Positions 1-64,000 of a DNA stretch of 64,000 nucleotides are shown one piece after another. Source of the stretch: Streptococcus oriscaviae (GTDB taxonomy: Bacteria; Bacillota; Bacilli; Lactobacillales; Streptococcaceae). Below the pieces are notes generated by a model, which was not told the DNA's origin, made no database searches, and saw only the letters and a list, made by a program, of their open reading frames with translations. The stretch covers positions 1,798,001-1,862,000 of the forward strand of contig NZ_CP073084.1 of assembly GCF_018137985.1 (NCBI RefSeq), in the 5' to 3' direction. Each line of letters opens with the position of its first letter. Position 1 is the stretch's first letter. Both the position numbers and the translations under genes were made by a program.

Positions 1-804
1 GAATTAACACAGTTTTCTTCCTCAATTCTGTTAGATCCTGAATTTGGTTTGCCAGCATCGCGCGCCCGCGATGAACAATGTGGTCTACTTTTAGCTTATG
101 AAAAAACTGGCTATGATACCAGCTCTACTAGTCGATTACCAGATTGCCTAGTAGAGTGGTCTGTAAAACGACTAAAAGAAGAAGGGGCAGATGCGATTAA
201 GTTTCTACTCTACTATGACGTTGATGGGGATCCATACGTCAATCTTCAAAAACATGCCTATATTGAACGCTTAGGTTCAGAATGTCAGGCTGAAGGTTTA
301 CCATTCTTCTTGGAAATTTTGAGCTATGATGAAACGATTGAAGACAATGCCAGTGTGGAATTTGCAAAAGTCAAACCTCGAAAAGTAAATGAGGCTATGA
401 AAGTATTTTCGGATGAACGCTTTGGAGTGGATGTTCTCAAGGTAGAAGTACCTGTGAACATGAATTTTGTAGAAGGCTTTGGAACAGGGGAAGTTGTCTA
501 TACAAAAGAAGAAGCAGCCGAATATTTCCGTCAGCAAGAAGCGTCAACTGACTTACCTTATATTTATCTAAGTGCAGGTGTTTCTGCTAAACTCTTCCAA
601 GATACTCTAGTGTTTGCACATGAAGCAGGTGCTAAATTTAACGGTGTTCTCTGCGGTCGTGCGACGTGGGCGGGTGTTGTGCCAGTCTATATTGAACAGG
701 GTGAAGAAGCTGCGCGTGAATGGTTACGAACTGTTGGTCGTGAAAATATCGAGGGACTTGATGCAGTCTTGTCTCAAACAGCAACTTCTTGGCTAGAAAA
801 ATAA
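1..804 (+). CDS. lacD: Tagatose 1,6-diphosphate aldolase, 5' end cut by the window
   Basis: Class I aldolase that splits tagatose 1,6-bisphosphate into dihydroxyacetone phosphate and glyceraldehyde 3-phosphate, the last dedicated step of the tagatose pathway for lactose and galactose. The frame is open from base 1, and the first codons already read as LacD ([19 protein letters not shown]), so the gene starts upstream of the window. The segments [22 protein letters not shown] and [12 protein letters not shown] are typical of LacD. About 60 N-terminal residues are missing. It is followed by lacT, lacF, lacE and lacG, so this is the distal half of a lacABCD-T-FEG type operon. Confidence 0.96.
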
Positions 805-837
805 TTGAAAAAATAACCATTTTCTCAAAAGAAAGGG

Positions 838-865
838 TTTACATTTTCTGGGAATATGCTATAAT
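838..865 (+). promoter_or_regulatory. Promoter for lacTFEG
   Basis: A TTTACA -35 at 838-843 and a TATAAT -10 at 860-865 are separated by 16 bases. The start would lie just before the antiterminator target, so lacT and the downstream PTS genes can be transcribed independently of lacABCD. Confidence 0.7.
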
Positions 866-888
866 AATCTCATCAGCAAGAATAGAGT

Positions 889-918
889 GGATTGTAACTA
901 ATTCGATTAGGCAAGACT
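889..918 (+). promoter_or_regulatory. LacT ribonucleic antiterminator (RAT) target
   Basis: The sequence GGATTGTAACTAATTCGATT and the bases after it resemble the RAT sites bound by BglG/LacT-family antiterminators. It overlaps the left arm of the terminator at 915-969, the classical arrangement in which bound LacT blocks terminator folding. Confidence 0.75.
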
Positions 919-969
919 ACAAATGGATTTGAGAGTAGGATATTCTCGGTTTGTTTGTAGTCTTTTTTT
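915..969 (+). terminator. Conditional terminator ahead of lacT
   Basis: GACTACAAA at 915-923 pairs with TTTGTAGTC at 954-962, followed by a run of T. It overlaps the RAT site, so it probably acts as the LacT-controlled attenuator. Confidence 0.8.
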
Positions 970-992
970 GCTTAAAAATATAGGAGGGATAT

Positions 993-1826
993 ATGTTTAG
1001 GATTATACAGTCACTAAATAATAACGCTGCCCTGGTGAAAAATGAACATGGGGAACAGGCAGTCGTGATGGGATTAGGTATAACCTTTCAAAAGAAGAAA
1101 GGGGATTTAATTGTTAAGGACAAGATAGAAAATATCTTTTCGCTAAAAAATGATGAAGCCAAAGAAAATTTTCTAACCTTATTAAAAGATATTCCATTAG
1201 ATTTTATTTCGGCAACCTACACGGTTATTAATCATCTGGTAGAAACTTATCATTACCCTGTACAAGAATATCTATATGTGACACTGACAGATCATATCTA
1301 TTGTGCATATCAGGCGGTTTTAAAGAATACCTATCAAGAAAGTAGGTTACCTAATATTTCAGCCGAATATCCATTGGAATATAAAATGGCGCGTGAAGCC
1401 TTAGCTATGTTTCGTGAAAAGTTGCTAAATGATTTTCCAAATGATGAGATTGGTAGAATTGCACTTCACTTAATCAATGCAAAGGGTGAAACCATTCATC
1501 CCACTAGTGAAGAACATGACATCAGTAAGAAAATTATTGCTGAGGTTGAACAAATTTTGATAGAGAATGGGATTAAACGCTCAAAAGAAAATAGCAATTT
1601 TTATGATCGCTTTATGATTCATTTGTCCTATTTTCTGAATTACTTAGATAGATCCCATCAGTCAAATGAATCGATTGCTAGTTTGGAACAGTATATCAAA
1701 CTCCAGAACCCAAGAGCTTATCAGATTGGAAGTCAGATTTTTGAGATGATCACATCATTGGTTGATGAGCCAGTAAATGATAGTGAAAGGTTCTATATTG
1801 TGTTACATATTCAACGGTTATTGTAA
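993..1826 (+). CDS. lacT: BglG-family transcriptional antiterminator LacT
   Basis: RNA-binding antiterminator that lets transcription pass into lacFEG when lactose PTS substrate is present. The 277-residue protein has an N-terminal co-antiterminator RNA-binding domain (about 1-55) and two PTS regulation domains (about 65-170 and 172-277). Histidines expected to be phosphorylated by PTS proteins are visible in LTDHIYCAY, IALHLINA, MIHLSYFLNY and VLHIQ. The start follows an AGGAGGG ribosome site. It lies downstream of its own RAT/terminator, so it is autoregulated in cis, and directly upstream of lacF and lacE. Confidence 0.95.
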   Translation: MFRIIQSLNNNAALVKNEHGEQAVVMGLGITFQKKKGDLIVKDKIENIFSLKNDEAKENFLTLLKDIPLDFISATYTVINHLVETYHYPVQEYLYVTLTDHIYCAYQAVLKNTYQESRLPNISAEYPLEYKMAREALAMFREKLLNDFPNDEIGRIALHLINAKGETIHPTSEEHDISKKIIAEVEQILIENGIKRSKENSNFYDRFMIHLSYFLNYLDRSHQSNESIASLEQYIKLQNPRAYQIGSQIFEMITSLVDEPVNDSERFYIVLHIQRLL

Positions 1827-1827
1827 A

Positions 1828-1932
1828 TCATACTCTTCGTAAATCCAATTCAGACGTTGTTGCCTCAACTTGATGAACTTTAGTTCTATCTACGTTTTCG
1901 TCGCCTAGTCTGAATGGTATTTCCATTGAGTA
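1828..1932. repeat. Degenerate streptococcal intergenic repeat
   Basis: The spacer between lacT and lacF contains phrases of a common streptococcal intergenic repeat: it opens with ATACTCTTCG, holds AGTTCTATCTACG near the middle and ends with CATTGAGTAC. It looks decayed. No gene or clear terminator is seen here, so lacT and lacF are probably cotranscribed. Confidence 0.4.
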
Positions 1933-1956
1933 CATAAAAAATAGGAGGTTCATATT

Positions 1957-2274
1957 ATGAACAGAGAAGAAATTACGTTATTAGGTTTTGAGATTGTTGC
2001 ATTCGCTGGTGATGCACGTTCTCGTTTGATGGAGGCACTGGCCGCTGCTCAAAAAGGTGATTATGCAAAAGCAGAAGAACTAGTTGAAGCTGCCAATGCT
2101 TGTATTGTTGAAGCCCACCATGCTCAGACAAGTTTGTTGCAGAAAGAAGCGGCTGGTGAGGATTTAGCCTTTAGTGTGACGCTCATGCATGGCCAAGACC
2201 ATCTCATGACCACATTGTTATTGAAAGATATGATGAGTCATATGATTGAACTTTACAAACGAGGTGATAAATAA
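1957..2274 (+). CDS. lacF: Lactose-specific PTS EIIA component
   Basis: Cytoplasmic phosphocarrier that passes phosphate from HPr to the EIIB domain of LacE during lactose uptake. It has 105 residues, the normal length for the PTS lactose/cellobiose IIA family. The segment LMHGQDHLM carries the conserved phosphorylated histidine region, and [14 protein letters not shown] is the other family signature. The start follows ATAGGAGGTTC. The stop TAA shares its last base with the ATG of lacE, so translation is coupled. Confidence 0.96.
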
Positions 2275-3953
2275 TGAATAAATTGATTGAATTCATTGAG
2301 AAAGGAAAGCCTTTCTTTGAAAAGATTTCGAGAAACCCTTATTTAAGGGCTATCCGTGATGGTTTTATCGCAGCCATGCCGGTTATCTTGTTCTCAAGTA
2401 TCTTTCTATTGGTGGCTTTCGTGCCTAATATCTTTGGATTTACTTGGTCCGATGAAGCAGTTGCGGCTATCATGAAACCTTACGGTTATACAATGGGTAT
2501 TGTAGCTGTCCTAGTTGCAGGAACGACCGCAAAATCTTTGACAGATGCGTTTAACCGTCAATTGCCAAAAACCAATCAGATTAACTTCATTTCAACAATG
2601 ATTGCCTCAATTTCAGGTTTCCTATTACTGGCTTCTGATGGTATTGAAGGTGGATTTGCCAATGGTTATATGGGAACTAAGGGACTTTTAACAGCCTTTC
2701 TGGCAGCCTTCATTACGGTTAATATCTATAAGGTCTGTGTGAAAAACAATGTCACCATTCGTATGCCAGACGAAGTTCCACCGAATGTATCCCAGGCATT
2801 TAAAGATGTGATTCCATATGCATTGTCTATCTTTGTCTTGTATGGAATTGATCTTGTGACACGTCAATTCCTTGGAACAAACGTTGCTGAGGCGATTCTG
2901 AAATTATTTGAGCCTCTGTTTACAGCCGCAGATGGTTATGTTGGTATCACCATTATCTTTGGTGCCTATGCTTTGTTCTGGTTTGTAGGGATTCATGGCC
3001 CATCTATTGTGGAACCAGCAATTGCAGCCATTACTTATGCCAATATTGAAACCAACTTCCAGCTTCTACAGGCGGGTCAACATGCGGACAAAATCCTGAC
3101 TTCAGGTACTCAAATGTTTATCGTGACAATGGGTGGTACAGGTGCTACCTTGGTTGTTCCATTCATGTTTATGTGGTTGACTAAGTCTAAACGAAATAAA
3201 GCAATTGGACGTGCTTCAGTTGTTCCGACATTCTTTGGAGTAAATGAACCAATCTTGTTTGGTGCCCCACTCGTACTCAACCCAGTATTCTTTGTGCCGT
3301 TTATTCTAGCTCCAATTGCCAACGTATGGATTTTCAAATTCTTTGTTGATACGCTAAAAATGAACAGTTTCAGCGTTAACTTGCCATGGACAACTCCAGG
3401 ACCATTGGGGATTGTCATGGGAACAAACTTTGCCCCACTAGCCTTTGTACTTGCCATCTTGTTGGTAGTTGTCGATGTACTTATCTATTATCCATTCTTG
3501 AAAGTTTATGACGAGCAAATTCTTGCTGAAGAACAATCAGGGAAAGTTGAAAATAGCTTGAAAGAGAAAGTGGCGGCTAACTTTAATACTGCCAAAGCGG
3601 ATGCTATTCTTGAAAAAGCTGTAGTCGATACGGAGATTTCGGAACAAACCAACGTTTTGGTACTTTGTGCAGGAGGTGGGACAAGCGGCTTGCTTGCCAA
3701 TGCTTTAACAAAAGCTGCAAAAGAATACGGTGTTCCAGTCACAGCAACAGCAGGAAGCTATGGGGCTCACCGCGAGATTTTGCCAGAGTATCAATTAGTC
3801 ATCCTTGCACCACAAGTGGCATCAAACTACGATGACATTAAACAAGAAACCGATGCATTGGGTATAAAACTTGCCAAGACTGAAGGAGCCCAATACATTA
3901 AACTCACACGTGATGGTCAAGGTGCTCTTGACTTTGTCAAACAACAGTTTTAG
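2274..3953 (+). CDS. lacE: Lactose-specific PTS EIICB component
   Basis: Membrane permease that imports lactose and phosphorylates it at the galactosyl 6-position. The 559-residue chain has an N-terminal EIIC membrane domain (about 1-410, many hydrophobic helices, motif [12 protein letters not shown]) and a C-terminal EIIB domain (about 460-559). The phosphorylated cysteine lies in [15 protein letters not shown]. Length and domain order match LacE. It overlaps lacF by one base. The product lactose-6-phosphate is the substrate of LacG downstream. Confidence 0.96.
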
Positions 3954-5594
<1,641 letters not shown>

Positions 5595-5601
5595 AACTAA
5601 T

Positions 5602-5637
5602 ACAAGGATGCCTAGCTCAAGTTAGCATCCTTGTTTT
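5602..5637 (+). terminator. Terminator of the lac operon
   Basis: ACAAGGATGC at 5602-5611 pairs with GCATCCTTGT at 5625-5634, followed by T residues. Confidence 0.85.
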
Positions 5638-5657
5638 GCAGTTTATCTGTATGTCCT

Positions 5658-5978
5658 ATGTATCAGTCAGAAATCTCAATGTTTCTACGAGGTAGTTCTA
5701 GTCAATCCGCAAAATACAATAAGAAAAGTGGCAAGCCGTATGCGGATATTGATGATTTAGTAGATTTTGGGCGACCTATTCATATAGTGCCTCATATGTT
5801 CCGACATAGTTTTGTTTCAGTTATGGCTGATAAAAAAGTTAGTTTGAATGTTATCCGAGAATTTGTAGGACATTCCGAGGATAGTAAGGAGATAGAGAAA
5901 ATTTATCTTCATGTAATGCAGAAAGGAAAACATAAGATTGAACAGGCTATGATAGATTTAGCAGAAATAATTATTTGA
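5658..5978 (+). pseudogene. C-terminal remnant of a tyrosine recombinase/integrase
   Basis: About 106 residues with the end of a tyrosine recombinase catalytic domain: HMFRHSFVS (the HxxR box), EFVGHSEDS (GH box) and EKIYLHVM with the likely catalytic tyrosine. The N-terminal arm-binding, core-binding and first catalytic-arginine parts are missing, so this is a fragment. It points toward the rpmG-like tail at 6072 and is not part of the intact integrase gene at 6186-7451. Most likely it is left from an earlier element at the same site. Confidence 0.75.
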
Positions 5979-6027
5979 TTTATTTTAATCAGTTAAAATT
6001 CAGTTATTTTGCTAAAATCAAAAGAAA

Positions 6028-6059
6028 AAAGCCTTTGAAACGTTGATTTCATAGGCTTT
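6028..6059. terminator. Hairpin after the integrase remnant
   Basis: AAAGCCT and TGAAA on the left pair with TTTCA and AGGCTTT on the right, with A/T runs on both sides. It could terminate in both directions. Confidence 0.65.
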
Positions 6060-6071
6060 CTGTGTGTTGTC

Positions 6072-6092
6072 TTATTTTACTTCAGTAAAGGT
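6072..6092 (-). other. Displaced rpmG 3' tail, candidate left attachment site
   Basis: On the minus strand this reads ACC TTT ACT GAA GTA AAA TAA, that is TFTEVK and stop, the usual end of streptococcal L33. The intact rpmG at 17634 ends IFTEVK stop with synonymous differences. TCAGTAAA (plus strand) is identical at 6082-6089 and 17644-17651 and could contain the crossover. Confidence 0.55.
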
Positions 6093-6161
6093 CTAATAAT
6101 GTCTATTTTAGCGGTTGTAAACCCTGTTAAATCAAGGTTTGAGAACGAGTCGTGTCTAATG

Positions 6162-6180
6162 TGTAGAGAAAAATGTAGAG
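6162..6180 (+). repeat. Left arm-type direct repeat
   Basis: Two TGTAGAG units separated by five bases. The same 19-bp unit recurs in the same orientation at 17520-17538 near the other end with one mismatch. Placed just inside each end, these fit arm-type sites for an integrase with an N-terminal arm-binding domain. Confidence 0.5.
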
Positions 6181-6185
6181 ATAAA

Positions 6186-7451
6186 TCAAGCTGTTAATTT
6201 TGAAACTTTATCAAGATAAATATCCACTGCTCTAAATTTTTGCTTAGGTGCCAATTCAGCATAGGTGTCCATTGTCGTCGTGATAGACTTATGTCCCATT
6301 CTGATTTGCAATTCTTTCCAGTTTGCTCCAGCATTTAACATCAAAGAAGCGTGAGTGTGACGGAATAAGTGAAAACCATAATCAGGCAATCCTAGTGAGG
6401 ACAGGCGCTTCTTGAGTGTAGCACGCTCATTTCTATCGCACATATAGTTTCCATAAATTGTTGGGAAAATTAAATCAGATTTAGGTAAGCCATGTTTTTC
6501 AAAATAAGCATTCATCTCATTGTGAAAATTAACTAAAGTAACAATTATTTCATTAGGAACAGGAATTCGCCTATTTCCAGCGTCGGTTTTTGGAGTTGGC
6601 TTACAAACCATCTCACCCTTTAAACCTAGCTTTATATTTGCCCTTTTCCACATTAGAGTTTTATTTACGACAATTTCATTGGTTTCTATATCTAAATCAT
6701 GAATCTCCAATGCTAGCAATTCATTGATACGGCAAGCTGAAGCAAGTAGGGTGTTGCAAATGACTTTGAACCTACGATTAGCACGTGTATCTGGTAAATC
6801 TGATAAAAATTTTAACCAGTGTGATAAATCTTCATCATGTAGTACCATAATTCGCTTCTTGTTTGCCTTTGGCTTTGGAGGAATTTTGATAGTCAATGCT
6901 GGATTCTTTAACAAACCATAGTTTGTTATCCCAAAGTCAAAAATATCGCTTAACTTATGAGCTACAGCTCCAAAATCTTTTGCCCTTCCTTTTTGAGCTC
7001 GTTTAACGCCAGATTCAACAGATTTTTTAGCTCTATCCGCTAATTCATTAACCCATGATTGAATCTCGGAAGAGGTTATTTTATCAGGGATATAATCGCC
7101 AAAACGTGGAATAATGTAGGTATCAAGATAACCTCTCACACGGTTTAACGTATTATATGACGTAACCCAGCTTTGATAGTTTTTAAACCATTCTTCAGCT
7201 AGTTCCTTCAACGTTGTCACTGTTATAGTCTCTTTTCGAGTAGAGCCATTTTGCTCAAAGTCTAACTTGGCTTGAGTGTATTTTCTGTCCAATTGACGAA
7301 GTGTTTTGGCTGTAATTGATGTTGTAACTTGTTTTCCAGTTTTTTCATCTAAACCAAGGTAAACACCTCGTAAGACATAGTTAGTTTCGCCGTTGTTCTT
7401 AGTTTTTTTGACAACTTTTTTGTTTTTGTAAATGATTGTTTCAGTTTTCAT
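6186..7451 (-). CDS. int: Site-specific tyrosine integrase
   Basis: Recombinase that integrates and excises the element. The 421-residue protein has an N-terminal AP2-like arm-binding region (about 1-75), a SAM-like core-binding domain (about 80-190) and a C-terminal catalytic domain. Catalytic residues are visible: the first arginine in SACRINELLAL, the HxxR box in FHLFRHTHAS, the GH box in RMGHKS and the tyrosine in MDTYAEL. The gene is complete and lies at the left end of the element, reading outward, with the putative arm repeat directly behind its stop codon. It is followed upstream by the excisionase-like and Rep genes on the same strand. Confidence 0.93.
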   Translation of the reverse strand: MKTETIIYKNKKVVKKTKNNGETNYVLRGVYLGLDEKTGKQVTTSITAKTLRQLDRKYTQAKLDFEQNGSTRKETITVTTLKELAEEWFKNYQSWVTSYNTLNRVRGYLDTYIIPRFGDYIPDKITSSEIQSWVNELADRAKKSVESGVKRAQKGRAKDFGAVAHKLSDIFDFGITNYGLLKNPALTIKIPPKPKANKKRIMVLHDEDLSHWLKFLSDLPDTRANRRFKVICNTLLASACRINELLALEIHDLDIETNEIVVNKTLMWKRANIKLGLKGEMVCKPTPKTDAGNRRIPVPNEIIVTLVNFHNEMNAYFEKHGLPKSDLIFPTIYGNYMCDRNERATLKKRLSSLGLPDYGFHLFRHTHASLMLNAGANWKELQIRMGHKSITTTMDTYAELAPKQKFRAVDIYLDKVSKLTA

Positions 7452-7537
7452 AATGCCTCTTCATGCAGATAATGAAAAGGCTAAAATAGACTATCCTCTT
7501 TTCCTAATTAGATGAATCTATTTTAGCACATTCTTAC

Positions 7538-7789
7538 CTAGTTTTCTAAAAAATCAAGTACATCTGATAGTTTATAATATACAGTTCTAGTACCTTCGAT
7601 TGGGGGTTCAAGTCGTGGCAAACCTTTTTTCTCCCAACTTTTCAAAGTATTAGGAGAAATATCTAAGAGAACTAATAGCTCTTTTTGTGTCACAATTCCA
7701 AATGTAGTACGTTGTTTTACCTGTTGCTGAATCAAGCTAACTAGCAGAGTCAGCAGAGTTTCAATATGATTTATTCTTTCAGAGTTCAT
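7538..7789 (-). CDS. Small helix-turn-helix protein, likely excisionase
   Basis: An 83-residue protein with a MerR/excisionase-type winged helix: VTQKELLVLLDISPNTLKSW is the helix-turn-helix and GTRTVYYKLSDVLDFL the wing and following helix. Its position between integrase and Rep is where excision directionality factors sit in Gram-positive integrative elements. The N-terminal 25 residues are a leucine-rich helix that may dimerise. It could instead be a regulator of the rep gene; the sequence alone does not decide. Confidence 0.65.
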   Translation of the reverse strand: MNSERINHIETLLTLLVSLIQQQVKQRTTFGIVTQKELLVLLDISPNTLKSWEKKGLPRLEPPIEGTRTVYYKLSDVLDFLEN

Positions 7790-7852
7790 TTGTATTATCC
7801 TTTTTCTTTTAAATATGAGATAATAACAATAGAGATAGGTTTGTTATTTATC

Positions 7853-9238
7853 TCACTGATTTAGGTCATCACTTTTGCTTTGGTCGGTAGTAGTGATGGC
7901 TTTTTTGCTATCTTGATAAGAAATTTCCCAGTGATTGTTTAAGCGAACAGTTTCAATGAGAAATTCAAGTAAATTTTCAGAGCTCATTTCTTTAGCTGTT
8001 GAGAAATCATAGTCTAATGATACTATAACTTCTTTGTTAGGGATTTTTCTTTGTATTGGAGTATGCTTTCGTTCAGGGAATGAACTACTGTAAATGATGT
8101 TGCCAGAGCTGTCTGTTCGTAGCGTTATGAAATGATTGATTCTCCTGACAAACTGACTGAGGTCTTCATAACCACTATCTTTTGTTTTAAAGAAAAATTC
8201 AAGGGCTGACTTGCTACTTGTGATAATAATTGTTTTGACAGCACCAGAACGATTTTTAAAGCGTGAAGAAATTGGAGAAGCTGTAAAAGGGTCTAGTAAT
8301 TTCAGCCAGTCTGAAGCTGATAGTGCCTGTCCACGAACGTCATCCAGAAGAATAATTTCTTCTCCTCTAACATCATCAAAAGGATTTGTTGCTGCTGTAA
8401 TAACAGTCTCCCAATCCTCTCCATTAACCCTTGATAAGAACTGAAGTTTATGTGCTAGTTCTTTTGCTAGCGTAGTTTTACCCAGCCCAGATGCACCTTG
8501 CAGAAAGATGATAGTTTTTTGAAACAATCCTAATTCTAAATCTTTGTAAGTTTTTAGTGACTTTCGTTCTGCATAGGTCTCGAATGCTTCATTCAACTTT
8601 GATTTATTGAATGCATATATAGCATAAAATTCAGGGTTATTCAGAATCTCATCCTTTTTTATTTTACCTTTGATGATATCCATAATAAGTGCTTCAACGT
8701 CGTTTTTAGCCTGTTTTGAAGTCTTTTTAGCACGTCCCTTCTCCCATGTACGAATTCGCTCATTATAAATTGTTTGATAATCTCTTCCCATTAGAGTAAC
8801 TACTTCTGATGGAGAGTAAAAGAATTTATCAGGTTCTTTGGCATGTATTAGGTAAGACAATAGGTTGTCGTAGGCATACCTTCCAGATTTTGGCTTTTCT
8901 AAATATTGAGTTTCAAGACCTAATGCATTCGCAATTTCAGGTAAAGTAGCTCCTTCAGCAAGTTTAAAAAGAAAATGAACGTGTATCGTTTTTAATACTT
9001 TTTCGTATTCATTGAGTGATGGATTCCAGACTTCGGACCAATCCTTATTATGGATGATAATGTAAGCGTCTGCAACTACTACGATTGTAGAAAGATATTC
9101 TACCATTTTATGGAGTAGTTCTTTTGCATCTCCATCAATAGCTTTTTGGATAAGCTCTTTAGGATAATTTTTCCAAAACTCAAATTCTAATTGTTGTGTA
9201 CCAGCGACTACAGTCAAATTAGATTGTTTTTGTGTCAT
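7853..9238 (-). CDS. rep: HUH-endonuclease/helicase Rep protein (possible relaxase)
   Basis: A 461-residue protein with two domains. The N-terminal part carries an HUH-type metal motif (HVH, residues 86-88) and downstream tyrosines (Y121, Y123, Y129), as in rolling-circle Rep_2 proteins. The C-terminal part is a P-loop helicase with Walker A GASGLGKTT (248-256) and Walker B EEIILLDD (293-300), like the RNA_helicase/SF3-type domain. Streptococcal IMEs are known to use relaxases with this Rep_2 plus helicase layout, so it may start replication of the excised circle, mobilise it, or both. It belongs to the leftward block with the excisionase-like and integrase genes. Confidence 0.8.
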   Translation of the reverse strand: MTQKQSNLTVVAGTQQLEFEFWKNYPKELIQKAIDGDAKELLHKMVEYLSTIVVVADAYIIIHNKDWSEVWNPSLNEYEKVLKTIHVHFLFKLAEGATLPEIANALGLETQYLEKPKSGRYAYDNLLSYLIHAKEPDKFFYSPSEVVTLMGRDYQTIYNERIRTWEKGRAKKTSKQAKNDVEALIMDIIKGKIKKDEILNNPEFYAIYAFNKSKLNEAFETYAERKSLKTYKDLELGLFQKTIIFLQGASGLGKTTLAKELAHKLQFLSRVNGEDWETVITAATNPFDDVRGEEIILLDDVRGQALSASDWLKLLDPFTASPISSRFKNRSGAVKTIIITSSKSALEFFFKTKDSGYEDLSQFVRRINHFITLRTDSSGNIIYSSSFPERKHTPIQRKIPNKEVIVSLDYDFSTAKEMSSENLLEFLIETVRLNNHWEISYQDSKKAITTTDQSKSDDLNQ

Positions 9239-9338
9239 AGTTAAAATCCTTTTCGATAATTATTCTTTTAACTATTCTTGGGTGTACTACTGTTGACAAG
9301 CCCTTTTGTACACCCGTTAGAATAATTAGAGTTAAAAT

Positions 9339-9611
9339 TTACTTGAAAGTTTTGAGTATGTCATCCACTGATACAATGAGTCGTGCTTCAGAAATCTCAA
9401 ACTTTGGACGTTGGCCGAATCCTGATTGGTCAACGAGAGATACCTCATAGATTCCTAATTTAGAGAAGGTAGAGGTAAAAATTTCTTTATTGAAAGGTAA
9501 GAACAGTGTTTTCCAAGCTGGTGCATTGGTTTTGACACAAGATAACCAACCCTCTTTTTTATCTTCTTTATTACTGATACCTAATACTGTTATAATTTCT
9601 ACTTGAGCCAT
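9339..9611 (-). CDS. Small protein upstream of rep, function unknown
   Basis: A 90-residue protein (MAQVEIITVLGIS...) with predicted alternating beta strands and no recognised motif. An in-frame ATG 15 bases upstream (9626) exists, but the ATG at 9611 has a GAGGA site at a good distance. The position, on the same strand just before rep, suggests a role in replication or mobilisation, for instance an auxiliary or single-strand DNA-binding protein. This is inference from context only. Confidence 0.6.
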   Translation of the reverse strand: MAQVEIITVLGISNKEDKKEGWLSCVKTNAPAWKTLFLPFNKEIFTSTFSKLGIYEVSLVDQSGFGQRPKFEISEARLIVSVDDILKTFK

Positions 9612-10112
9612 ATTATTAATCCTCATTTTTTCTTTGTTATTTTTTTAATTAGCTAAACTGAAAAGACATTTTCTCTTGATGAGAGTACAAGTTTAATTTC
9701 AAACGTGAATGATATTTAGACTTTCTTGACGATAAAAAATCAACAGAAACATCTAAATACAAAGTTGTAAAATTAGTTGCTGAACAGTCAAAATTTTAGC
9801 TGTATTTCAGCAAGTTTTTAAATCTTGTATGCTAAGAAAACATCATATGTTGAATACTTTGTTTAATCGTAATTATAAAACAGAAGTTATCACTGAATGA
9901 TAATGCGAGTTCTAGAAAGCACAGCTTGTTGCACTCATTCTGACGCGTTATTTTCTGCGTCTTCACGCAATCGTTCAGACTCGATGCATAACGCTATCTG
10001 CAAAGCAGATTCATTCGTTTCACAATCTATGCTTTCTTTAAACTGCGCATTATTTCATGTCAGCTTTTTCAATTTTATATAATTAATTGATTAAGTCTAA
10101 AGTGAATTCAAC
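9612..10112. other. 500-bp noncoding island between replication genes
   Basis: No convincing gene is seen. The left half is AT-rich and has a near-palindrome around 9778-9812 (GTTGCTGAACAG against CTGTATTTCAGCAAG). The part at about 9900-10060 is richer in GC and full of short inverted repeats, such as TCTGC-AAA-GCAGA and GACGCG...TCTGCGTC. A 61-codon open frame at 9897-10082 looks spurious. The location beside an HUH Rep gene makes it a candidate nicking/replication origin or a structured RNA. Confidence 0.35.
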
Positions 10113-10619
10113 TTATGATAAGTTTTCATAAAGCGAATACAAGATTCTAAGAAACCAGTTGCTGTTAATCCAGTTATAAAAGTTTTTTCTAAGTTCAGCA
10201 TCAACTAATTTTTTACGTTTTTTGTATGTTTGCTGTAGTTCTTTAAGTTGATTTTTTAGCTCGTTAATTTCAGTATCTAAATTGAAAATTTCACTGTCTT
10301 TCAAATCAGCTTTTTCTTCAAACTCCGATTCAAGAGAAGCAATTTCCTTTATCAACTTATCTTTCTTTAACACATAGTCGCTTAAAAATGAATCAAGTTT
10401 CGTGTCTGTGCTTGCGACACGCAATGTGTTTTTGTTCTCACCGATAATAATACCGCTGAATATTGGAGCGTGATTGTTTTCAGAATACGCAACAATTTGG
10501 TAGTTATCATCTAGATTTATTTCAATTCCACCCCGAGTTTTTTTGGTTTCATCCATGTCAAACAGGATGAATTTTCCTAAAAGTTCTGGGACGCCATCAA
10601 AAGTTGGATATATTAGCAT
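10113..10619 (-). CDS. Unknown 168-residue protein with a coiled coil
   Basis: I do not recognise a family. Residues about 1-85 look like a mixed beta domain. Residues about 90-145 are a charged heptad-type coiled coil (from KLIKEIASLESEFEEKADL through the LKNQLKELQQTYKKRKKL region). The C-terminus (about 146-168) is aromatic and hydrophobic (NWFLRILYSLY), possibly a membrane or protein contact. The start is preceded by AAAGGAAC. It is divergent from the 530-residue protein and reads toward the replication genes, so it may belong to the maintenance module. Confidence 0.6.
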   Translation of the reverse strand: MLIYPTFDGVPELLGKFILFDMDETKKTRGGIEINLDDNYQIVAYSENNHAPIFSGIIIGENKNTLRVASTDTKLDSFLSDYVLKKDKLIKEIASLESEFEEKADLKDSEIFNLDTEINELKNQLKELQQTYKKRKKLVDAELRKNFYNWINSNWFLRILYSLYENLS

Positions 10620-10786
10620 AAATTAGTTCCTTTCTTTTTTGGAAAAGCTCCATCTTTTTTTCTACGAAAAAGATGATATCATGTAGTTAGTAGTTATTAC
10701 TTGTCATAATTCAAACCTCACTTTCGTTCTTTGAAGCACTTCTTGAGTCTTAGTTTACAATACTTAAAAAACAAAAGAAATGAGTT

Positions 10787-10850
10787 TTTGAGCGAGTTTT
10801 GAGTATAGCCACAAGTCCTTGTTTGACAAGGGTTTGAGCGTGATTTGAAG
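10787..10850 (+). repeat. Imperfect direct repeat and palindrome ahead of the 530-residue gene
   Basis: TTTGAGCGAGTTTTGAG at 10787-10803 and a similar copy at 10833-10849 (14 of 17 bases equal) flank the perfect palindrome CCTTGTTTGACAAGG at 10817-10831. They lie in the divergent control region between 10619 and 10897 and look like operator or iteron sites. Confidence 0.4.
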
Positions 10851-10896
10851 AAAAGTAGACAAAAATTTTTCACGAAATAAAGGAGTTAAGTGAACT

Positions 10897-12489
10897 ATGT
10901 TGTTTAAAATTTTTGATAAAAAAATTGAGATATCCACAAAAAATATTATGAATAGCTGTTCAAATAGAGATGAATTTTATAAAATCTTAGCTGAGAGAGA
11001 AGAAAGCAGATTGTTTTATGAGTGTCATGTAGTCAATAGAAAAATCTGGTCTGATAATCATCCTTGGAAAATATTCACAGATGAATTGTATAAAGGATTA
11101 GAGATTTCAGAGATAGTTGAGCGCTTAGAATACCATATTAATTCTTCAAATTCAGTTACGGAATTAAAAATGATTTATGAACTTTTACAAGAATGTTTTG
11201 CAAAATTCAAGGTGAACAAGAAAGATAGGCGCTTATTAGAAAATACCGTTTTAAGTTTATATGATAAACTAAATGGATTTTCACAATCTTCTCACCCCGT
11301 TAATGATGATTTTTCAAAGGATGAATATACGCAGACTCAGTATAAAGTATATCTTGAAAATGCAATAGTATTAACGTTAATGTTAATCAATCCTAAAATT
11401 TATTATTCAGTTGATGATATTTTGTATTTCTTTAACAAGGGGTTTCTGCCAACAGGACAGTATATAAGAAGTAGTGTTTTTCCGAATGAGAATATCAGTC
11501 GTTCAAGTATCGACCGTATTATTCAGCAGATTTATGATGAGCTGGACACCATTTTGCTTGAGAAAGTGGTTCAAAATGGAAAAACTTTTTATGATGAAAA
11601 GATAATTACATTAATAGCAGAAAAAAGTCGCAAGTTGCGAAGGTTATCCATTCTCTCGATAGAAACAATTATCTCAGAAGATATTGTTAATTCCATTTCA
11701 AAGGCTACTAAAGTACTTACAGATTTTATATCTGATAAAAATGAGGTGGAAAAAAAGGTTTACAGTCTACTTTCCGATTTATACCTGCCTGTTATTTATG
11801 CTGAAATCCAACAATTTATTTTTCAAAACTTATTAGAAGAATTGAGTAATAATCCAACTCTAGTAATTAGTGAGAGATATTGTGACTTAATCTTGAATAA
11901 TATTAAACAGCAATCTAATGAAGTCTATATGCTGATTGATAGAGAGAAAGTGCTTCTAGATATTGAGCGTATTTACACTTTTATTCAGTGTATGACTTTA
12001 GCAAAAACAGAATCTTTTCGAAAAGAGTTCACAAGTGCCGAGGCTAGTTTGAGAGAATTTGGAGTGTTATCATCAAGTGAGCTGACTAATGTTTTTGAAC
12101 TTTTTAGAGGAAGTAAAAATCAACTGAAGTTTTCCAATATCATTAATTCTTTTACAGAAGAATATCTGTATATTGAAGTTAAAAATGATAGAAGGAAAAT
12201 AAATAGTGTATTTCGTTCGGTGAATATGTTCTTTTTGGATGATGATGAAAAATATAGTCGTGTTCAATATTGGAATAGAAAAATGTTACATGAGCCAACT
12301 AAGATTCAGGTAAGGCAAAATATGGTGTATAGTGAAATAGCAAAGTTGTGTCAACAATACAATAGAGATGGCAATCTCACATCTATAAAATTACCAACTA
12401 ATGCAAATAGGGAGAATTGTATGCTAAAGGAATACATTCCGGAAGGATTATGGGATATGTATGGTATATCAGAAGTCGATTCAAATTAA
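10897..12489 (+). CDS. Large unknown protein (530 residues) of the mobile element
   Basis: No family is recognised and no transmembrane helix or signal peptide is seen. The chain is mostly alpha-helical, charged and lysine-rich. A segment at about 175-235 (SVDDILYFFNKG..., then IDRIIQQIYDELDTILLEKV) could be a winged-helix-like DNA-binding region. The start follows AAAGGAGTTAAG. The gene stands alone on the plus strand, ends in its own terminator and has a divergent control region with repeats. It could be an accessory/defence protein or a regulator; I cannot assign a function. Confidence 0.7.
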   Translation: MLFKIFDKKIEISTKNIMNSCSNRDEFYKILAEREESRLFYECHVVNRKIWSDNHPWKIFTDELYKGLEISEIVERLEYHINSSNSVTELKMIYELLQECFAKFKVNKKDRRLLENTVLSLYDKLNGFSQSSHPVNDDFSKDEYTQTQYKVYLENAIVLTLMLINPKIYYSVDDILYFFNKGFLPTGQYIRSSVFPNENISRSSIDRIIQQIYDELDTILLEKVVQNGKTFYDEKIITLIAEKSRKLRRLSILSIETIISEDIVNSISKATKVLTDFISDKNEVEKKVYSLLSDLYLPVIYAEIQQFIFQNLLEELSNNPTLVISERYCDLILNNIKQQSNEVYMLIDREKVLLDIERIYTFIQCMTLAKTESFRKEFTSAEASLREFGVLSSSELTNVFELFRGSKNQLKFSNIINSFTEEYLYIEVKNDRRKINSVFRSVNMFFLDDDEKYSRVQYWNRKMLHEPTKIQVRQNMVYSEIAKLCQQYNRDGNLTSIKLPTNANRENCMLKEYIPEGLWDMYGISEVDSN

Positions 12490-12493
12490 TATA

Positions 12494-12526
12494 AAAAGGC
12501 GAGCCATTTAAAGCTCGTCTTTCATT
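12494..12526. terminator. Terminator between convergent genes
   Basis: AAAGGCGAGC pairs with GCTCGTCTTT around a short loop, with A and T tracts outside. It can serve both the 530-residue gene and the leftward lipoprotein genes. Confidence 0.75.
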
Positions 12527-12528
12527 TA

Positions 12529-12864
12529 TTATTCTCTCTTCAATTTTACAGTTCCGAAGCCATCTCCACTTACAGTTAAAGTATTTCCTGAAAGAGAATA
12601 TTCAAGCTCTTCTCCTTCTACATTAAATATTTTGTTTTCTTTGTCCACTGTAAAATCTGTGCTAATATTGTCTACAAATAGTGAACCTGAGCCATCACCT
12701 GCTTCAATGCTAAGTGAACCATCTTGCCCATCAATTATTATTGTCATGATACTTCCATCTTCTTCGTAAGTATATGTTCCATCCAGACTTTGATTACTAG
12801 CAGAACAAGCAGTAAGTAACAGTACGGTTGTGAGTGCCAGCAAAAGTGCTTTAATTTTCTTCAT
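12529..12864 (-). CDS. Small lipoprotein, function unknown
   Basis: About 111 residues. A lipoprotein signal peptide is clear, with the lipobox LLTAC at about residues 17-21. The mature part is acidic, glycine-rich and repetitive in beta strands (for example GTYTYEEDGS, TLTVSGDGFGTVKL), similar in style to DUF-type lipoproteins that hold a small beta barrel. Two consecutive ATGs are possible; the second has the better distance to AAGGAG. It is the second gene of a leftward pair with the 340-residue lipoprotein. Confidence 0.75.
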   Translation of the reverse strand: MKKIKALLLALTTVLLLTACSASNQSLDGTYTYEEDGSIMTIIIDGQDGSLSIEAGDGSGSLFVDNISTDFTVDKENKIFNVEGEELEYSLSGNTLTVSGDGFGTVKLKRE

Positions 12865-12890
12865 CATCTTCTCCTTCTCTTCTCCTTCTC

Positions 12891-13913
12891 TTATTCTTCA
12901 TCGTCAACGCTATCTGAAGTTACTTGAACATTGTCAGGTCTCAAATCGTAGGTATCATAAACTAGAGTCACATTTTCGCCGTCTTTTTGCTTTGTGACAA
13001 ACGATGGGAAGCCAATATATTTCACATCATCTACTGATTCTGAAGCAAATTGAGAATAGGCTAAATGTGCAGAGAAAGATTCGTCCTTAATAACATAGGT
13101 ATAATCAATAACATTATCATAGCTAAGTTTTTTGATAGGAATTGTTAGGGTTTCTTCTAGTGTTTCTGCCAAGTCCTCATCAGGTAAAATTTTCAATTGA
13201 TAATCTGACGCTACCTTTTGGTTATATTGGTTTTCAATTTCTGTCAACTTGTCTATTGCTGAAGTAGTATCTTTTCCATCAACCAATTGTCTAAGCGCAA
13301 GTGATACTTTTTCAAAAATAATTTGTTTATGGGCACTAGCCTTTTCAAATGCTTTAGCTTGTTTAATAATTTCATCATCTGATAAAGCTGAAATACTTTC
13401 AAGAGTAAGTGTATCTGGAATCGTAACATCAATTATTCCATCAGCATTACCATCTTCAGTATCGTATTTCTTGATAATATCAATTAGCATTTCTTCAGAA
13501 ATTTTTTCTGCCGTATCTGTTCCATCAAAGCTATCAAAGAAACTTTGTGTATTTCCACCAGCCGAGTAAACATTTTTTCCAACATAGTCAGCTTTAAATT
13601 GTGCAGAAGAAATGGTTGTCTCAGTGTTTGTAGTAGCTTCATAAGAAGTATCATAATAAGTTACTTGATTATCTTCAAAGACATATACTCCCTTGATAGC
13701 TTCTTCTCCGTCGATTTCATACCAGAGCTGGGTAGCTTTTTTGGATTGGTTTATATAGTTTCCGATACTGACTTCTTTTGTTTTTTCAGAAGAAGTTTTC
13801 TCTTGAGAGTGAGAAGTATTTGTGGAAGGTTTGCTGGTATTTGAACAGGCACTCATCAAAGTTAAAGAGGTTAAAAGTCCAATTGTAGTGATAAAAGTTT
13901 TCTTTTTGAACAT
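12891..13913 (-). CDS. Lipoprotein, function unknown (340 residues)
   Basis: The N-terminus is a lipoprotein signal with lipobox LMSAC at about residues 19-23, followed by a serine/threonine-rich linker (about 24-45). The remainder is a soluble acidic domain placed on the cell surface. The segment SIGNYINQSKKATQLWYEI resembles the start of streptococcal and lactococcal lipoproteins of unknown role. It is transcribed divergently from the XRE regulator gene and is followed by a second lipoprotein gene after 23 bases. Plausible roles are surface exclusion or host interaction, but neither is shown by the sequence. Confidence 0.8.
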   Translation of the reverse strand: MFKKKTFITTIGLLTSLTLMSACSNTSKPSTNTSHSQEKTSSEKTKEVSIGNYINQSKKATQLWYEIDGEEAIKGVYVFEDNQVTYYDTSYEATTNTETTISSAQFKADYVGKNVYSAGGNTQSFFDSFDGTDTAEKISEEMLIDIIKKYDTEDGNADGIIDVTIPDTLTLESISALSDDEIIKQAKAFEKASAHKQIIFEKVSLALRQLVDGKDTTSAIDKLTEIENQYNQKVASDYQLKILPDEDLAETLEETLTIPIKKLSYDNVIDYTYVIKDESFSAHLAYSQFASESVDDVKYIGFPSFVTKQKDGENVTLVYDTYDLRPDNVQVTSDSVDDEE

Positions 13914-13950
13914 AAAATTCTCCTTTTGTATGGTTATTTATCTATTGTAT

Positions 13951-14002
13951 CAACAAAACAGACAATGCGCAACACTTTCGTGTGATTTTAGATTGTTTGT
14001 TG
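13951..14002. promoter_or_regulatory. Candidate operator between lipoprotein genes and XRE regulator
   Basis: CAACAAAACAGACAAT at 13951-13966 is complementary, with gaps, to ATTGTTTGTTG at 13992-14002. The inverted pair sits in the divergent promoter region and is a plausible binding site for the regulator encoded at 14053. Confidence 0.4.
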
Positions 14003-14052
14003 TACTTATAGTTGGAGAAAATGGATAGTAGAATAAACGAAAGAGGTGAAAC

Positions 14053-14385
14053 ATGAAACACGACCAATTACAAGAATATATTTCACTTAGAATAAGGGAA
14101 TGTAGAAAAGAAAAAAAGCTTAGTCAAGAAAAATTATCGGAGATGGCTGGGTTAGGTATTAAAGCAATACAAAATATTGAGACTCAAAAATATGATTTTA
14201 AAATTCAAACTCTAGAGAAAGTTATTGGAGCATTAGATATCTCAGTAGAAGACTTCTTTGATTTTCAATTTTCAGAGAATGCTGTATCCTTAGAGACTTT
14301 GAGCAAAAATATTTCAAGTTTATCAAATGAGAAGCAACAAAAGTTAATTTCTTCGTTTAATGAGATTACTAAAAATATGAACTAA
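14053..14385 (+). CDS. XRE-family transcriptional regulator
   Basis: A 110-residue DNA-binding protein. The Cro/C1-type helix-turn-helix spans about residues 8-65 (RIRECRKEKKLSQEKLSEMA, then GIKAIQNIET and LDISVEDFF). The C-terminal 40 residues are a short helical tail, probably for dimerisation. The start follows AAGAGGTG. It is divergent from the lipoprotein genes and just upstream of the kinase operon, so it could control either. A hairpin follows directly behind it, which makes readthrough into the kinase operon at most partial. Confidence 0.88.
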   Translation: MKHDQLQEYISLRIRECRKEKKLSQEKLSEMAGLGIKAIQNIETQKYDFKIQTLEKVIGALDISVEDFFDFQFSENAVSLETLSKNISSLSNEKQQKLISSFNEITKNMN

Positions 14386-14415
14386 AGAGGAATTTGAAGT
14401 AGATTCCTCTTTTTA
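14384..14415 (+). terminator. Terminator after the XRE gene
   Basis: AAAGAGGAAT pairs with ATTCCTCTTT, followed by more T residues. Confidence 0.8.
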
Positions 14416-14467
14416 TATTGTTTAAATGACATTTTTATAAAATTTTACTTGATTGGCAATGAAAAGG

Positions 14468-14497
14468 TTCAATGAAACACTAAAAAGATGTTATAAT
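14468..14497 (+). promoter_or_regulatory. Promoter of the winged-helix/kinase/TIM-barrel operon
   Basis: A TATAAT -10 at 14492-14497 lies 25 bases before the first start codon. The -35 (TTCAAT at 14468-14473, 18-base spacer) is weak, which suggests regulated or low expression. Confidence 0.5.
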
Positions 14498-14521
14498 ATA
14501 CAAGTTAGGAGTTGAGAATAA

Positions 14522-15178
14522 ATGTTTTTAACTGAATTTGAGTTAGTGGATTCGTTTATAAAATTTTCAAAGAAAAACAAAAAATTCTATATTAGAGAAT
14601 TGCCAACAAATTTTGGAAGACCAGATATTATTGAGTTATCAATAAACACGTCGCTATTAGAAAAAAGGCTTCTTAATTCTAATATCCCTCACATACAGAG
14701 GGTAGATACATATATACTTTCTTATTTAAAAGGAAAGTCTTATGTGAAGAAGGAAACAGTTTTACGAAACTTAAATCTAGAATTACCTATTTTAAACTCT
14801 TCTTTAAGTCGGCTAATGAACAGAGATATGATAGATATTGATGGAAATCTCATAAAATTAAAGAGCATTAACGACCTTCTCTTTATTTCTTCTTTATCAG
14901 TTTATGAAGCTAAATTGACAAATTGGAAATATGTTATTGAGCAAGCTGAGCGTCATCTTTGGTTTTCAAATCAGTCTTTTATTTTGTTGCCGGAATTATC
15001 AGAAGATATACAGCAGAAAGCTAAGGAGCTAGCACATAGAAGAGGGGTTGGAGTAGCTGTTACGAGTAACCATAAAATTATTTTTAAAACAAAAAATAGG
15101 AAAAATAAACTAATAAACACACCACTTCTTTGGGAAATAAATGAAGGGATAGTAGATGGAAAATTTAAGATTGAATAA
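14522..15178 (+). CDS. Winged-helix-like protein, first gene of the kinase operon
   Basis: A 218-residue protein of no recognised family. Residues about 60-120 look like a winged helix (QRVDTYILSYLKGKSYVKKE, then LNSSLSRLMNRDMIDIDGNL). The N-terminal part contains FGRPDIIELS, which resembles motifs of nuclease-like or type IV TA antitoxin-like proteins, but the catalytic pattern is not complete. The C-terminal part (about 145-205) has alternating strands and helices. The start has TTAGGAG upstream. The last 23 bases overlap the kinase gene, so the two are translationally coupled and probably work together, perhaps as sensor or target with kinase. Confidence 0.75.
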   Translation: MFLTEFELVDSFIKFSKKNKKFYIRELPTNFGRPDIIELSINTSLLEKRLLNSNIPHIQRVDTYILSYLKGKSYVKKETVLRNLNLELPILNSSLSRLMNRDMIDIDGNLIKLKSINDLLFISSLSVYEAKLTNWKYVIEQAERHLWFSNQSFILLPELSEDIQQKAKELAHRRGVGVAVTSNHKIIFKTKNRKNKLINTPLLWEINEGIVDGKFKIE

Positions 15179-16031
15179 CGATGATTTTTTTAGACTTGTA
15201 TTAGATAAATTGTTTCTTACATATCCGGATTTAGAGATAAATCCTAACCCTATTGGTCACGGTGGTATGAAAACAGTTTATCAAGCTTTCGATAAGAGTT
15301 TAAAGAAGAATTTAGTTATTAAAATAATTAAGTTTACGAGCGATGATGGCGAGAAGAGAACAAAAAGAGAGATTGATATTTTAAAATTATTATCATCAAG
15401 ATATTTTCCAGTAATTTTGGATACTCAGATAGTAAAGATTGGACAGCAAGAAATCTTTATAATTCTTGAAAGTTTTGTCACTGGAAAAACTTTGAGAGAG
15501 TTTAATAAAAGCGGCCTAGCATTTGAAGAAGCTGTTATAATTGGGAAGGAATTACTAGAAGCATTGGCTTTAGTTCACCAAAAAAAATTAGTTCATAGAG
15601 ATGTGAAGCCCGAAAATATAATGATTACAGAAAATGGAGAGTTAGTGTTGTTAGACTTTGGAATCGCAAGAGATTTAACAGATGATTCAATAACTTCTGA
15701 CTTAGCCATTTTTGGGCCGATGACAATTGGTTATGCAGCCCCAGAGCAAGTTGCAAATAAAAAAAAGTTGATTTCGGAGAGAACAGATTTATTTTCATGG
15801 GCTGTTGTATTATATGAACTATTAACAGGAACAAATCCTATAGTACAAGGAGAAATCTCAAAGGAGAGAATTTTACAAAAAACATTAAAACTTTCTCCGG
15901 ATTCGGTTGACTTTAATAATATTCCAGAAGAATTAAAATATGTTATAAAAAAGAATTTATCTCCGGTAGTACATAAACGTTCTAGTTCGGCACTTGAAAT
16001 ATTAGATTTTTTAAAAAGGAAAGGTTACTAG
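15156..16031 (+). CDS. Hanks-type serine/threonine protein kinase
   Basis: A 291-residue cytoplasmic kinase with nearly all catalytic elements: a glycine loop (GHGGMKTVY, 34-42, a degenerate form), the ATP-binding lysine K56 in LVIKIIKF, the helix-C glutamate E72, catalytic loop HRDVKPENIM (147-156), DFGIARD (167-173), and the AAPEQ substrate loop (194-198). There is no transmembrane helix and no PASTA domain, unlike the housekeeping streptococcal StkP/PknB, and no phosphatase neighbour is seen. It ends at about the kinase domain. It overlaps the upstream gene by 23 bases and the next gene starts directly after its stop codon. In mobile elements such kinases are often part of phage-defence systems. 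Confidence 0.9.
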   Translation: MENLRLNNDDFFRLVLDKLFLTYPDLEINPNPIGHGGMKTVYQAFDKSLKKNLVIKIIKFTSDDGEKRTKREIDILKLLSSRYFPVILDTQIVKIGQQEIFIILESFVTGKTLREFNKSGLAFEEAVIIGKELLEALALVHQKKLVHRDVKPENIMITENGELVLLDFGIARDLTDDSITSDLAIFGPMTIGYAAPEQVANKKKLISERTDLFSWAVVLYELLTGTNPIVQGEISKERILQKTLKLSPDSVDFNNIPEELKYVIKKNLSPVVHKRSSSALEILDFLKRKGY

Positions 16032-17231
16032 ATGAGAATGATTTTACAGCAGGGCTACGGCATGATGGCTCTGAATAAAGAATTTTCTGGCAAATACAAC
16101 AATATTGAGGTTATATTGTCTCCGCGAGCTCTGCAATCAGGACAACGGCCTCAAAGATTGAAAGAGCACGCTAATGAAATAAAGAAGAACGGCGGGAAGA
16201 TTTTATTTGACCCGCAATTTTACCAACCAAGGACAAACTTAGATAAAATTTTGAATTTTCCCTACTTTGAACAATTAGATTATAAAACAACTTCATTTAC
16301 TGGTGAAGAAGCAAAGCAATTTTCAAAAAATGTCATCAATTTTCAAAAAAATACATTGGGTGTAGATGAATATATTATTCCAGGAACATTTTCTAACAGT
16401 TTTAGTGAAGATTGGATACAACAACAAGAAGACCTTATGTACGGTGGTTTATCGAGCGATATTGATGGCGTTTTTTATCAGACTATTTCAATTGGAAGTG
16501 ATTTTGTGTTAGACGAGCGGTTTAGCGATTTTATTGGATTTTTAGTTTTATCTAAGGTCGATGGCTACTATTTAACTTTAAGGAAACCAAACGAAGAACC
16601 TTTTGTATCAAATTCAGTTTATTTATACAATCTTTTGGACGCAATACTTAGTCTAAAGTTATCTGGGAAAAAGATTATTATAGGTTATGCTAATCCACAA
16701 GATTTGATGTTTGCATCGGTTGGACTTGATGGGATTGCAACTGGGAACTATCAAAATGTTAGAAATTTTAATCCAGATATGTTTTTTATGGATGAAGAAG
16801 AGTCTATAAAGCGGAGAAGTACTTGGTATTATGATAATAATACGTTCAGTGAGTTTAAACCCGAGCAGCTAGCACTAGCACAGAATAGAGATAAGTTACA
16901 TCTATTCCAGCCTTCAAATGATTATACTGCTGAATATTTGGGAGCAAATCCTATAACGTCATATTTATGGAATGAGAGCATGAATTTTAAGAATTATCTT
17001 TATAGTATGTACTTGAACTGTAATGATATTTCTTCTAGTACAAAAAAATTTAGCTTTGTTGAAAGTATGTTTTTGGAAAAAGAAAAAAATTTAAAAACTC
17101 TTTTTGAGAATGGTATTCGAGAAGGGAATAGAACTTTTAGAGCTGATGCATTTGAAGCTACTTTATCTGCATTTTCTGCAATCAAAAATGATAGAGAGGA
17201 AGATATAGAAGAATTAGAGTTATTGGTCTAA
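16032..17231 (+). CDS. TIM-barrel-like protein, third gene of the kinase operon
   Basis: A 399-residue protein without close family in memory. Regular strand segments suggest a beta/alpha barrel: NIEVILSPRAL (about 24-34), GGKILFDPQFY (54-64), DEYIIPGTF, VDGYYLTLRKP and IIIGYANPQDLMFASVGLD, the last followed by GIATGNYQNVRNF. This barrel-end pattern is reminiscent of the tRNA-guanine transglycosylase superfamily, but no TGT zinc cysteines are evident. The last 60 residues are a charged helical tail. The ATG follows the kinase stop codon with no gap and is preceded by AAGGAAAGG, so it is the third gene of the same operon. It may be the effector, a kinase substrate or a nucleic-acid-modifying enzyme. 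Confidence 0.7.
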   Translation: MRMILQQGYGMMALNKEFSGKYNNIEVILSPRALQSGQRPQRLKEHANEIKKNGGKILFDPQFYQPRTNLDKILNFPYFEQLDYKTTSFTGEEAKQFSKNVINFQKNTLGVDEYIIPGTFSNSFSEDWIQQQEDLMYGGLSSDIDGVFYQTISIGSDFVLDERFSDFIGFLVLSKVDGYYLTLRKPNEEPFVSNSVYLYNLLDAILSLKLSGKKIIIGYANPQDLMFASVGLDGIATGNYQNVRNFNPDMFFMDEEESIKRRSTWYYDNNTFSEFKPEQLALAQNRDKLHLFQPSNDYTAEYLGANPITSYLWNESMNFKNYLYSMYLNCNDISSSTKKFSFVESMFLEKEKNLKTLFENGIREGNRTFRADAFEATLSAFSAIKNDREEDIEELELLV

Positions 17232-17447
17232 GAGAATTACTCATGACAGTTGAAATATTTGTCAAGCTATAATTTGGAAAGATTCTGACTAGATTCAATA
17301 TCAAATATCAATTGAAAAATTAGAATCATTAGATATTGAGGACACCTGATAATCCCAAAGATTTTATCTATACAAAAATAAAAAAACATAAGGTTTGACA
17401 TAATTATAATAAATGAACTATTCCAAATAGTAGAGTTTTTGTTATAT

Positions 17448-17478
17448 AAAAGGAACACCTCATTCGAAGTGTTCCTTT
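17448..17478. terminator. Terminator downstream of the kinase operon
   Basis: AAAGGAACAC pairs with GTGTTCCTTT across an 11-base loop. Confidence 0.75.
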
Positions 17479-17519
17479 CATTATCTGCATGTTCTACTTA
17501 AATTTTATTATCTAAAAAA

Positions 17520-17538
17520 TGTAGAGAAAATTGTAGAG
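17520..17538 (+). repeat. Right arm-type direct repeat
   Basis: TGTAGAG-AAAAT-TGTAGAG; 18 of 19 bases match 6162-6180. Probably an integrase arm site at the right end of the element. Confidence 0.5.
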
Positions 17539-17633
17539 TTTCAATTGATTTGTACTGCAATGTAATGAAAGTTCATCTTTCAAAAATCGCTTAAAATCAA
17601 GGTTTCTACCGCCTATTGACGTGTAGTGAATCC

Positions 17634-17783
17634 CTATTTCACCTCAGTAAAAATCACGTGTTTGCGCAATTTTGGTGAGTATTTTTTCAATTGAAGACGG
17701 TCTGGAGTGTTGCGTTTGTTTTTTGAAGTAAGGTACAAGCGTTCACCAGATTCTTTGTGTTCAAGTGTAATGTTTACGCGCAT
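17634..17783 (-). CDS. rpmG: 50S ribosomal protein L33
   Basis: A 49-residue L33 of the type without zinc cysteines: [18 protein letters not shown] at the start, then [19 protein letters not shown], ending IFTEVK. The gene is complete and is preceded by GGGAGATACC. It forms a pair with rpmF 15 bases upstream. Its 3' end is the integration site of the mobile element: the last codons appear to be supplied by the element, as a second tail copy exists at 6072-6092. Confidence 0.96.
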
Positions 17784-17798
17784 GGTATCTCCCTTCTA

Positions 17799-17981
17799 TT
17801 ATTCAGCTGAAGCTGCTTTTTCGATCTTACGTCCCTTGTAGTATCCTTTCAAAGATACACGGTGAGAACGTGAGTAATCTCCAGTTGTTTCATCAAATTT
17901 CACAGTTGGAGCTGCTACTTTGTAGTGAGTGCGACGTTTGTTTTTCTTCGCTTTTGAGGTGCGACGTGCAGGTACTGCCAT
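17799..17981 (-). CDS. rpmF: 50S ribosomal protein L32
   Basis: A 60-residue L32 ([20 protein letters not shown] ...). An upstream in-frame start would add 20 unrelated residues; the ATG at 17981 follows AAAGGAAA and gives the family N-terminus. It is the first gene of the rpmF-rpmG pair and diverges from hisS. Confidence 0.96.
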
Positions 17982-18031
17982 TTTCTTTATTTTCCTTTCA
18001 AGTGTATGTTTTGGCTTTCGCCAACTGTAAC

Positions 18032-18060
18032 AGTATATCAAAACTTTTTTGTAAAGTAAA
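18032..18060 (-). promoter_or_regulatory. Promoter of rpmF-rpmG
   Basis: On the minus strand, TTTACT (18055-18060) and TATACT (18032-18037) are 17 bases apart, about 50 bases before rpmF. Confidence 0.65.
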
Positions 18061-18179
18061 GTTACTTGACACGATTTTTTTCATTTTTTTGAGAAATAGC
18101 AGAGCATTTATGGTAAAATAAGGAGATTACAAGTGGTCTGGACGAGTGTTTGTTTCAGACTTATATTTCAGAAAGGAAT

Positions 18180-18250
18180 ATGCACAGACAAAACCTTGTG
18201 TAAAAAAACAAACCATACGGAAGATCGAGATGGATACGATTTGTTTTTAC
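18180..18250 (+). promoter_or_regulatory. hisS leader with a short upstream frame and a hairpin
   Basis: A seven-codon frame (MHRQNLV, 18180-18203) has a good AAAGG site. Its end overlaps an inverted repeat, GTAAAAAAACAAA (18200-18212) with TTTGTTTTTAC (18240-18250). No T-box elements (specifier loop, UGGN bulge) were recognised. Role in regulation is speculative. Confidence 0.3.
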
Positions 18251-18281
18251 CTTGCATTCGACATCTGTTGCATTTTAAACG

Positions 18282-19586
18282 ATGAAACTTCAAAAACCAA
18301 AAGGAACTCAGGACATTCTTCCGCAGGAGTCTGCCAAGTGGCAGTACGTGGAAGGTTTTGCGCGCAAGCTTTTTGCCCAATACAACTATGCGGAAATTCG
18401 CACGCCCATTTTTGAGCACTATGAGGTCATCAGCCGCTCCGTTGGGGATACAACAGACATCGTGACAAAGGAGATGTACGATTTCTACGATAAGGGCGAC
18501 CGCCACATCACCCTTCGTCCAGAAGGAACAGCACCAGTTGTCCGCTCTTATGTGGAAAACAAGCTCTTTGCCCCAGAAGTGCAAAAACCCTCTAAATTCT
18601 ACTATATGGGCCCTATGTTTCGCTACGAGCGTCCGCAAGCAGGTCGTCTGCGCCAGTTCCATCAGATAGGGGTGGAATGTTTCGGCTCCAGCAATCCAGC
18701 GACCGATGTGGAAACCATTGCAATGGCCTACCAGCTATTTGAGGAGCTGGGGATCCAGCAAGTTACCCTCCACCTCAACAGCCTGGGCAATCCAGAGAGC
18801 CGCGCAGCTTATCGCCAAGCTCTGATTGATTACCTCACTCCGCTCAAGGACCAGTTATCTAAGGACAGTCAGCGCCGCTTGGAGGAAAATCCTCTTCGTG
18901 TCCTAGACTCTAAGGAAAAAGAAGACAAGCAGGCGGTGGAGAATGCTCCCTCTATTTTGGATTATCTGGATGAGGAAAGCACCGCTCACTTTGAAGCGGT
19001 CAAGTCCATGTTGGATAATCTGGGGATTTCCTATGTCATTGACAGCAATATGGTGCGCGGTTTGGACTATTACAACCACACCATTTTTGAGTTTATTACC
19101 CAAGTAGCAGATACCGAGCTGACGATTTGTGCGGGTGGTCGCTACGATGGTTTGGTAGAGTATTTTGGCGGGCCTGCCACGGCTGGTTTTGGCTTTGGGC
19201 TAGGGATTGAACGCCTTATTCTGGTTCTTGACAAGCAAGGAATCAGCCTTCCACTAGACACCCAGTTGGATGTTTACATTGCAGTCTTGGGTCAGGAGGC
19301 CAATAGCGGAGCGCTGGAGCTGGTTCAAGCTTTACGCAGACAAGGATTTAAAGCCGAACGTGATTATCTGGATCGCAAGCTCAAGGCCCAATTTAAATCA
19401 GCAGATGTTTTCGGCGCAAAATGTATCATTACGTTGGGGAGCAGCGAAATCGAGACAGGTCAGGTGCTCGTTAAAAACAACCAGACCCGGACACAGCTGG
19501 AAACAAGCTTGGCCCAAGTAAAGAGCGATTTCCAAACAATTATGGATCAATTAGCTGAGTCTAAGATAAAAAAACTTCTCCTCTAA
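18282..19586 (+). CDS. hisS: Histidyl-tRNA synthetase
   Basis: Class II aminoacyl-tRNA synthetase that charges tRNA-His. The 434-residue protein begins [14 protein letters not shown] and shows motif 2 ([17 protein letters not shown]), the histidine-specific box [11 protein letters not shown] and motif 3 ([11 protein letters not shown]); the C-terminal 100 residues are the anticodon-binding domain. An in-frame stop lies two codons before the ATG, so this start is fixed, yet there is no clear Shine-Dalgarno sequence in front of it, which is unusual for this genome. It is followed by a strong terminator. Confidence 0.97.
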
Positions 19587-19588
19587 AG

Positions 19589-19629
19589 AAAAACAGAGAT
19601 TCACGTTTTGTGTGAGTCTCTGTTTTAGT
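19589..19629 (+). terminator. hisS terminator
   Basis: AAACAGAGA...TCAC pairs with GTGA...TCTCTGTTT around a short loop, followed by T residues. Confidence 0.85.
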
Positions 19630-19874
19630 TTTGAGCCCCTTCTGAGGTGCTGCATCAGGATAATCTGCCTTATAACTCCTGATTACCTGTTCAAGACCTA
19701 TCTCTGTTTTTCGGATGAGTAGCAGGAGTTTCCTGCTGCTCTTTTTTCGGATAAAAGAGGGAGAATTTCCTTGTGAAAGAAAAAAAGTTCGGAAAAAAAG
19801 TTCACAAAGAAAGCAAGGGAAAGCTATGTTTTAGCCGGATTTGCAGAGTAAGTTCACAAAATAGGAAAAATAAT
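19630..19874. other. Gap between hisS and the adhE promoter
   Basis: No gene is seen. A second strong hairpin with a T run lies at 19717-19747 (AGCAGGA against TCCTGCT), with no obvious gene in front of it, so a short RNA could end there. TTCACAAA half-sites near 19800 and 19853 resemble half of the Rex box. Confidence 0.45.
19717..19747 (+). terminator. Orphan terminator-like hairpin upstream of adhE
   Basis: GAG-AGCAGGA pairs with TCCTGCT-CTC, followed by six T residues. No coding sequence precedes it within 90 bases apart from hisS, which has its own terminator. Confidence 0.6.
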
Positions 19875-19947
19875 TTGTGAAATATTTAACAAACACTTTA
19901 CAAGAACGAAAAAATAGTGTAGAATGTTTTTGTGAAAAAGTTAACAA
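19875..19947 (+). promoter_or_regulatory. adhE promoter with two Rex boxes
   Basis: -35 TTTACA at 19897-19902 and -10 TAGAAT at 19920-19925, 17 bases apart. Two sites of Rex type, TTGTGAAATATTTAACAA (19875-19892) and TTGTGAAAAAGTTAACAA (19930-19947), flank the promoter. Rex senses NADH/NAD and represses fermentative alcohol dehydrogenase genes. Confidence 0.8.
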
Positions 19948-19986
19948 AGTTTGTTGACTAGAAATTAAACTATTGGAGGAAACCAA

Positions 19987-22635
19987 ATGGCTGAGAAAAA
20001 AGTATCACCAGAAGAAAAGTTGCTAGAGGCTCGCGCACATGTTGATGAGCTTGTTCAAAAAGGGTTAGTTGCCTTGGAGGAGTTCCGCCTGCTTGACCAA
20101 GAACAAGTGGACTACATTGTAGCTAAAGCATCTGTGGCAGCTCTTGATCAACATGGTGTTTTGGCTCAACATGCTCATGAAGAAACTGGCCGTGGTGTCT
20201 TTGAAGACAAGGCGACAAAAAACCTCTTTGCTTGTGAGCACGTTGTTAACAATATGCGTGGTGTTAAAACAGTTGGCGTTATCGAAGATGATGAAGTGAC
20301 TGGTTTGACCTTGATTGCTGAGCCAGTTGGTGTTATCTGTGGGGTTACTCCAACAACCAACCCAACTTCAACTGCAATCTTTAAATCATTGATTGCTTTG
20401 AAGACTCGTAACCCAATCGTCTTTGCCTTCCACCCATCTGCACAAGAATCATCTGCTCACGCAGCGCGCGTTGTGTATGAAGCAGCGGTAGCGGCAGGTG
20501 CGCCTGAAAACTGTATCCAGTGGATTACAAAACCATCAATGGAAGCAACTTCTGAATTGATGAAACACGACGGTATTGCAACGATTCTTGCGACCGGTGG
20601 TAACGCTATGGTGCGTGCAGCATACTCATGCGGTAAACCAGCTCTTGGTGTAGGTGCCGGTAACGTACCAGCCTATGTTGAAAAATCTGCAAACATCCGT
20701 CAAGCAGCTCACGACATCGTAATGTCTAAGTCATTTGACAATGGTATGGTCTGTGCATCTGAGCAGGCAGTTATCGTGGACAAAGACATCTATGATGAAT
20801 TTGTGAATGAATTCAAATCTTACCACACTTACTTCGTCAACAAAAAAGAAAAAGCGCTTCTGGAAGAGTTCTGCTTCGGCGTGAAAGCAAACAGCAAGAA
20901 CTGTGCAGAAGGTAAATTGAACGCTGATATCGTTGGTAAACCTGCAGCTTGGATTGCTGAGCAAGCTGGTTTCAAAGTACCAGAAGGCACTAACATTTTG
21001 GCGGCAGAAGTAGCTGAAATCGGTGAAAAGGAGCCTCTTACTCGTGAAAAATTGTCACCAGTTATCGCTGTCTTGAAAGTTGAAGGCCGTGAAGAAGGTC
21101 TGGAAGCAGCTCGTCAAATGGTTGAATTCCACGGGCTTGGTCACTCTGCAGCTATCCACACAGAAGATGCAGACTTGGCGAAAGAATTTGGAACACGCGT
21201 GAAAGCTATCCGTGTTATCTGGAACTCTCCATCTACCTTCGGTGGTATCGGTGACGTTTATAACGCCTTCCTTCCATCTCTTACTCTCGGATGTGGTTCT
21301 TATGGACGTAACTCAGTAAGTGACAACGTAAGTGCCCTTAACTTGCTCAACATCAAGAAAGTAGGAAGACGGAGAAACAATATGCAGTGGTTTAAAGTTC
21401 CAGCGAAAATTTACTTTGAACGTGACTCAATCCAATATCTCCAAAAAATGGCAGATGTTGAGAAAGTCATGATCGTAGCCGATGAAATGGTTGTGAAGCT
21501 CGGCTTTGTTCAACGCGTTATCGAACAGCTTCAATTGCGCTCAAACAAGGTGATGTATACAGTCTTCTCAGACATCGAACCAGATCCAGACATCACAACT
21601 GTTGAGCGTGGTGCAGAAGCGATGAAAGCCTTCAAACCAGACACAATCGTTGCTATCGGTGGTGGTTCTGTAATGGATGCTGCGAAAATCATGTGGTTCT
21701 TCTATGAGCAACCAGAAGTGGACTTCCGTGACTTGGTTCAAAAATTCATGGACATCCGTAAACGTGCCTTCAAGTTCCCAGAATTGGGTGAAAAGGCTAA
21801 GTACGTTGGTATTCCAACAACATCTGGTACCGGTTCAGAAGTAACACCATTTGCCGTTATCTCAGACAAGAAGAACAACCGCAAGTACCCACTTGCAGAC
21901 TACTCATTGACTCCAACCATCGCGATTGTGGATCCAGCCTTCGTTATGAGTGTGCCAGACTTCGTAGCAGCAGATACTGGTATGGACGTATTGACCCACG
22001 CGACAGAAGCCTATGTGTCAACAGTTGCCAATGACTACACAGACGGTTTGGCTCTTCAAGCAATCAAGTTGGTATTTGAAAACCTTGAAAAATCTGTTAA
22101 AGAAGCAGACTGGACTTCTCGTGAGAAGATGCACAACGCTTCAACAATGGCAGGTATGGCCTTTGCCAACGCCTTCCTAGGTATTTCTCACTCTATGGCT
22201 CACAAACTTGGTGGACGTTTCCACACAGTTCACGGTCGTACCAACGCTATCTTGCTTCCATACGTTATCCGTTACAACGGTACTCGTCCAGCTAAGACCG
22301 CTACATGGCCTAAGTACAACTACTACCGTGCGGATGAGAAGTACCAAGACATCGCAAAAATGCTTGGACTTCCAGCTTCAACTCCAGAAGAAGGTGTAGC
22401 ATCTTACGCTAAAGCTGTTTATGAGTTGGGTGAGCGCGTCGGCATCAAGATGAACTTGAAAGACCAAGGCGTTGATGAGAAAGAACTCAAGAAATACTCT
22501 CGTGAGTTGGCTCTTCTTGCCTACGAAGATCAATGTACACCTGCTAACCCACGCTTGGCAATGGTTGACCATATGCAAGAAATCATCGAAGATGCTTACT
22601 ATGGTTACAAAAAGCGTCCAGGTCGTATCAAATAA
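19987..22635 (+). CDS. adhE: Bifunctional acetaldehyde-CoA/alcohol dehydrogenase
   Basis: Converts acetyl-CoA to acetaldehyde and then to ethanol, using two NADH, for redox balance in fermentation. The 882-residue fusion has an N-terminal CoA-acylating aldehyde dehydrogenase domain (about 1-440, catalytic cysteine in NGMVCASEQAV) and a C-terminal iron-type alcohol dehydrogenase domain (about 455-880, GGGSVMDAAK for NAD binding; metal histidines in HATEAY, SHSMAHKLGG and HTVHGRTNA). The start follows TTGGAGGA. It is monocistronic and controlled by the two Rex boxes. Codon usage is highly optimised, as expected for an abundant enzyme. Confidence 0.97.
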   Translation: MAEKKVSPEEKLLEARAHVDELVQKGLVALEEFRLLDQEQVDYIVAKASVAALDQHGVLAQHAHEETGRGVFEDKATKNLFACEHVVNNMRGVKTVGVIEDDEVTGLTLIAEPVGVICGVTPTTNPTSTAIFKSLIALKTRNPIVFAFHPSAQESSAHAARVVYEAAVAAGAPENCIQWITKPSMEATSELMKHDGIATILATGGNAMVRAAYSCGKPALGVGAGNVPAYVEKSANIRQAAHDIVMSKSFDNGMVCASEQAVIVDKDIYDEFVNEFKSYHTYFVNKKEKALLEEFCFGVKANSKNCAEGKLNADIVGKPAAWIAEQAGFKVPEGTNILAAEVAEIGEKEPLTREKLSPVIAVLKVEGREEGLEAARQMVEFHGLGHSAAIHTEDADLAKEFGTRVKAIRVIWNSPSTFGGIGDVYNAFLPSLTLGCGSYGRNSVSDNVSALNLLNIKKVGRRRNNMQWFKVPAKIYFERDSIQYLQKMADVEKVMIVADEMVVKLGFVQRVIEQLQLRSNKVMYTVFSDIEPDPDITTVERGAEAMKAFKPDTIVAIGGGSVMDAAKIMWFFYEQPEVDFRDLVQKFMDIRKRAFKFPELGEKAKYVGIPTTSGTGSEVTPFAVISDKKNNRKYPLADYSLTPTIAIVDPAFVMSVPDFVAADTGMDVLTHATEAYVSTVANDYTDGLALQAIKLVFENLEKSVKEADWTSREKMHNASTMAGMAFANAFLGISHSMAHKLGGRFHTVHGRTNAILLPYVIRYNGTRPAKTATWPKYNYYRADEKYQDIAKMLGLPASTPEEGVASYAKAVYELGERVGIKMNLKDQGVDEKELKKYSRELALLAYEDQCTPANPRLAMVDHMQEIIEDAYYGYKKRPGRIK

Positions 22636-22687
22636 TCACCTCTAATAATCTAATTTCTCGTCAGTCTTCGATAGACTGATGGCCAAG

Positions 22688-22713
22688 ACTCCCTGCTTGA
22701 GTAGGGAGTTTTT
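22688..22713 (+). terminator. adhE terminator
   Basis: ACTCCCTGCTTGAGTAGGGA and following T-rich bases: ACTCCCT pairs with AGGGAGT, followed by TTTTT. A smaller hairpin (22663-22681) lies in front of it. Confidence 0.85.
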
Positions 22714-22795
22714 GTATGGGCGCTTGCTTTTTTGAAGGAGCAAAATACAGACAAGCCTATGATATAATAAGTCTAGATTATTGAAGGAGGCCGTT

Positions 22796-23161
22796 ATGGC
22801 AGAAATAAGCACGCTTGCTTGGACCTTTATCAAAGAATGCCCAACTCCGACGGATGTTTCCCACCTTTTGTTAAAAGGTGAGGAAGTGAAAGCGGCATAT
22901 GAAACGATTCGTGATAAGGCCCTATTTACCAACAAACGTTTGATTGTCCGTGATGCCCAAGGACTGACAGGAAAGAAGATTGAAACCTACTCTCTCCCTT
23001 ACAGCTCCATTTTGATGTGGTCAACAGAAAATGCGGGCAATTTCTTGGACTTTAGTTCTGAAGTGCAACTCTGGACCAAGATAGGCAAAATAAAAATCCA
23101 TCTGAAAAAGGATATTGACCTTCTTGAGCTGGATTGTCTCTTTGCAGAAGTGATTTTGTAA
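22796..23161 (+). CDS. Bacterial PH-domain protein
   Basis: A 121-residue cytoplasmic protein with the bacterial pleckstrin-homology-like fold (bPH/YvbH type): GEEVKAAYETIRDKALFTNK followed by RLIVRDAQGLTGKKIETYSLPY-type strands and a C-terminal helix. Function of the family is largely unknown. The true start is the ATG at 22796 after AAGGAGG; a TATAAT -10 is seen at 22763-22768. It stands alone between two terminators. Confidence 0.85.
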   Translation: MAEISTLAWTFIKECPTPTDVSHLLLKGEEVKAAYETIRDKALFTNKRLIVRDAQGLTGKKIETYSLPYSSILMWSTENAGNFLDFSSEVQLWTKIGKIKIHLKKDIDLLELDCLFAEVIL

Positions 23162-23185
23162 GGCAAAAAAGTGTAAAATAAGGAG

Positions 23186-23210
23186 AAACCGGACTTTTGT
23201 CTGGTTTTTT
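23186..23210 (+). terminator. Terminator after the bPH gene
   Basis: AACCGGAC pairs with GTCTGGTT (one G-T), followed by TTTT. Confidence 0.75.
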
Positions 23211-23277
23211 GTAATATATTGCCAATTTTCTGTCAAATTGTGGTAAAATGGATAAAATATGATTTTTGGGGAAGAAC

Positions 23278-24765
23278 ATGACACTAGTTTATCAATCAAC
23301 ACGCGATGCACACAATCGAGTTTCTGCTAGTCAGGCTATCTTAGAAGGCTTGGCAGCTGATGGTGGTTTGTTTACGCCTGTCAGCTATCCGCAGGTGGAG
23401 CTGGATTTCAACAAACTCAAGGACGCTTCTTATCAGGAAGTGGCGAAATTGATTTTATCTGCATTTTTAGATGATTTTACCTCTGAGGAGTTGGATTACT
23501 GTATTGAGAACGCTTATGACAGTAAGTTCGATACACCGGCTATTGCTCCTGTGGTCAAACTTAAGGGGCGGTATAACTTAGAACTTTTCCGCGGCTCGAC
23601 GATTGCCTTTAAGGACATGGCCTTGTCTATCCTGCCTTACTTTATGACCACTGCCGCGAAAAAACATGGTCTGAAGAACAAGATTGTTATTTTGACGGCT
23701 ACTTCTGGTGATACAGGCAAGGCTGCGATGGCTGGTTTTGCGGATGTTCCAGGAACAGAGATTATCGTCTTTTATCCGCGTGACGGGGTATCCAAGGTGC
23801 AGGAGTTGCAGATGACGACGCAACTTGGCAACAATACTCATGTGGTCGCTATTGACGGGAACTTTGACGACGCTCAGACCAATGTGAAGAACATGTTTAA
23901 TGATGAGGAGCTTCGCGCCAAGTTGGCAGACAAGAATTTGCAGTTCTCATCGGCCAACTCGATGAATATCGGTCGCTTGGTGCCACAGATTGTCTACTAT
24001 GTTTACGCTTATGCTCAATTGGTCAAGAGTGGAGATATTCAGGCTGGTGACAAGGTCAATTTCACGGTTCCAACAGGCAACTTCGGAAATATTCTGGCGG
24101 CCTATTATGCCAAGCAAATCGGCCTTCCTGTCGGCAAGTTGATTTGTGCTTCCAACGACAACAATGTTTTGACAGATTTCTTTGCGACAGGTGTTTATGA
24201 CAAGAAACGGGCTTTCCGCGTGACGACCAGCCCATCGATGGACATCTTGGTGTCATCCAACTTAGAGCGTTTGATTTTCCATCTTTTTGGAAATGATGCT
24301 GCAAAGACTGCTGAGTTAATGGCAGCCTTGAATACAGTGGGGCAGTATGACATTCAAGGAGCTGACGCGGATATTCTATCTCTCTTTGATGCGGCCTTTG
24401 CGACAGAAGCTGAAACGGCTGCTGAAATCAAGCGTGTCTTTGAGGAGTCAGCTTATATCGAGGATCCGCATACGGCCGTGGCTTCAGCTGTCTATAAACA
24501 GTATGTGGAAAAAACGGGAGATCAAACTCCGACGGTTATTGCTTCAACAGCTAGTCCGTACAAGTTTCCGGTTGTTGCCGTGGAGGCTGTTACAGGCGAG
24601 TCAGGCTTGACAGATTTTGAAGCCCTTGCCAAGCTTCATGCCATCTCAGGTGTTGCTGTTCCGCCAGCAGTTGATGGTCTTGAAACAGCTCCAGTCCGTC
24701 ACAAGACGGTGGTAGCAGCAGATCAGATGCAAGCGGAAGTTGAGCGGTATCTGGGACTTGAATAA
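23278..24765 (+). CDS. thrC: Threonine synthase
   Basis: PLP enzyme that turns O-phosphohomoserine into threonine. The 495-residue protein matches the long form of threonine synthase. The PLP lysine is in STIAFKDMALS; LTATSGDTGKAAMAGF and TVPTGNFGN bind the cofactor phosphate. The ATG at 23278 (MTLVYQSTRD) is preceded by TGGGGAAGAA; an earlier GTG-type start would add four residues. No other threonine genes are adjacent. Confidence 0.96.
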   Translation: MTLVYQSTRDAHNRVSASQAILEGLAADGGLFTPVSYPQVELDFNKLKDASYQEVAKLILSAFLDDFTSEELDYCIENAYDSKFDTPAIAPVVKLKGRYNLELFRGSTIAFKDMALSILPYFMTTAAKKHGLKNKIVILTATSGDTGKAAMAGFADVPGTEIIVFYPRDGVSKVQELQMTTQLGNNTHVVAIDGNFDDAQTNVKNMFNDEELRAKLADKNLQFSSANSMNIGRLVPQIVYYVYAYAQLVKSGDIQAGDKVNFTVPTGNFGNILAAYYAKQIGLPVGKLICASNDNNVLTDFFATGVYDKKRAFRVTTSPSMDILVSSNLERLIFHLFGNDAAKTAELMAALNTVGQYDIQGADADILSLFDAAFATEAETAAEIKRVFEESAYIEDPHTAVASAVYKQYVEKTGDQTPTVIASTASPYKFPVVAVEAVTGESGLTDFEALAKLHAISGVAVPPAVDGLETAPVRHKTVVAADQMQAEVERYLGLE

Positions 24766-24771
24766 AGATAG

Positions 24772-24797
24772 GAAAAGGGGCGGAAACGCCCTTTTGC
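24772..24797 (+). terminator. Terminator after thrC
   Basis: AAAAGGGGCG-GAAA-CGCCCTTTT hairpin followed by TGCTTT. It lies only 13 bases before the next start codon. Confidence 0.75.
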
Positions 24798-24810
24798 TTT
24801 ACGGAGAGAT

Positions 24811-26106
24811 ATGAAAAAAAGATACAAGGATATTTTGCAGATAGCCCTGCCGGCTATGGTAGAAAATATGTTGCAGATGTTGATGGGGATGGTGGATTCC
24901 TACCTAGTAGCCTTTTTGGGATTGGTTGCTCTGTCTGGTGTTTCTGTCGCCAATAATGTTCTAGCTATCTACCAAGCGATTTTCATTGCCCTAGGAGCAG
25001 CTCTTTCTGCCTACTTAGGGCAAACCGTTGGAAAAAAAGACCAGGCTCTTCTTTCTCAACAGTTGACAGAAGGGGTGAAACTGACCCTTTTGCTCAGTCT
25101 TATTCTGGGAGTCTTATCCATACTTTTAGGCCCAAATTTGTTGCTTTGGATGGGAGCTGAAAAAGAGGTTGCAGAAGCTGGCGGACTCTATCTGGTATTA
25201 GTGGGAGGAGCGGTCGGCTGTTTAGGGTTCATGACCAGTCTCGGCGCTATTTTGCGGGCGACTGGGCGGGTTCGGCTGCCCATGTATGTCAGCCTCTTGT
25301 CCAATCTGCTCAACGCCCTCTTGTCTGCTCTGGCTGTTTTCGTTCTGAAGGCTGGTATTGCAGGGGTGGCTTGGGGAACCATCCTATCCCGTCTTATCGG
25401 TTGCTTGATTCTCTGGTATTTTGTAAAAATTCCTTTGGGCAAACCGAGCTGGAAGTTGGATAGGCAGTTGTTGCGTCTGGCCCTGCCTGCAGCTGGGGAA
25501 CGCCTGATGATGCGGCTAGGAGATTTGGTGGTGGTAGGGATGATTGTTAGCCTAGGTACGGCTGTGGTAGCAGGAAATAGCATCGGTGAAACCTTGACCC
25601 AGTTTAACTATATGCCCGGCTTGGGTCTTGCTACAGCAACTATCATCCTGACTGCTCAGGAAAAAGGTCGTGCAGATTGGCGCGAGATTCGTGCGCTAGG
25701 ACGGGCTAGTCTGTTTCTTGCGCTCCTTTCCATGGGCTTGGTTGGGCTGTTGATCTTTGTTGGTCGTCAGCCGCTTCTTGCCCTCTACACGACAGATGCA
25801 CAAGCTACGACGGCGGGTCAACTGGTTATTTTATTTTGCTTGATAGGCTTGCCGGCAACAGCCGCAACTCTAATCTTCACCGCCCTTTGGCAAGGCTTGG
25901 GGAATGCCAAACTCCCTCTTTATGCAACGACAATCGGGATGTGGCTGGTAAGAATTGTTGGGGCTTATATTTTACTGACGGTTTTTCAGTTGGGTCTTGC
26001 AGCTATCTGGATTGGAACGATTGTGGACAATGTGTTCCGAGCCGTTTTCTTATCACTTTGTTTCCGGCGGGAACTGAGAAAACATGGGGAAGGTCTATTA
26101 AACTGA
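24811..26106 (+). CDS. MATE-family multidrug efflux transporter
   Basis: Membrane exporter of drugs or metabolites driven by a Na+ or H+ gradient. The 431-residue protein has about 12 hydrophobic segments in two MatE repeats (about 10-170 and 225-390). The first helix begins IALPAMVENMLQMLMGMVDS, a typical NorM/DinF-like start. The start follows ACGGAGAG. Substrate cannot be told. It may receive some readthrough from thrC. Confidence 0.9.
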   Translation: MKKRYKDILQIALPAMVENMLQMLMGMVDSYLVAFLGLVALSGVSVANNVLAIYQAIFIALGAALSAYLGQTVGKKDQALLSQQLTEGVKLTLLLSLILGVLSILLGPNLLLWMGAEKEVAEAGGLYLVLVGGAVGCLGFMTSLGAILRATGRVRLPMYVSLLSNLLNALLSALAVFVLKAGIAGVAWGTILSRLIGCLILWYFVKIPLGKPSWKLDRQLLRLALPAAGERLMMRLGDLVVVGMIVSLGTAVVAGNSIGETLTQFNYMPGLGLATATIILTAQEKGRADWREIRALGRASLFLALLSMGLVGLLIFVGRQPLLALYTTDAQATTAGQLVILFCLIGLPATAATLIFTALWQGLGNAKLPLYATTIGMWLVRIVGAYILLTVFQLGLAAIWIGTIVDNVFRAVFLSLCFRRELRKHGEGLLN

Positions 26107-26107
26107 G

Positions 26108-26135
26108 GAAGTTGATGCCAATCGACTTCTTTTTT
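26108..26135 (+). terminator. Terminator after the MATE gene
   Basis: GAAGTTGA pairs with TCGACTTC, followed by a T run. Confidence 0.75.
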
Positions 26136-26357
26136 AGTGTCAAAAATAGCGACAGCCTGCCTAACAAACAACAATGCCAGTGGCAAGTTAGAAAGTTTTC
26201 AGCTCATTTCCAAACTCTTGCGGAAGAATGGCTATTTTCTTTTTTCAATTGTCTATAAAATGATATAATATGAGTGATTGCTTAAGAAGAAGGATTAGAA
26301 CGGCCTTTTTGGTGAAAAGTCTTGACAAAGTTGAGAATAAGAAAAGATAGGAGCCCT

Positions 26358-26385
26358 CAATCCTGTGAACGATTCACTAGGATTG
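26358..26385 (+). promoter_or_regulatory. Leader hairpin ahead of the mevalonate operon
   Basis: CAATCCT at 26358-26364 pairs with AGGATTG at 26379-26385, with GTGAA/TTCAC inside. It ends 13 bases before the start codon and just in front of the AAGGAG site, so it could affect translation of mvaK1. A TATAAT -10 lies near 26263. No known riboswitch class is recognised. Confidence 0.4.
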
Positions 26386-26398
26386 ACAAGGAGAGAGT

Positions 26399-27325
26399 AT
26401 GCAAGCAGTTGGAAAAGCAACAGGAAAAATTATTTTAATGGGGGAGCATGCAGTGGTCTACGGTCAACCAGCCATCGCTATGCCTTTTTCTGCTGTTGAA
26501 ATTGTCGCAACAGTAAGCTCTAAAGGAGAGGCTCTGTCGGTAACCTGTGATTTTTATCAGGGCTTGGTGCATGAGATGCCCAAGATTTGGGAGAGTCTCA
26601 AGCATGCCATCCGCTTTTCTCTCTATCGCATCGGGGCTCCGACAGATCCGGCTATTCATGTGGAAATTCGCTCAACGATTCCAGCAGAGCGGGGAATGGG
26701 CTCCAGTGCGGCAGTGGCGGTAGCAGTCGCCCGCTCTCTCTTTGCCTATTACAAAAAGGAGCTGACCGATCAGGAGCTTTGGGATATTGTTCAGTCCTCG
26801 GAGAAAATTGCCCACGGAAATCCGTCAGGAATTGATGCGACGACTACCAGTGGAAAATCGCCTGTTTTCTTTATCAAGGGCCATCCAATCCAACCCTTGA
26901 CTATCCAGCTCGATGCCCATCTAGTGGTGGCCGATACAGGAAAAACAGGGCATACCTTGGAAGCCATCACCGATGTGGCTGTCTTGTGGCGGCAAAAAAA
27001 TGAGGTCAAAAATTGGCTTGAAGCCTTGGGGGAGCTGACCCTGGGAGCCAAAGAAGATTTGGCAGAAAATCGTGCAGAAAGTCTAGGCAACAAGATGAAC
27101 CAAGCCCACCATTATCTTCAGCAATTGGGAGTTTCAGATGAGCAACTGGATCATCTGGTAGCTGTTGCTAGGCAGACAGGTGCTCTGGGGGCCAAGTTGA
27201 CAGGAGGCGGCCGTGGTGGCTGCATGATTGCACTAGCCAAGGATCAAGAAGCAGCTGATAGGATTGTTGCAGCCCTGCAGGAGGCAGGTGCCAAACAGAC
27301 TTGGATTCAATACTTAGGAGAATAA
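26399..27325 (+). CDS. mvaK1: Mevalonate kinase
   Basis: Phosphorylates mevalonate to mevalonate 5-phosphate, first of three GHMP enzymes that lead to isopentenyl diphosphate. 308 residues. GHMP ATP-binding motif PAERGMGSSAAVAVAVA at about 96-112; LTGGGRGGCMIAL is the C-terminal GHMP motif. The N-terminus (GKATGKIILMGEHAVVYGQP) is typical. The start follows AAGGAGAGAGT. One base separates its stop from mvaD. Confidence 0.96.
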   Translation: MQAVGKATGKIILMGEHAVVYGQPAIAMPFSAVEIVATVSSKGEALSVTCDFYQGLVHEMPKIWESLKHAIRFSLYRIGAPTDPAIHVEIRSTIPAERGMGSSAAVAVAVARSLFAYYKKELTDQELWDIVQSSEKIAHGNPSGIDATTTSGKSPVFFIKGHPIQPLTIQLDAHLVVADTGKTGHTLEAITDVAVLWRQKNEVKNWLEALGELTLGAKEDLAENRAESLGNKMNQAHHYLQQLGVSDEQLDHLVAVARQTGALGAKLTGGGRGGCMIALAKDQEAADRIVAALQEAGAKQTWIQYLGE

Positions 27326-27326
27326 G

Positions 27327-28358
27327 ATGACTCAATCAATCGGCATCGCGCGTGCCCATACCAATATTGCCCTGATTAAATACTGGGGAAAAAGGGACAA
27401 GGAATTGTTTTTACCGATGAATTCCAGTCTATCTCTGACACTGGATGCCTTTTATACGGATACCAAGGTAGTTTTTGATACAGAATTGACTGCGGACAGC
27501 TTTTCATTGAATCAAAAAGAGCAGTCGGAAAAAGAAATTGAAAAAATTTCTCGTTTTTTGAATTTATTTCGCGAATATATAGGTGAGAAGCGTTTTGCTC
27601 GAGTTGAAAGCCTCAATTTTGTACCGACAGCAGCAGGTTTGGCAAGCTCGGCTTCTGCTTTTGCGGCCCTAGCCTTGGCAACCGCAAGTGCCTTGCAGTT
27701 GGATTTGTCCATGGAGCAGTTGTCCACTTTTGCCCGTAGGGGGTCAGGTTCCAGCACTCGCAGTTTGTTCGGCGGATTTGTTGAATGGGAGATGGGTACC
27801 TGCTCAGAAGATTCACTTGCTCGGCCGATAGATCCGGCAGACTGGGATCTTGCTATGCTGGTGCTGGCAGTTGATACCAGCCAGAAAAAGGTAGCCAGTC
27901 GGGAAGGGATGGATCATACAGTTGCGACCTCTCCCTTTTATCAGGCTTGGGTTGACACTGCTAAGGCGGACTTGGCTGCCATTAAAAAAGCGATTGCGGA
28001 GCGAGATTTTGATAAGGTTGGTCAGATTGCGGAGCATAACGGTATGAAGATGCATGCGACCACTCTTTCAGCCAATCCACCATTTACCTATTGGAATGCA
28101 GGCAGCTTACTGGCCCAAGAGGCTGTTCGGCAGGTGCGGCAAGACTTGGGAGTTTCAGCTTATATGACCATGGATGCAGGCCCTAATGTCAAGGTTCTTT
28201 GCAGAGCAAGTGATGTGGACAAGTTAGTTGGAGCACTCAGCCAACACTTTCCTGCTGATAAGATAATCACTAGTCTGCCAGGAAAAGGGGCTAGTCAGTT
28301 GACCGAAGCAGACTGGCAAGCTTCGCTGGAGCGCTTTGGGGCAGGTGGACAACTATGA
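27327..28358 (+). CDS. mvaD: Diphosphomevalonate decarboxylase
   Basis: ATP-dependent decarboxylation of mevalonate 5-diphosphate to isopentenyl diphosphate. 343 residues. Family signatures: ARAHTNIALIKYWGKRD at the N-terminus, PTAAGLASSASAFAALA (GHMP loop) and RRGSGSSTRSLFGGFVEW. It overlaps the next gene by four bases (ATGA). The operon order mvaK1-mvaD-mvaK2-fni is the streptococcal one. Confidence 0.97.
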   Translation: MTQSIGIARAHTNIALIKYWGKRDKELFLPMNSSLSLTLDAFYTDTKVVFDTELTADSFSLNQKEQSEKEIEKISRFLNLFREYIGEKRFARVESLNFVPTAAGLASSASAFAALALATASALQLDLSMEQLSTFARRGSGSSTRSLFGGFVEWEMGTCSEDSLARPIDPADWDLAMLVLAVDTSQKKVASREGMDHTVATSPFYQAWVDTAKADLAAIKKAIAERDFDKVGQIAEHNGMKMHATTLSANPPFTYWNAGSLLAQEAVRQVRQDLGVSAYMTMDAGPNVKVLCRASDVDKLVGALSQHFPADKIITSLPGKGASQLTEADWQASLERFGAGGQL

Positions 28359-29434
28359 TTAGCCAAGCAAGTGCGTCAGGAAAACTCTTTCTGGCAGGTG
28401 AATACGCAGTTGTTGAGCCTGGTTATCCAGCGGTGATTGCTGCGGTCAATCAACGTCTATGGGTGCGCATCGCGCGTGCAGACGAGGGGCGGATCCATTC
28501 TAGCCAGCAGGCCAATCTAACCCTAAACTGGATACGAAAGGGCGACCAACTGGAAGTGCAGGGTGAGAATCCCTATCGCATCATCAGTACCGCCATGCAG
28601 CTAGTAGAAGATTATCTCCGTGCTCTAGGGCAGGCGGTTGAAGGCTACTACTCACTCACGGTCACCTCTAGCTTGGATGATGCAGCAACAGGCACCAAGT
28701 ATGGACTAGGGTCATCAGGAGCCGTCACAGTCGCAAGTATCAAGGCCTTACTGGATTACTATCACCAAGAAAGTCAGCCCCTGTTGGTCTTCAAATTGGC
28801 TGCCCTCTGTCAGATGTGCTTACAGATGACCGGCTCCTTCGGAGATTTGGCGTCGTCCAGTTTTGAAGGATTGATTGCTTATCACTCTGTTGATAAGGTC
28901 TGGTTAGCGCAAAAAATGGCAGAGCTTTCTCTGCCAGAACTCTTGGAGGCTGATTGGCAGGGCTTGTCCATCCAGTCCCTCCAATTACCAGCAGAGCTAA
29001 GACTCTTGGTCGGTTGGACAGGTAAGGCTGCGTCAACGGAAAAATTGGTCACTCAGATGCAGCAACAAGGTCAGCAAGCAGATAAGACGGCCTACCGAGT
29101 ATCCTTCCTATCTGCAAGCAAAGCCTGTGTCCACAAACTGGTTGCTGCCTGTCAGGCTGGATCCGCTCACGAGGTAGAAGAAGCAATTTTAGAAAATCGC
29201 AGACTCTTGAGAGAGTTTGCCCGAGAAATGGGACTTGTGATTGAGACCCCGCTACTGAGCCGGCTCTGTCAATTAGCACTTGATAAGGGAGCGCCAGCTA
29301 AGTCCTCGGGAGCAGGCGGCGGTGACTGTGGCTTTTGTCTGGTGACCAGCTCTAAGCAGCAACAAGAAATATGTCAGGCTTGGCTAGAAGCGGGAATCCA
29401 ACCGCTTGATCTAGCTATAACCTATGGAGAATAA
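28355..29434 (+). CDS. mvaK2: Phosphomevalonate kinase
   Basis: Phosphorylates mevalonate 5-phosphate to the diphosphate. 359 residues, GHMP fold: GKLFLAGEYAVVEPGYPA at the start, KYGLGSSGAVTVASIKA as the ATP-binding loop and SSGAGGGDCGFCL near the C-terminus. Start overlaps the mvaD stop, so translation is coupled. Length and motifs fit the Gram-positive enzyme. Confidence 0.96.
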   Translation: MISQASASGKLFLAGEYAVVEPGYPAVIAAVNQRLWVRIARADEGRIHSSQQANLTLNWIRKGDQLEVQGENPYRIISTAMQLVEDYLRALGQAVEGYYSLTVTSSLDDAATGTKYGLGSSGAVTVASIKALLDYYHQESQPLLVFKLAALCQMCLQMTGSFGDLASSSFEGLIAYHSVDKVWLAQKMAELSLPELLEADWQGLSIQSLQLPAELRLLVGWTGKAASTEKLVTQMQQQGQQADKTAYRVSFLSASKACVHKLVAACQAGSAHEVEEAILENRRLLREFAREMGLVIETPLLSRLCQLALDKGAPAKSSGAGGGDCGFCLVTSSKQQQEICQAWLEAGIQPLDLAITYGE

Positions 29435-29443
29435 GGAGAACCT

Positions 29444-30535
29444 ATGATTGATAATCGAGCCCATGGAAGAAACAGAAAGGACCAGCATGTAGAACTGGCC
29501 AGTCAACAATTTACCTATCAATCTGCCAAGGATTTTGAAGAAACACGCTTTGTCCACCAGTCACTACCAGAGATGAAGATTAACGATGTGGACATTTCAA
29601 CCACAGTAGCTGGTTTGGAATTTGCGACTCCCTTCTTTATCAATGCCATGACAGGTGGTAGCAAAAAAACTAGAGAAATCAACCGTTTACTGGGAATTAT
29701 GGCTCATTATGGGAAAATTGCCCTAGCTTCCGGCTCCGTCAGCGCTGCCATCAAGGAGCCTTCTGTTGCAGAGAGCTTCTCTGTCATGCGTCGAGAAAAT
29801 CCATTCGGTATCATCTTTGCTAATTTGGGAGCTCACCATGACCTTGAAAATGCCAAACGGGCGGTCGATTTGCTCGAAGCCAATGCGCTTCAAATCCATA
29901 TCAATGCCCCCCAAGAAGTCATTATGCCAGAGGGTGATCGTGACTTCTCCATGTGGCTGAAAAATATTGAAACCATCGTTCGAGAATTGGAAGTGCCCGT
30001 TATCGTCAAAGAAGTGGGCTTTGGTATGAGCCGTGAAACGGTGGCCCAGCTGGCTTCAGTCGGTGTTCAGACTGTGGATATTTCAGGAACAGGTGGCACG
30101 GATTTTGCCAAAATTGAAAACAATCGTCGCACCATTAAACACTATGATTTCCTAGAGGGGTGGGGGCAATCAACGGTTATTTCTTTGGTAGAAGCCATGA
30201 GTCTGCCAAAGGAAGAACGACCTCAACTCATTGCTTCTGGCGGTATCAAGAACCCGTTGGATATTGTGAAGTCACTAGCTTTGGGAGCTGATCTGGTTGG
30301 AATGTCCAATCGCTACCTTCAATATGTGAAAACGGGCAAGATTGACCTTATGGAAGATGCTCTTCGTGACATCCAGCTCCACAGAAGACAGCTAGCGTCC
30401 ATCATGACCCTTGTGGGGGCTAAAAATATTGAGGAACTACGAACCAAGGATTTGATTCTCGGACCGGATGTTCAAAACTGGTGTCAGGCCCGCAGTATTG
30501 ATTGGCAATCCTATGCCAATCGCTCACGTCAATAA
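29444..30535 (+). CDS. fni: Type 2 isopentenyl-diphosphate isomerase
   Basis: FMN- and NADPH-dependent enzyme that interconverts isopentenyl and dimethylallyl diphosphate. 363 residues with a TIM barrel: FFINAMTGGSKKTREIN, IHINAPQEVIMPEGDRDF and DISGTGGTDFAKIENNR are family signatures. The start follows ATAAGGAGAAC. It is the last gene of the mevalonate operon and ends at a bidirectional terminator. Confidence 0.96.
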   Translation: MIDNRAHGRNRKDQHVELASQQFTYQSAKDFEETRFVHQSLPEMKINDVDISTTVAGLEFATPFFINAMTGGSKKTREINRLLGIMAHYGKIALASGSVSAAIKEPSVAESFSVMRRENPFGIIFANLGAHHDLENAKRAVDLLEANALQIHINAPQEVIMPEGDRDFSMWLKNIETIVRELEVPVIVKEVGFGMSRETVAQLASVGVQTVDISGTGGTDFAKIENNRRTIKHYDFLEGWGQSTVISLVEAMSLPKEERPQLIASGGIKNPLDIVKSLALGADLVGMSNRYLQYVKTGKIDLMEDALRDIQLHRRQLASIMTLVGAKNIEELRTKDLILGPDVQNWCQARSIDWQSYANRSRQ

Positions 30536-30548
30536 TATTTCAAATCAA

Positions 30549-30578
30549 AAACGCCTCAGGAATCTTCCTGGGGCGTTT
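30549..30578. terminator. Bidirectional terminator between fni and the small lipoprotein
   Basis: AAACGCC-TCAGG pairs with CCTGG-GGCGTTT. Its right arm includes the first base(s) of the stop codon of the convergent lipoprotein gene. Confidence 0.8.
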
Positions 30579-30738
30579 AGTCGTCTTCATCCTCAATGTC
30601 GTCGTTGGATTCTTGCTCGAACAAGCTGGTTTCATCGTCTTCTTGATATTCCTGATTGAGAAAGCCACAGGAGGTCAAAAAGCTAACAGCCAAACAAAGA
30701 CTGACCAACGCAAGCAACCATTTGTATCCTTTTTTCAT
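30577..30738 (-). CDS. 53-residue acidic lipoprotein
   Basis: A small gene on the minus strand. The N-terminus is a lipoprotein signal (MKKGYKWLL..., lipobox LTSC with the cysteine at residue 24). The mature part is only about 30 residues and very acidic, ending SNDDIEDEDD. A good ribosome site (AAAGGAG) and a near-consensus promoter (30798-30826) support expression. The family is unknown to me. It converges with the mevalonate operon. Confidence 0.75.
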   Translation of the reverse strand: MKKGYKWLLALVSLCLAVSFLTSCGFLNQEYQEDDETSLFEQESNDDIEDEDD

Positions 30739-30797
30739 GGGCAACTCCTTTATACTCTAAGTCCACATAACTATGTGTTCATGCCTTTTTGTTTCCT

Positions 30798-30826
30798 ATT
30801 GTAAACAGAAGGTGCACGTTTGTCAA
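30798..30826 (-). promoter_or_regulatory. Strong promoter of the small lipoprotein gene
   Basis: On the minus strand TTGACA (30821-30826) and TACAAT (30798-30803) are exactly 17 bases apart. Confidence 0.75.
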
Positions 30827-30922
30827 GGTATTATAGAATGCGAACAGACTGAAACGGTTCGTCTATTTGAAAATCGGGGTGCATCTTGTAAATGGTGTCT
30901 AGTTTATCTGTTTTTTATCTCA

Positions 30923-31008
30923 ATTAGTCAAAATATTGTACTAATTTCTTGACAGGGTAAGAATAAAAGTATATAGTAAATGCAACTAGTAAAAACTATT
31001 GACTAATA
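30923..31008 (+). promoter_or_regulatory. Promoter and MarR-type operators of the oxidoreductase operon
   Basis: -35 TTGACA (30949-30954) and -10 TATAGT (30972-30977), spacer 17. ATTAGT at 30923-30928 pairs with ACTAAT at 30940-30945 just upstream of the -35, and a related ACTAGT/ACTAAT arrangement lies downstream of the -10 (about 30985-31008). MarR proteins bind such inverted repeats; the regulator is the second gene of the operon. Confidence 0.6.
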
Positions 31009-31022
31009 ACGGAGGGAATGGC

Positions 31023-31991
31023 ATGAAAGCAGTAGTCGTATCTCAAGCAGGTGGCCCAGAAGTTCTTGAAGTCGTTGAACGCGAACGTCCTCGCCTCAAA
31101 CCAGGCTGGTCGTTGGTCAAGGTCATGGGCTTTGGCATTAACCATTCGGAGATTTTTACCAGACAGGGACTGTCACCCAGCGTTTCCTTTCCCAGAGTTC
31201 TAGGCATTGAGCTGGTTGGTCTTATCGAAGAAACCAGCGACAGTCAGAATCTGCTGGTCGGACTCAAGGTGGTGTCTATCATGGGGGAGATGGGGCGTGC
31301 CTACGATGGCTCCTATGCTGAATACGCCTTGGTTCCTAACAGCAACCTTTATGTCATCAGGACTGACCTAGACTGGGCAGAGCTTGCCAGCGTTCCTGAA
31401 ACCTACTATACAGCTTATGGTTCGATGAAAAATCTGAAGATTGAAGCCAGCGATAAGGTTCTGGTCAGGGGTGGAACCAGCGGTGTGGGCCAGGCCTTTG
31501 TCAAACTGGTCAAAGCCCGTTATCCCCATCTTTCAGTCTATGCCTCAGCCAGAAGTCTGGCGAAGAAGGATAAACTGCTAGCCTCTGGTTTTACAGATGT
31601 TATCGTGGACGAACAGGGCCGCCTGCAGACAGAGCTGACCTTTGATAAGATTTTGGAGCTGGTCGGGCCTGCCACCATAGCAGATTCTTTAGCTCACTTG
31701 CAAGAGGGCGGTATCGTCTGTTCAACTGGTCAGCTTGGCGGCAAATGGTATCTGGAAGATTTTGATCCAATTGAAATGCTGCGACACAACGTTTATCTGA
31801 CCACTTTTGCATCAGGCAATGTTTCCAAAACCAAGCTTCAAGAGATGTTTGACTATATCGCAAGTTATCATGTCCCAGTCGGGCCTGAGAAGATTTTTTC
31901 ACTGGACAGGATTCAAGAGGCCCATGCTTACTTGGAAGGAAAAGAGAGTTTTGGCAAAGTGATTGTACTAAACCATGAGAAGGAGAGTTAA
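31023..31991 (+). CDS. Zinc-independent quinone-oxidoreductase-like dehydrogenase (MDR family)
   Basis: NAD(P)H-dependent reductase of quinones or reactive enals, medium-chain dehydrogenase/reductase fold. 322 residues: GroES-like domain (about 1-120) with FGINHSEIFTRQGLSPSV, and a Rossmann domain with KVLVRGGTSGVGQAFVKL (about 140-157). Zinc ligands of true alcohol dehydrogenases are absent. The ATG at 31023 has GGAGGG in front of it; an upstream start adds eight unlikely residues. First gene of a four-gene unit with marR and an ABC transporter. Confidence 0.88.
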   Translation: MKAVVVSQAGGPEVLEVVERERPRLKPGWSLVKVMGFGINHSEIFTRQGLSPSVSFPRVLGIELVGLIEETSDSQNLLVGLKVVSIMGEMGRAYDGSYAEYALVPNSNLYVIRTDLDWAELASVPETYYTAYGSMKNLKIEASDKVLVRGGTSGVGQAFVKLVKARYPHLSVYASARSLAKKDKLLASGFTDVIVDEQGRLQTELTFDKILELVGPATIADSLAHLQEGGIVCSTGQLGGKWYLEDFDPIEMLRHNVYLTTFASGNVSKTKLQEMFDYIASYHVPVGPEKIFSLDRIQEAHAYLEGKESFGKVIVLNHEKES

Positions 31992-31992
31992 G

Positions 31993-32451
31993 ATGTCAGA
32001 TTTACACCGACAAACCAAGCAGTATGCTCGTATTTTTGATCAGCAGCTGGCCTTTTATGAAGGCTATGCCAGACGGCATGGTTTACAGAGCAAGGGGCTT
32101 TACATGCTGATGTGGATCTACTACAATCCTCAAGGGATTACTCAGAAGCGTATCAGTGAAAAAACTTATGCCAGCAAGCAAGTGGTCAATGCAACCATCA
32201 AGAAATTTATAGAAAAAGGCTATCTGACCTGCAAAGAAAATCCTCAGGATAAGCGCCACAAGTTACTAACATTGACAGAAGCAGGCCGTTCCTATGCTTC
32301 AGCTATATTGGATCCATTAGAGGCTTTGGAGATGAAAGCGATGCAAGCCTTGTCTGATGAGGAACAGACCTTGTTTTTGCAGCTGTCAGAACGTTATAGC
32401 CAGTCCATTACAGCATTGTTTTTAAAGGAAGAAGGGGGGATCTATGATTGA
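31993..32451 (+). CDS. MarR-family transcriptional regulator
   Basis: A 152-residue winged-helix dimer. GITQKRISEKTYASKQVVNA is the recognition helix-turn-helix, and NPQDKRHKLLTLTEAG the wing. The start at 31993 follows AAGGAGAG. It lies directly behind the oxidoreductase gene and overlaps the ABC ATPase gene by eight bases. It likely represses the whole unit through the inverted repeats around the promoter, as MarR members respond to phenolics, oxidants or disulfide stress. Confidence 0.9.
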   Translation: MSDLHRQTKQYARIFDQQLAFYEGYARRHGLQSKGLYMLMWIYYNPQGITQKRISEKTYASKQVVNATIKKFIEKGYLTCKENPQDKRHKLLTLTEAGRSYASAILDPLEALEMKAMQALSDEEQTLFLQLSERYSQSITALFLKEEGGIYD

Positions 32452-33178
32452 CTACCAAAATGTGACCCTAGACTGCTCTGTCAATGGGCCAATCTTACGC
32501 AACTTGACCTTTACCATTCAAGAAGGGGAGTTCTTTGTCCTCATTGGTCCCAGCGGCTGTGGAAAAACAACAACCTTGAAGTTGATTAACCGCCTCTTGG
32601 AGCAAACAGATGGCGATATTCTCTTTCAGGGCAAGCGGCTCAAGGACTACAATCTTCGGGAGCTGCGTCTGGAAACAGGTTATGTTCTCCAGCAGATTGC
32701 TCTTTTCCCAAATATGACCGTGGCAGAGAACATTGCCCTCATTCCTGAAATGAAGGGTATGGACAAGGCAGCGATTCTGGAAAAAACCAGAGAACTCTTG
32801 ACCAAGGTGGGCTTGGAGCCTGACCAGTACCTGAACCGTCTGCCCAAGGACCTTTCTGGCGGAGAGCGGCAGCGGATTGGGATTTTGCGGGCCATTATTG
32901 CCAATCCCAAGGTCTTGCTCATGGATGAGCCCTTTTCAGCCTTGGACCCCATCAGCAGAAGTCAGCTCCAGGATTTGATCAAGGCTCTCCATCAGGAATT
33001 TGGTATGACAACCGTCTTTGTGACCCATGATATGGATGAGGCGGTCAAGCTGGCCGACCGAATTTGCCTCATGAAAGAGGGACAGGTTCTGCAGATTGGC
33101 AGCCCTGATGAGCTTCGCCATCATCCAGCAGATGACTTTGTCACCGAATTTATGCAGACAAGCGGAGGTGCCAAATGA
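32444..33178 (+). CDS. Osmoprotectant ABC transporter, ATP-binding protein
   Basis: ATPase that powers uptake of a quaternary amine (glycine betaine, carnitine or choline). 244 residues with Walker [14 protein letters not shown]-loop [11 protein letters not shown], signature [10 protein letters not shown], Walker [14 protein letters not shown] and the switch histidine in VFVTHDMDE. It lacks the C-terminal CBS domains of many OpuA/OpuC ATPases. It overlaps marR (8 bases) and the permease gene (4 bases), so all are coupled. Confidence 0.92.
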
Positions 33179-34686
33179 ACCTAATCCAAACCTTTGTAGA
33201 AAGACAGGGAGATTGGCAGATAGCCCTCTTTGAGCACCTACGGATTTCCCTACTCTCTTTGATTATCGCTATTGCCATCGCGGTTCCTCTAGGTCTGCTC
33301 TTGTCCAATAAAAAACGCCTGACCGAGTGGAGCCTGCAAATTACGGGAATCTTTCAGACCATTCCTTCTTTGGCACTCTTGGGGCTATTCATTCCCTTTA
33401 TGGGTATTGGGACCCTGCCAGCTGTGGTGGCCCTGGTCATCTATGCAGTCTTTCCCATTCTGCAGGGAACCCTGACAGGACTGGCAGAGATTGACCCTTA
33501 TCTGGAAGAAGCAGCGACCGCCTTTGGGATGACTAAGTGGGAAAAGCTGAAAAAATTTGAGTTGGCCCTGGCCATGCCCATTCTTATGTCGGGCATTCGG
33601 ACAGCCGCCATCATGATTATCGGAACAGCCACTTTGGCCGCCCTGGTAGGGGCTGGCGGGCTGGGTTCCTTTATCCTGCTGGGCATTGACCGCAATGATT
33701 CGGCCCTGATTTTGATTGGGGCGGTGTCCTCGGCTGTCCTGGCAGTAGTCTTTGGCTATGTCATCAAGCTCTTACAGGATAAAAAGCCAAAAACCATCCT
33801 CTTGGCCTTGCTGGTCACCCTCTTTGCGGTTGGGGTCAGCTATGTTCCGGTTTTCCAAGGCCAGTCCAAGAAGGTTGTCATCGCTGGGAAACTGGGAGCC
33901 GAGCCTGAAATCCTGATCAATATGTACAAACTCCTGATTGAGGATCAAACTGATATTTCAGTCGACATCAAGCCTAATTTTGGCAAAACCAGCTTCCTCT
34001 ATGAAGCCCTCAAGTCAGGCTCAATCGACATTTATCCAGAGTACACAGGCACCATCACGACCACCCTTTTGACCAATCCTCCGACAGACCTGTCCAACAA
34101 TCCAGAAGAGGTCTATGAGGCGGCCCGCAAGGCTATCTTGGAACAGGATGGTCTGGTTTATCTGCAACCCATGGACTTCCAAAACACCTTTGCCATTGCG
34201 GTGACGGAAGACTATGCCAAGGCAAATGGCCTTACAACCATTTCAGACTTGGCCAAGGTTCAGGGCACAGCAGTCGCTGGTTTCTCCCTGGAATTTAATG
34301 ACAGGGAAGATGGGAATTTGGGCCTGAAAAACCTCTATGGTCTCAACCTCACTGTCAAGACCATGGAGCCAGCTCTGCGCTACGAAGCCATTAAAAACGG
34401 GGATGTGCAGATTGTGGAAGCCTTCTCAACAGACAGCAAGGTGGTTACTTACAAGCTGAAAATCCTAGAAGACGACAAACAGCTCTTCCCTCCTTATCAG
34501 GCCGCTCCGCTTTTGTCCCAAGAAACCTTAGAGAAATACCCAGAGTTGGAGCAAGTTCTAGGAGTTCTGGCGGGTAAAATCTCGACCGAGGAGATGACCC
34601 AGATGAACTATGCGGTCGATGTGGAAGGCAAATCGGCTGAAGAAGTGGCGAGGGAATATTTAGAAAAAGAAAATTTACTAAAATAG
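33175..34686 (+). CDS. Osmoprotectant ABC transporter, permease fused to substrate-binding domain
   Basis: A 503-residue fusion. Residues about 1-210 are a BPD_transp_1 permease with five to six helices and the EAA-type loop ([20 protein letters not shown]). A further helix at about 207-225 ([20 protein letters not shown]) anchors the OpuAC-like binding domain (about 235-503; for example [19 protein letters not shown]) at the outer surface. The fusion is known for Gram-positive glycine betaine/choline systems (ProWX, OpuABC type). Substrate is not certain. Confidence 0.92.
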
Positions 34687-34775
34687 GAGTCTGTGGAAAT
34701 ACTTGTTCATTTTTCGGAAGTTTTCTTATTCATCCTGATGTATAATGGGGTGATTAGAAAATGCGAGGTAGTGAA

Positions 34776-36608
34776 ATGATTACGGATGAAATGCTAAGAA
34801 AACAATACTATAAGGCACTGGTTAATCGAGATAGTGACTTTGATGGTATCTTTTTTGCAGCAATCAAAACAACAGGAGTTTTCTGTCACGCTACTTGTCG
34901 GGCGAGAAAACCAAAATTTGAAAATTGTTTCTTTTACGAAAGAGCAGAAGAAGCTTTATTGGCAGGATATCGCCCGTGTAAGATTTGTAATCCCATGTCC
35001 TATCCCAATCAATTACCAGATGAGGTCAAGATATTGGTCGAAGCGGTAGAGGAGAATCCAGAGAAGCGATGGAAGGAAGAGGATTTTCGGAAACTGGGCA
35101 TTCACTCGGCGACCGTAAGAAGAAAATTTAAGGATATTTACCAGATGACCTTTGTTCAGTATGCACGTGCTAGACGAATGGGACTTGCTTTTAAGAATAT
35201 AGAAAATGGACAAAAAGTTATCCACCAACAAGTAGCGATGGGGTATCAATCTGCTAGTGGCTTTAATGATGCTTTTAGTAAGATAATGGGAAATCCAGCT
35301 AAGAAGACGGAGGTAAAACTGATAATCTCTACTTTCATCATGACACCACTAGGGCGTATGATTGCTCTAGCAGATGAGGACTATCTCTATTTACTAGAGT
35401 TTGATAATCGCAGAGGACTTGAACGTGAGATTGAGCGTCTACGCCAGAAGTTTAACGCAAGAATTTTTCAAGGAAAAAATTCTCTGTTGAGGCGTTTAGA
35501 AGAGGAATTGTCAGCTTATTTTGCGGGACAGACAGCAATATTTACGACCCCTCTATATTTATTTGGCTCACCATTTCAACAGAAAGTTTGGGAACAATTA
35601 CAAGAAATTCCAGTTGGAGAAACACGTTCTTATAAAGATTTGGCAGGAAATTTAGGAGATGTTAATAAGGTGAGGGCGGTTGGTAATGCTAATGGAGCCA
35701 ATCAAATTTCCATTTTAATTCCTTGTCATCGTGTTATTGCCAGTAATGGTGATTTGGGCGGTTATGGTGGAGGAGTGGCACGCAAACAATACCTTCTTGA
35801 CTTAGAACAGGAAATAAAGCAAAAAAATAAAAAACAGGAAAAAATTATGTCCAATCAACTAGAAAACGCAAAAAATCTCTACCTCCGTGGCATTCGAGAC
35901 GGAGAAATCAAGGAAGTTCATGAAAACTATATGGGAGCCAGCTACACCCAGCACAGTACAGGTGTGCCTGATGAAAAGGAGGGCTTTGCGGCTTTCTTTG
36001 AGGACTTTTTCAAGCGCAATCCCAAGCGGGAAATCACCATTGTCCGTGCGATTGAAGACGGGAATTTCGTCTTTGTTCATGTCCACCAGAAACTCAATGA
36101 TGGTGAGGCTGAGTGGGTGACGGCGGACATCTTCCGCTCGGATGACCAAGGCCGCATCGTCGAGCACTGGGATGTTATTGACGCCTATCCAAAAACCATT
36201 GGCCAAACAGACCCGATTTACGCAGACTTTGAGCTGACCGATTTGGACAAGACCGAGGAAAACAAGAAAATCGTCCGTCGCTTCTTGGTCGATGTCCTTC
36301 AAAATGGGGAAATCGAAAAATTTGACGACTATGTGGCAGATGACTTGATTCAGCACAACCAAGAAATCGCCCAGGGCGGTGCAGCTTATAAGGACTATCT
36401 TGTAGAGAATCAAGTTACCTACGACTTTGTTTTCAAGGTGATGGGACAGGGTGACTATGTGGTGGCCTATTCCAAGGTCTGGATCGCAGGTCAGGACTAC
36501 GCCCACTTTGACATCTACCGCCTCAAGGACGGCAAGATTGTGGAGCATTGGGACAACAAGGAAGTCATGCCAGACAAAAAAGACTTGACCAATCTCGGGA
36601 AGTTTTAA
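34776..36608 (+). CDS. ada: Ada-type methylphosphotriester/MGMT repair protein fused to two SnoaL-like domains
   Basis: A 610-residue chain. Residues 1-75 are the Ada zinc domain with four cysteines (C37, C41, C68, C71; FCHATCRARKP and RPCKICNP). About 85-180 is an AraC-type helix-turn-helix region. About 190-345 is O6-methylguanine methyltransferase with the acceptor cysteine C317 in the IPCHRVIAS motif. Residues about 365-475 and 485-600 are two NTF2/SnoaL-like domains, each containing an IVEHWD box. The repair part is AT-rich, the SnoaL part closer to neighbouring genes, and an internal ATG at 35847 has its own AGGAA site, so two genes may have fused by loss of a stop codon. The start chosen has GAGG upstream; a TATAAT lies at 34741-34746. 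Confidence 0.88.
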   Translation: MITDEMLRKQYYKALVNRDSDFDGIFFAAIKTTGVFCHATCRARKPKFENCFFYERAEEALLAGYRPCKICNPMSYPNQLPDEVKILVEAVEENPEKRWKEEDFRKLGIHSATVRRKFKDIYQMTFVQYARARRMGLAFKNIENGQKVIHQQVAMGYQSASGFNDAFSKIMGNPAKKTEVKLIISTFIMTPLGRMIALADEDYLYLLEFDNRRGLEREIERLRQKFNARIFQGKNSLLRRLEEELSAYFAGQTAIFTTPLYLFGSPFQQKVWEQLQEIPVGETRSYKDLAGNLGDVNKVRAVGNANGANQISILIPCHRVIASNGDLGGYGGGVARKQYLLDLEQEIKQKNKKQEKIMSNQLENAKNLYLRGIRDGEIKEVHENYMGASYTQHSTGVPDEKEGFAAFFEDFFKRNPKREITIVRAIEDGNFVFVHVHQKLNDGEAEWVTADIFRSDDQGRIVEHWDVIDAYPKTIGQTDPIYADFELTDLDKTEENKKIVRRFLVDVLQNGEIEKFDDYVADDLIQHNQEIAQGGAAYKDYLVENQVTYDFVFKVMGQGDYVVAYSKVWIAGQDYAHFDIYRLKDGKIVEHWDNKEVMPDKKDLTNLGKF

Positions 36609-36771
36609 GGCTACGAGTTTAGTCAATGGCCCTGTGAAATCAAACAGATCCTAGCGCCGTAGCTTGCTGCGGTGTTTTCTAATGTTACAAAAGGGAACAG
36701 AAACACTTGAGTTGAGAAAAAAGTGACGGTATATCTGTTATAATGGGTCTTGAGAGATAGGAGGTAGCTAT

Positions 36772-37578
36772 ATGCGTTTAGGACTAAAATCAAGTGCTGA
36801 TCCCAACCAAGTAGAAAGCCGTCTGAAACATCAGCCAAGCGTCTTTGAATTTTATACCTCGGAAGAAAATTTTACAAAAGAGGGACTGTCTAGGCTGGAA
36901 CAGGGGATTAGGAGAGTAAAGGATGCTGGCATTCGGGATATCATCCTGCACCACCCTGTATTTTATCGAGGGGAGATGCTGGAGCTGGTTGCCAAGGCTG
37001 ACTGCCATCCACAATTAGTGGATTTTATTGATTTTTCCACAAGGACTTTGCTAGATTTGGCTGCTCAGTATGACATACAGGTGCTGGTTCATGGCTCCTA
37101 CGAAAAACAGACCCATGCTTTTATTGCGGATTATCGGAGTTTGGCTGAAGCTACGGAAGTCCTTTGGCAAAGACTGGATACTTATCGGGACTTGGGAAAA
37201 GATCGGATTATGTTTGAAAATTCCATTTCCCCTCTCTTTTGTTTTGGGCATAGGGAGCTTGAGCGTGAGATTTTTAAGCGCAGCTATCGTCTGGCCTACG
37301 ATGTTTCCCACGCCTTCATCGCCTTAAAGGGGAAACAGGAGGCCTTGGAAGAGTCTTTGACCTATTTGAAAGATCATATTGTGCACTATCATTTGGTTGA
37401 TTCAAAAGGGCAGGAGCATGACAGTCTGCCTCTGGGCCAAGGGTCCATCGACTGGAAGCGGGTTATTCCCTTGCTCAATCCAAAAGCCACTAGCATCTAT
37501 GAAATTGATCTGGTAGATATGCTCGATCCCAAAGAACAGCTGGAGAGCCATGCCTATCTCCAGCAGCTTTTCCCATAA
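36772..37578 (+). CDS. Xylose-isomerase-like TIM-barrel protein (AP endonuclease 2 superfamily)
   Basis: A 268-residue soluble protein with the sugar-isomerase/endonuclease IV type barrel: VFEFYTSEE, DIILHHPVFYRGEML, IQVLVHGSY, RIMFENSISP, LAYDVSHAF, VHYHLVDSKG and SIYEIDLVDM are the strand ends, with metal-binding type histidines and acids. The exact reaction is unknown. The start follows AGGAGGTAGC, and TATAAT is seen about 30 bases upstream. It stands alone; the following 350 bases are a decayed gene. Confidence 0.75.
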   Translation: MRLGLKSSADPNQVESRLKHQPSVFEFYTSEENFTKEGLSRLEQGIRRVKDAGIRDIILHHPVFYRGEMLELVAKADCHPQLVDFIDFSTRTLLDLAAQYDIQVLVHGSYEKQTHAFIADYRSLAEATEVLWQRLDTYRDLGKDRIMFENSISPLFCFGHRELEREIFKRSYRLAYDVSHAFIALKGKQEALEESLTYLKDHIVHYHLVDSKGQEHDSLPLGQGSIDWKRVIPLLNPKATSIYEIDLVDMLDPKEQLESHAYLQQLFP

Positions 37579-37594
37579 ACTCTGTGCAGGCAGG

Positions 37595-37914
37595 GTCAAA
37601 AGCTTCAATTTCGTTTCTGCTATGGGAGCCAATAGTAAAACAGGCTATAAGTATCTACAAGTCAAGGCCGTTTGGATGAGGACTTGCTCAAACTGAATCT
37701 ATACACTCACCGCTTTTATCGGCCGTCTATGTTGATTGCACCCAAGCGAGAGGGGCTGACAGTAGACAAGGGCATTTGAATCAAAATCTTCCAAGTCATC
37801 TCGCCCGTTCTGGTCGGTCCTGTGGCAGGCTGGAAGGGCATTCGGCTAGGGCAGGTCGCCCGTGCTATGGTTCAAAATGCTTTGGCAGAAAAGAGGCAAA
37901 CTGCTTATCTTCAT
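37595..37914 (+). pseudogene. Decayed NAD(P)-binding SDR-type gene (C-terminal half)
   Basis: Translated fragments read FVSAMGANSKTGYKYLQVK, then after a frame change DLLKLNLYTHRFYRPSMLIA and, beyond an in-frame TGA, SPVLVGPVAGWKGIRLGQVA followed by RAMVQNAL. These match in order the end of atypical short-chain dehydrogenases (NAD(P)H-binding, HTATIP2-like). The N-terminal Rossmann half is absent, with one frameshift and one stop. The gene is dead. A terminator follows it. Confidence 0.65.
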
Positions 37915-37932
37915 AAGGATAGGGTCAATTCG

Positions 37933-37958
37933 TCACAACCAATCGGTTGTGATTTTTT
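37933..37958 (+). terminator. Terminator after the decayed SDR gene
   Basis: TCACAACC-AATC-GGTTGTGA followed by six T residues. Confidence 0.85.
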
Positions 37959-38004
37959 AAACCAAATCCTTGCCAAGGGAAATGTTTTGTGTTAAACTTG
38001 TTCG

Positions 38005-38017
38005 TGTATCAGATACA
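38005..38017. promoter_or_regulatory. Rrf2 operator 1
   Basis: Perfect palindrome TGTATC-A-GATACA, 16 bases before the regulator start codon. The same 13-mer occurs at 38503-38515. Confidence 0.75.
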
Positions 38018-38033
38018 ACACAAAGGAGAACCT

Positions 38034-38465
38034 ATGGACACTAAGTTTTCTGTTGCCCTTCACATTCTTACCATGATTAGCGAGAGCAGTGATGTCATGA
38101 CATCGCAGGCCTTGGCAAACAGTGTTGGCACCAATGCCAGCTATATCCGAAAGGTCATTGCCCTCTTGAAAAACGCAGGCCTTATCCAGTCCCAGCAGGG
38201 CAAGGCTGGTTATGAGCTGAGCAAGGAGCCAGCTGAGATGAGCCTCTTGGAAATCTACTTTGCAACCCAGGAAGTCACCCATATCCAACTCTTTCAGCAG
38301 CACCAGCATGTCAATCAGGAATGCCCTGTCGGCAAGCATATTGTAGGCGCAGTGAGCCCAATTTTTACCAAGGTTGAAAAACAACTGGAGGAAGACTTGG
38401 CCCAGCAAAGTTTGGACAAGGTGATTGAGAATCTTTACGCGGAAGCCAAGCAAAAGCGCATCTGA
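38034..38465 (+). CDS. Rrf2-family transcriptional regulator
   Basis: A 143-residue winged-helix regulator. FSVALHILTMISES and SQALANSVGTNASYIRKVIA contain the helix-turn-helix; QQGKAGYELSK is the wing. It has a single cysteine (ECPVGKHIVG) rather than the three of iron-sulfur IscR/NsrR, similar to YwnA/CymR-like members that sense electrophiles or thiol state. The start at 38034 follows AAAGGAGAA. Identical palindromes in front of it and of the following operon indicate autoregulation and control of the operon. Confidence 0.9.
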   Translation: MDTKFSVALHILTMISESSDVMTSQALANSVGTNASYIRKVIALLKNAGLIQSQQGKAGYELSKEPAEMSLLEIYFATQEVTHIQLFQQHQHVNQECPVGKHIVGAVSPIFTKVEKQLEEDLAQQSLDKVIENLYAEAKQKRI

Positions 38466-38502
38466 CTGGCTTAGTCAGATTTTCTTAGAATACAGTTAGA
38501 CC

Positions 38503-38515
38503 TGTATCAGATACA
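38503..38515. promoter_or_regulatory. Rrf2 operator 2
   Basis: The same TGTATC-A-GATACA palindrome, 24 bases before the dehydrogenase start codon at 38540. Confidence 0.75.
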
Positions 38516-38539
38516 AGTTGTTAAATAAAAGGAGAAACC

Positions 38540-39544
38540 ATGAAAGCAGCACAACACATATCTTATAACAAAAACAATATCGCCCTCAGCCTGACTGACA
38601 TTGCCAAACCACAAATCCAACCCAACCAAGTCCTGGTCAAAGTGACCGCAGCAGGCGTCAATCCCCTGGATAATATGATTTCTCGCGGAGATGTCAAAAT
38701 GATTGTTCCTTATAAATTGCCACAAACAGCTGGCAATGAGGTTGTTGGCCTGGTCGAAGAAGTCGGTGCAACTGTAACCACATTTGCAGCAGGCGACCGT
38801 GTCTTCGGCCGCCTTCCGCTTGATAGTATCGGTGCTTTTGCCGAGTATGCGGCGGTGGAAGTAGCTGCCCTTGCCAAAGTCCCAGACTACCTGACCGATG
38901 TGGAGGCGGCGGCCGTTCCCCTGACGGCCCTGACCATTATGCAGGCGCTGGATCTCATGGGGGCTGAGGCTGGTAAGACCATCTTCATCTCAGGGGGAAC
39001 CGGTGGTGTCGGCGGTATGGCCATTCCAATCGCCAAGGCCAAGGGCTTGACTGTTATCACAAATGGAGATGGAGCAAATGCAGAGCGGGTCTTGGCGCTG
39101 GGAGCAGACCAGTTTATCGACTACAAGACAGAAGATTACACCAAAACCCTCTCCCAAATCGACTATGTTCTGGACACACTGGGCGGTGCAGAGACGGAGA
39201 AACAAATGTCGATCATGAAAAAAGGTGGACAGTTGGTTTCCCTTCGTGCCATGCCAAATGGCGCCTTTGCCAAACGCATGAACCTGCCAAAATGGAAACA
39301 AGTCCTGTTTGGCTTGGTTGGTCGCAAGTTTGACAAGATGGCTGACAGCTACGGCGTGCACTACCATTTCATTTTCGTAGAAAGCAATGGCCAGCAGCTG
39401 CAAGAAGTAGCAGACATTTTCAGCAAGCTTGAAATCAAACCGTCAATCGATACCGTTTATCCATTTGAAGAAGTCAACGCAGCCCTTGATAAGGTTGCCA
39501 ACGGCCGTTCACGCGGAAAAACCGTCCTCAGTTTTGAAAAATAG
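38540..39544 (+). CDS. NADP-dependent quinone-oxidoreductase-like dehydrogenase (MDR family)
   Basis: 334 residues: GroES-like domain (about 1-125; VTAAGVNPLDNMISRGDVKM) and Rossmann domain with KTIFISGGTGGVGGMAIPIA at about 146-165. No zinc ligands are seen, so it is probably an enal/quinone reductase. The start follows AAAGGAGAAACC. First gene of a four-gene operon with an alpha/beta hydrolase, an SDR and an Old Yellow Enzyme homologue, under the Rrf2 palindrome. Confidence 0.88.
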   Translation: MKAAQHISYNKNNIALSLTDIAKPQIQPNQVLVKVTAAGVNPLDNMISRGDVKMIVPYKLPQTAGNEVVGLVEEVGATVTTFAAGDRVFGRLPLDSIGAFAEYAAVEVAALAKVPDYLTDVEAAAVPLTALTIMQALDLMGAEAGKTIFISGGTGGVGGMAIPIAKAKGLTVITNGDGANAERVLALGADQFIDYKTEDYTKTLSQIDYVLDTLGGAETEKQMSIMKKGGQLVSLRAMPNGAFAKRMNLPKWKQVLFGLVGRKFDKMADSYGVHYHFIFVESNGQQLQEVADIFSKLEIKPSIDTVYPFEEVNAALDKVANGRSRGKTVLSFEK

Positions 39545-39552
39545 GAGAAGTC

Positions 39553-40398
39553 ATGTCTTATATCACAAAAAAAAATAACTATATTACTGTCGCTGGGAAC
39601 CAAATCGCCTATCGTGAGCTCAGCAAGGGCAAGTCAGACCTTCCTTTGGTCATGCTGGTTCACCTAGCAGCGACCTTGGACAACTGGGATCCAAAATTGC
39701 TGGATTTGCTGGCTGAACAGCACCATGTGATTGTCCTAGACCTGCCTGGCGTGGGAGCTAGTCAGGGCAAGGTAGCACCGACTATTCCAGGAATGGCCGA
39801 GCAGGCTCTTGCCATCATCAAGGCTTTGGGTCATGAGAAAATCAATCTGCTGGGTCTGTCTATGGGTGGTTTTATTGCCCAAGAAATTGTCCGTCTGGAT
39901 AGTCAGCTAGTCAACCGTTTGATTTTAGCAGGCACAGGTCCTCGTGGTGGTGTTGAAGTCGATAAGGTGACAGGAAAAACCTTCCGCTATATGCTGAGGG
40001 CTGGCTTTGAGCGTGTGGATCCAAAACGCTACATCTTTTACAATCATGATGAAGCAGGTCGTTTCGAGGCAGAAAAAGTCTTGGGTCGTATGGGCCAAAG
40101 AAGGGCAACTGATGCTGACAAAGCCATGAAGGTTCCAGGATTTTTGACACAGCTGAAAGCTATCAAAGGCTGGGGCAGAGAGCCTCAAGACGAGCTGGCC
40201 TTTATCACGCAACCAACCCTGATTGTCAATGGCGATAAGGATATGCAAGTTCCAACTGAAAATTCCTATATCATGCACGAGAAAATCAAAAACAGCCAAC
40301 TGATCATCTATACCAATGCAGGTCACGGCTCCATCTTCCAAAATGCAGAGGAGTTTTCAAAATCTTTGATGGCCTTTTTGGAGGAAACCAATGCCTAA
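39553..40398 (+). CDS. Alpha/beta hydrolase
   Basis: A 281-residue cytoplasmic hydrolase. Catalytic triad candidates: serine in LLGLSMGGFIA (nucleophile elbow G-L-S-M-G), aspartate in IVNGDKDMQVP and histidine in NAGHGSIFQ. The sequence VHLAATLDNWDPKLLDLL near the start forms the oxyanion region. The start follows AGGAGAAG, eight bases after the previous gene; its end overlaps the SDR gene by eight bases. Substrate unknown. Confidence 0.88.
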   Translation: MSYITKKNNYITVAGNQIAYRELSKGKSDLPLVMLVHLAATLDNWDPKLLDLLAEQHHVIVLDLPGVGASQGKVAPTIPGMAEQALAIIKALGHEKINLLGLSMGGFIAQEIVRLDSQLVNRLILAGTGPRGGVEVDKVTGKTFRYMLRAGFERVDPKRYIFYNHDEAGRFEAEKVLGRMGQRRATDADKAMKVPGFLTQLKAIKGWGREPQDELAFITQPTLIVNGDKDMQVPTENSYIMHEKIKNSQLIIYTNAGHGSIFQNAEEFSKSLMAFLEETNA

Positions 40399-41260
40399 AA
40401 CCATTTTAATCACAAGTTCAACAGACGGAATAGGCAAACACCTAGCCATGAAATTGGCCAGTGAAGGTCATGAAGTCATCTTGCACGGGCGAAATAGCGA
40501 AAAACTCCGAGTTACTCTCAGTGATATCCACCTAAAAACAGGAAATAAAAAGGTTCACGGCTATCTTGCAGACTTTTCCAAGTTAGCAGATGTCTATCGT
40601 TTCAGCCAAGAGATTAAACGAGATTTTGAGCAGATTGATGTCTTGTTCAACAATGCGGGAGCCTACTTTGGTGATGCCCGTGTGGCAACGGCAGAAAATA
40701 TCAAGATGACCTTCATGCTGTCTGTCCAAGTTCCCTATATCCTGACGACGGAGTTGCTGCCCTTGCTGGAAAAAGCAGCAGGCAGGGTCATTCATACCTC
40801 TTCTTTCATGCACCATTTTGCACAAATCAGAGGCTTGGATTTTGGTTTAGAGCAGAGCTATTCTGCAGCCATGGCTTACAATAATGCCAAACTATACACC
40901 ATTTGGCTGGCCATAGCTCAGGTAGAAGCCTTAGAAAAGCAAGGGTCATCTGTGACCATCAATGCCTACCATCCTGGCTTGATTGCGACAAATCTGGGCA
41001 ATGATGGCGTCAAACGCAACCTGAAAAGTCGGATTCTCACTCGTCTGATGAAACCATTTTCCAAGGATTTGGACCAGGGGATTGAAACAGGTTACTACTT
41101 AAGCCTGTCACCAGAAGTGGCTGGGGCGTCAGGTCGCTATTTTGCAGAAAAGAAAGTGGCAAAGGTCAGCCTAAAAGGCTTTGATTGGACAAAGAGCCAA
41201 GCCTTACTAGCCTATCTTGATAAGAAAATCCACGTATTCAAGGAGGGCTACCGTGACTAA
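40391..41260 (+). CDS. Short-chain dehydrogenase/reductase
   Basis: A 289-residue Rossmann enzyme. Cofactor motif TSSTDGIGKHLAMKLA (TGxxxGxG variant with serine first), NNAGAYFG after strand 4, serine in HTSSFMHH and YNNAKLYTI (YxxxK, with N in place of the first variable). This is the retinol-dehydrogenase-like SDR type. It overlaps both neighbours by eight bases, indicating translational coupling in the redox operon. Confidence 0.88.
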   Translation: MPKTILITSSTDGIGKHLAMKLASEGHEVILHGRNSEKLRVTLSDIHLKTGNKKVHGYLADFSKLADVYRFSQEIKRDFEQIDVLFNNAGAYFGDARVATAENIKMTFMLSVQVPYILTTELLPLLEKAAGRVIHTSSFMHHFAQIRGLDFGLEQSYSAAMAYNNAKLYTIWLAIAQVEALEKQGSSVTINAYHPGLIATNLGNDGVKRNLKSRILTRLMKPFSKDLDQGIETGYYLSLSPEVAGASGRYFAEKKVAKVSLKGFDWTKSQALLAYLDKKIHVFKEGYRD

Positions 41261-42464
41261 GATCTTGCTAGAAAGCCTGCAACTGCCCAATGATCAGGTC
41301 TTAGACAATCGCTTTTTCAAATCCGCCATGAGCGAAACCATGGCAGATAGTCAGGGAGCTCCCTCAGATGACCTGATCGCCTTATATGATTTTTGGGCCA
41401 AGCAGGGAATGGGCGTCTTAGTGACAGGCAATGTCATGGTGGACGGCCGCTACCTTGGTGAGCCGGGCAATGTGGTTCTTGATTCTGAAGCTCATCTGGC
41501 TCAATTTCGGAAATGGGCAGCCATTGGGAAAAAGAACGGTGTGCCTATCTGGCTCCAGCTCAATCACCCTGGCAAACAGATGTATCGCTCCATCAATCAA
41601 ACCCCCATTGCACCCAGTGCCATTCCGATTTCAGGTGGTTCAGCTTCTGCCTTTCGTCCTCCGAGAGAGATGACCGTGTTTGACATCAAAGAAGCCAGGG
41701 ATAACTTTATTGCAGCAGGCCTTCGGGCAAAAGCTGCAGGATTTACAGGTGTACAGTTGCACGCTGCACATGGTTACTTGATCAATCAATTCCTCTCGCC
41801 AGCAGATAATCAGCGGACGGACGTTTATGGTGGAAGTCTGGACAATCGCATGCGCTTCTTGGTGGAAATCTACCAAGGTCTGCGTGAAAAAGTGGGGCCA
41901 GATTTTACCATCGCCTTGAAATTGAATGCTTCCGATTTTAAGGAAGAAGGCTTTGGTTTTGAGGATTGTAAGCATGTGGTGAAAACCATGTCTGACTTGG
42001 GTATCGACCTGATTGAAATTTCAGGTGGCAATTATGAGACGCCGGTTTTTGGCAGTGAATATGAGAATGGGGCTGGATTTGTGACCTATGCCCTTGCCTT
42101 AGCAGATTTGACTTCTGTTCCTATTGTTTCAACAGGCGGTTTCCGAAAAGTCACTCAGATGGAGGAGGCTATCAAGGATGGTGTGTCCATGATTGGTCTT
42201 GCCAGACCCTTTGTCCTTCGTGCAAGTCTAGTCAATGATTACCGTCAAGTCGGTGATGTGCAACTGACAACGCCTCGCCTGACAACAGGTCTTCCAAAAC
42301 TGGATCAGGCTCTTGGTCCCATTATCGGTGTCAGTTATTACGAGGCCCAGATGAAAGGCTTGGCCAAGGGAAAAAGTGTCAAAATCAGTCAGCATGCCTG
42401 GCCCTATCTTCTTCAAACCATCAAGGCCCACGGTCTGTCAGCCTTGAAACCGAGGAGGAAGTAG
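41253..42464 (+). CDS. NADH:flavin oxidoreductase (Old Yellow Enzyme family)
   Basis: FMN-dependent ene-reductase, 403 residues, TIM barrel. Signatures: NRFFKSAMSETMADSQGAPS at the N-terminus, GVQLHAAHGYLINQFLSP (substrate H-xx-H type region), NQRTDVYGGSLDNR and PIVSTGGFRKVTQ. The start is a GTG at 41253 with AAGGAGGG in front, overlapping the SDR gene by eight bases. It is the last gene of the Rrf2-controlled operon, probably reducing activated double bonds of electrophiles. Confidence 0.9.
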   Translation: MTKILLESLQLPNDQVLDNRFFKSAMSETMADSQGAPSDDLIALYDFWAKQGMGVLVTGNVMVDGRYLGEPGNVVLDSEAHLAQFRKWAAIGKKNGVPIWLQLNHPGKQMYRSINQTPIAPSAIPISGGSASAFRPPREMTVFDIKEARDNFIAAGLRAKAAGFTGVQLHAAHGYLINQFLSPADNQRTDVYGGSLDNRMRFLVEIYQGLREKVGPDFTIALKLNASDFKEEGFGFEDCKHVVKTMSDLGIDLIEISGGNYETPVFGSEYENGAGFVTYALALADLTSVPIVSTGGFRKVTQMEEAIKDGVSMIGLARPFVLRASLVNDYRQVGDVQLTTPRLTTGLPKLDQALGPIIGVSYYEAQMKGLAKGKSVKISQHAWPYLLQTIKAHGLSALKPRRK

Positions 42465-42514
42465 GCGGTAAGAAGAACAGTAGTAGCAACAGTATCCAGA
42501 AAAACATTGAAATG

Positions 42515-42555
42515 AAAAGTACACTAGGTTCACACATGTTCCTAGTGTACTTTTT
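42515..42555. terminator. Bidirectional terminator between the redox operon and aga
   Basis: AAAAGTACACTAGG (42515-42528) pairs with CCTAGTGTACTTTT (42541-42554). Confidence 0.85.
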
Positions 42556-44740
42556 ATATTCTGCGTAATTCCAGACTATAAGACTGAAAATCACTGGCTG
42601 CAAATGGAATATGAATACCAGAATAGGCCAACTCAGCTCCTGAAAATTCTCTTCCGTTTTGGTCTACATAGTTTGCGTCTTGGTCAAGATATGGAATCTT
42701 AATAATGGTATGATGCTGAGAGACCTTGAAGATATTTCTAAAGGCAACGAGTTGATAGTGGGATTTATCAGGACTTTCAAACAGCCAGGCAGTCTGATTA
42801 CTAGTGAAAGGAGACTGCAAGCGATAGAAATTACCGTGTTTTATAAGGGGACGCTGTTTTTTGTATTCCTTGATATGCTCCATAACCACCACCTCCTCTT
42901 CCTCAGAAAAGTCAAGTAGATTGAGTTCGTAGCCCATATTCGTAGCAGATGCTAGATCGAGGCGGGTTTGAAGCGGGGTCACTCGCTGAGTTTGATGGTT
43001 GGGAGTAACAGAAACATGTCCAGTCAATTGATAGGGATGGAAGAGATAGCTTGCCCCGTCTTGAATCGCCTGGCGGTCAAATCCATCTGTATTATCACTT
43101 GCCCAAGTTTGTGGGAAGTAGTAGAGCATCCCGTAATCCAATCGGCCACCGCCACTAGAACAGTTTTCAATCAATAAGTCAGGGAAGCGTTTGGTAATAG
43201 TGTCAACAATTCGGTAGAGACCCAGCATATAACGATGGGCAAATTCTTTTGCACTACCTAGAACAGTTACCTGACTTTCGTGTTCTACCAGATGTCTATT
43301 CATATCCCACTTGATATAATCGACTTGGTAGCTCTGAATAAAGTGGGTCAGGGTATCAATCAGCCAGTCCTGAACCTCTCTTTGACTTAGGTCCAGACAA
43401 TATTGGTGACGGCTATACAATGGGGGGCGGAACTTGGAACCCACTACCCAATGAGGTTTTTCTTGAACCAGAAGACTCCTTGAGGAAATCATTTCGGGTT
43501 CAAACCAGATACCAAATTGCAGGCCATGTTCATGACAGGTCTGAATGAGGGGGTGGAGGTCATGGGGAAATTTTTCTCTGTCAACCGTCCAGTCACCAAG
43601 AGAAGACCGACTATTCTCCCTTCCTAGAAACCAACCGTCATCTAAAATAACAGCTTCAAACCCAAGCTGAGCAGCTTTGGAGATAAGTGAGGCCATCTTT
43701 TCATGATTGACATCAAAGTAGGTCATCTCCCAGCTGTTGACTAAAATTGGAGCGTAACGATGTGCAAACTGAGGCGGAACAAGATGGTCTTTCGTAAAGC
43801 GATGAAATTGTTGCGACATGCCGTTAAAACCTTCTTTACTATAGGTGAGGATAGCTTGGGGTGTCTGAAAGCTATCATTTGGTTTGAGTTTCCATGAAAA
43901 GCTATCTGGATTTAGCCCGATTTGCAGACGAACAAAGTCATACTGATTACGCTCTACAGATTCAGCGTGTTCGCCACTATAGATCAAGGTCATGGCTTTT
44001 ACTTCACCTGAAAAATCATCTGTGTTTGCAGATGAAATAGCAAGAAAAGGGGGATACTGTGGACCGCTAGCCCCTCTCCGTGTAGACTGCATGCTTTGTC
44101 CTGGATGGATTTCTTTCTTCTGTAATTGAAATTCAGCCTGATGGGAACCGCTAAAACTTGTCAGCACTTGATAATCGAAGGGAATATCAATAGAAGCACT
44201 CATCAACTTATTGATCATCACGGGATTTTTTCCGTGGTTCAGCAGTTTGTAAGAACGAACGATGCTGTCATGATTTTGGAAAATAGTATAATAGTGTTCC
44301 AGTGTCAGTTGGGCTTTTTCATCTACAAAAGTCAATATCAAGGTTTGGGCAGGACTGTCCTGGTTGTTTCGAGCATGTGGCAGGCCTTCAAGTTCAGGAG
44401 TCCCTTCAATAATCTGATAGGATTGAAAGTCAAAATGGACGATTTGAGAAAGATTAGCCAAGATAACTTCAAGACTAGGCTCCATATAGTCCCCCTGATA
44501 GGGCAAGGAAAATTCAAGGGGATAGGCTTCGAGGGACTCCTGAGGTTGGTCAAAATCTCTAAAGGCCGCAAAGGTCTTTTTCTGGCTGGGTGCCTGATTC
44601 CAAGCGTGGAAGTGAGTCAGTTTTGGCCCCCAATAACGATGAAAGAGCTGCTGGTTTTGGTAAAGTTCCAGAATATAAGACATACGGGCGTTGGAGAGGT
44701 AAAAAAAGTTCTGTTGCTGATCAAAGCGAATCTGAATCAT
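42554..44740 (-). CDS. aga: Alpha-galactosidase (GH36)
   Basis: Cleaves terminal alpha-galactosyl residues of melibiose, raffinose and stachyose. 728 residues without signal peptide. The GH36 catalytic region is clear: nucleophile aspartate in YIKWDMNRHL and acid/base aspartate in WASDNTDGFDR; ENCSSGGGRLDYG and AVILDDGWFLGR are further signatures. The ATG at 44740 has AAAGGAAC in front of it; a longer frame to 44827 runs into the araC gene. It overlaps the araC gene by about 20 bases, both on the minus strand. Confidence 0.94.
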   Translation of the reverse strand: MIQIRFDQQQNFFYLSNARMSYILELYQNQQLFHRYWGPKLTHFHAWNQAPSQKKTFAAFRDFDQPQESLEAYPLEFSLPYQGDYMEPSLEVILANLSQIVHFDFQSYQIIEGTPELEGLPHARNNQDSPAQTLILTFVDEKAQLTLEHYYTIFQNHDSIVRSYKLLNHGKNPVMINKLMSASIDIPFDYQVLTSFSGSHQAEFQLQKKEIHPGQSMQSTRRGASGPQYPPFLAISSANTDDFSGEVKAMTLIYSGEHAESVERNQYDFVRLQIGLNPDSFSWKLKPNDSFQTPQAILTYSKEGFNGMSQQFHRFTKDHLVPPQFAHRYAPILVNSWEMTYFDVNHEKMASLISKAAQLGFEAVILDDGWFLGRENSRSSLGDWTVDREKFPHDLHPLIQTCHEHGLQFGIWFEPEMISSRSLLVQEKPHWVVGSKFRPPLYSRHQYCLDLSQREVQDWLIDTLTHFIQSYQVDYIKWDMNRHLVEHESQVTVLGSAKEFAHRYMLGLYRIVDTITKRFPDLLIENCSSGGGRLDYGMLYYFPQTWASDNTDGFDRQAIQDGASYLFHPYQLTGHVSVTPNHQTQRVTPLQTRLDLASATNMGYELNLLDFSEEEEVVVMEHIKEYKKQRPLIKHGNFYRLQSPFTSNQTAWLFESPDKSHYQLVAFRNIFKVSQHHTIIKIPYLDQDANYVDQNGREFSGAELAYSGIHIPFAASDFQSYSLELRRI

Positions 44741-45566
44741 GGGCCTGTTCCTTTCGATAATGCAGAGGAGAGCTTCCTGTTTCCTTCTTGAAAAATTTGG
44801 AGAAGGAGAGGCTATCAGTAAATCCAACGGACTGGGAAATCAACGAAACGGAATCGCTGGTTTCGAGAAGTAGTTCCTTGGCCTTTCGAATCCGTAAATT
44901 TGTCAGATAGCTTTTGGGAGTGGTATTGGTTTCCTTCTTAAAAATATTGGCCAGATAGTTGGGATGAACCCCCACAAACTCTGCAACATCAGTCATTTGG
45001 ATAGGATCATGGTAATGTAAATCCATAAAATGTCTAGCAAGTGTAGAAAGTTGCTGATTGGTAGATTGGTTCAAAATCCCTATTTCCTCGGTCAAATCAC
45101 CCAGAAGACTATACATCAGTCCGTTAATTTTCAAGAAGGAACTAAAGGTGTCGCCCGAACTGTCAAGAATGCTTGCAATCATGCCTTCATACTGGCTAGC
45201 ATCTCTGCAATCATAGACAAATTGGTGTCTTTCGGCAGCCTGATAAATAAAGTTTGACTTAATTCCCAAAAAACCAATCCAAGAATATCTCCAAGGATCA
45301 GTGGCATCAGCGGTATACTTGAACCAATATCCTGCAGGAATAATAAATAGTTGATTAGCCTTAATGTCGTAGACTTTGTCTTCAATCTCAAAGGTTCCTT
45401 TTCCTTGACTGACAAAGGTAATGAGATGGTATTCACGACCTTTTAGACTATAGGAGTAGTTGGGGATGCATTGTTCGATACCGCTACTGTAAAGAATTAA
45501 GTCCGAGATATGTTTGTTACTAAAATCAGTAAAACGATCAGTGTATTGTTTGAGATAGTGTTCCAT
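44721..45566 (-). CDS. AraC-family regulator of the alpha-galactosidase/GH32 region
   Basis: 281 residues: an N-terminal cupin-like sugar-sensing domain (about 30-130; GKGTFEIEDKVYDIKANQ) and a C-terminal pair of helix-turn-helix motifs (MTDVAEFVGVHPNYLANIFK and SLISQSVGFTDSLSFSKFFK). It is close in layout to MsmR/RafR of streptococci. A TATACT lies only six bases in front of the ATG at 45566 with no ribosome site, so the message may be leaderless; a TTG seven codons upstream is possible. Divergent from the GH32 gene. Confidence 0.9.
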   Translation of the reverse strand: MEHYLKQYTDRFTDFSNKHISDLILYSSGIEQCIPNYSYSLKGREYHLITFVSQGKGTFEIEDKVYDIKANQLFIIPAGYWFKYTADATDPWRYSWIGFLGIKSNFIYQAAERHQFVYDCRDASQYEGMIASILDSSGDTFSSFLKINGLMYSLLGDLTEEIGILNQSTNQQLSTLARHFMDLHYHDPIQMTDVAEFVGVHPNYLANIFKKETNTTPKSYLTNLRIRKAKELLLETSDSVSLISQSVGFTDSLSFSKFFKKETGSSPLHYRKEQAHDSDSL

Positions 45567-45687
45567 ATCTACAGTATAGCGAAACAAGAAATAAAATACC
45601 AGAAGAGATTAGATTTTTCCATAAAGTACTATAAATTTTCTATATGATAATAGCAGTCAATCCGCTAAAATATAAACAACAACTAGT

Positions 45688-45701
45688 TGAAAGCGTTTTA
45701 T
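45688..45701 (+). promoter_or_regulatory. Candidate cre site upstream of the GH32 gene
   Basis: TGAAAGCGTTTTAT fits the CcpA consensus with one mismatch and lies 19 bases before the start codon, where CcpA would block transcription in the presence of glucose. Confidence 0.6.
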
Positions 45702-45719
45702 TTATTCGGGAGGTAATAT

Positions 45720-47048
45720 TTGGAAAATCTATATAAAAATTATTTTCATCTTGAAGCTCCTAGAGGGTTATTGAATGACCCAAATGGCCTAACCTATTTT
45801 CAAGGAACCTATTACGTGTTCCACCAATGGAATCGCTTTGATCTCCATCATGGCTATAAGGAATGGGGCTTGTTTACATCAAATGATTTACTAAGATGGG
45901 AACATCAAGGGAGTGCCTTGCTTCCAGATTCTGACAAGGATGTGTCGGGAGTCTATTCGGGTTCAGCTCTTGTGATTGAAGATAAGCTGCACATTTTCTA
46001 TACTGGTAATAGTAAAATAGATGGAAAAAGGCGTTCTCTTCAATGCCAAGCTATCAGTGAAGACGGCAAAACCTTTCAAAAAAATGACTCAGTTATCACG
46101 ACACCAGAAGAATATACAGAACACCATCGTGATCCTAAGGTATGGTCTGATCAAAATGGTTACCACATGATTGTTGGTAGTCAGACAAAAACTGGTCAAG
46201 GGGCGATAGCCTATTATCAATCCATTGATTGTAAAGAGTGGAACTATCGAGGTATCTTCTATACTTCAAAGGATTTAGAACAGATGGCGGAGTGTCCAGA
46301 TTATTTTGAACTGGATGGAGAGTCTGTACTCTTAGTTTGTCCTCAGAAGCGTGACTTGAGAAATGATAAGGATATTTCAGGCTATTCAGCTCATTATATT
46401 GGGAATCTAAACAGGAATGAGTTTCATCCAAAAACGGAAATTCGACCAATAGATGATGGGTTTGATTTTCATGCTCCGCAAACATTTTTAGATCCCAAAG
46501 GAAGACGCTTGATGTGGGCATGGATGAGTCGTATGAACTCTAAAGAGGAAGAAGCCTGCCCGACAAGAGAGTTCGGTTACCTACATTGTCTGACCATGCC
46601 TAGGGAATTAAGGGTGATAGATGGCAAACTTTACCAATTGCCTCTCCAAGAAATTCTTGAAAGAAGAATATTGATAGAATCGCTTGAAACGGTTCGTTAT
46701 GAATCAGAGGAGCTGGCTACTCAGTCTGTTATTGATATGACATGGAGTAATAGCCCTTCGAGCTTTGAACTTGCATTCTTTGACCAAAATGTGACTCTTG
46801 TATACAAGAATCAAGAATTTATCCTTTCAAGAATATCTTGGTCAGATAAACAGGTGCATACAAAAACAGTTCCACTCAAGGAACTGACTGCACTGCAAAT
46901 TTTTATTGATAGCTCTGCCATGGAATTTTTCATAAACCAGGGTGAGAAGGTTATGTCCTTACGTTATTTCTTGCAGCAAGAAAACCGTTCTTGTGACATT
47001 CGTTCCTCGCACCAGATGAAGATTACCTATTCAAAATTAGAAAGTTGA
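45720..47048 (+). CDS. GH32 beta-fructosidase / sucrose-6-phosphate hydrolase
   Basis: Hydrolyses sucrose 6-phosphate or a related fructoside. 442 residues: five-bladed propeller with the nucleophile in GLLNDPNGLTYF, the transition-state aspartate in EHHRDPKVW, and the acid/base glutamate in MAECPDYFEL; a C-terminal beta sandwich follows (about 330-442). No signal peptide, so the substrate is imported, probably by the PTS encoded next. The start is TTG with GGGAGG in front. It is divergent from araC-aga. Confidence 0.9.
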   Translation: MENLYKNYFHLEAPRGLLNDPNGLTYFQGTYYVFHQWNRFDLHHGYKEWGLFTSNDLLRWEHQGSALLPDSDKDVSGVYSGSALVIEDKLHIFYTGNSKIDGKRRSLQCQAISEDGKTFQKNDSVITTPEEYTEHHRDPKVWSDQNGYHMIVGSQTKTGQGAIAYYQSIDCKEWNYRGIFYTSKDLEQMAECPDYFELDGESVLLVCPQKRDLRNDKDISGYSAHYIGNLNRNEFHPKTEIRPIDDGFDFHAPQTFLDPKGRRLMWAWMSRMNSKEEEACPTREFGYLHCLTMPRELRVIDGKLYQLPLQEILERRILIESLETVRYESEELATQSVIDMTWSNSPSSFELAFFDQNVTLVYKNQEFILSRISWSDKQVHTKTVPLKELTALQIFIDSSAMEFFINQGEKVMSLRYFLQQENRSCDIRSSHQMKITYSKLES

Positions 47049-47055
47049 GAAGAAA

Positions 47056-48444
47056 ATGGATAATAAAACACTAGCAAAAGAAATACTACAGTATGTCGGT
47101 GGTGCAGAGAATGTAAAGTCTGCCCAACACTGTGCAACTCGGTTAAGAATCATTACAAAAAATCAGGATTTGGTTGATGTAAAAGCTGTTGAAAATTTAG
47201 ATAAAGTAAAAGGTAGCTTTTATAATTCCGGCCAATATCAAATTATCCTTGGGACAGGACTTGTTGATAAGGTTTATGAAGAATTTATGCCTTTAATTGG
47301 ACAAGCAATGTCTGCTAAAGTCGATGATGATTTAACTGCACCAGAAAAACTAACTTTTAGACGGGCTATTCGGATTTTTGGGGATGTATTTGTACCTATT
47401 ATTCCTGTACTGGTTGCCACTGGTTTGTTTATGGGCTTACGTGGGCTACTGACTCAGGAAGCTGTTCTTGGTATTTTTGGTTTGACACCTGATGATGTAC
47501 CCGTTCAGTTGATTCAATTTACTCAAATCCTAACAGATACAGCCTTTGCGTTTTTACCAGCACTTGTGGCTTGGTCTACATTTAAAATCTTTGGCGGAAC
47601 ACCTATTCTTGGTATGGTCTTGGGCTTGATGTTGGTTAACTCCATTTTGCCGAATGCCTATGCGGTTGGTTCAGGTGAAGCTGAACCGATGGTCTTCTTT
47701 GGTTTTATTAAGGTTGTTGGTTACCAGGCCTCTGTTCTGCCAGCCTTTATGACGGCTCTTATTACCACGAAGATTGAAAAATGGCTTAAAAAGACAATTC
47801 CAGATTCTCTTGATTTAATCTTACGTCCATTCTTGACACTATTGAGTGGTTTGGTTTTAGGTCTGTTTATTATCGGTCCTGTTTTCCATGAAATTGAAGT
47901 TTATGTACTTGCTACGGTTGAATTTTTATTAACATTACCATTTGGTCTAGGTGGATTGATTTATGGCTCATTTGGGCAATTGCTTGGTATTTTGGGGATT
48001 CACCATATTCTAAGTCTCCTTGAAATCAATATGCTTGCAAAAGATGGGTGGAACTTACTAAACCCAGTTGGAACATGTGGAAACGTTGCTCAAGCAGGTG
48101 CAGTTCTAGCCATTGCCATTAAGACCGTATCAAACAAAATGAAACAGGTAGCCTATCCATCGGCTTTGTCTGCTTCGCTCGGTATTACGGAACCAGCTGT
48201 CTTTGGTGTTACATTACGCCTTGGAAGACCATTTATTATGTCAATGATTGGTGGTGGTATCGGAGGATTCTTCGCATCTATTTTCCAACTGAAAGCGACA
48301 GGATTGGGGTTGACAGGGATTCCTGGAACTCTTCTATACTTGAATGAACAATTACCGCTTTATATCCTGACAAACCTCATTGCATTTGCAACTGCATTTG
48401 CATTGACGTGGATGTTTGGATATAAGAAAGAAGATACTTTATAA
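47056..48444 (+). CDS. PTS EIIBC component, sucrose family
   Basis: Sugar permease of the glucose superfamily, 462 residues. N-terminal EIIB domain (about 1-85) with the phosphorylated cysteine in SAQHCATRLRII, then the EIIC membrane domain (about 105-462) with GITEPAVFGVTLRLGRPF. No EIIA domain is present, so EIIA must come from another PTS. Starts seven bases after the GH32 gene; the pair forms a sucrose-type uptake and hydrolysis unit. No lacI-type ScrR gene is adjacent. Confidence 0.9.
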   Translation: MDNKTLAKEILQYVGGAENVKSAQHCATRLRIITKNQDLVDVKAVENLDKVKGSFYNSGQYQIILGTGLVDKVYEEFMPLIGQAMSAKVDDDLTAPEKLTFRRAIRIFGDVFVPIIPVLVATGLFMGLRGLLTQEAVLGIFGLTPDDVPVQLIQFTQILTDTAFAFLPALVAWSTFKIFGGTPILGMVLGLMLVNSILPNAYAVGSGEAEPMVFFGFIKVVGYQASVLPAFMTALITTKIEKWLKKTIPDSLDLILRPFLTLLSGLVLGLFIIGPVFHEIEVYVLATVEFLLTLPFGLGGLIYGSFGQLLGILGIHHILSLLEINMLAKDGWNLLNPVGTCGNVAQAGAVLAIAIKTVSNKMKQVAYPSALSASLGITEPAVFGVTLRLGRPFIMSMIGGGIGGFFASIFQLKATGLGLTGIPGTLLYLNEQLPLYILTNLIAFATAFALTWMFGYKKEDTL

Positions 48445-48457
48445 AAAGAATAAAATA

Positions 48458-48518
48458 GGAGTAGGGCAGAAATCGTCTATCTTAGAAATGACCGATTTCT
48501 GTCCTGCTCCCTTTTTTT
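48458..48518 (+). terminator. Terminator after the PTS gene
   Basis: Long stem: GGAGTAGGGCAGAAATCG on the left with CGATTTCTGTCCTGCTCC on the right, followed by a T run. Confidence 0.85.
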
Positions 48519-48620
48519 AGCCGCCTTCCAATGCTGAACTGTCGATGAGAAGTGGCTCGTGGCTTGAACTTGGCCTCTTTTTTCTACGATAAATGAACCT
48601 GCCGACAATTTTCGAAAAAA

Positions 48621-48699
48621 GTTGTAACAAAACTATTGACAACTATTAGGGGTTAGGATATACTAGTGTACGTAAAGTTGTAACAAAATAATTTACAAC
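48621..48699 (+). promoter_or_regulatory. Promoter with two tandem 23-bp Rrf2-type operators
   Basis: Operator 1 (48621-48643) has GTTGT...ACAAC arms and operator 2 (48677-48699) GTTGTAA...TTACAAC arms, each with the same 23-base layout. The promoter between them has -35 TTGACA (48636-48641, inside operator 1) and -10 TATACT (48659-48664), spacer 17. The Rrf2 regulator at 49363 is the likely ligand. Confidence 0.8.
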
Positions 48700-48723
48700 A
48701 AAAACATTTCGGAGGAAAAGAAA

Positions 48724-49353
48724 ATGAAAATAGCAGTAGTAGCAGCGAACGGTAAAGCAGGTAGCTTGATTGTGAAAGAAGCGGTCGCACGTGGTTTTGA
48801 AGTAACGGCTATCGTTCGTGATGAAAATAAGACAGTCGCACAGCAGGTTATTCAAAAGGATGTTTTTGACCTGACAGCTGATGATGTGATTGGTTTTGAT
48901 GCGGTAGTGGATGCAGTAGGTGCCTGGACAGCAGACACTGTGCATATGGTTCCTGATGCAGCCAAACATTTGGCGGCTATCCTAAAAGATTCACAAACAC
49001 GTTTGCTTGTGGTTGGTGGAGCAGCAAGCCTGTATGTTAATCCAGAACATACCTTGACTGTGGCAGATGTGACAGAGTTTCCAGCGGAAGTATTGCCTGT
49101 GCTAAATGCTCACAAGGAAGCACTTGAGGCCCTTCGTCAAGTAGATGATGTCAACTGGACCTATGTAAGCCCAGCAGGTGATTTCCAAGCAGACGGCGAA
49201 CGGACAGGTCGCTATATTCTTGGCGGTGAAGAGTTGGTCTTGAATAGCAAGGGAGAAAGTGTTATTTCCTATGCAGATTATGCCATTGGTATGATTGACG
49301 AGATTGCATCAGGTAATCATCTCAAAGCACGTATCAGCCTTGTCAGCGAGTAA
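48724..49353 (+). CDS. NAD(P)-binding protein (NmrA/atypical SDR)
   Basis: A 209-residue Rossmann protein. Cofactor motif VVAANGKAGSLIVKEAVARG at the N-terminus (GxxGxxG-like), LLVVGGAASLYVNPEH after strand 4, and WTYVSPAGDFQADGERTG near the end. Members act as redox sensors or quinone/epimerase-like reductases. The start follows CGGAGGAAAAG. It is cotranscribed with the Rrf2 regulator nine bases downstream and probably repressed by it. Confidence 0.85.
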   Translation: MKIAVVAANGKAGSLIVKEAVARGFEVTAIVRDENKTVAQQVIQKDVFDLTADDVIGFDAVVDAVGAWTADTVHMVPDAAKHLAAILKDSQTRLLVVGGAASLYVNPEHTLTVADVTEFPAEVLPVLNAHKEALEALRQVDDVNWTYVSPAGDFQADGERTGRYILGGEELVLNSKGESVISYADYAIGMIDEIASGNHLKARISLVSE

Positions 49354-49362
49354 AAGGTTGTT

Positions 49363-49812
49363 ATGCAGATTTCAAATAAATTTACCATTGCCATTCATGC
49401 CTTGGCCTTTATCCATCTCTTTCAAGACCAGCAACGTGTCACCAGCAAGGTTTTGGCAAACAGCATTCAAGCCAATCCCGTTATCATTCGCTCGGTTCTA
49501 TCTGGCTTGAAGGAGGCGGGAATTGTAGATGCCAAGCAAGGTAGCGGCGGATTTCGTTTAGCAAAGCCACTTGATGCCATCAGCCTTTATGACATCTTTG
49601 TTACGGTTGACAATATCGATAAGAAAGGCTTGTTCAACTTTCATGAAAATCCCCATCCTGCCTGCATCGTGGGGGGGAATATCCATGCTGCTGTGGACGA
49701 CAAACTAGTCCAAGTCCAGACAGCTATGGAGAAAGAATTGAAAACCATGTATATGTCTGATGTTCTAGTTGACCTAGAAAAAGCCATTGAAGAAAAAGTG
49801 AAAAGGACTTAA
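49363..49812 (+). CDS. Rrf2-family transcriptional regulator
   Basis: A 149-residue winged-helix protein: AIHALAFIHLF and SKVLANSIQANPVIIRSVLS form the helix-turn-helix, KQGSGGFRLAKPLD the wing. Only one cysteine (HPACIVGGN), so no typical iron-sulfur ligand set, but possibly thiol-based sensing. The second gene of a two-gene unit with paired upstream operators. It differs in sequence and in its operator from the Rrf2 protein at 38034. Confidence 0.9.
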   Translation: MQISNKFTIAIHALAFIHLFQDQQRVTSKVLANSIQANPVIIRSVLSGLKEAGIVDAKQGSGGFRLAKPLDAISLYDIFVTVDNIDKKGLFNFHENPHPACIVGGNIHAAVDDKLVQVQTAMEKELKTMYMSDVLVDLEKAIEEKVKRT

Positions 49813-49844
49813 ATTGTCATCTTTTCACAATGACCACTATGTAC

Positions 49845-49889
49845 AAAAAAGACTTAGAGTGACTGAAAAACAGTTGTCTAAGTCTTTTT
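49845..49889. terminator. Bidirectional terminator
   Basis: AAAAAGACTTAGA pairs with TCTAAGTCTTTTT between convergent rrf2 and tetR genes. Confidence 0.8.
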
Positions 49890-49923
49890 GCTTGGCCTGG
49901 TCAAGACAGTTGACCAGCTTGTC

Positions 49924-50442
49924 CTATTGCTCCCCCATCAGCCGCATGATGTCATCAGGGCTTTCCTTACAGCCTCTAGCAACCCAGGTTTTAAGCACTC
50001 GGAAAAATCCCCCCACGATAAATTGCAGGTGAAAATCATCAGTCAAGTCCCCCAGTCTTTCTTTGAAGTAGCTGTCCAAGGCTTCCTCGAGCAAGTAGTC
50101 CAAATGGTTGGCTGTCAATAAGCGAATCCTATCCTGTTGCTCATACCAAAAGTCAAAAAATTGCCGTAAAGCTAGTAATAGACGAGCATCTGACCAATCT
50201 GACAAGTCCATCTGCCGCTCGGTCAACCAGGCTTGCAATTCCAAGTTGAAGGAGCGTTTGAGAACCTCTTCCTTATTGGAAAAGTTGCGATAAAAGGTCA
50301 CCCGACCGACACCGGCCCGCTCTACCAACTCTGACACACTAATCTTTTCAAAGGGTTTGTCTTCCAGCAAGTCCCACAGAGCCTCCACGACACTCTCCAC
50401 AAATAGCGATTCTTTCCGCTTCACTTTTTCCACACGAAACAC
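49924..50442 (-). CDS. TetR-family transcriptional regulator
   Basis: 172 residues: ISVSELVERAGVGRVTFYRN is the DNA-binding helix-turn-helix and FSNKEEVLKRSF the fourth helix; the rest is a ligand-binding helical domain. It is divergent from the alpha/beta hydrolase gene at 50575. GAAAC/GTTTC inverted repeats lie between them, one at 50526-50539 and a wider one around 50438-50458 near its own start, so it probably controls both directions. Confidence 0.9.
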   Translation of the reverse strand: MFRVEKVKRKESLFVESVVEALWDLLEDKPFEKISVSELVERAGVGRVTFYRNFSNKEEVLKRSFNLELQAWLTERQMDLSDWSDARLLLALRQFFDFWYEQQDRIRLLTANHLDYLLEEALDSYFKERLGDLTDDFHLQFIVGGFFRVLKTWVARGCKESPDDIMRLMGEQ

Positions 50443-50525
50443 TTCCTTTCATTTGTTTCCTTTGGGGCAAATAGCAGAGCTGGGACTGGTTTTCCCACTG
50501 TTCATCTGCTATACTGATAAAAAAC

Positions 50526-50539
50526 GAAACACCTGTTTC
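50526..50539. promoter_or_regulatory. Candidate TetR operator
   Basis: GAAAC-ACCT-GTTTC inverted repeat in the divergent tetR/hydrolase region. GAAAC and GTTTC also occur near the tetR start. Confidence 0.45.
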
Positions 50540-50574
50540 TAAAAAGATACCATAAAGGACAGAAAAAAGAAAGT

Positions 50575-51498
50575 ATGAAAAAAGTTTTAATCGGCATTGG
50601 GATTTTAATAGCTTGTTTGGGTATTGGTTTCCTGTATTTAGCCAGCAAGCCATCAGTAGCTTCTAACTACACAGAAGTAGTTGAAACGGGAGGAGCTGTT
50701 GAGAAAAAGTATCTTGGGCTAGGAAACTATGACGTTTCCTATCTCGAAATCAATGCTTTACAAAATTTCAAAAAATATGAACTATATTATCCTACAAGTA
50801 TTGAAACAGAAACCAGAAAATTTCCAGTTGTGATATTTTCTAATGGTACCGGTGTTAGAGCTTCTAAGTATGCGGCTGTTTTGAAACATTTGGCTTCTTG
50901 GGGCTTTATTGTGATTGGTACTGAGGAAGAATATTCTTGGAATGGATTTTCATCCGAAATGAGCTTGCGACTTGCTATCAAGCTAAATGATAATGAGACT
51001 GTTGAAGGCCTAAAATCAAATCCTTTCTTTAGTAAAGTCGATTTAGATAAGATTGGATTATCAGGTCATTCTCAAGGTGGTGTAGGGGTCTTTAATGCTG
51101 TTACAGAACAAAAGCATGGGCATATGATCAAAGCCATCTACGCTGCAAGTCCTGCAAATTTAGAACTTTCTAGTAATTTAGAATGGGACTATGACCCGAG
51201 CTTGATCACTGTTCCGACCTTTCTTGTCTCAGGTACGGGTGCTGGAGATGAGGATTTGGTAGTGTCTGGCAAGCAGTTGACACAAATTTATGAAACATTA
51301 CCAGCTACCATCACAAAGGTAATGGCTCGGAGAAAAGAAGCTGGACATGGTGATATGCTTAGTCTTCCAAATGGCTATATGGTAGCTTGGTTTATGTGGC
51401 AATTACAAGGGGACCCTGAAGCAGAGACGGCATTTCAAGGAAACTCGCCTGAAATAGTTCAAAACAAACTCTATCAAGACCAAAAACGAAACGACTAG
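50575..51498 (+). CDS. Membrane-anchored alpha/beta hydrolase
   Basis: 307 residues. An N-terminal hydrophobic helix (about 4-24) anchors or exports the protein. The catalytic domain has the nucleophile serine in IGLSGHSQGGVGVF, an acidic residue in GTGAGDEDL and histidine in EAGHGDML; the order resembles dienelactone-hydrolase/PET-hydrolase-like chlorophyllase families. Start ATG preceded by AAAGAAAG. Regulated probably by the divergent TetR protein. Natural substrate unknown. Confidence 0.82.
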   Translation: MKKVLIGIGILIACLGIGFLYLASKPSVASNYTEVVETGGAVEKKYLGLGNYDVSYLEINALQNFKKYELYYPTSIETETRKFPVVIFSNGTGVRASKYAAVLKHLASWGFIVIGTEEEYSWNGFSSEMSLRLAIKLNDNETVEGLKSNPFFSKVDLDKIGLSGHSQGGVGVFNAVTEQKHGHMIKAIYAASPANLELSSNLEWDYDPSLITVPTFLVSGTGAGDEDLVVSGKQLTQIYETLPATITKVMARRKEAGHGDMLSLPNGYMVAWFMWQLQGDPEAETAFQGNSPEIVQNKLYQDQKRND

Positions 51499-51507
51499 AA
51501 GCTATCA

Positions 51508-51529
51508 TCGCTTTTCAAAAGCGAGTTTT
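51508..51529 (+). terminator. Terminator after the hydrolase
   Basis: TCGCTTTT-C-AAAAGCGA followed by GTTTTG and T residues. Confidence 0.7.
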
Positions 51530-51579
51530 GTCTTTCTATTGTTTGTCCTTGTTTTATAGTCATTTGAATTAACTTTGAT

Positions 51580-51716
51580 ACATAGTCACTTTCGCCTTGC
51601 CGTACTCAACGAAAGTGACTTACATCGCAAGTCTTATTTCCAACCTAGAACAGCCTCTAGGCTGTTCTAGCAACCTGCACTTCAGTTCCTTGTCTGAAAG
51701 CTAATTCATTCGACTA
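51580..51716. repeat. Streptococcal intergenic repeat with two hairpins
   Basis: Contains repeat phrases TTCGCCTTGCCGTACTC and GCAACCTGCACTTC. GTCACTTTCG (51585-51594) pairs with CGAAAGTGAC (51610-51619), and CTAGAACAGCC (51645-51655) pairs perfectly with GGCTGTTCTAG (51660-51670). No gene is seen between 51499 and 51764. Confidence 0.55.
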
Positions 51717-51764
51717 TATGTTAGTAGCTTATTCAAAAAATGTGTAAAAAGAGAGGAATTCTTC

Positions 51765-52784
51765 ATGAAAAAATTCAAAAAAATCATCTTATGGACCCTT
51801 GGGATTGTAGCTAGCCTCGGTCTCATTGCCTATGTGTCCGTTACCAATCATCCGCAGTTGGTGGTCGGGGTCATTCAATCGTTTATGTACCAGGAGAGTT
51901 CACCGAACTCTTACAGTCCCCTTTATGATCCCATTGACGGCTTGAAAGAAAATGGTCAGTATCTGAAAAGTGAGATTGCCTATAGCAAGGACTATCCTAA
52001 CAGCTTTTTAGATATTACCTATCCAGACCAAAATTTTGAAGCTGACCGTCCAACCCTCTTCTATTTCCACGGTGGTGGATTCTTTGGAGGCAGCAAAAAT
52101 ATGGGGGACCCTCTGGCTGCCAGCCAAGCGACCTATCTCATTGACGATATCGTGTCAAAAGGGTATAATGTGGTCAATGTGGACTATGCCCTTGTACCAG
52201 ACCACCATTTTCCAACACCAGTGATTCAGATGAATCAGGCCATCGCCTACATGAAGGAACACGCTGAAGAATACCATTTGAACATGGACAATGTCGTCTT
52301 AATGGGCTCATCAGCAGGTGCCATCATGGTAGCACAATATGGCAGTCTCTTAGCCAACAATGATTACGCTCAGCTATTGAACATTGAACCAACTATTGAA
52401 AAAGAACATGTCAAGGCTCTGGTCATCGACGACGCTCCCTTAGATTACGCCAAATTTAGCTTAAGGACCAAGATTTTGGTTGGAAATTATGTTTCAGAAA
52501 CCATTTATCTAAGTGAGGAAGAAATCAATGCCTATAACCCGATTTTCCATGTGAACAAGGACTACCCAGCAAGTTTCCTCCTGGGAAGCGAGTATCGGAC
52601 AGATATGGTGTCGCTCAATAAAGCCTTGAAGCAAGCGGGAGTTGAGAATGAATTGGTCGATCCCTTAGCAGAAGAAGGGCTTGAAAAGCCCCATGGCTTT
52701 GTGGCGAATCTACGAAATGACCCTGTGTCTGCTAAAGCATTCGAGCGGTTGATGACATTTATAGACGATAGAGCCAAGGAATAA
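51765..52784 (+). CDS. Membrane-anchored esterase/lipase-like hydrolase (HSL type)
   Basis: 339 residues. N-terminal helix (about 5-27) followed by an extracytoplasmic alpha/beta hydrolase. The oxyanion motif HGGGFFGG (about 101-108) and the nucleophile serine in LMGSSAGAIMV are those of the hormone-sensitive-lipase family. A paralogue with the same segments (NSFLDI, HGGGFFGG, ALVPDHHFPTP, YGSLLAN) is encoded at 55337-56383, on the other side of the AraC and GH43 genes. The start follows AGAGAGGAAT. Likely an acyl esterase at the cell surface. Confidence 0.85.
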   Translation: MKKFKKIILWTLGIVASLGLIAYVSVTNHPQLVVGVIQSFMYQESSPNSYSPLYDPIDGLKENGQYLKSEIAYSKDYPNSFLDITYPDQNFEADRPTLFYFHGGGFFGGSKNMGDPLAASQATYLIDDIVSKGYNVVNVDYALVPDHHFPTPVIQMNQAIAYMKEHAEEYHLNMDNVVLMGSSAGAIMVAQYGSLLANNDYAQLLNIEPTIEKEHVKALVIDDAPLDYAKFSLRTKILVGNYVSETIYLSEEEINAYNPIFHVNKDYPASFLLGSEYRTDMVSLNKALKQAGVENELVDPLAEEGLEKPHGFVANLRNDPVSAKAFERLMTFIDDRAKE

Positions 52785-52808
52785 ATGGATGACAGTACAA
52801 GAATTGGG

Positions 52809-52910
52809 AGCAGGTCAAGCCTTTTGTGGAAAAAGGAAGGCGGCAGGTCGACAGTAGATGCCATCAACTATTTAGAAGCAGCCATCGGAGATTGGCTGAA
52901 GAAAAACTAA
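52809..52910 (+). other. Possible gene fragment (C-terminal coding remnant)
   Basis: A frame without start codon reads KEGGRSTVDAINYLEAA and IGDWLKKN before a stop at 52910. It looks like the end of an unrelated or duplicated gene, but is too short to identify. Confidence 0.3.
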
Positions 52911-52945
52911 TTTTTCCGTTCAATATTGGGAATTAAATAAAATGA

Positions 52946-52999
52946 TAAAAAGCCGATTGGTAGGTATTTTCGTTACCTAGCAGTCGGCCTTTTTTTTGC
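52946..52999. terminator. Bidirectional terminator
   Basis: AAAAGCCGA-TGGTAGGTA pairs with TACCTAGCA-TCGGCCTTTT; serves the rightward hydrolase and the leftward araC gene. Confidence 0.8.
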
Positions 53000-53001
53000 G
53001 G

Positions 53002-53748
53002 TTAAATGACATTCTTAAAGTGTACTTTTCTATATTCTGAAGGGGTCATTTTTTTCCATTTTTTAAAGATGACAGAAAAATTGCTGACAGTTTTAAACCC
53101 TAGATAGGTTGAAATATCAAGAATGGAAACATCTGTTTGGCTAAGGAAGTTACAGGCAATTTCCACTTTCTCACTCTGGATATATTTATGTATGGTAACT
53201 CCCATATGTGAATGAAACAACTTGCACATGTAATTTGGGGATAAATTTGCATAATTTGCTAAATCTGTAATTGTGATTTTATGGAATATATGGTTGCTAA
53301 TATAGGTGCAGATTTTTTTCACATGGTGAGGAAGGTGCTCTTCTTTTGAAGAACTTACTTTTTTGGCAAAAAATATTGCTGCAAATTGGAACAACTCATT
53401 AAATTCTTTGGTATCTTTTGATTTTGCAATATAGTAAAGCATTGCATCAGAAATTGAAAATGCCTCATCAGGTGATAGACCACCGGAAATGGCTGCTCTG
53501 GAGAAAAGTGTGATGGCTGAAACTAGAGTAAATTGCAATTTTAATTTTACTTCAATTTCATTTTCCATTAGAGTACTTTCTAGTTTTATAAATGACTGTC
53601 CTTCTAACTGTTGGTATTCTCCATTTTCAATTTGCTTTAGGAGTTCAGCTTCATATTCTAAGGGAACTCTACTATGTTGCAGTTCGTCCTTTCTAATTTT
53701 TAAAAGATCAACAAAGGTTTCAAAATCTTTATCTGTGAGATATTGCAT
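53002..53748 (-). CDS. AraC-family regulator of the glycoside catabolic locus
   Basis: 248 residues. The C-terminal 100 residues hold two helix-turn-helix motifs (ITDLANYANLSPNYMCKLFH and ILDISTYLGFKTVSNFSVIF). The N-terminal 130 residues are helical, without a clear cupin barrel, which resembles the YesN/YSIRK-like response-regulator-free type. It is divergent from the GH43 gene and therefore the likely activator of the downstream glycosidase genes. Confidence 0.9.
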   Translation of the reverse strand: MQYLTDKDFETFVDLLKIRKDELQHSRVPLEYEAELLKQIENGEYQQLEGQSFIKLESTLMENEIEVKLKLQFTLVSAITLFSRAAISGGLSPDEAFSISDAMLYYIAKSKDTKEFNELFQFAAIFFAKKVSSSKEEHLPHHVKKICTYISNHIFHKITITDLANYANLSPNYMCKLFHSHMGVTIHKYIQSEKVEIACNFLSQTDVSILDISTYLGFKTVSNFSVIFKKWKKMTPSEYRKVHFKNVI

Positions 53749-53778
53749 TCGAAAACTCGCTTTCTAGATATTTCTTAA

Positions 53779-53851
53779 ACGATAATATCGTAATAATAGA
53801 AAAAAAACAAGAAAAACAGAAAAGTTGATAGCGTTTACTTTTTTTATAATA
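53779..53851 (+). promoter_or_regulatory. Divergent control region: operator, cre site and GH43 promoter
   Basis: ACGAT-AAT-ATCGT at 53779-53791 is a near-perfect palindrome, a candidate AraC site. TGATAGCGTTTACT at 53827-53840 fits the CcpA cre consensus with one mismatch and overlaps the -35 region of a TATAAT -10 at 53846-53851. Confidence 0.6.
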
Positions 53852-53880
53852 CAGTAAATAATGTGAAAAGAGGAAAGAAT

Positions 53881-55332
53881 ATGAAAAAACAAGTTTTTAA
53901 CCCATTTTTACCCAATTGTGAATATATCCCAGATGGTGAACCGCATATTTTTGAAGATCGATTATATGTCTTTGGTAGCCATGATAAATTTGACGGAAAT
54001 CAGTTCTGCTTAAATGATTATGTTTGTTACTCTGCTCCACTAACGGATCTTTCTGATTGGCACTACCATGGTATCATGTATCGAAAATCTCAAGATCCTT
54101 TTGCAAAAAGTGACAGCATTATGCAAGCCCCCGATGTGGTGCAAGGTAACGATGGCAAATACTATTTATATTATGCGCTTGGAAAAGTACCATTCGTATC
54201 CGTTGCTGTAAGCGAGAAACCATCAGGACCATACAAATATCACGGCATTGTCCGGTGGGAGGATGGGACGATTGCTGGTTCACGAGAAAATGATATTTTT
54301 ATGTTTGACCCAGGTGTCTTCAAAGATGATGATGGAAAAATTTATCTCTATACAGGTTTTGGTCCTGAAGAGGAAGGGTTCTTTAAAGATATTTGTAAAA
54401 AGTATCAAATGAATGGTGCATATGCATTCTTACTTGATGACGATATGATCACAATTAAGGAGTATTATGGTTCAATTGTTCCAAAGAAAAAATATAGTAA
54501 AGGAACAAGCTTTGAAGGATATGGTTTTTATGAAGCCGCCTCAATGAGAAAAATTGAAAATACTTATTATTTTATTTATTCATCAGAAAGATCACATGAA
54601 TTATGCTATGCGACAAGTCACAGTCCATTCAAAGATTTTGTCTTTCAAGGAACCTTAATTAGTAATTGTGATTATGGACTTTCAGGGTCAGTAAAATACA
54701 AGAATTACGCAGGAAATACACACGGAAGTATCGTGTGTGTCAATGACCAATGGTATGTATTTTACCATCGTCAAACCAATGGGCATACTTACTCGCGGCA
54801 AGCATGCGCAGAAAAATTAGAGCGAACTAAAAGTGGGCATTTTCTACAGGCTGAATTAACCAGTTGTGGCTTAAATGATGGGGTATTAAGTGGTAATGGA
54901 ATTTACAATTGCTCCATTGCTTGTCATCTATGGAGTAAGGAAGGAGCAATCTATTATCATGCGGAAAAAGATTACAAGAAAGGGAATCATCCGTATTTTA
55001 CTCAGAAAGAGGAAGATGGCTCAACTGTAGAGACTCAATACATAGCCAATATACAAGATGAAACAGTGGTTGGCTATAAATACTTTGACTTATCAAAAAC
55101 AAAGGAAATCGGAATAAAGCTTGATGGAAATGGTGAGGGTAAGATTGTTCTTTCATATGATGAAGAGTTTGGTCAGGAAGCAATTTTAGGTGAGATTGAA
55201 GTAGTTGCGACAGATGAAAAGCTTTGGTTTACATCTGTATTACATACTTCAGGTAGTGTTCATTCAGCTCTATATCTAAAATATATGGGTTCAGGGGATG
55301 TAAATCTATACAAATTAAAGTTGGAAGGTTAG
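53881..55332 (+). CDS. Family 43 glycoside hydrolase
   Basis: 483 residues, probably a beta-xylosidase or alpha-L-arabinofuranosidase. N-terminal five-bladed propeller (about 1-310): base aspartate in YIPDGEPHIFEDRLYVFGSH, second acid in MFDPGVFKDDDGK, acid/base glutamate candidate in YEAASMRKI. The C-terminal 150 residues form a CBM6-like beta sandwich (WFTSVLHTSGSVHSALYLKY). No signal peptide, so it acts inside the cell. The start at 53881 follows GAGGAAAGAAT. First gene of the rightward catabolic cluster; the next gene starts after four bases. Confidence 0.88.
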   Translation: MKKQVFNPFLPNCEYIPDGEPHIFEDRLYVFGSHDKFDGNQFCLNDYVCYSAPLTDLSDWHYHGIMYRKSQDPFAKSDSIMQAPDVVQGNDGKYYLYYALGKVPFVSVAVSEKPSGPYKYHGIVRWEDGTIAGSRENDIFMFDPGVFKDDDGKIYLYTGFGPEEEGFFKDICKKYQMNGAYAFLLDDDMITIKEYYGSIVPKKKYSKGTSFEGYGFYEAASMRKIENTYYFIYSSERSHELCYATSHSPFKDFVFQGTLISNCDYGLSGSVKYKNYAGNTHGSIVCVNDQWYVFYHRQTNGHTYSRQACAEKLERTKSGHFLQAELTSCGLNDGVLSGNGIYNCSIACHLWSKEGAIYYHAEKDYKKGNHPYFTQKEEDGSTVETQYIANIQDETVVGYKYFDLSKTKEIGIKLDGNGEGKIVLSYDEEFGQEAILGEIEVVATDEKLWFTSVLHTSGSVHSALYLKYMGSGDVNLYKLKLEG

Positions 55333-55336
55333 TAAA

Positions 55337-56383
55337 ATGGATTTTTTTTCTATAGTATTATTGATTGTCGCATGTATTTCCGTAATTGGTATTGCAGTAG
55401 CAGTTTATGTCTATTATCATCCGCAACTTATCGTCGGTCGAATTCAGAATGTCTTATATAAAAATAAAAGACCGATAAACTCTTATGAACCTTTCGATCC
55501 ACCTATGCGAATGATAAAAGAAAATAAGCAATTGCTTGTAACAGAAATAGGTTATGGTACCGAGTATCCCAATAGTTTTTTAGATATCTTATATCCTAGC
55601 GAGGATACCTCGGTTCGGCGCCCCACGGTCATATATTTTCACGGGGGAGGATTCTTTGGAGGAGACAAAAGACTAGGTGATCCATTAGCAGTAGATGATG
55701 ATGCTAACAGATTGTTCGAAGAAGTTGCGGCAAATGGATTTAACTTTGTTAATGTAAATTATGCACTCGTACCAGATTATCATTTCCCTGTACCCTTAAT
55801 TCAGATGAATCAAGCTATTGAATTTCTGCTACAACATGATTTTGAATTAGGTTTGGATATGCAAAATGTAGTGTTATTTGGTCAGTCAGCCGGTGCCGTC
55901 CTAGTTGGGCAGTATGGTTCACTATTAGCGAATGAGGAATATCAAAAAATTCTTGGCATTACCCCATCAATAAAAGCCGAAAGAATAAAAGCATTGATCA
56001 TTGATGATGCTCCGTTTATGACTGAAAAATTCGGTCTAAAATTAAAGTTGATGACTGGAAACTACTTAGGGACAATGAATATGCAAAGCCCAACTGCCAA
56101 GAAATCCAATGCATATGAATTTATCACTATAGGGTATCGACCTACTTTTCTTACAGCAGGAAACACAGATGGTTTTCCAGATGACATGAGCGCTTTTGCT
56201 CAAAAGTTGACAGAAGTTGGTACTGAATGTGAGTATTTCTTCGTTCCGAAAAACGTTTGTGAATTACCACATGGATATTTGAATCTTGTGAAAGAAAATG
56301 AACACGCCAGATTATGTTTTGATCATATTCTTAGCTTTATGAAAAAGTACACTGGAGGTAATGGTAATGAACAAGTTAGCTAA
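55337..56383 (+). CDS. Membrane-anchored esterase/lipase-like hydrolase (HSL type), paralogue
   Basis: 348 residues with an N-terminal helix (about 5-27) and an alpha/beta hydrolase domain. HGGGFFGGDK and FGQSAGAVLVGQYGSLLAN hold the oxyanion hole and nucleophile serine. It is paralogous to the protein at 51765-52784. Being translated between GH43 and GH78, it probably removes acyl groups from the same substrate at the outer face of the membrane. Its end overlaps the GH78 gene by 17 bases. Confidence 0.87.
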   Translation: MDFFSIVLLIVACISVIGIAVAVYVYYHPQLIVGRIQNVLYKNKRPINSYEPFDPPMRMIKENKQLLVTEIGYGTEYPNSFLDILYPSEDTSVRRPTVIYFHGGGFFGGDKRLGDPLAVDDDANRLFEEVAANGFNFVNVNYALVPDYHFPVPLIQMNQAIEFLLQHDFELGLDMQNVVLFGQSAGAVLVGQYGSLLANEEYQKILGITPSIKAERIKALIIDDAPFMTEKFGLKLKLMTGNYLGTMNMQSPTAKKSNAYEFITIGYRPTFLTAGNTDGFPDDMSAFAQKLTEVGTECEYFFVPKNVCELPHGYLNLVKENEHARLCFDHILSFMKKYTGGNGNEQVS

Positions 56384-58703
56384 ATGGATTTGCAATCCAA
56401 TTGATTCGGAAGAAAATAAAGTCGTGTCTGTTTTTCGATGTGAATTTCAAGTTAAACAAGGTCTGATTGGAGCGAAACTTCATATAACATCACACGGTGT
56501 TTATGATGTTACATTTAATGCCAAGTCAATAACTGATCATAAGTTTACACCAGGTTTTACAAGTTATTATCATCGTATTCAGATTCAAGAATATGATGTT
56601 ATAAGTCAACTCCATATTGGAACCAATAGTTGGTTAACGACAGTAGGAGACGGATGGTGGCGCTGGAACAATAATTTTGGGTATCGCTTGGCTCTCTGGG
56701 GGCAATTAACACTATCTTATGCCGATGGTAGCATTGAAATGGTTTATACGGATGAATCTTTTGAGGTTGGTGAAGGTCCCATCCAAAAATCGGATCTTCA
56801 AAGAGGCGAAGTCTTTGATGCAAGAATTACACTTGGAAATTGGAAAAGAGTTGAGGTCGAAACTGAACAGACGGATGCCGACTTAATCGATAATCAGAGT
56901 GTTCCAGTAAGAGAGAAGGAGCATTTTCCTGCTAAGTTGTTCCGAGATACTAGTGGAAATTTAGTTGCAGATTTTGGACAGAATGTTGCCGGCTACGTTC
57001 GGATGGTCTTGTATAATACAAAGCCTGGACAAGTAGTACGGATAAAACACGGTGAGGCACTAGATTTAGAAGGAAATTTTTCGACAGCCAACTGTGATGC
57101 TGGAATGAAAGAATTTCAGGAAATTACTTATATTTGTAAAGGTGGAGAACGTGAAGAATATGCTCCATCGTTTTCCTACTTTGGTTTCCGTTATGCCTTA
57201 ATTCAAGGAATTGAAAACGGAGAATTTACAGCTATTGCTGTCTATTCAGACATGGACCAAACTGGAGATTTTCATTGTTCAAACCCATTGATAAATAAAC
57301 TGGTGGAGAACGCCCGCTGGAGTCAAAAAGGTAATTTTTTAGATGTTCCAGTGGACTGCCCGACTCGGGAAAGAAATGCCTGGACTGGTGATGCTCAAAT
57401 ATATATAAGAACAGCTGCGTATTTCATGAATGTAGAACAATTTTTCAAAAAATGGCTAGTTGATCAGAGAATTGAGCAATATTCAAGTGGAAAAGTTGGA
57501 ATTACTTTCCCATCAACCTCCTCTGTTCATAATCCGATAGAATTAGTACGCATTCAATCTACTAGACCTGAGATGGCTTTAGCAGGCCCTTTAGGAAATG
57601 GAAATATCGGTGAGGATAGTGTGGGTTGGGGAGACTCTGCAGTTTGGTTGCCCTATCAGCTGTATTTGATGTATGGGGACAAAAAGATTTTAGAAGATCA
57701 TTATGAAACAGCAAAAAAATGGCTTGAGTTTTCAATAAGTTGCATGAAAGAGAGAAATCCAAAATACGAGGACAAGGAATGGTATAGAAACGGTGATGGT
57801 GATTATATTTATGATACTCGTTTCCACTATGGAGAATGGAATGAACCGCTACCACCTGAGCCTGCAGTTATTGAACTCTTTAAAAATGGAGGTAAGCCAG
57901 AAGATTTTGTAAAACATATGGCAAAATATGGACAACCAGAAGTTGCCACTGCATATACAAAGCGTTCTTGTGATAATATGGCACACATTGCAGAAATTCT
58001 GAATAAGCTAGATGATGTAGCACGTTACAAAGAATTATCAGAAAAAATTAAAAAAGCATATAACAATTACTTAGTCGCAGATGATGGTGAAATATTAAAA
58101 GGTCATCAAGCACCTTATATTAGAGCTCTTGCATTAGATTTGGTAGACGAAAGAAAGAAACCTTCTGTCATTAAGCAGTTGAAACAAGAACTAGAAAATT
58201 CAAATTATCATTTAAATACAGGTTTTTTGTCAACAGTTTATTTGCTACCTGTGTTATGTGATAATGGGCTAATTGAAGAAGCTTATAAAATTTTGGAGCA
58301 AACTGATTCACCAGGTTGGCTTCAACCCATTACGGTTGGAGCGACAACAATTCCTGAGAATTGGGATGGATTTACAAACTTTAGAGATAGTCTGAATCAT
58401 TATTCATTTGGAGCTGTTTGTCAATTTTTCTTTGAATATATTGCTGGAATCCGTCCAATCTTTGAGGCACCAGGTTTTAAAGAATTTGAGCTAAAACCAA
58501 TTCCAGGTGGCAGCCTAAGATGGGCAGAAGGGAGTTATCAGACGAAATATGGAAAAATCTATTCCAAATGGAAGATTGAAAATGATGCATTTCTCTATGA
58601 ATGTACAATACCAGAAAATACTGTCGGTCATTTAACTTTACCAGATGGACTCTATCATAGATTAGAAGAAGGTAACTACACATTTAAAACTAGTATGAGC
58701 TAA
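56367..58703 (+). CDS. Alpha-L-rhamnosidase (GH78)
   Basis: Releases terminal L-rhamnose. 778 residues without signal peptide. N-terminal beta domains (about 1-285; TVGDGWWRWNNNFGYRL resembles the Bac_rhamnosid_N carbohydrate-binding part), an alpha/alpha-six barrel (about 290-680) with the catalytic acids in DVPVDCPTRERNAWTGDAQI and QPITVGATTIPENWDG, and a C-terminal sandwich. HYSFGAVCQFFFEYIAGIRP is a family signature. The ATG at 56367 lies eight bases after GGAGG; the one at 56361 is too close. Confidence 0.92.
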   Translation: MNKLAKWICNPIDSEENKVVSVFRCEFQVKQGLIGAKLHITSHGVYDVTFNAKSITDHKFTPGFTSYYHRIQIQEYDVISQLHIGTNSWLTTVGDGWWRWNNNFGYRLALWGQLTLSYADGSIEMVYTDESFEVGEGPIQKSDLQRGEVFDARITLGNWKRVEVETEQTDADLIDNQSVPVREKEHFPAKLFRDTSGNLVADFGQNVAGYVRMVLYNTKPGQVVRIKHGEALDLEGNFSTANCDAGMKEFQEITYICKGGEREEYAPSFSYFGFRYALIQGIENGEFTAIAVYSDMDQTGDFHCSNPLINKLVENARWSQKGNFLDVPVDCPTRERNAWTGDAQIYIRTAAYFMNVEQFFKKWLVDQRIEQYSSGKVGITFPSTSSVHNPIELVRIQSTRPEMALAGPLGNGNIGEDSVGWGDSAVWLPYQLYLMYGDKKILEDHYETAKKWLEFSISCMKERNPKYEDKEWYRNGDGDYIYDTRFHYGEWNEPLPPEPAVIELFKNGGKPEDFVKHMAKYGQPEVATAYTKRSCDNMAHIAEILNKLDDVARYKELSEKIKKAYNNYLVADDGEILKGHQAPYIRALALDLVDERKKPSVIKQLKQELENSNYHLNTGFLSTVYLLPVLCDNGLIEEAYKILEQTDSPGWLQPITVGATTIPENWDGFTNFRDSLNHYSFGAVCQFFFEYIAGIRPIFEAPGFKEFELKPIPGGSLRWAEGSYQTKYGKIYSKWKIENDAFLYECTIPENTVGHLTLPDGLYHRLEEGNYTFKTSMS

Positions 58704-58815
58704 TTCCATAAATTACACTTTTAAAAATTTCAACTGAGAAGTGAAAACTATACTACCAAAGTTGTTTTAAGAAAAAAAGAGTAATTTTAGGAAAGTGAAA
58801 TGATTTACGAAAGAT

Positions 58816-58841
58816 TATAATAAAAAATGTAAACGCATACA
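58816..58841 (+). promoter_or_regulatory. Internal promoter with cre site
   Basis: TATAAT -10 at 58816-58821, followed directly by TGTAAACGCATACA (58828-58841), a good CcpA cre match placed over the transcription start. It would put the second half of the locus under separate carbon catabolite control. Confidence 0.65.
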
Positions 58842-58857
58842 AAAAATGAGGTGTCAT

Positions 58858-59898
58858 ATGAAAGTTATTGAAATTGAAACGAATAAGGAACGTGGTGTGA
58901 AACTTACAGGTTATCTTCAAGAAGTTGGTGGTGAATTTGAAGGGATTCATAAGCGCCCTGCGGTAATTGTCCTTCCAGGTGGTGGGTACGGAATTTGTTC
59001 CGACCGAGAAGCGGATCCAGTTGCATTAGAATTTGCACGAGTTGGCTATCAAGCATTTATCTTAAGATATACTGTTCGTGCTGAACAGAAAGAATTGATC
59101 TGGCCACATCCAATTAATGACTACGATGAAGCATATGATTTAATTAAAGAGCATGCTGATGAATGGTTTGTTGATACTGATCGAATTGCTGTCTGTGGTT
59201 TTTCAGCTGGCGGGCACTTAGCGGCCTGCACCGCAACGATAGCGAAAAATAGACCTAAAGCAGCTATCTTAGTCTATCCAGCAATCAATGATGATATGTG
59301 TGATTTTTGTGCTCCAGGGCTCCCTCGTCCAGCTCAAGAAGTTGACGATTTAACCCCGCCATGCTTTATTTCTGCTGCAAGAGATGATTTACTAGTTAGT
59401 GTATCGAATGCAATGAATTTTGCTAGTGCGCTAACAGAAAATGGAATTAATTTTGAATTACATATCCATTCTTATGGCAATCACGGCTACTCTAATGGTG
59501 CTCGGTGGGTTAATCAAAATTCAATTTCTAGAGGTGCTCAAGGTTGGATGAATGAAGCTACTAGGTTTTTAGAAGAGGTATGGGGAATCTTTACCTCAAA
59601 TGGTTTTACTAAACCAGAAATAAAAAGATGTGTTAGTGGGGATATGGAAAAGTATCTTTCTGTAGATTGTACTGTTTTGTATCTTGAACAACAAGGTGAA
59701 CGAATTTCTCACATCATCGGTGAACAATTAAAAACAATTGATACGATTATTAAAGCGAAAGGTTATGATGGTGCAGCGGCATCGTACGTAAAAACACTCT
59801 ATACATTGAGAGGAATGTTAGAAGTTGCAGGATTACCAAAAGAATATATTGATTCCTTAGATAATGAACTCAATACTATTGAAGCTATTAGAGGATAA
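58858..59898 (+). CDS. Acetyl-xylan-esterase-like alpha/beta hydrolase with a helical C-terminal extension
   Basis: 346 residues, cytoplasmic. Hydrolase domain about 1-240: VIVLPGGGYGICSDREADPV for the oxyanion hole, nucleophile in AVCGFSAGGHLA, aspartate in ISAARDDLL, histidine in YGNHGYS. The pattern is that of BD-FAE/Axe-type endo-1,4-beta-xylanase-B-like esterases of Firmicutes. A C-terminal helical extension of about 90 residues has no known function. The ATG at 58858 follows GAGGTGTC. First gene behind the internal cre-controlled promoter. Confidence 0.85.
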   Translation: MKVIEIETNKERGVKLTGYLQEVGGEFEGIHKRPAVIVLPGGGYGICSDREADPVALEFARVGYQAFILRYTVRAEQKELIWPHPINDYDEAYDLIKEHADEWFVDTDRIAVCGFSAGGHLAACTATIAKNRPKAAILVYPAINDDMCDFCAPGLPRPAQEVDDLTPPCFISAARDDLLVSVSNAMNFASALTENGINFELHIHSYGNHGYSNGARWVNQNSISRGAQGWMNEATRFLEEVWGIFTSNGFTKPEIKRCVSGDMEKYLSVDCTVLYLEQQGERISHIIGEQLKTIDTIIKAKGYDGAAASYVKTLYTLRGMLEVAGLPKEYIDSLDNELNTIEAIRG

Positions 59899-59902
59899 AA
59901 AT

Positions 59903-60754
59903 ATGGACAAAACATTAAGTAAAATGTATAAGATTAAACAACTTTTACCAAATGTTTACGTGATCAATTCATTTTTGGTTATGAGCTATGTTGTTGTAGG
60001 TGAGAAAGCTGCGATGATTTTAGATACCGGATATGGATACGGTGACATTAGTCAGGTTGTGAAAGAAATTACTACATTACCGCTATATGTAGTAGATACA
60101 CATGGTCACGTCGATCATTCTGGTGGAAATTTTTTCTTTGATGGTCCTACATATATTCATGAAAAAGATGTTGAGCTTTACAAACAACATCATCAACCGT
60201 CCTTACATCGAAAAGTTGAAGAATCGATAAAAATTTTTAAAAGGATTTTGTTTTGGAGAGACTTCACTTCGAAGACACCTGCTAAATTTGATGAACAACG
60301 TTCACAATTTAACAATTTCAAATTTATCAAAGAAGGAGACATGTTTGATTTAGGTGGTATTACAGGGAAAGTCATAGAGATTCCAGGCCATACTGCTGGC
60401 AGTGTAGCACTCTATTTTTCAGAACTTAAACTTGCAATTGTTTCAGATGGTGCATGTGATGGTCCTTACCTATTTTTACCTGAATCTACTAACTTAACTA
60501 CCTACCGTAGCAGTTTGAAAAAATTAGAAAAGTTAGAACTAGACTATTTATTGACAGGTCATCGTAAAAGATTATATACAAAGGAAGATTTAACTAAGTG
60601 GATATATGTTGCTGAAAATCCTGATTTTTCAAATGTAAGAAATGAAAAAGAGCTCTTTTTTGCACCGGGTGTCGTACCAATGAGAGTCTGGGGAAAAGGT
60701 GACAGCAAGAGAAAGGGACCATCTTTAGTTTTAGACCCCTCTAAAGTAGATTAG
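59903..60754 (+). CDS. Metallo-beta-lactamase-fold hydrolase
   Basis: 283 residues. The zinc motif HGHVDHSGG (HxHxDH), histidine in EIPGHTAGS, aspartate in VSDGACDGP and histidine in LLTGHRK make a complete binuclear metal site. Members act as esterases, lactonases or glyoxalase-II-like thioesterases, so substrate cannot be told. The N-terminus (MYKIKQLLPNVYVINS) is typical. The ATG at 59903 follows GAGGATAAA, four bases after the preceding gene. In this locus it may cleave a lactone or acyl linkage of the aglycone. Confidence 0.85.
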   Translation: MDKTLSKMYKIKQLLPNVYVINSFLVMSYVVVGEKAAMILDTGYGYGDISQVVKEITTLPLYVVDTHGHVDHSGGNFFFDGPTYIHEKDVELYKQHHQPSLHRKVEESIKIFKRILFWRDFTSKTPAKFDEQRSQFNNFKFIKEGDMFDLGGITGKVIEIPGHTAGSVALYFSELKLAIVSDGACDGPYLFLPESTNLTTYRSSLKKLEKLELDYLLTGHRKRLYTKEDLTKWIYVAENPDFSNVRNEKELFFAPGVVPMRVWGKGDSKRKGPSLVLDPSKVD

Positions 60755-60763
60755 GTGAACACT

Positions 60764-61897
60764 ATGAAGTTAGAATCATGGGAAAGAGAGCCGATTTGGC
60801 TAAAATTGATAACCCCTTATCTTCGCAAAAAGAGGTTCCCAGAACTAAAAGGGGAACCTGTCCAGAATAAATGGTATCGAATCTATGCAGAAGGCTGTGT
60901 ATCAGCAAATGGAGAACCAATTTATGCTGATTTTCAAAAAGGAAAAGAAAATAAATTGATGATATTCTTCCAAGGAGGAGGAGTGAGTTGGAATGAGTAT
61001 ACAGCGGCTAGACCGAGTTCCTTATACCAAAAGAATATTGAAGATTCATATTATATGATTCATGTTGATTTATTCTCGGACCTTGCTGTAAAAAATGGAA
61101 TATTCGAGAATAGTGAACGAAATAGCTTCAAAGATTGGTCTAAACTAGTAATTCCATATTCCACAGGTGATTTTCACAGCGGTACGGGAGATTTTCCCTA
61201 TGTTGCTTTAGATGGAAGTAATAGGTTGTGTCACCATCATGGGTACACAAATTTCGTAAAATTGATGGAAAAAGTAACCAAAATGGTTGATAATCCGAAT
61301 ACTTTACTTGTAACTGGTTGTTCTGGTGGTGGCTTTGGAGCAGCTTTATTAACAGATACAATTTGTAAAATGTACCCAAAATGTGAAGATATTACCTGTT
61401 TGGTTGATAGTGGATTTTTCCCAATGGATGACTGGAAAAACGTAGCGAAATATGTCTGGCAATCTCCTAATGAGATAATCAATAGAATCCATTCGGATAA
61501 TATTACTCTAGATGCTTTAGAAGCCTTAGAACGTGATTACCATGGGAAAATTCGTATATTACTGACTGTATCAAATAGAGATGGTGCATTAGCTAGAATG
61601 GTTAACTTATTACAAAATGGTCGTTTTGAGTTTTCTAGAGAAAGTGGGGAGAAATTGAAAGTTTGGCTGAAACAAATGATGAAACGAGTTAAACACCAAA
61701 TTCCAAGTGCTCAGATATATATATTCGATATTCCATCGAGACCAAAGAGTGAAAAAGTACACCAGCTGACAAAGCACTGTATTATTTCTGATAAGGAATT
61801 TTATGATGTTCAGGTTGAAGGAAAAAGCTGTTCTGAATGGCTTTGGGAAAATTTGACAGATAGTCCATCGACAGTTGGGCTCACATTTTTAGATTAG
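60764..61897 (+). CDS. Pectin-acetylesterase/Notum-like hydrolase
   Basis: 377 residues, no signal peptide. The pattern IFFQGGGVSWN (oxyanion hole), PYSTGDFHSGTGDF, TGCSGGGFGAALL (nucleophile serine) and a later histidine region fits the PAE/Notum family of carboxylesterases (CE13-like), which remove acetyl or fatty acyl groups from glycans or proteins. An upstream GTG at 60755 lies inside the ribosome site; the ATG at 60764 follows AGGTGA. Its cytoplasmic location is unusual, as most pectin acetylesterases are secreted. Confidence 0.75.
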   Translation: MKLESWEREPIWLKLITPYLRKKRFPELKGEPVQNKWYRIYAEGCVSANGEPIYADFQKGKENKLMIFFQGGGVSWNEYTAARPSSLYQKNIEDSYYMIHVDLFSDLAVKNGIFENSERNSFKDWSKLVIPYSTGDFHSGTGDFPYVALDGSNRLCHHHGYTNFVKLMEKVTKMVDNPNTLLVTGCSGGGFGAALLTDTICKMYPKCEDITCLVDSGFFPMDDWKNVAKYVWQSPNEIINRIHSDNITLDALEALERDYHGKIRILLTVSNRDGALARMVNLLQNGRFEFSRESGEKLKVWLKQMMKRVKHQIPSAQIYIFDIPSRPKSEKVHQLTKHCIISDKEFYDVQVEGKSCSEWLWENLTDSPSTVGLTFLD

Positions 61898-61909
61898 AGG
61901 GACATACTA

Positions 61910-63394
61910 ATGAAAAACAAACAAGTAAATTGGCGAATGAGCCGGAAAGAGCGTTTAAATTATTACTTAGCAGATTCTGGAAGAATGTTTGGGACAATGA
62001 TATTTCAAACTTATATGACCGCATTCTTAGCTTTAAGAGGAGTAAATTTAAGTGTTCTCGCAGGATTATTATTGATTCTAAAGTTAATTGATGCCTTCAA
62101 TGACATCCTATTTGGATTTTGGGTTGACAAAATTCAACTCAGTCAAATTCAAAGTCTAAAACGTATCGTTGGGGATGGAAAATATCTTCCTTGGTTCAAG
62201 CTGACATTTTTCTTATTCCCTCTGTTCACAATAGTATTTTATTCTATGCCAAATTCACTTCCTGAATGGGCTAAACTGGCATGGTTTATTGTTTCCTATC
62301 TATTTTATGATTTCTCATGTACCTTAATTGAAACACCAATGAGTAGCCTAGTTTTGACTCTTACTGACGTGACTGATGAACGTAACAGAATTCTTACAGT
62401 CAGAGGAATTGTTACAGTAATCGCAGTAGTACTACTTTCAATTGTCTCAACATTATTGGTAGATCCAAAAGTCGGATTGGGGTTGACATTCTCGAAAAGT
62501 GCGATTCTCCTAGTATCAGTATGTTTGATCATGATGTTACCTTTAGTAAAAAATGGCAAAGAGTACAATATAAAACTCAAAAATACGGAGTTAGAAGAGA
62601 ATGAAACTTATACCTTAAAGGACATGTGGAATTGTGTAAAAGTGAATAAGTATATGGCAATTTTCTTGTCTTCTTCACTCATTATAGGTGTTACAGCTAC
62701 TGCAACAGCTGTAGGCTCATTGGCTTCTTTCTATCTCTTTGATGGAAACACCGCCATCGTTCAACTTCCATTATTGCTCGCTTTCATTCCTGGAATTCTA
62801 ATCAGTAGTCAGGGAGATAAGATTGCTAAGAAATTCGGTCGTAAAAACTCCATGGTTGGTTTAAGCTTCTTCTTTGGAGCTACCTTTATATTGCAATACT
62901 TTCTAGGTTACAAAAATTTAGTGATTTTCATTACTTTGGGGGTATTAGCTGGACTTGCAAATTCACTTAGATATGTATTTCAAAATTTTATTGCACCTGA
63001 TACTATTGAATTTACACGCTATAAAACAGGAAAAGATTGTTCAGGCATATTTTATGCACTCAATTCTTTTGTAAATAAGGCAACGAATGGTATTGGAGCT
63101 AGTATTGGCCTATTGATTTTAGGTTTGTTTGGATGGAACGAAATTAAAGCTGGAAGCTATCAAGAACTACTTGAAATGGGGACAAAAATAGGAGAAGCAG
63201 CCTATCAAACACCTCAGGCTATTCATGGTATGTGGGTAGTATATACATTGATTCCTGGTCTCGGATTTATTCTAGCAGCAATTACATTAATGTTTTATAA
63301 GTTAGATGATGGGGATGCTGAATTAATGGCGAAATGTAATTCAGGTGAGATCACAAGACAGGAATGCGAGCAGCAATTGTCAAAAACCTACTAA
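61910..63394 (+). CDS. GPH-family sugar:cation symporter
   Basis: Imports a glycoside or oligosaccharide with Na+ or H+. 494 residues, about 12 transmembrane segments, MelB/LacS-like: LIDAFNDILFGFWVDK (helix 2-loop, with the conserved aspartates), LSSSLIIGVTATATAVG and RKNSMVGLSFFFGATFI. No C-terminal EIIA domain. It starts 12 bases after the esterase gene and is the only sugar transporter of this locus within the window. Confidence 0.93.
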   Translation: MKNKQVNWRMSRKERLNYYLADSGRMFGTMIFQTYMTAFLALRGVNLSVLAGLLLILKLIDAFNDILFGFWVDKIQLSQIQSLKRIVGDGKYLPWFKLTFFLFPLFTIVFYSMPNSLPEWAKLAWFIVSYLFYDFSCTLIETPMSSLVLTLTDVTDERNRILTVRGIVTVIAVVLLSIVSTLLVDPKVGLGLTFSKSAILLVSVCLIMMLPLVKNGKEYNIKLKNTELEENETYTLKDMWNCVKVNKYMAIFLSSSLIIGVTATATAVGSLASFYLFDGNTAIVQLPLLLAFIPGILISSQGDKIAKKFGRKNSMVGLSFFFGATFILQYFLGYKNLVIFITLGVLAGLANSLRYVFQNFIAPDTIEFTRYKTGKDCSGIFYALNSFVNKATNGIGASIGLLILGLFGWNEIKAGSYQELLEMGTKIGEAAYQTPQAIHGMWVVYTLIPGLGFILAAITLMFYKLDDGDAELMAKCNSGEITRQECEQQLSKTY

Positions 63395-63438
63395 TGGCTC
63401 AATGAAATGAAAATCTTAACAAAAATTTGTTTTACAAA

Positions 63439-63453
63439 TGTAAAAGCTTTTCA
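63439..63453 (+). promoter_or_regulatory. Near-palindrome ahead of the GH3 gene
   Basis: TGTAAAAGCTTTTCA lies in the 109-base gap before the GH3 gene. It resembles a cre site with altered centre, or may be an AraC operator. Confidence 0.4.
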
Positions 63454-63503
63454 ATATTTGAACAACAGTTTTAATATCTAAAGGGAAAGTAGAGGAAATC
63501 AAA

Positions 63504-64000
63504 ATGACACTTCAAGCACATGAAGAAGAACATTATCAGAAATTAAGGGAATTGACTCCAGAATGTATGGTTTTATTGAAATCAAATGAAGACTTTCCGC
63601 TAGATGGTCCACAACTGATTGATTTGTACGGAAATGGCGCAAGACGTACAATAAAAGGAGGAACCGGTTCAGGTGATGTAAATGTACGGCATTTTACAAC
63701 GATTGAAGAAGGGTTGTTGAATGCAGGATTCAAAATTGGGACAACTACTTGGTTAGATAGCTATGATGAAATTTGGCAGAAAGCTCATAGTGAATTTTGC
63801 GATAACATCAAGAATCGGATTGAAAAAGAAGGTATCACAGCAATTATGCTCGGTATTGGTGCAGTTATGCCAGAACCAGAGTATGAGCTTGCAACAAATG
63901 GAAATGCCGATACGGCTATCTATGTGTTAGCAAGGGTGAGTGGCGAAGGTTCGGATCGTGAGGCAGTAAAAGGAGACTTTCAATTAACAACTACCGAAAT
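63504..64000 (+). CDS. GH3 family beta-glycosidase with permuted domain order, cut by the window
   Basis: The first 165 residues of a GH3 enzyme in which the C-terminal-type domain comes first. TPECMVLLKSNEDFPLDG followed by LIDLYGNGARRTIKGGTGSG is the signature of that domain, where normal GH3 enzymes read AEGIVLLKN...; GDVNVRHFTTIEEGLLNAG follows. Known enzymes of this layout are beta-glucosidases active on small glycosides. No signal peptide. The start follows AGAGGAAAT. It continues past base 64000. Confidence 0.88.
   Translation, partial: MTLQAHEEEHYQKLRELTPECMVLLKSNEDFPLDGPQLIDLYGNGARRTIKGGTGSGDVNVRHFTTIEEGLLNAGFKIGTTTWLDSYDEIWQKAHSEFCDNIKNRIEKEGITAIMLGIGAVMPEPEYELATNGNADTAIYVLARVSGEGSDREAVKGDFQLTTTE

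Follow-up and report, generated by a model that had tools for sequence, protein, structure and literature searches.

A mobile three-gene cassette combining a Hanks-type kinase, a PD-(D/E)XK nuclease-fold protein and a TGT-like barrel, probably a defence system

The operon and the element that carries it

Three closely packed genes on the forward strand lie within the window, the whole stretch of 64,000 nucleotides analysed here (G000:C1:1798001-1862000), which belongs to a Streptococcus genome consisting of one 2.197-Mb contig (Table 1). The open reading frames agree in position with those of the initial annotation, as do the 23-bp overlap between genes 1 and 2 and the 0-bp distance between genes 2 and 3. 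A perfect -10 element precedes the ribosome-binding site of gene 1, and with an acceptable -35 element absent and no entry upstream of gene 1 in a consensus promoter scan, the earlier description of the promoter as weak is a fair one. The terminator-like hairpin between the operon and the upstream HTH_3 gene is at chance level, one such site having been found against 1.1 expected by chance. The HTH_3 regulator is at most a candidate member of the cassette. A search with Rfam returned 0 matches within 13000-18500.

Table 1. Positions of the operon, its expression signals, the surrounding element and related pieces at other loci (window coordinates unless a locus is named)
Feature	Position	Strand	Remarks
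Gene 1	14522-15178	+	ORF, 218 aa; PD-(D/E)XK nuclease-fold protein
Winged-helix (MarR-like) insert of gene 1	14699-14878	+	About residues 60-119; limits approximate
Gene 2	15156-16031	+	ORF, 291 aa; Hanks-type Ser/Thr kinase (putatively soluble)
Gene 3	16032-17231	+	ORF, 399 aa; TGT-fold (beta/alpha)8 barrel
-10 element of gene 1	14492-14497	+	TATAAT; read from sequence
Ribosome-binding site of gene 1	14507-14511	+	AGGAG, 10 nt before ATG; read from sequence
Terminator-like hairpin	14384-14412
HTH_3 regulator	14053-14385	+	Adjoins the operon in S. cristatus as well
rpmG (ribosomal protein L33)	17634-17783	-	Right attachment repeat at its 3' end, 17634-17651
Left attachment repeat	6072-6089	-	15 of 18 bases equal to the rpmG end
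Tyrosine integrase of the element	6186-7451	-	Adjoins the left repeat
C-terminal piece of second tyrosine integrase	5631-5978	+	Immediately left of the element
Rep-like protein	7853-9238	-	Rep_OBD (PF01719)
530-aa element protein	10897-12489	+
Two adjacent genes	12529-13913	-	Lipoprotein-like by signal sequence reading
Tandem gene 1 relatives	L050 9915-10625 and 10669-10929	-
Decayed barrel-gene remnant	L044 8591-8764	+
Decayed barrel-gene remnant	L052 2428-3092	+

The 18-bp repeats matching the end of rpmG, together with the tyrosine integrase, make the operon the right end of an element of about 11.6 kb inserted in rpmG, which bears out the earlier placement of the genes beside the attachment end of an integrated element; the repeat pattern was written from the two sites themselves, so that the chance figure of 0.02 expected occurrences is not independent of them. 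Beside its Rep_OBD domain, the Rep-like protein has an AAA/superfamily 3-type helicase part, which suggests an element with its own replication protein. The 530-aa protein had 0 matches in Pfam, PADLOC, NCBIfam and PHROGs, and the two lipoprotein-like genes gave no significant family match.

Comparison with S. cristatus separates the operon from the rest of the element. Over 4.2 kb the S. cristatus locus (L002) is 93% identical to 13953-18112, with the barrel of strain S22 98% identical to that of the window, while hisS, just past the shared block, is 75% identical. Nothing in the 17-kb S. cristatus locus matches the stretch 6060-13952, which holds the integrase, Rep and other genes. From this comparison, the HTH gene and the operon moved recently and apart from the present integrase and Rep, and the piece of a second integrase, taken with the same comparison, hints at successive insertions at rpmG. 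That the cassette serves the integration or excision of the element, with gene 1 resembling XisH-type excision factors, is highly improbable, given an S. cristatus copy without the integrase, Rep and other genes of that stretch and the very different contexts in which the cassette is found. The barrel gene survives as a decayed remnant in two other genomes (L044 and L052), in one of them near the same ribosomal-protein genes; in another Streptococcus (G135) the distance from the remnant to the rpmF-type match is under 1 kb.

Relative to S. cristatus, dN/dS is 0.17 for gene 1, 0.10 for the kinase and 0.03 for the barrel, and thus all three genes have been kept as proteins, the barrel most strictly.

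The three proteins

The gene 2 protein matches PF00069 (E 9.3e-40, residues 32-279) and carries the lysine, C-helix glutamate, HRD aspartate and asparagine, and DFG aspartate of Hanks-type kinases; Lys56, Glu72, Asp149, Asn154 and Asp167 are invariant in all 19 aligned cassette kinases. No PASTA domain was matched in the protein, and NCBIfam NF033483 (PASTA kinase PknB/Stk1) scored 161.8 bits, far below its cut-off of 450. The intact HRD/DFG core and the lack of PASTA domains noted at first are thus upheld, and judged from its sequence gene 2 encodes a putatively soluble Hanks-type Ser/Thr kinase that looks active, with its catalytic core intact. Among the PADLOC kinase models, PD-T4-6 matched best (E 8.7e-50, the match covering the kinase domain), followed by mad6 (E 4e-48). 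PADLOC gives no cut-offs, and because other kinase models score nearly as well, such matches indicate a kinase and not the system to which it belongs.

Gene 1 had been described as winged-helix-like and of no known family, of which the first part stands and the second does not. The protein has the PD-(D/E)XK core fold with the motif E5, D35, E129-x-K131 and Q141, invariant in 24 of 24 aligned rows, and the winged helix is an insert between the strand bearing the aspartate and that bearing ExK. The insert is absent from the relatives in L049 and L051 and from the second gene 1 copy of L050, all of which retain the catalytic Asp and Glu-x-Lys motif. By fold and motif gene 1 encodes a predicted PD-(D/E)XK nuclease into which a winged helix has been inserted, and this protein is the likeliest effector of the cassette. 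A PDB sequence search with the gene 1 profile gave a best E of 0.073 (MarR). When the profile was run against 12 genomes, 10 had matches; where these span the catalytic half they are located at the cassette, and the others are to the winged helix. A relative named from S. dentapri is 96% identical. In L050 two gene 1 relatives stand in tandem, one with the winged-helix insert and the other (86 aa) without it.

The resemblance of the gene 3 protein to the transglycosylase superfamily, proposed from the first, is substantiated by a strong fold match to the TGT-type (beta/alpha)8 barrel. Sequence comparison gave far less: Pfam, including PF01702, had no match up to E 1, a PDB sequence search with the barrel profile had a best E of 0.33, and profile comparison with 16 true TGTs found nothing at default settings or under two of the three others tried. 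The non-default setting -shift 0.1 gave a weak match (E 0.0013, probability 18) with residues 99-227 in register. The 16 TGTs were extracted from 17 loci tried (L085 showed no TGT motif), and they carry D[ST]GG[FY]Q in 16 of 16, CxCxxC in 16 of 16 and the nucleophile-strand pattern in 14 of 16. Residues D60, P66, P117, Y180, G238 and N242 are invariant in the barrel. With equivalence taken from aligned ranges and strand order, not from residue-level superposition, barrel Asp60 and Tyr64 fall at the Asp102 and Tyr106 positions of TGT, where the Asp assists catalysis and the Tyr stacks on the 7-deazaguanine base, and barrel position 236, which corresponds to the nucleophile Asp280, is Ala or Thr in 138 of 141 aligned rows and Asp in none; the same 141 rows have no conserved Cys column for the zinc site (CxCxxC). 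The barrel is apparently a TGT-fold protein without the TGT nucleophile and zinc site.

With the base-holding positions kept and the nucleophile lost, the barrel makes a better reader than writer, and the original suggestion of a barrel effector acting on tRNA gives way to a sensor or regulator, which fits better. Two rivals turn on the same residues. The first resembles restriction-modification: the barrel would modify a base of the host DNA by non-TGT chemistry, the nuclease would cut unmarked DNA and the kinase would tune the balance, much as in Dpd, where the TGT homologue DpdA is reported to insert a 7-deazaguanine base into DNA. A TGT-fold barrel beside a restriction-type nuclease, with strictly conserved pocket residues, agrees with such a scheme. 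Set against it are Ala or Thr at the nucleophile position, zinc cysteines that are not conserved, and, in a general view of the neighbours, no constant partner enzyme in the tabulated loci; this scheme is unlikely. The second, a shade less likely still, has the barrel sense anticodon damage or modification state of tRNA during infection and the cassette cut nucleic acid. The closest solved folds do act on tRNA, and the host carries one ordinary tgt besides the barrel gene, but the zinc module, which is reported to help TGT to hold tRNA, is not conserved in the barrel, and gene 1 resembles DNA-cutting enzymes and usually carries a winged helix.

Linkage, distribution and genomic neighbourhood

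A barrel-profile search of genome contigs found 26 loci, with hosts that include Streptococcus, Exiguobacterium, Cohnella, Clostridia, Ignavibacteria, Limnoglobus, Deltaproteobacteria, Dechloromonas, Variovorax, Aeromonas and an Actinomycetes MAG. Archaeal-assigned loci comprise a Natribaculum haloarchaeal plasmid and a 3-kb contig binned as Aenigmatarchaeota, an assignment to be read in the light that MAG bins can be wrong. On the Natribaculum plasmid (L015) all three genes stand beside a type IIG-like enzyme. Together with the window, one IMG/VR contig and ten loci from other genomes, 38 loci were tabulated (L042, which is the L002 locus, was left out). The cassette is rare and patchy, occurring in 4 of the 245 genomes of the family and 9 of the 398 of the phylum, counts that include its own genome and fragments. 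It is absent from phage records and present in two plasmid records and one IMG/VR contig. This last (L028) is a putatively viral contig of 157 kb.

Of the 38 loci, 35 have a full-length barrel ORF (at least 381 aa), the others being fragments in L044 and L052 and a 147-aa barrel with adjoining kinase and nuclease in L051. Each of the 35 has a kinase immediately upstream in the same orientation, as two ORFs in L011 and as a single ORF of only 186 aa in L028, and 33 have a gene 1 match within 3.5 kb, in L048 as a 52-aa piece at the contig end. The two without it are L008, where the locus starts inside the kinase, and L013, where the upstream stretch examined has no ORF reaching 80 aa. When barrels with more than 80% identity are collapsed, 29 loci remain. 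The order is nuclease-kinase-barrel in 20 cases, kinase-barrel with a convergent nuclease in 11, and kinase-barrel-nuclease in two. Protein-tree distances over 25 loci correlate at 0.776 for barrel and kinase, 0.863 for barrel and nuclease, and 0.661 for kinase and nuclease, values that none of 2000 permutations reached for any pair; nuclease, kinase and barrel are inherited together.

Linkage, tree agreement and purifying selection make the three-gene set more than a chance association, and the constant presence of nuclease and barrel speaks against a kinase that works by itself. The co-occurrence check proposed by the initial annotation, once run, thus returned a linked three-component set, with neither unlinked genes elsewhere nor a housekeeping family for the flanking proteins. 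The fixed order of kinase and barrel, with genes overlapping or nearly abutting, suggests that these two act together, and the movable position of the nuclease gene suggests a separate effector. A toxin-antitoxin-like addiction module, in which a nuclease toxin is held in check by kinase and barrel and mainly stabilises mobile elements, would account for overlapping genes carried as cargo of an integrated element and on plasmids too. It is nevertheless improbable, as 11 of 35 loci have the nuclease gene in the opposite orientation and in 2 of 35 it was not found, and conservation is strictest in the barrel.

Neighbouring genes were sampled as 202 ORFs picked in 24 of the 38 loci, of which 160 were scanned pooled and 30, chosen mostly by size, singly. 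In the single scans 9 of 30 ORFs matched PADLOC at 1e-20, in 9 of 19 loci, the other 10 having no PADLOC match among the neighbour proteins tried. By their matches these neighbours are type IIG enzymes (L012, L015), a methyltransferase (L014), PDC-S28 (L043), HmaC (L045), LmuB (L050), part of a type I methyltransferase (L049), a specificity subunit of type I (L018) and a helicase-type protein matched only in part (L017). Pooled scans gave 189 and 50 PADLOC families at 1e-10, not tied to single loci. For control, 134 ORFs were taken from 11 randomly placed stretches (of 15 requested, 3 did not exist and one piece of 210 bases was dropped); they gave 33 families at the same threshold, which we take to be mostly housekeeping look-alikes; the 25 of these that were listed include DpdF, SspA, DndA, PsyrT, mad2, mad3, mad8, C3a193, BrxHI, AriA and RtcR-type, and neither a restriction-modification subunit nor an Hma protein occurs in those 25. 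Since the control also matches and pools hide ORF counts, enrichment of defence neighbours is a qualitative statement. The mobile setting proposed at first is upheld by the integrated element at rpmG. Known defence genes lie near several relatives.

A proposed immune cassette and its relation to known systems

Judged by context and analogy, the cassette is probably a defence system, not described before, that acts on viruses or other foreign DNA, and abortive infection is one way in which it may work. The best explanation, to which we give about an even chance (probability near 0.5), is a mobile three-gene immune cassette in which the barrel would be the sensor, the kinase the switch and the nuclease the effector. 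The barrel, acting with the kinase, would bind a guanine-like base, a nucleotide or nucleic acid without any base exchange, because the Asp and Tyr positions are kept and the nucleophile and zinc site lost. Ligand bound during infection would switch the kinase, which would phosphorylate the nuclease or something restraining it, and the freed nuclease would cut foreign or host DNA.

A narrower version of this sensor-switch-effector reading, of fairly low probability, makes the barrel a disarmed TGT, its base-reading pocket kept and its base-exchange chemistry lost, that reports a guanine or 7-deazaguanine base, through the kinase, to the PD-(D/E)XK nuclease. The base sensed might be, for example, 7-deazaguanine in phage DNA, or the signal might come from nucleotide pools altered by infection. 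Some phages hide their DNA with 7-deazaguanine-type bases, and if this version were true, the cassette would represent kinase-relayed immunity aimed at a modification that some phages use against restriction.

Parts of the arrangement have precedents. Within defence loci, PglW of type 2 BREX and some DndF proteins are reported to couple a restriction endonuclease (NERD) to winged helices and a Ser/Thr/Tyr kinase, as the cassette would; unlike it, each is one large multidomain protein of a big operon, with a NERD-family nuclease, and the descriptions consulted mention no TGT-like barrel. A TGT-fold protein in a defence locus is likewise reported for Dpd (DpdA) and for BREX-related capture systems (a TGT), but DpdA is described as an active base-inserting enzyme with partner genes, whereas the cassette barrel has lost the nucleophile position and matched no TGT model, and the PADLOC Dpd models had no match to genes 1 and 3. 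From bacterial TGT, archaeosine TGT and QTRT1/QTRT2 the barrel differs in having no nucleophile Asp, zinc cysteines or PF01702 match.

Stk2 and PD-T4-6-type kinases act as single kinases, and although gene 2 belongs to the same Ser/Thr kinase superfamily, it has a nuclease and a TGT-like barrel as constant partners. Stk2 of Staphylococcus epidermidis is reported to act against phage. A nuclease under kinase control in immunity, as proposed here, is also reported for CapK/CapS-like proteins with VapC, in which, however, CapK resembles anti-sigma-factor kinases, not Hanks kinases, and the nuclease is VapC-like. If every kinase-gated nuclease were counted as one kind, the cassette would be a variant of that kind.

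The cassette did not fall into a known system in the libraries compared (PADLOC 2023 release), and the published papers searched on such a cassette or on kinase, TGT and nuclease defence yielded neither the three-gene set nor a TGT-like barrel in a kinase-nuclease role. The parts belong to known superfamilies, while their combination and the barrel family appear to form a new architecture, of predicted function. Should the role be defence, prokaryotic immunity would gain two parts, a TGT-fold pseudoenzyme and a relay through a soluble kinase, and the cassette would make testable the question of whether bacteria sense 7-deazaguanine-type bases. Distantly related bacteria share the set, which also occurs in archaeal-assigned contigs, two of its three families are nameless in the libraries searched, and its proteins are now annotated as 'hypothetical protein' or 'MarR family transcriptional regulator', for which the three-gene signature should be useful to annotators.
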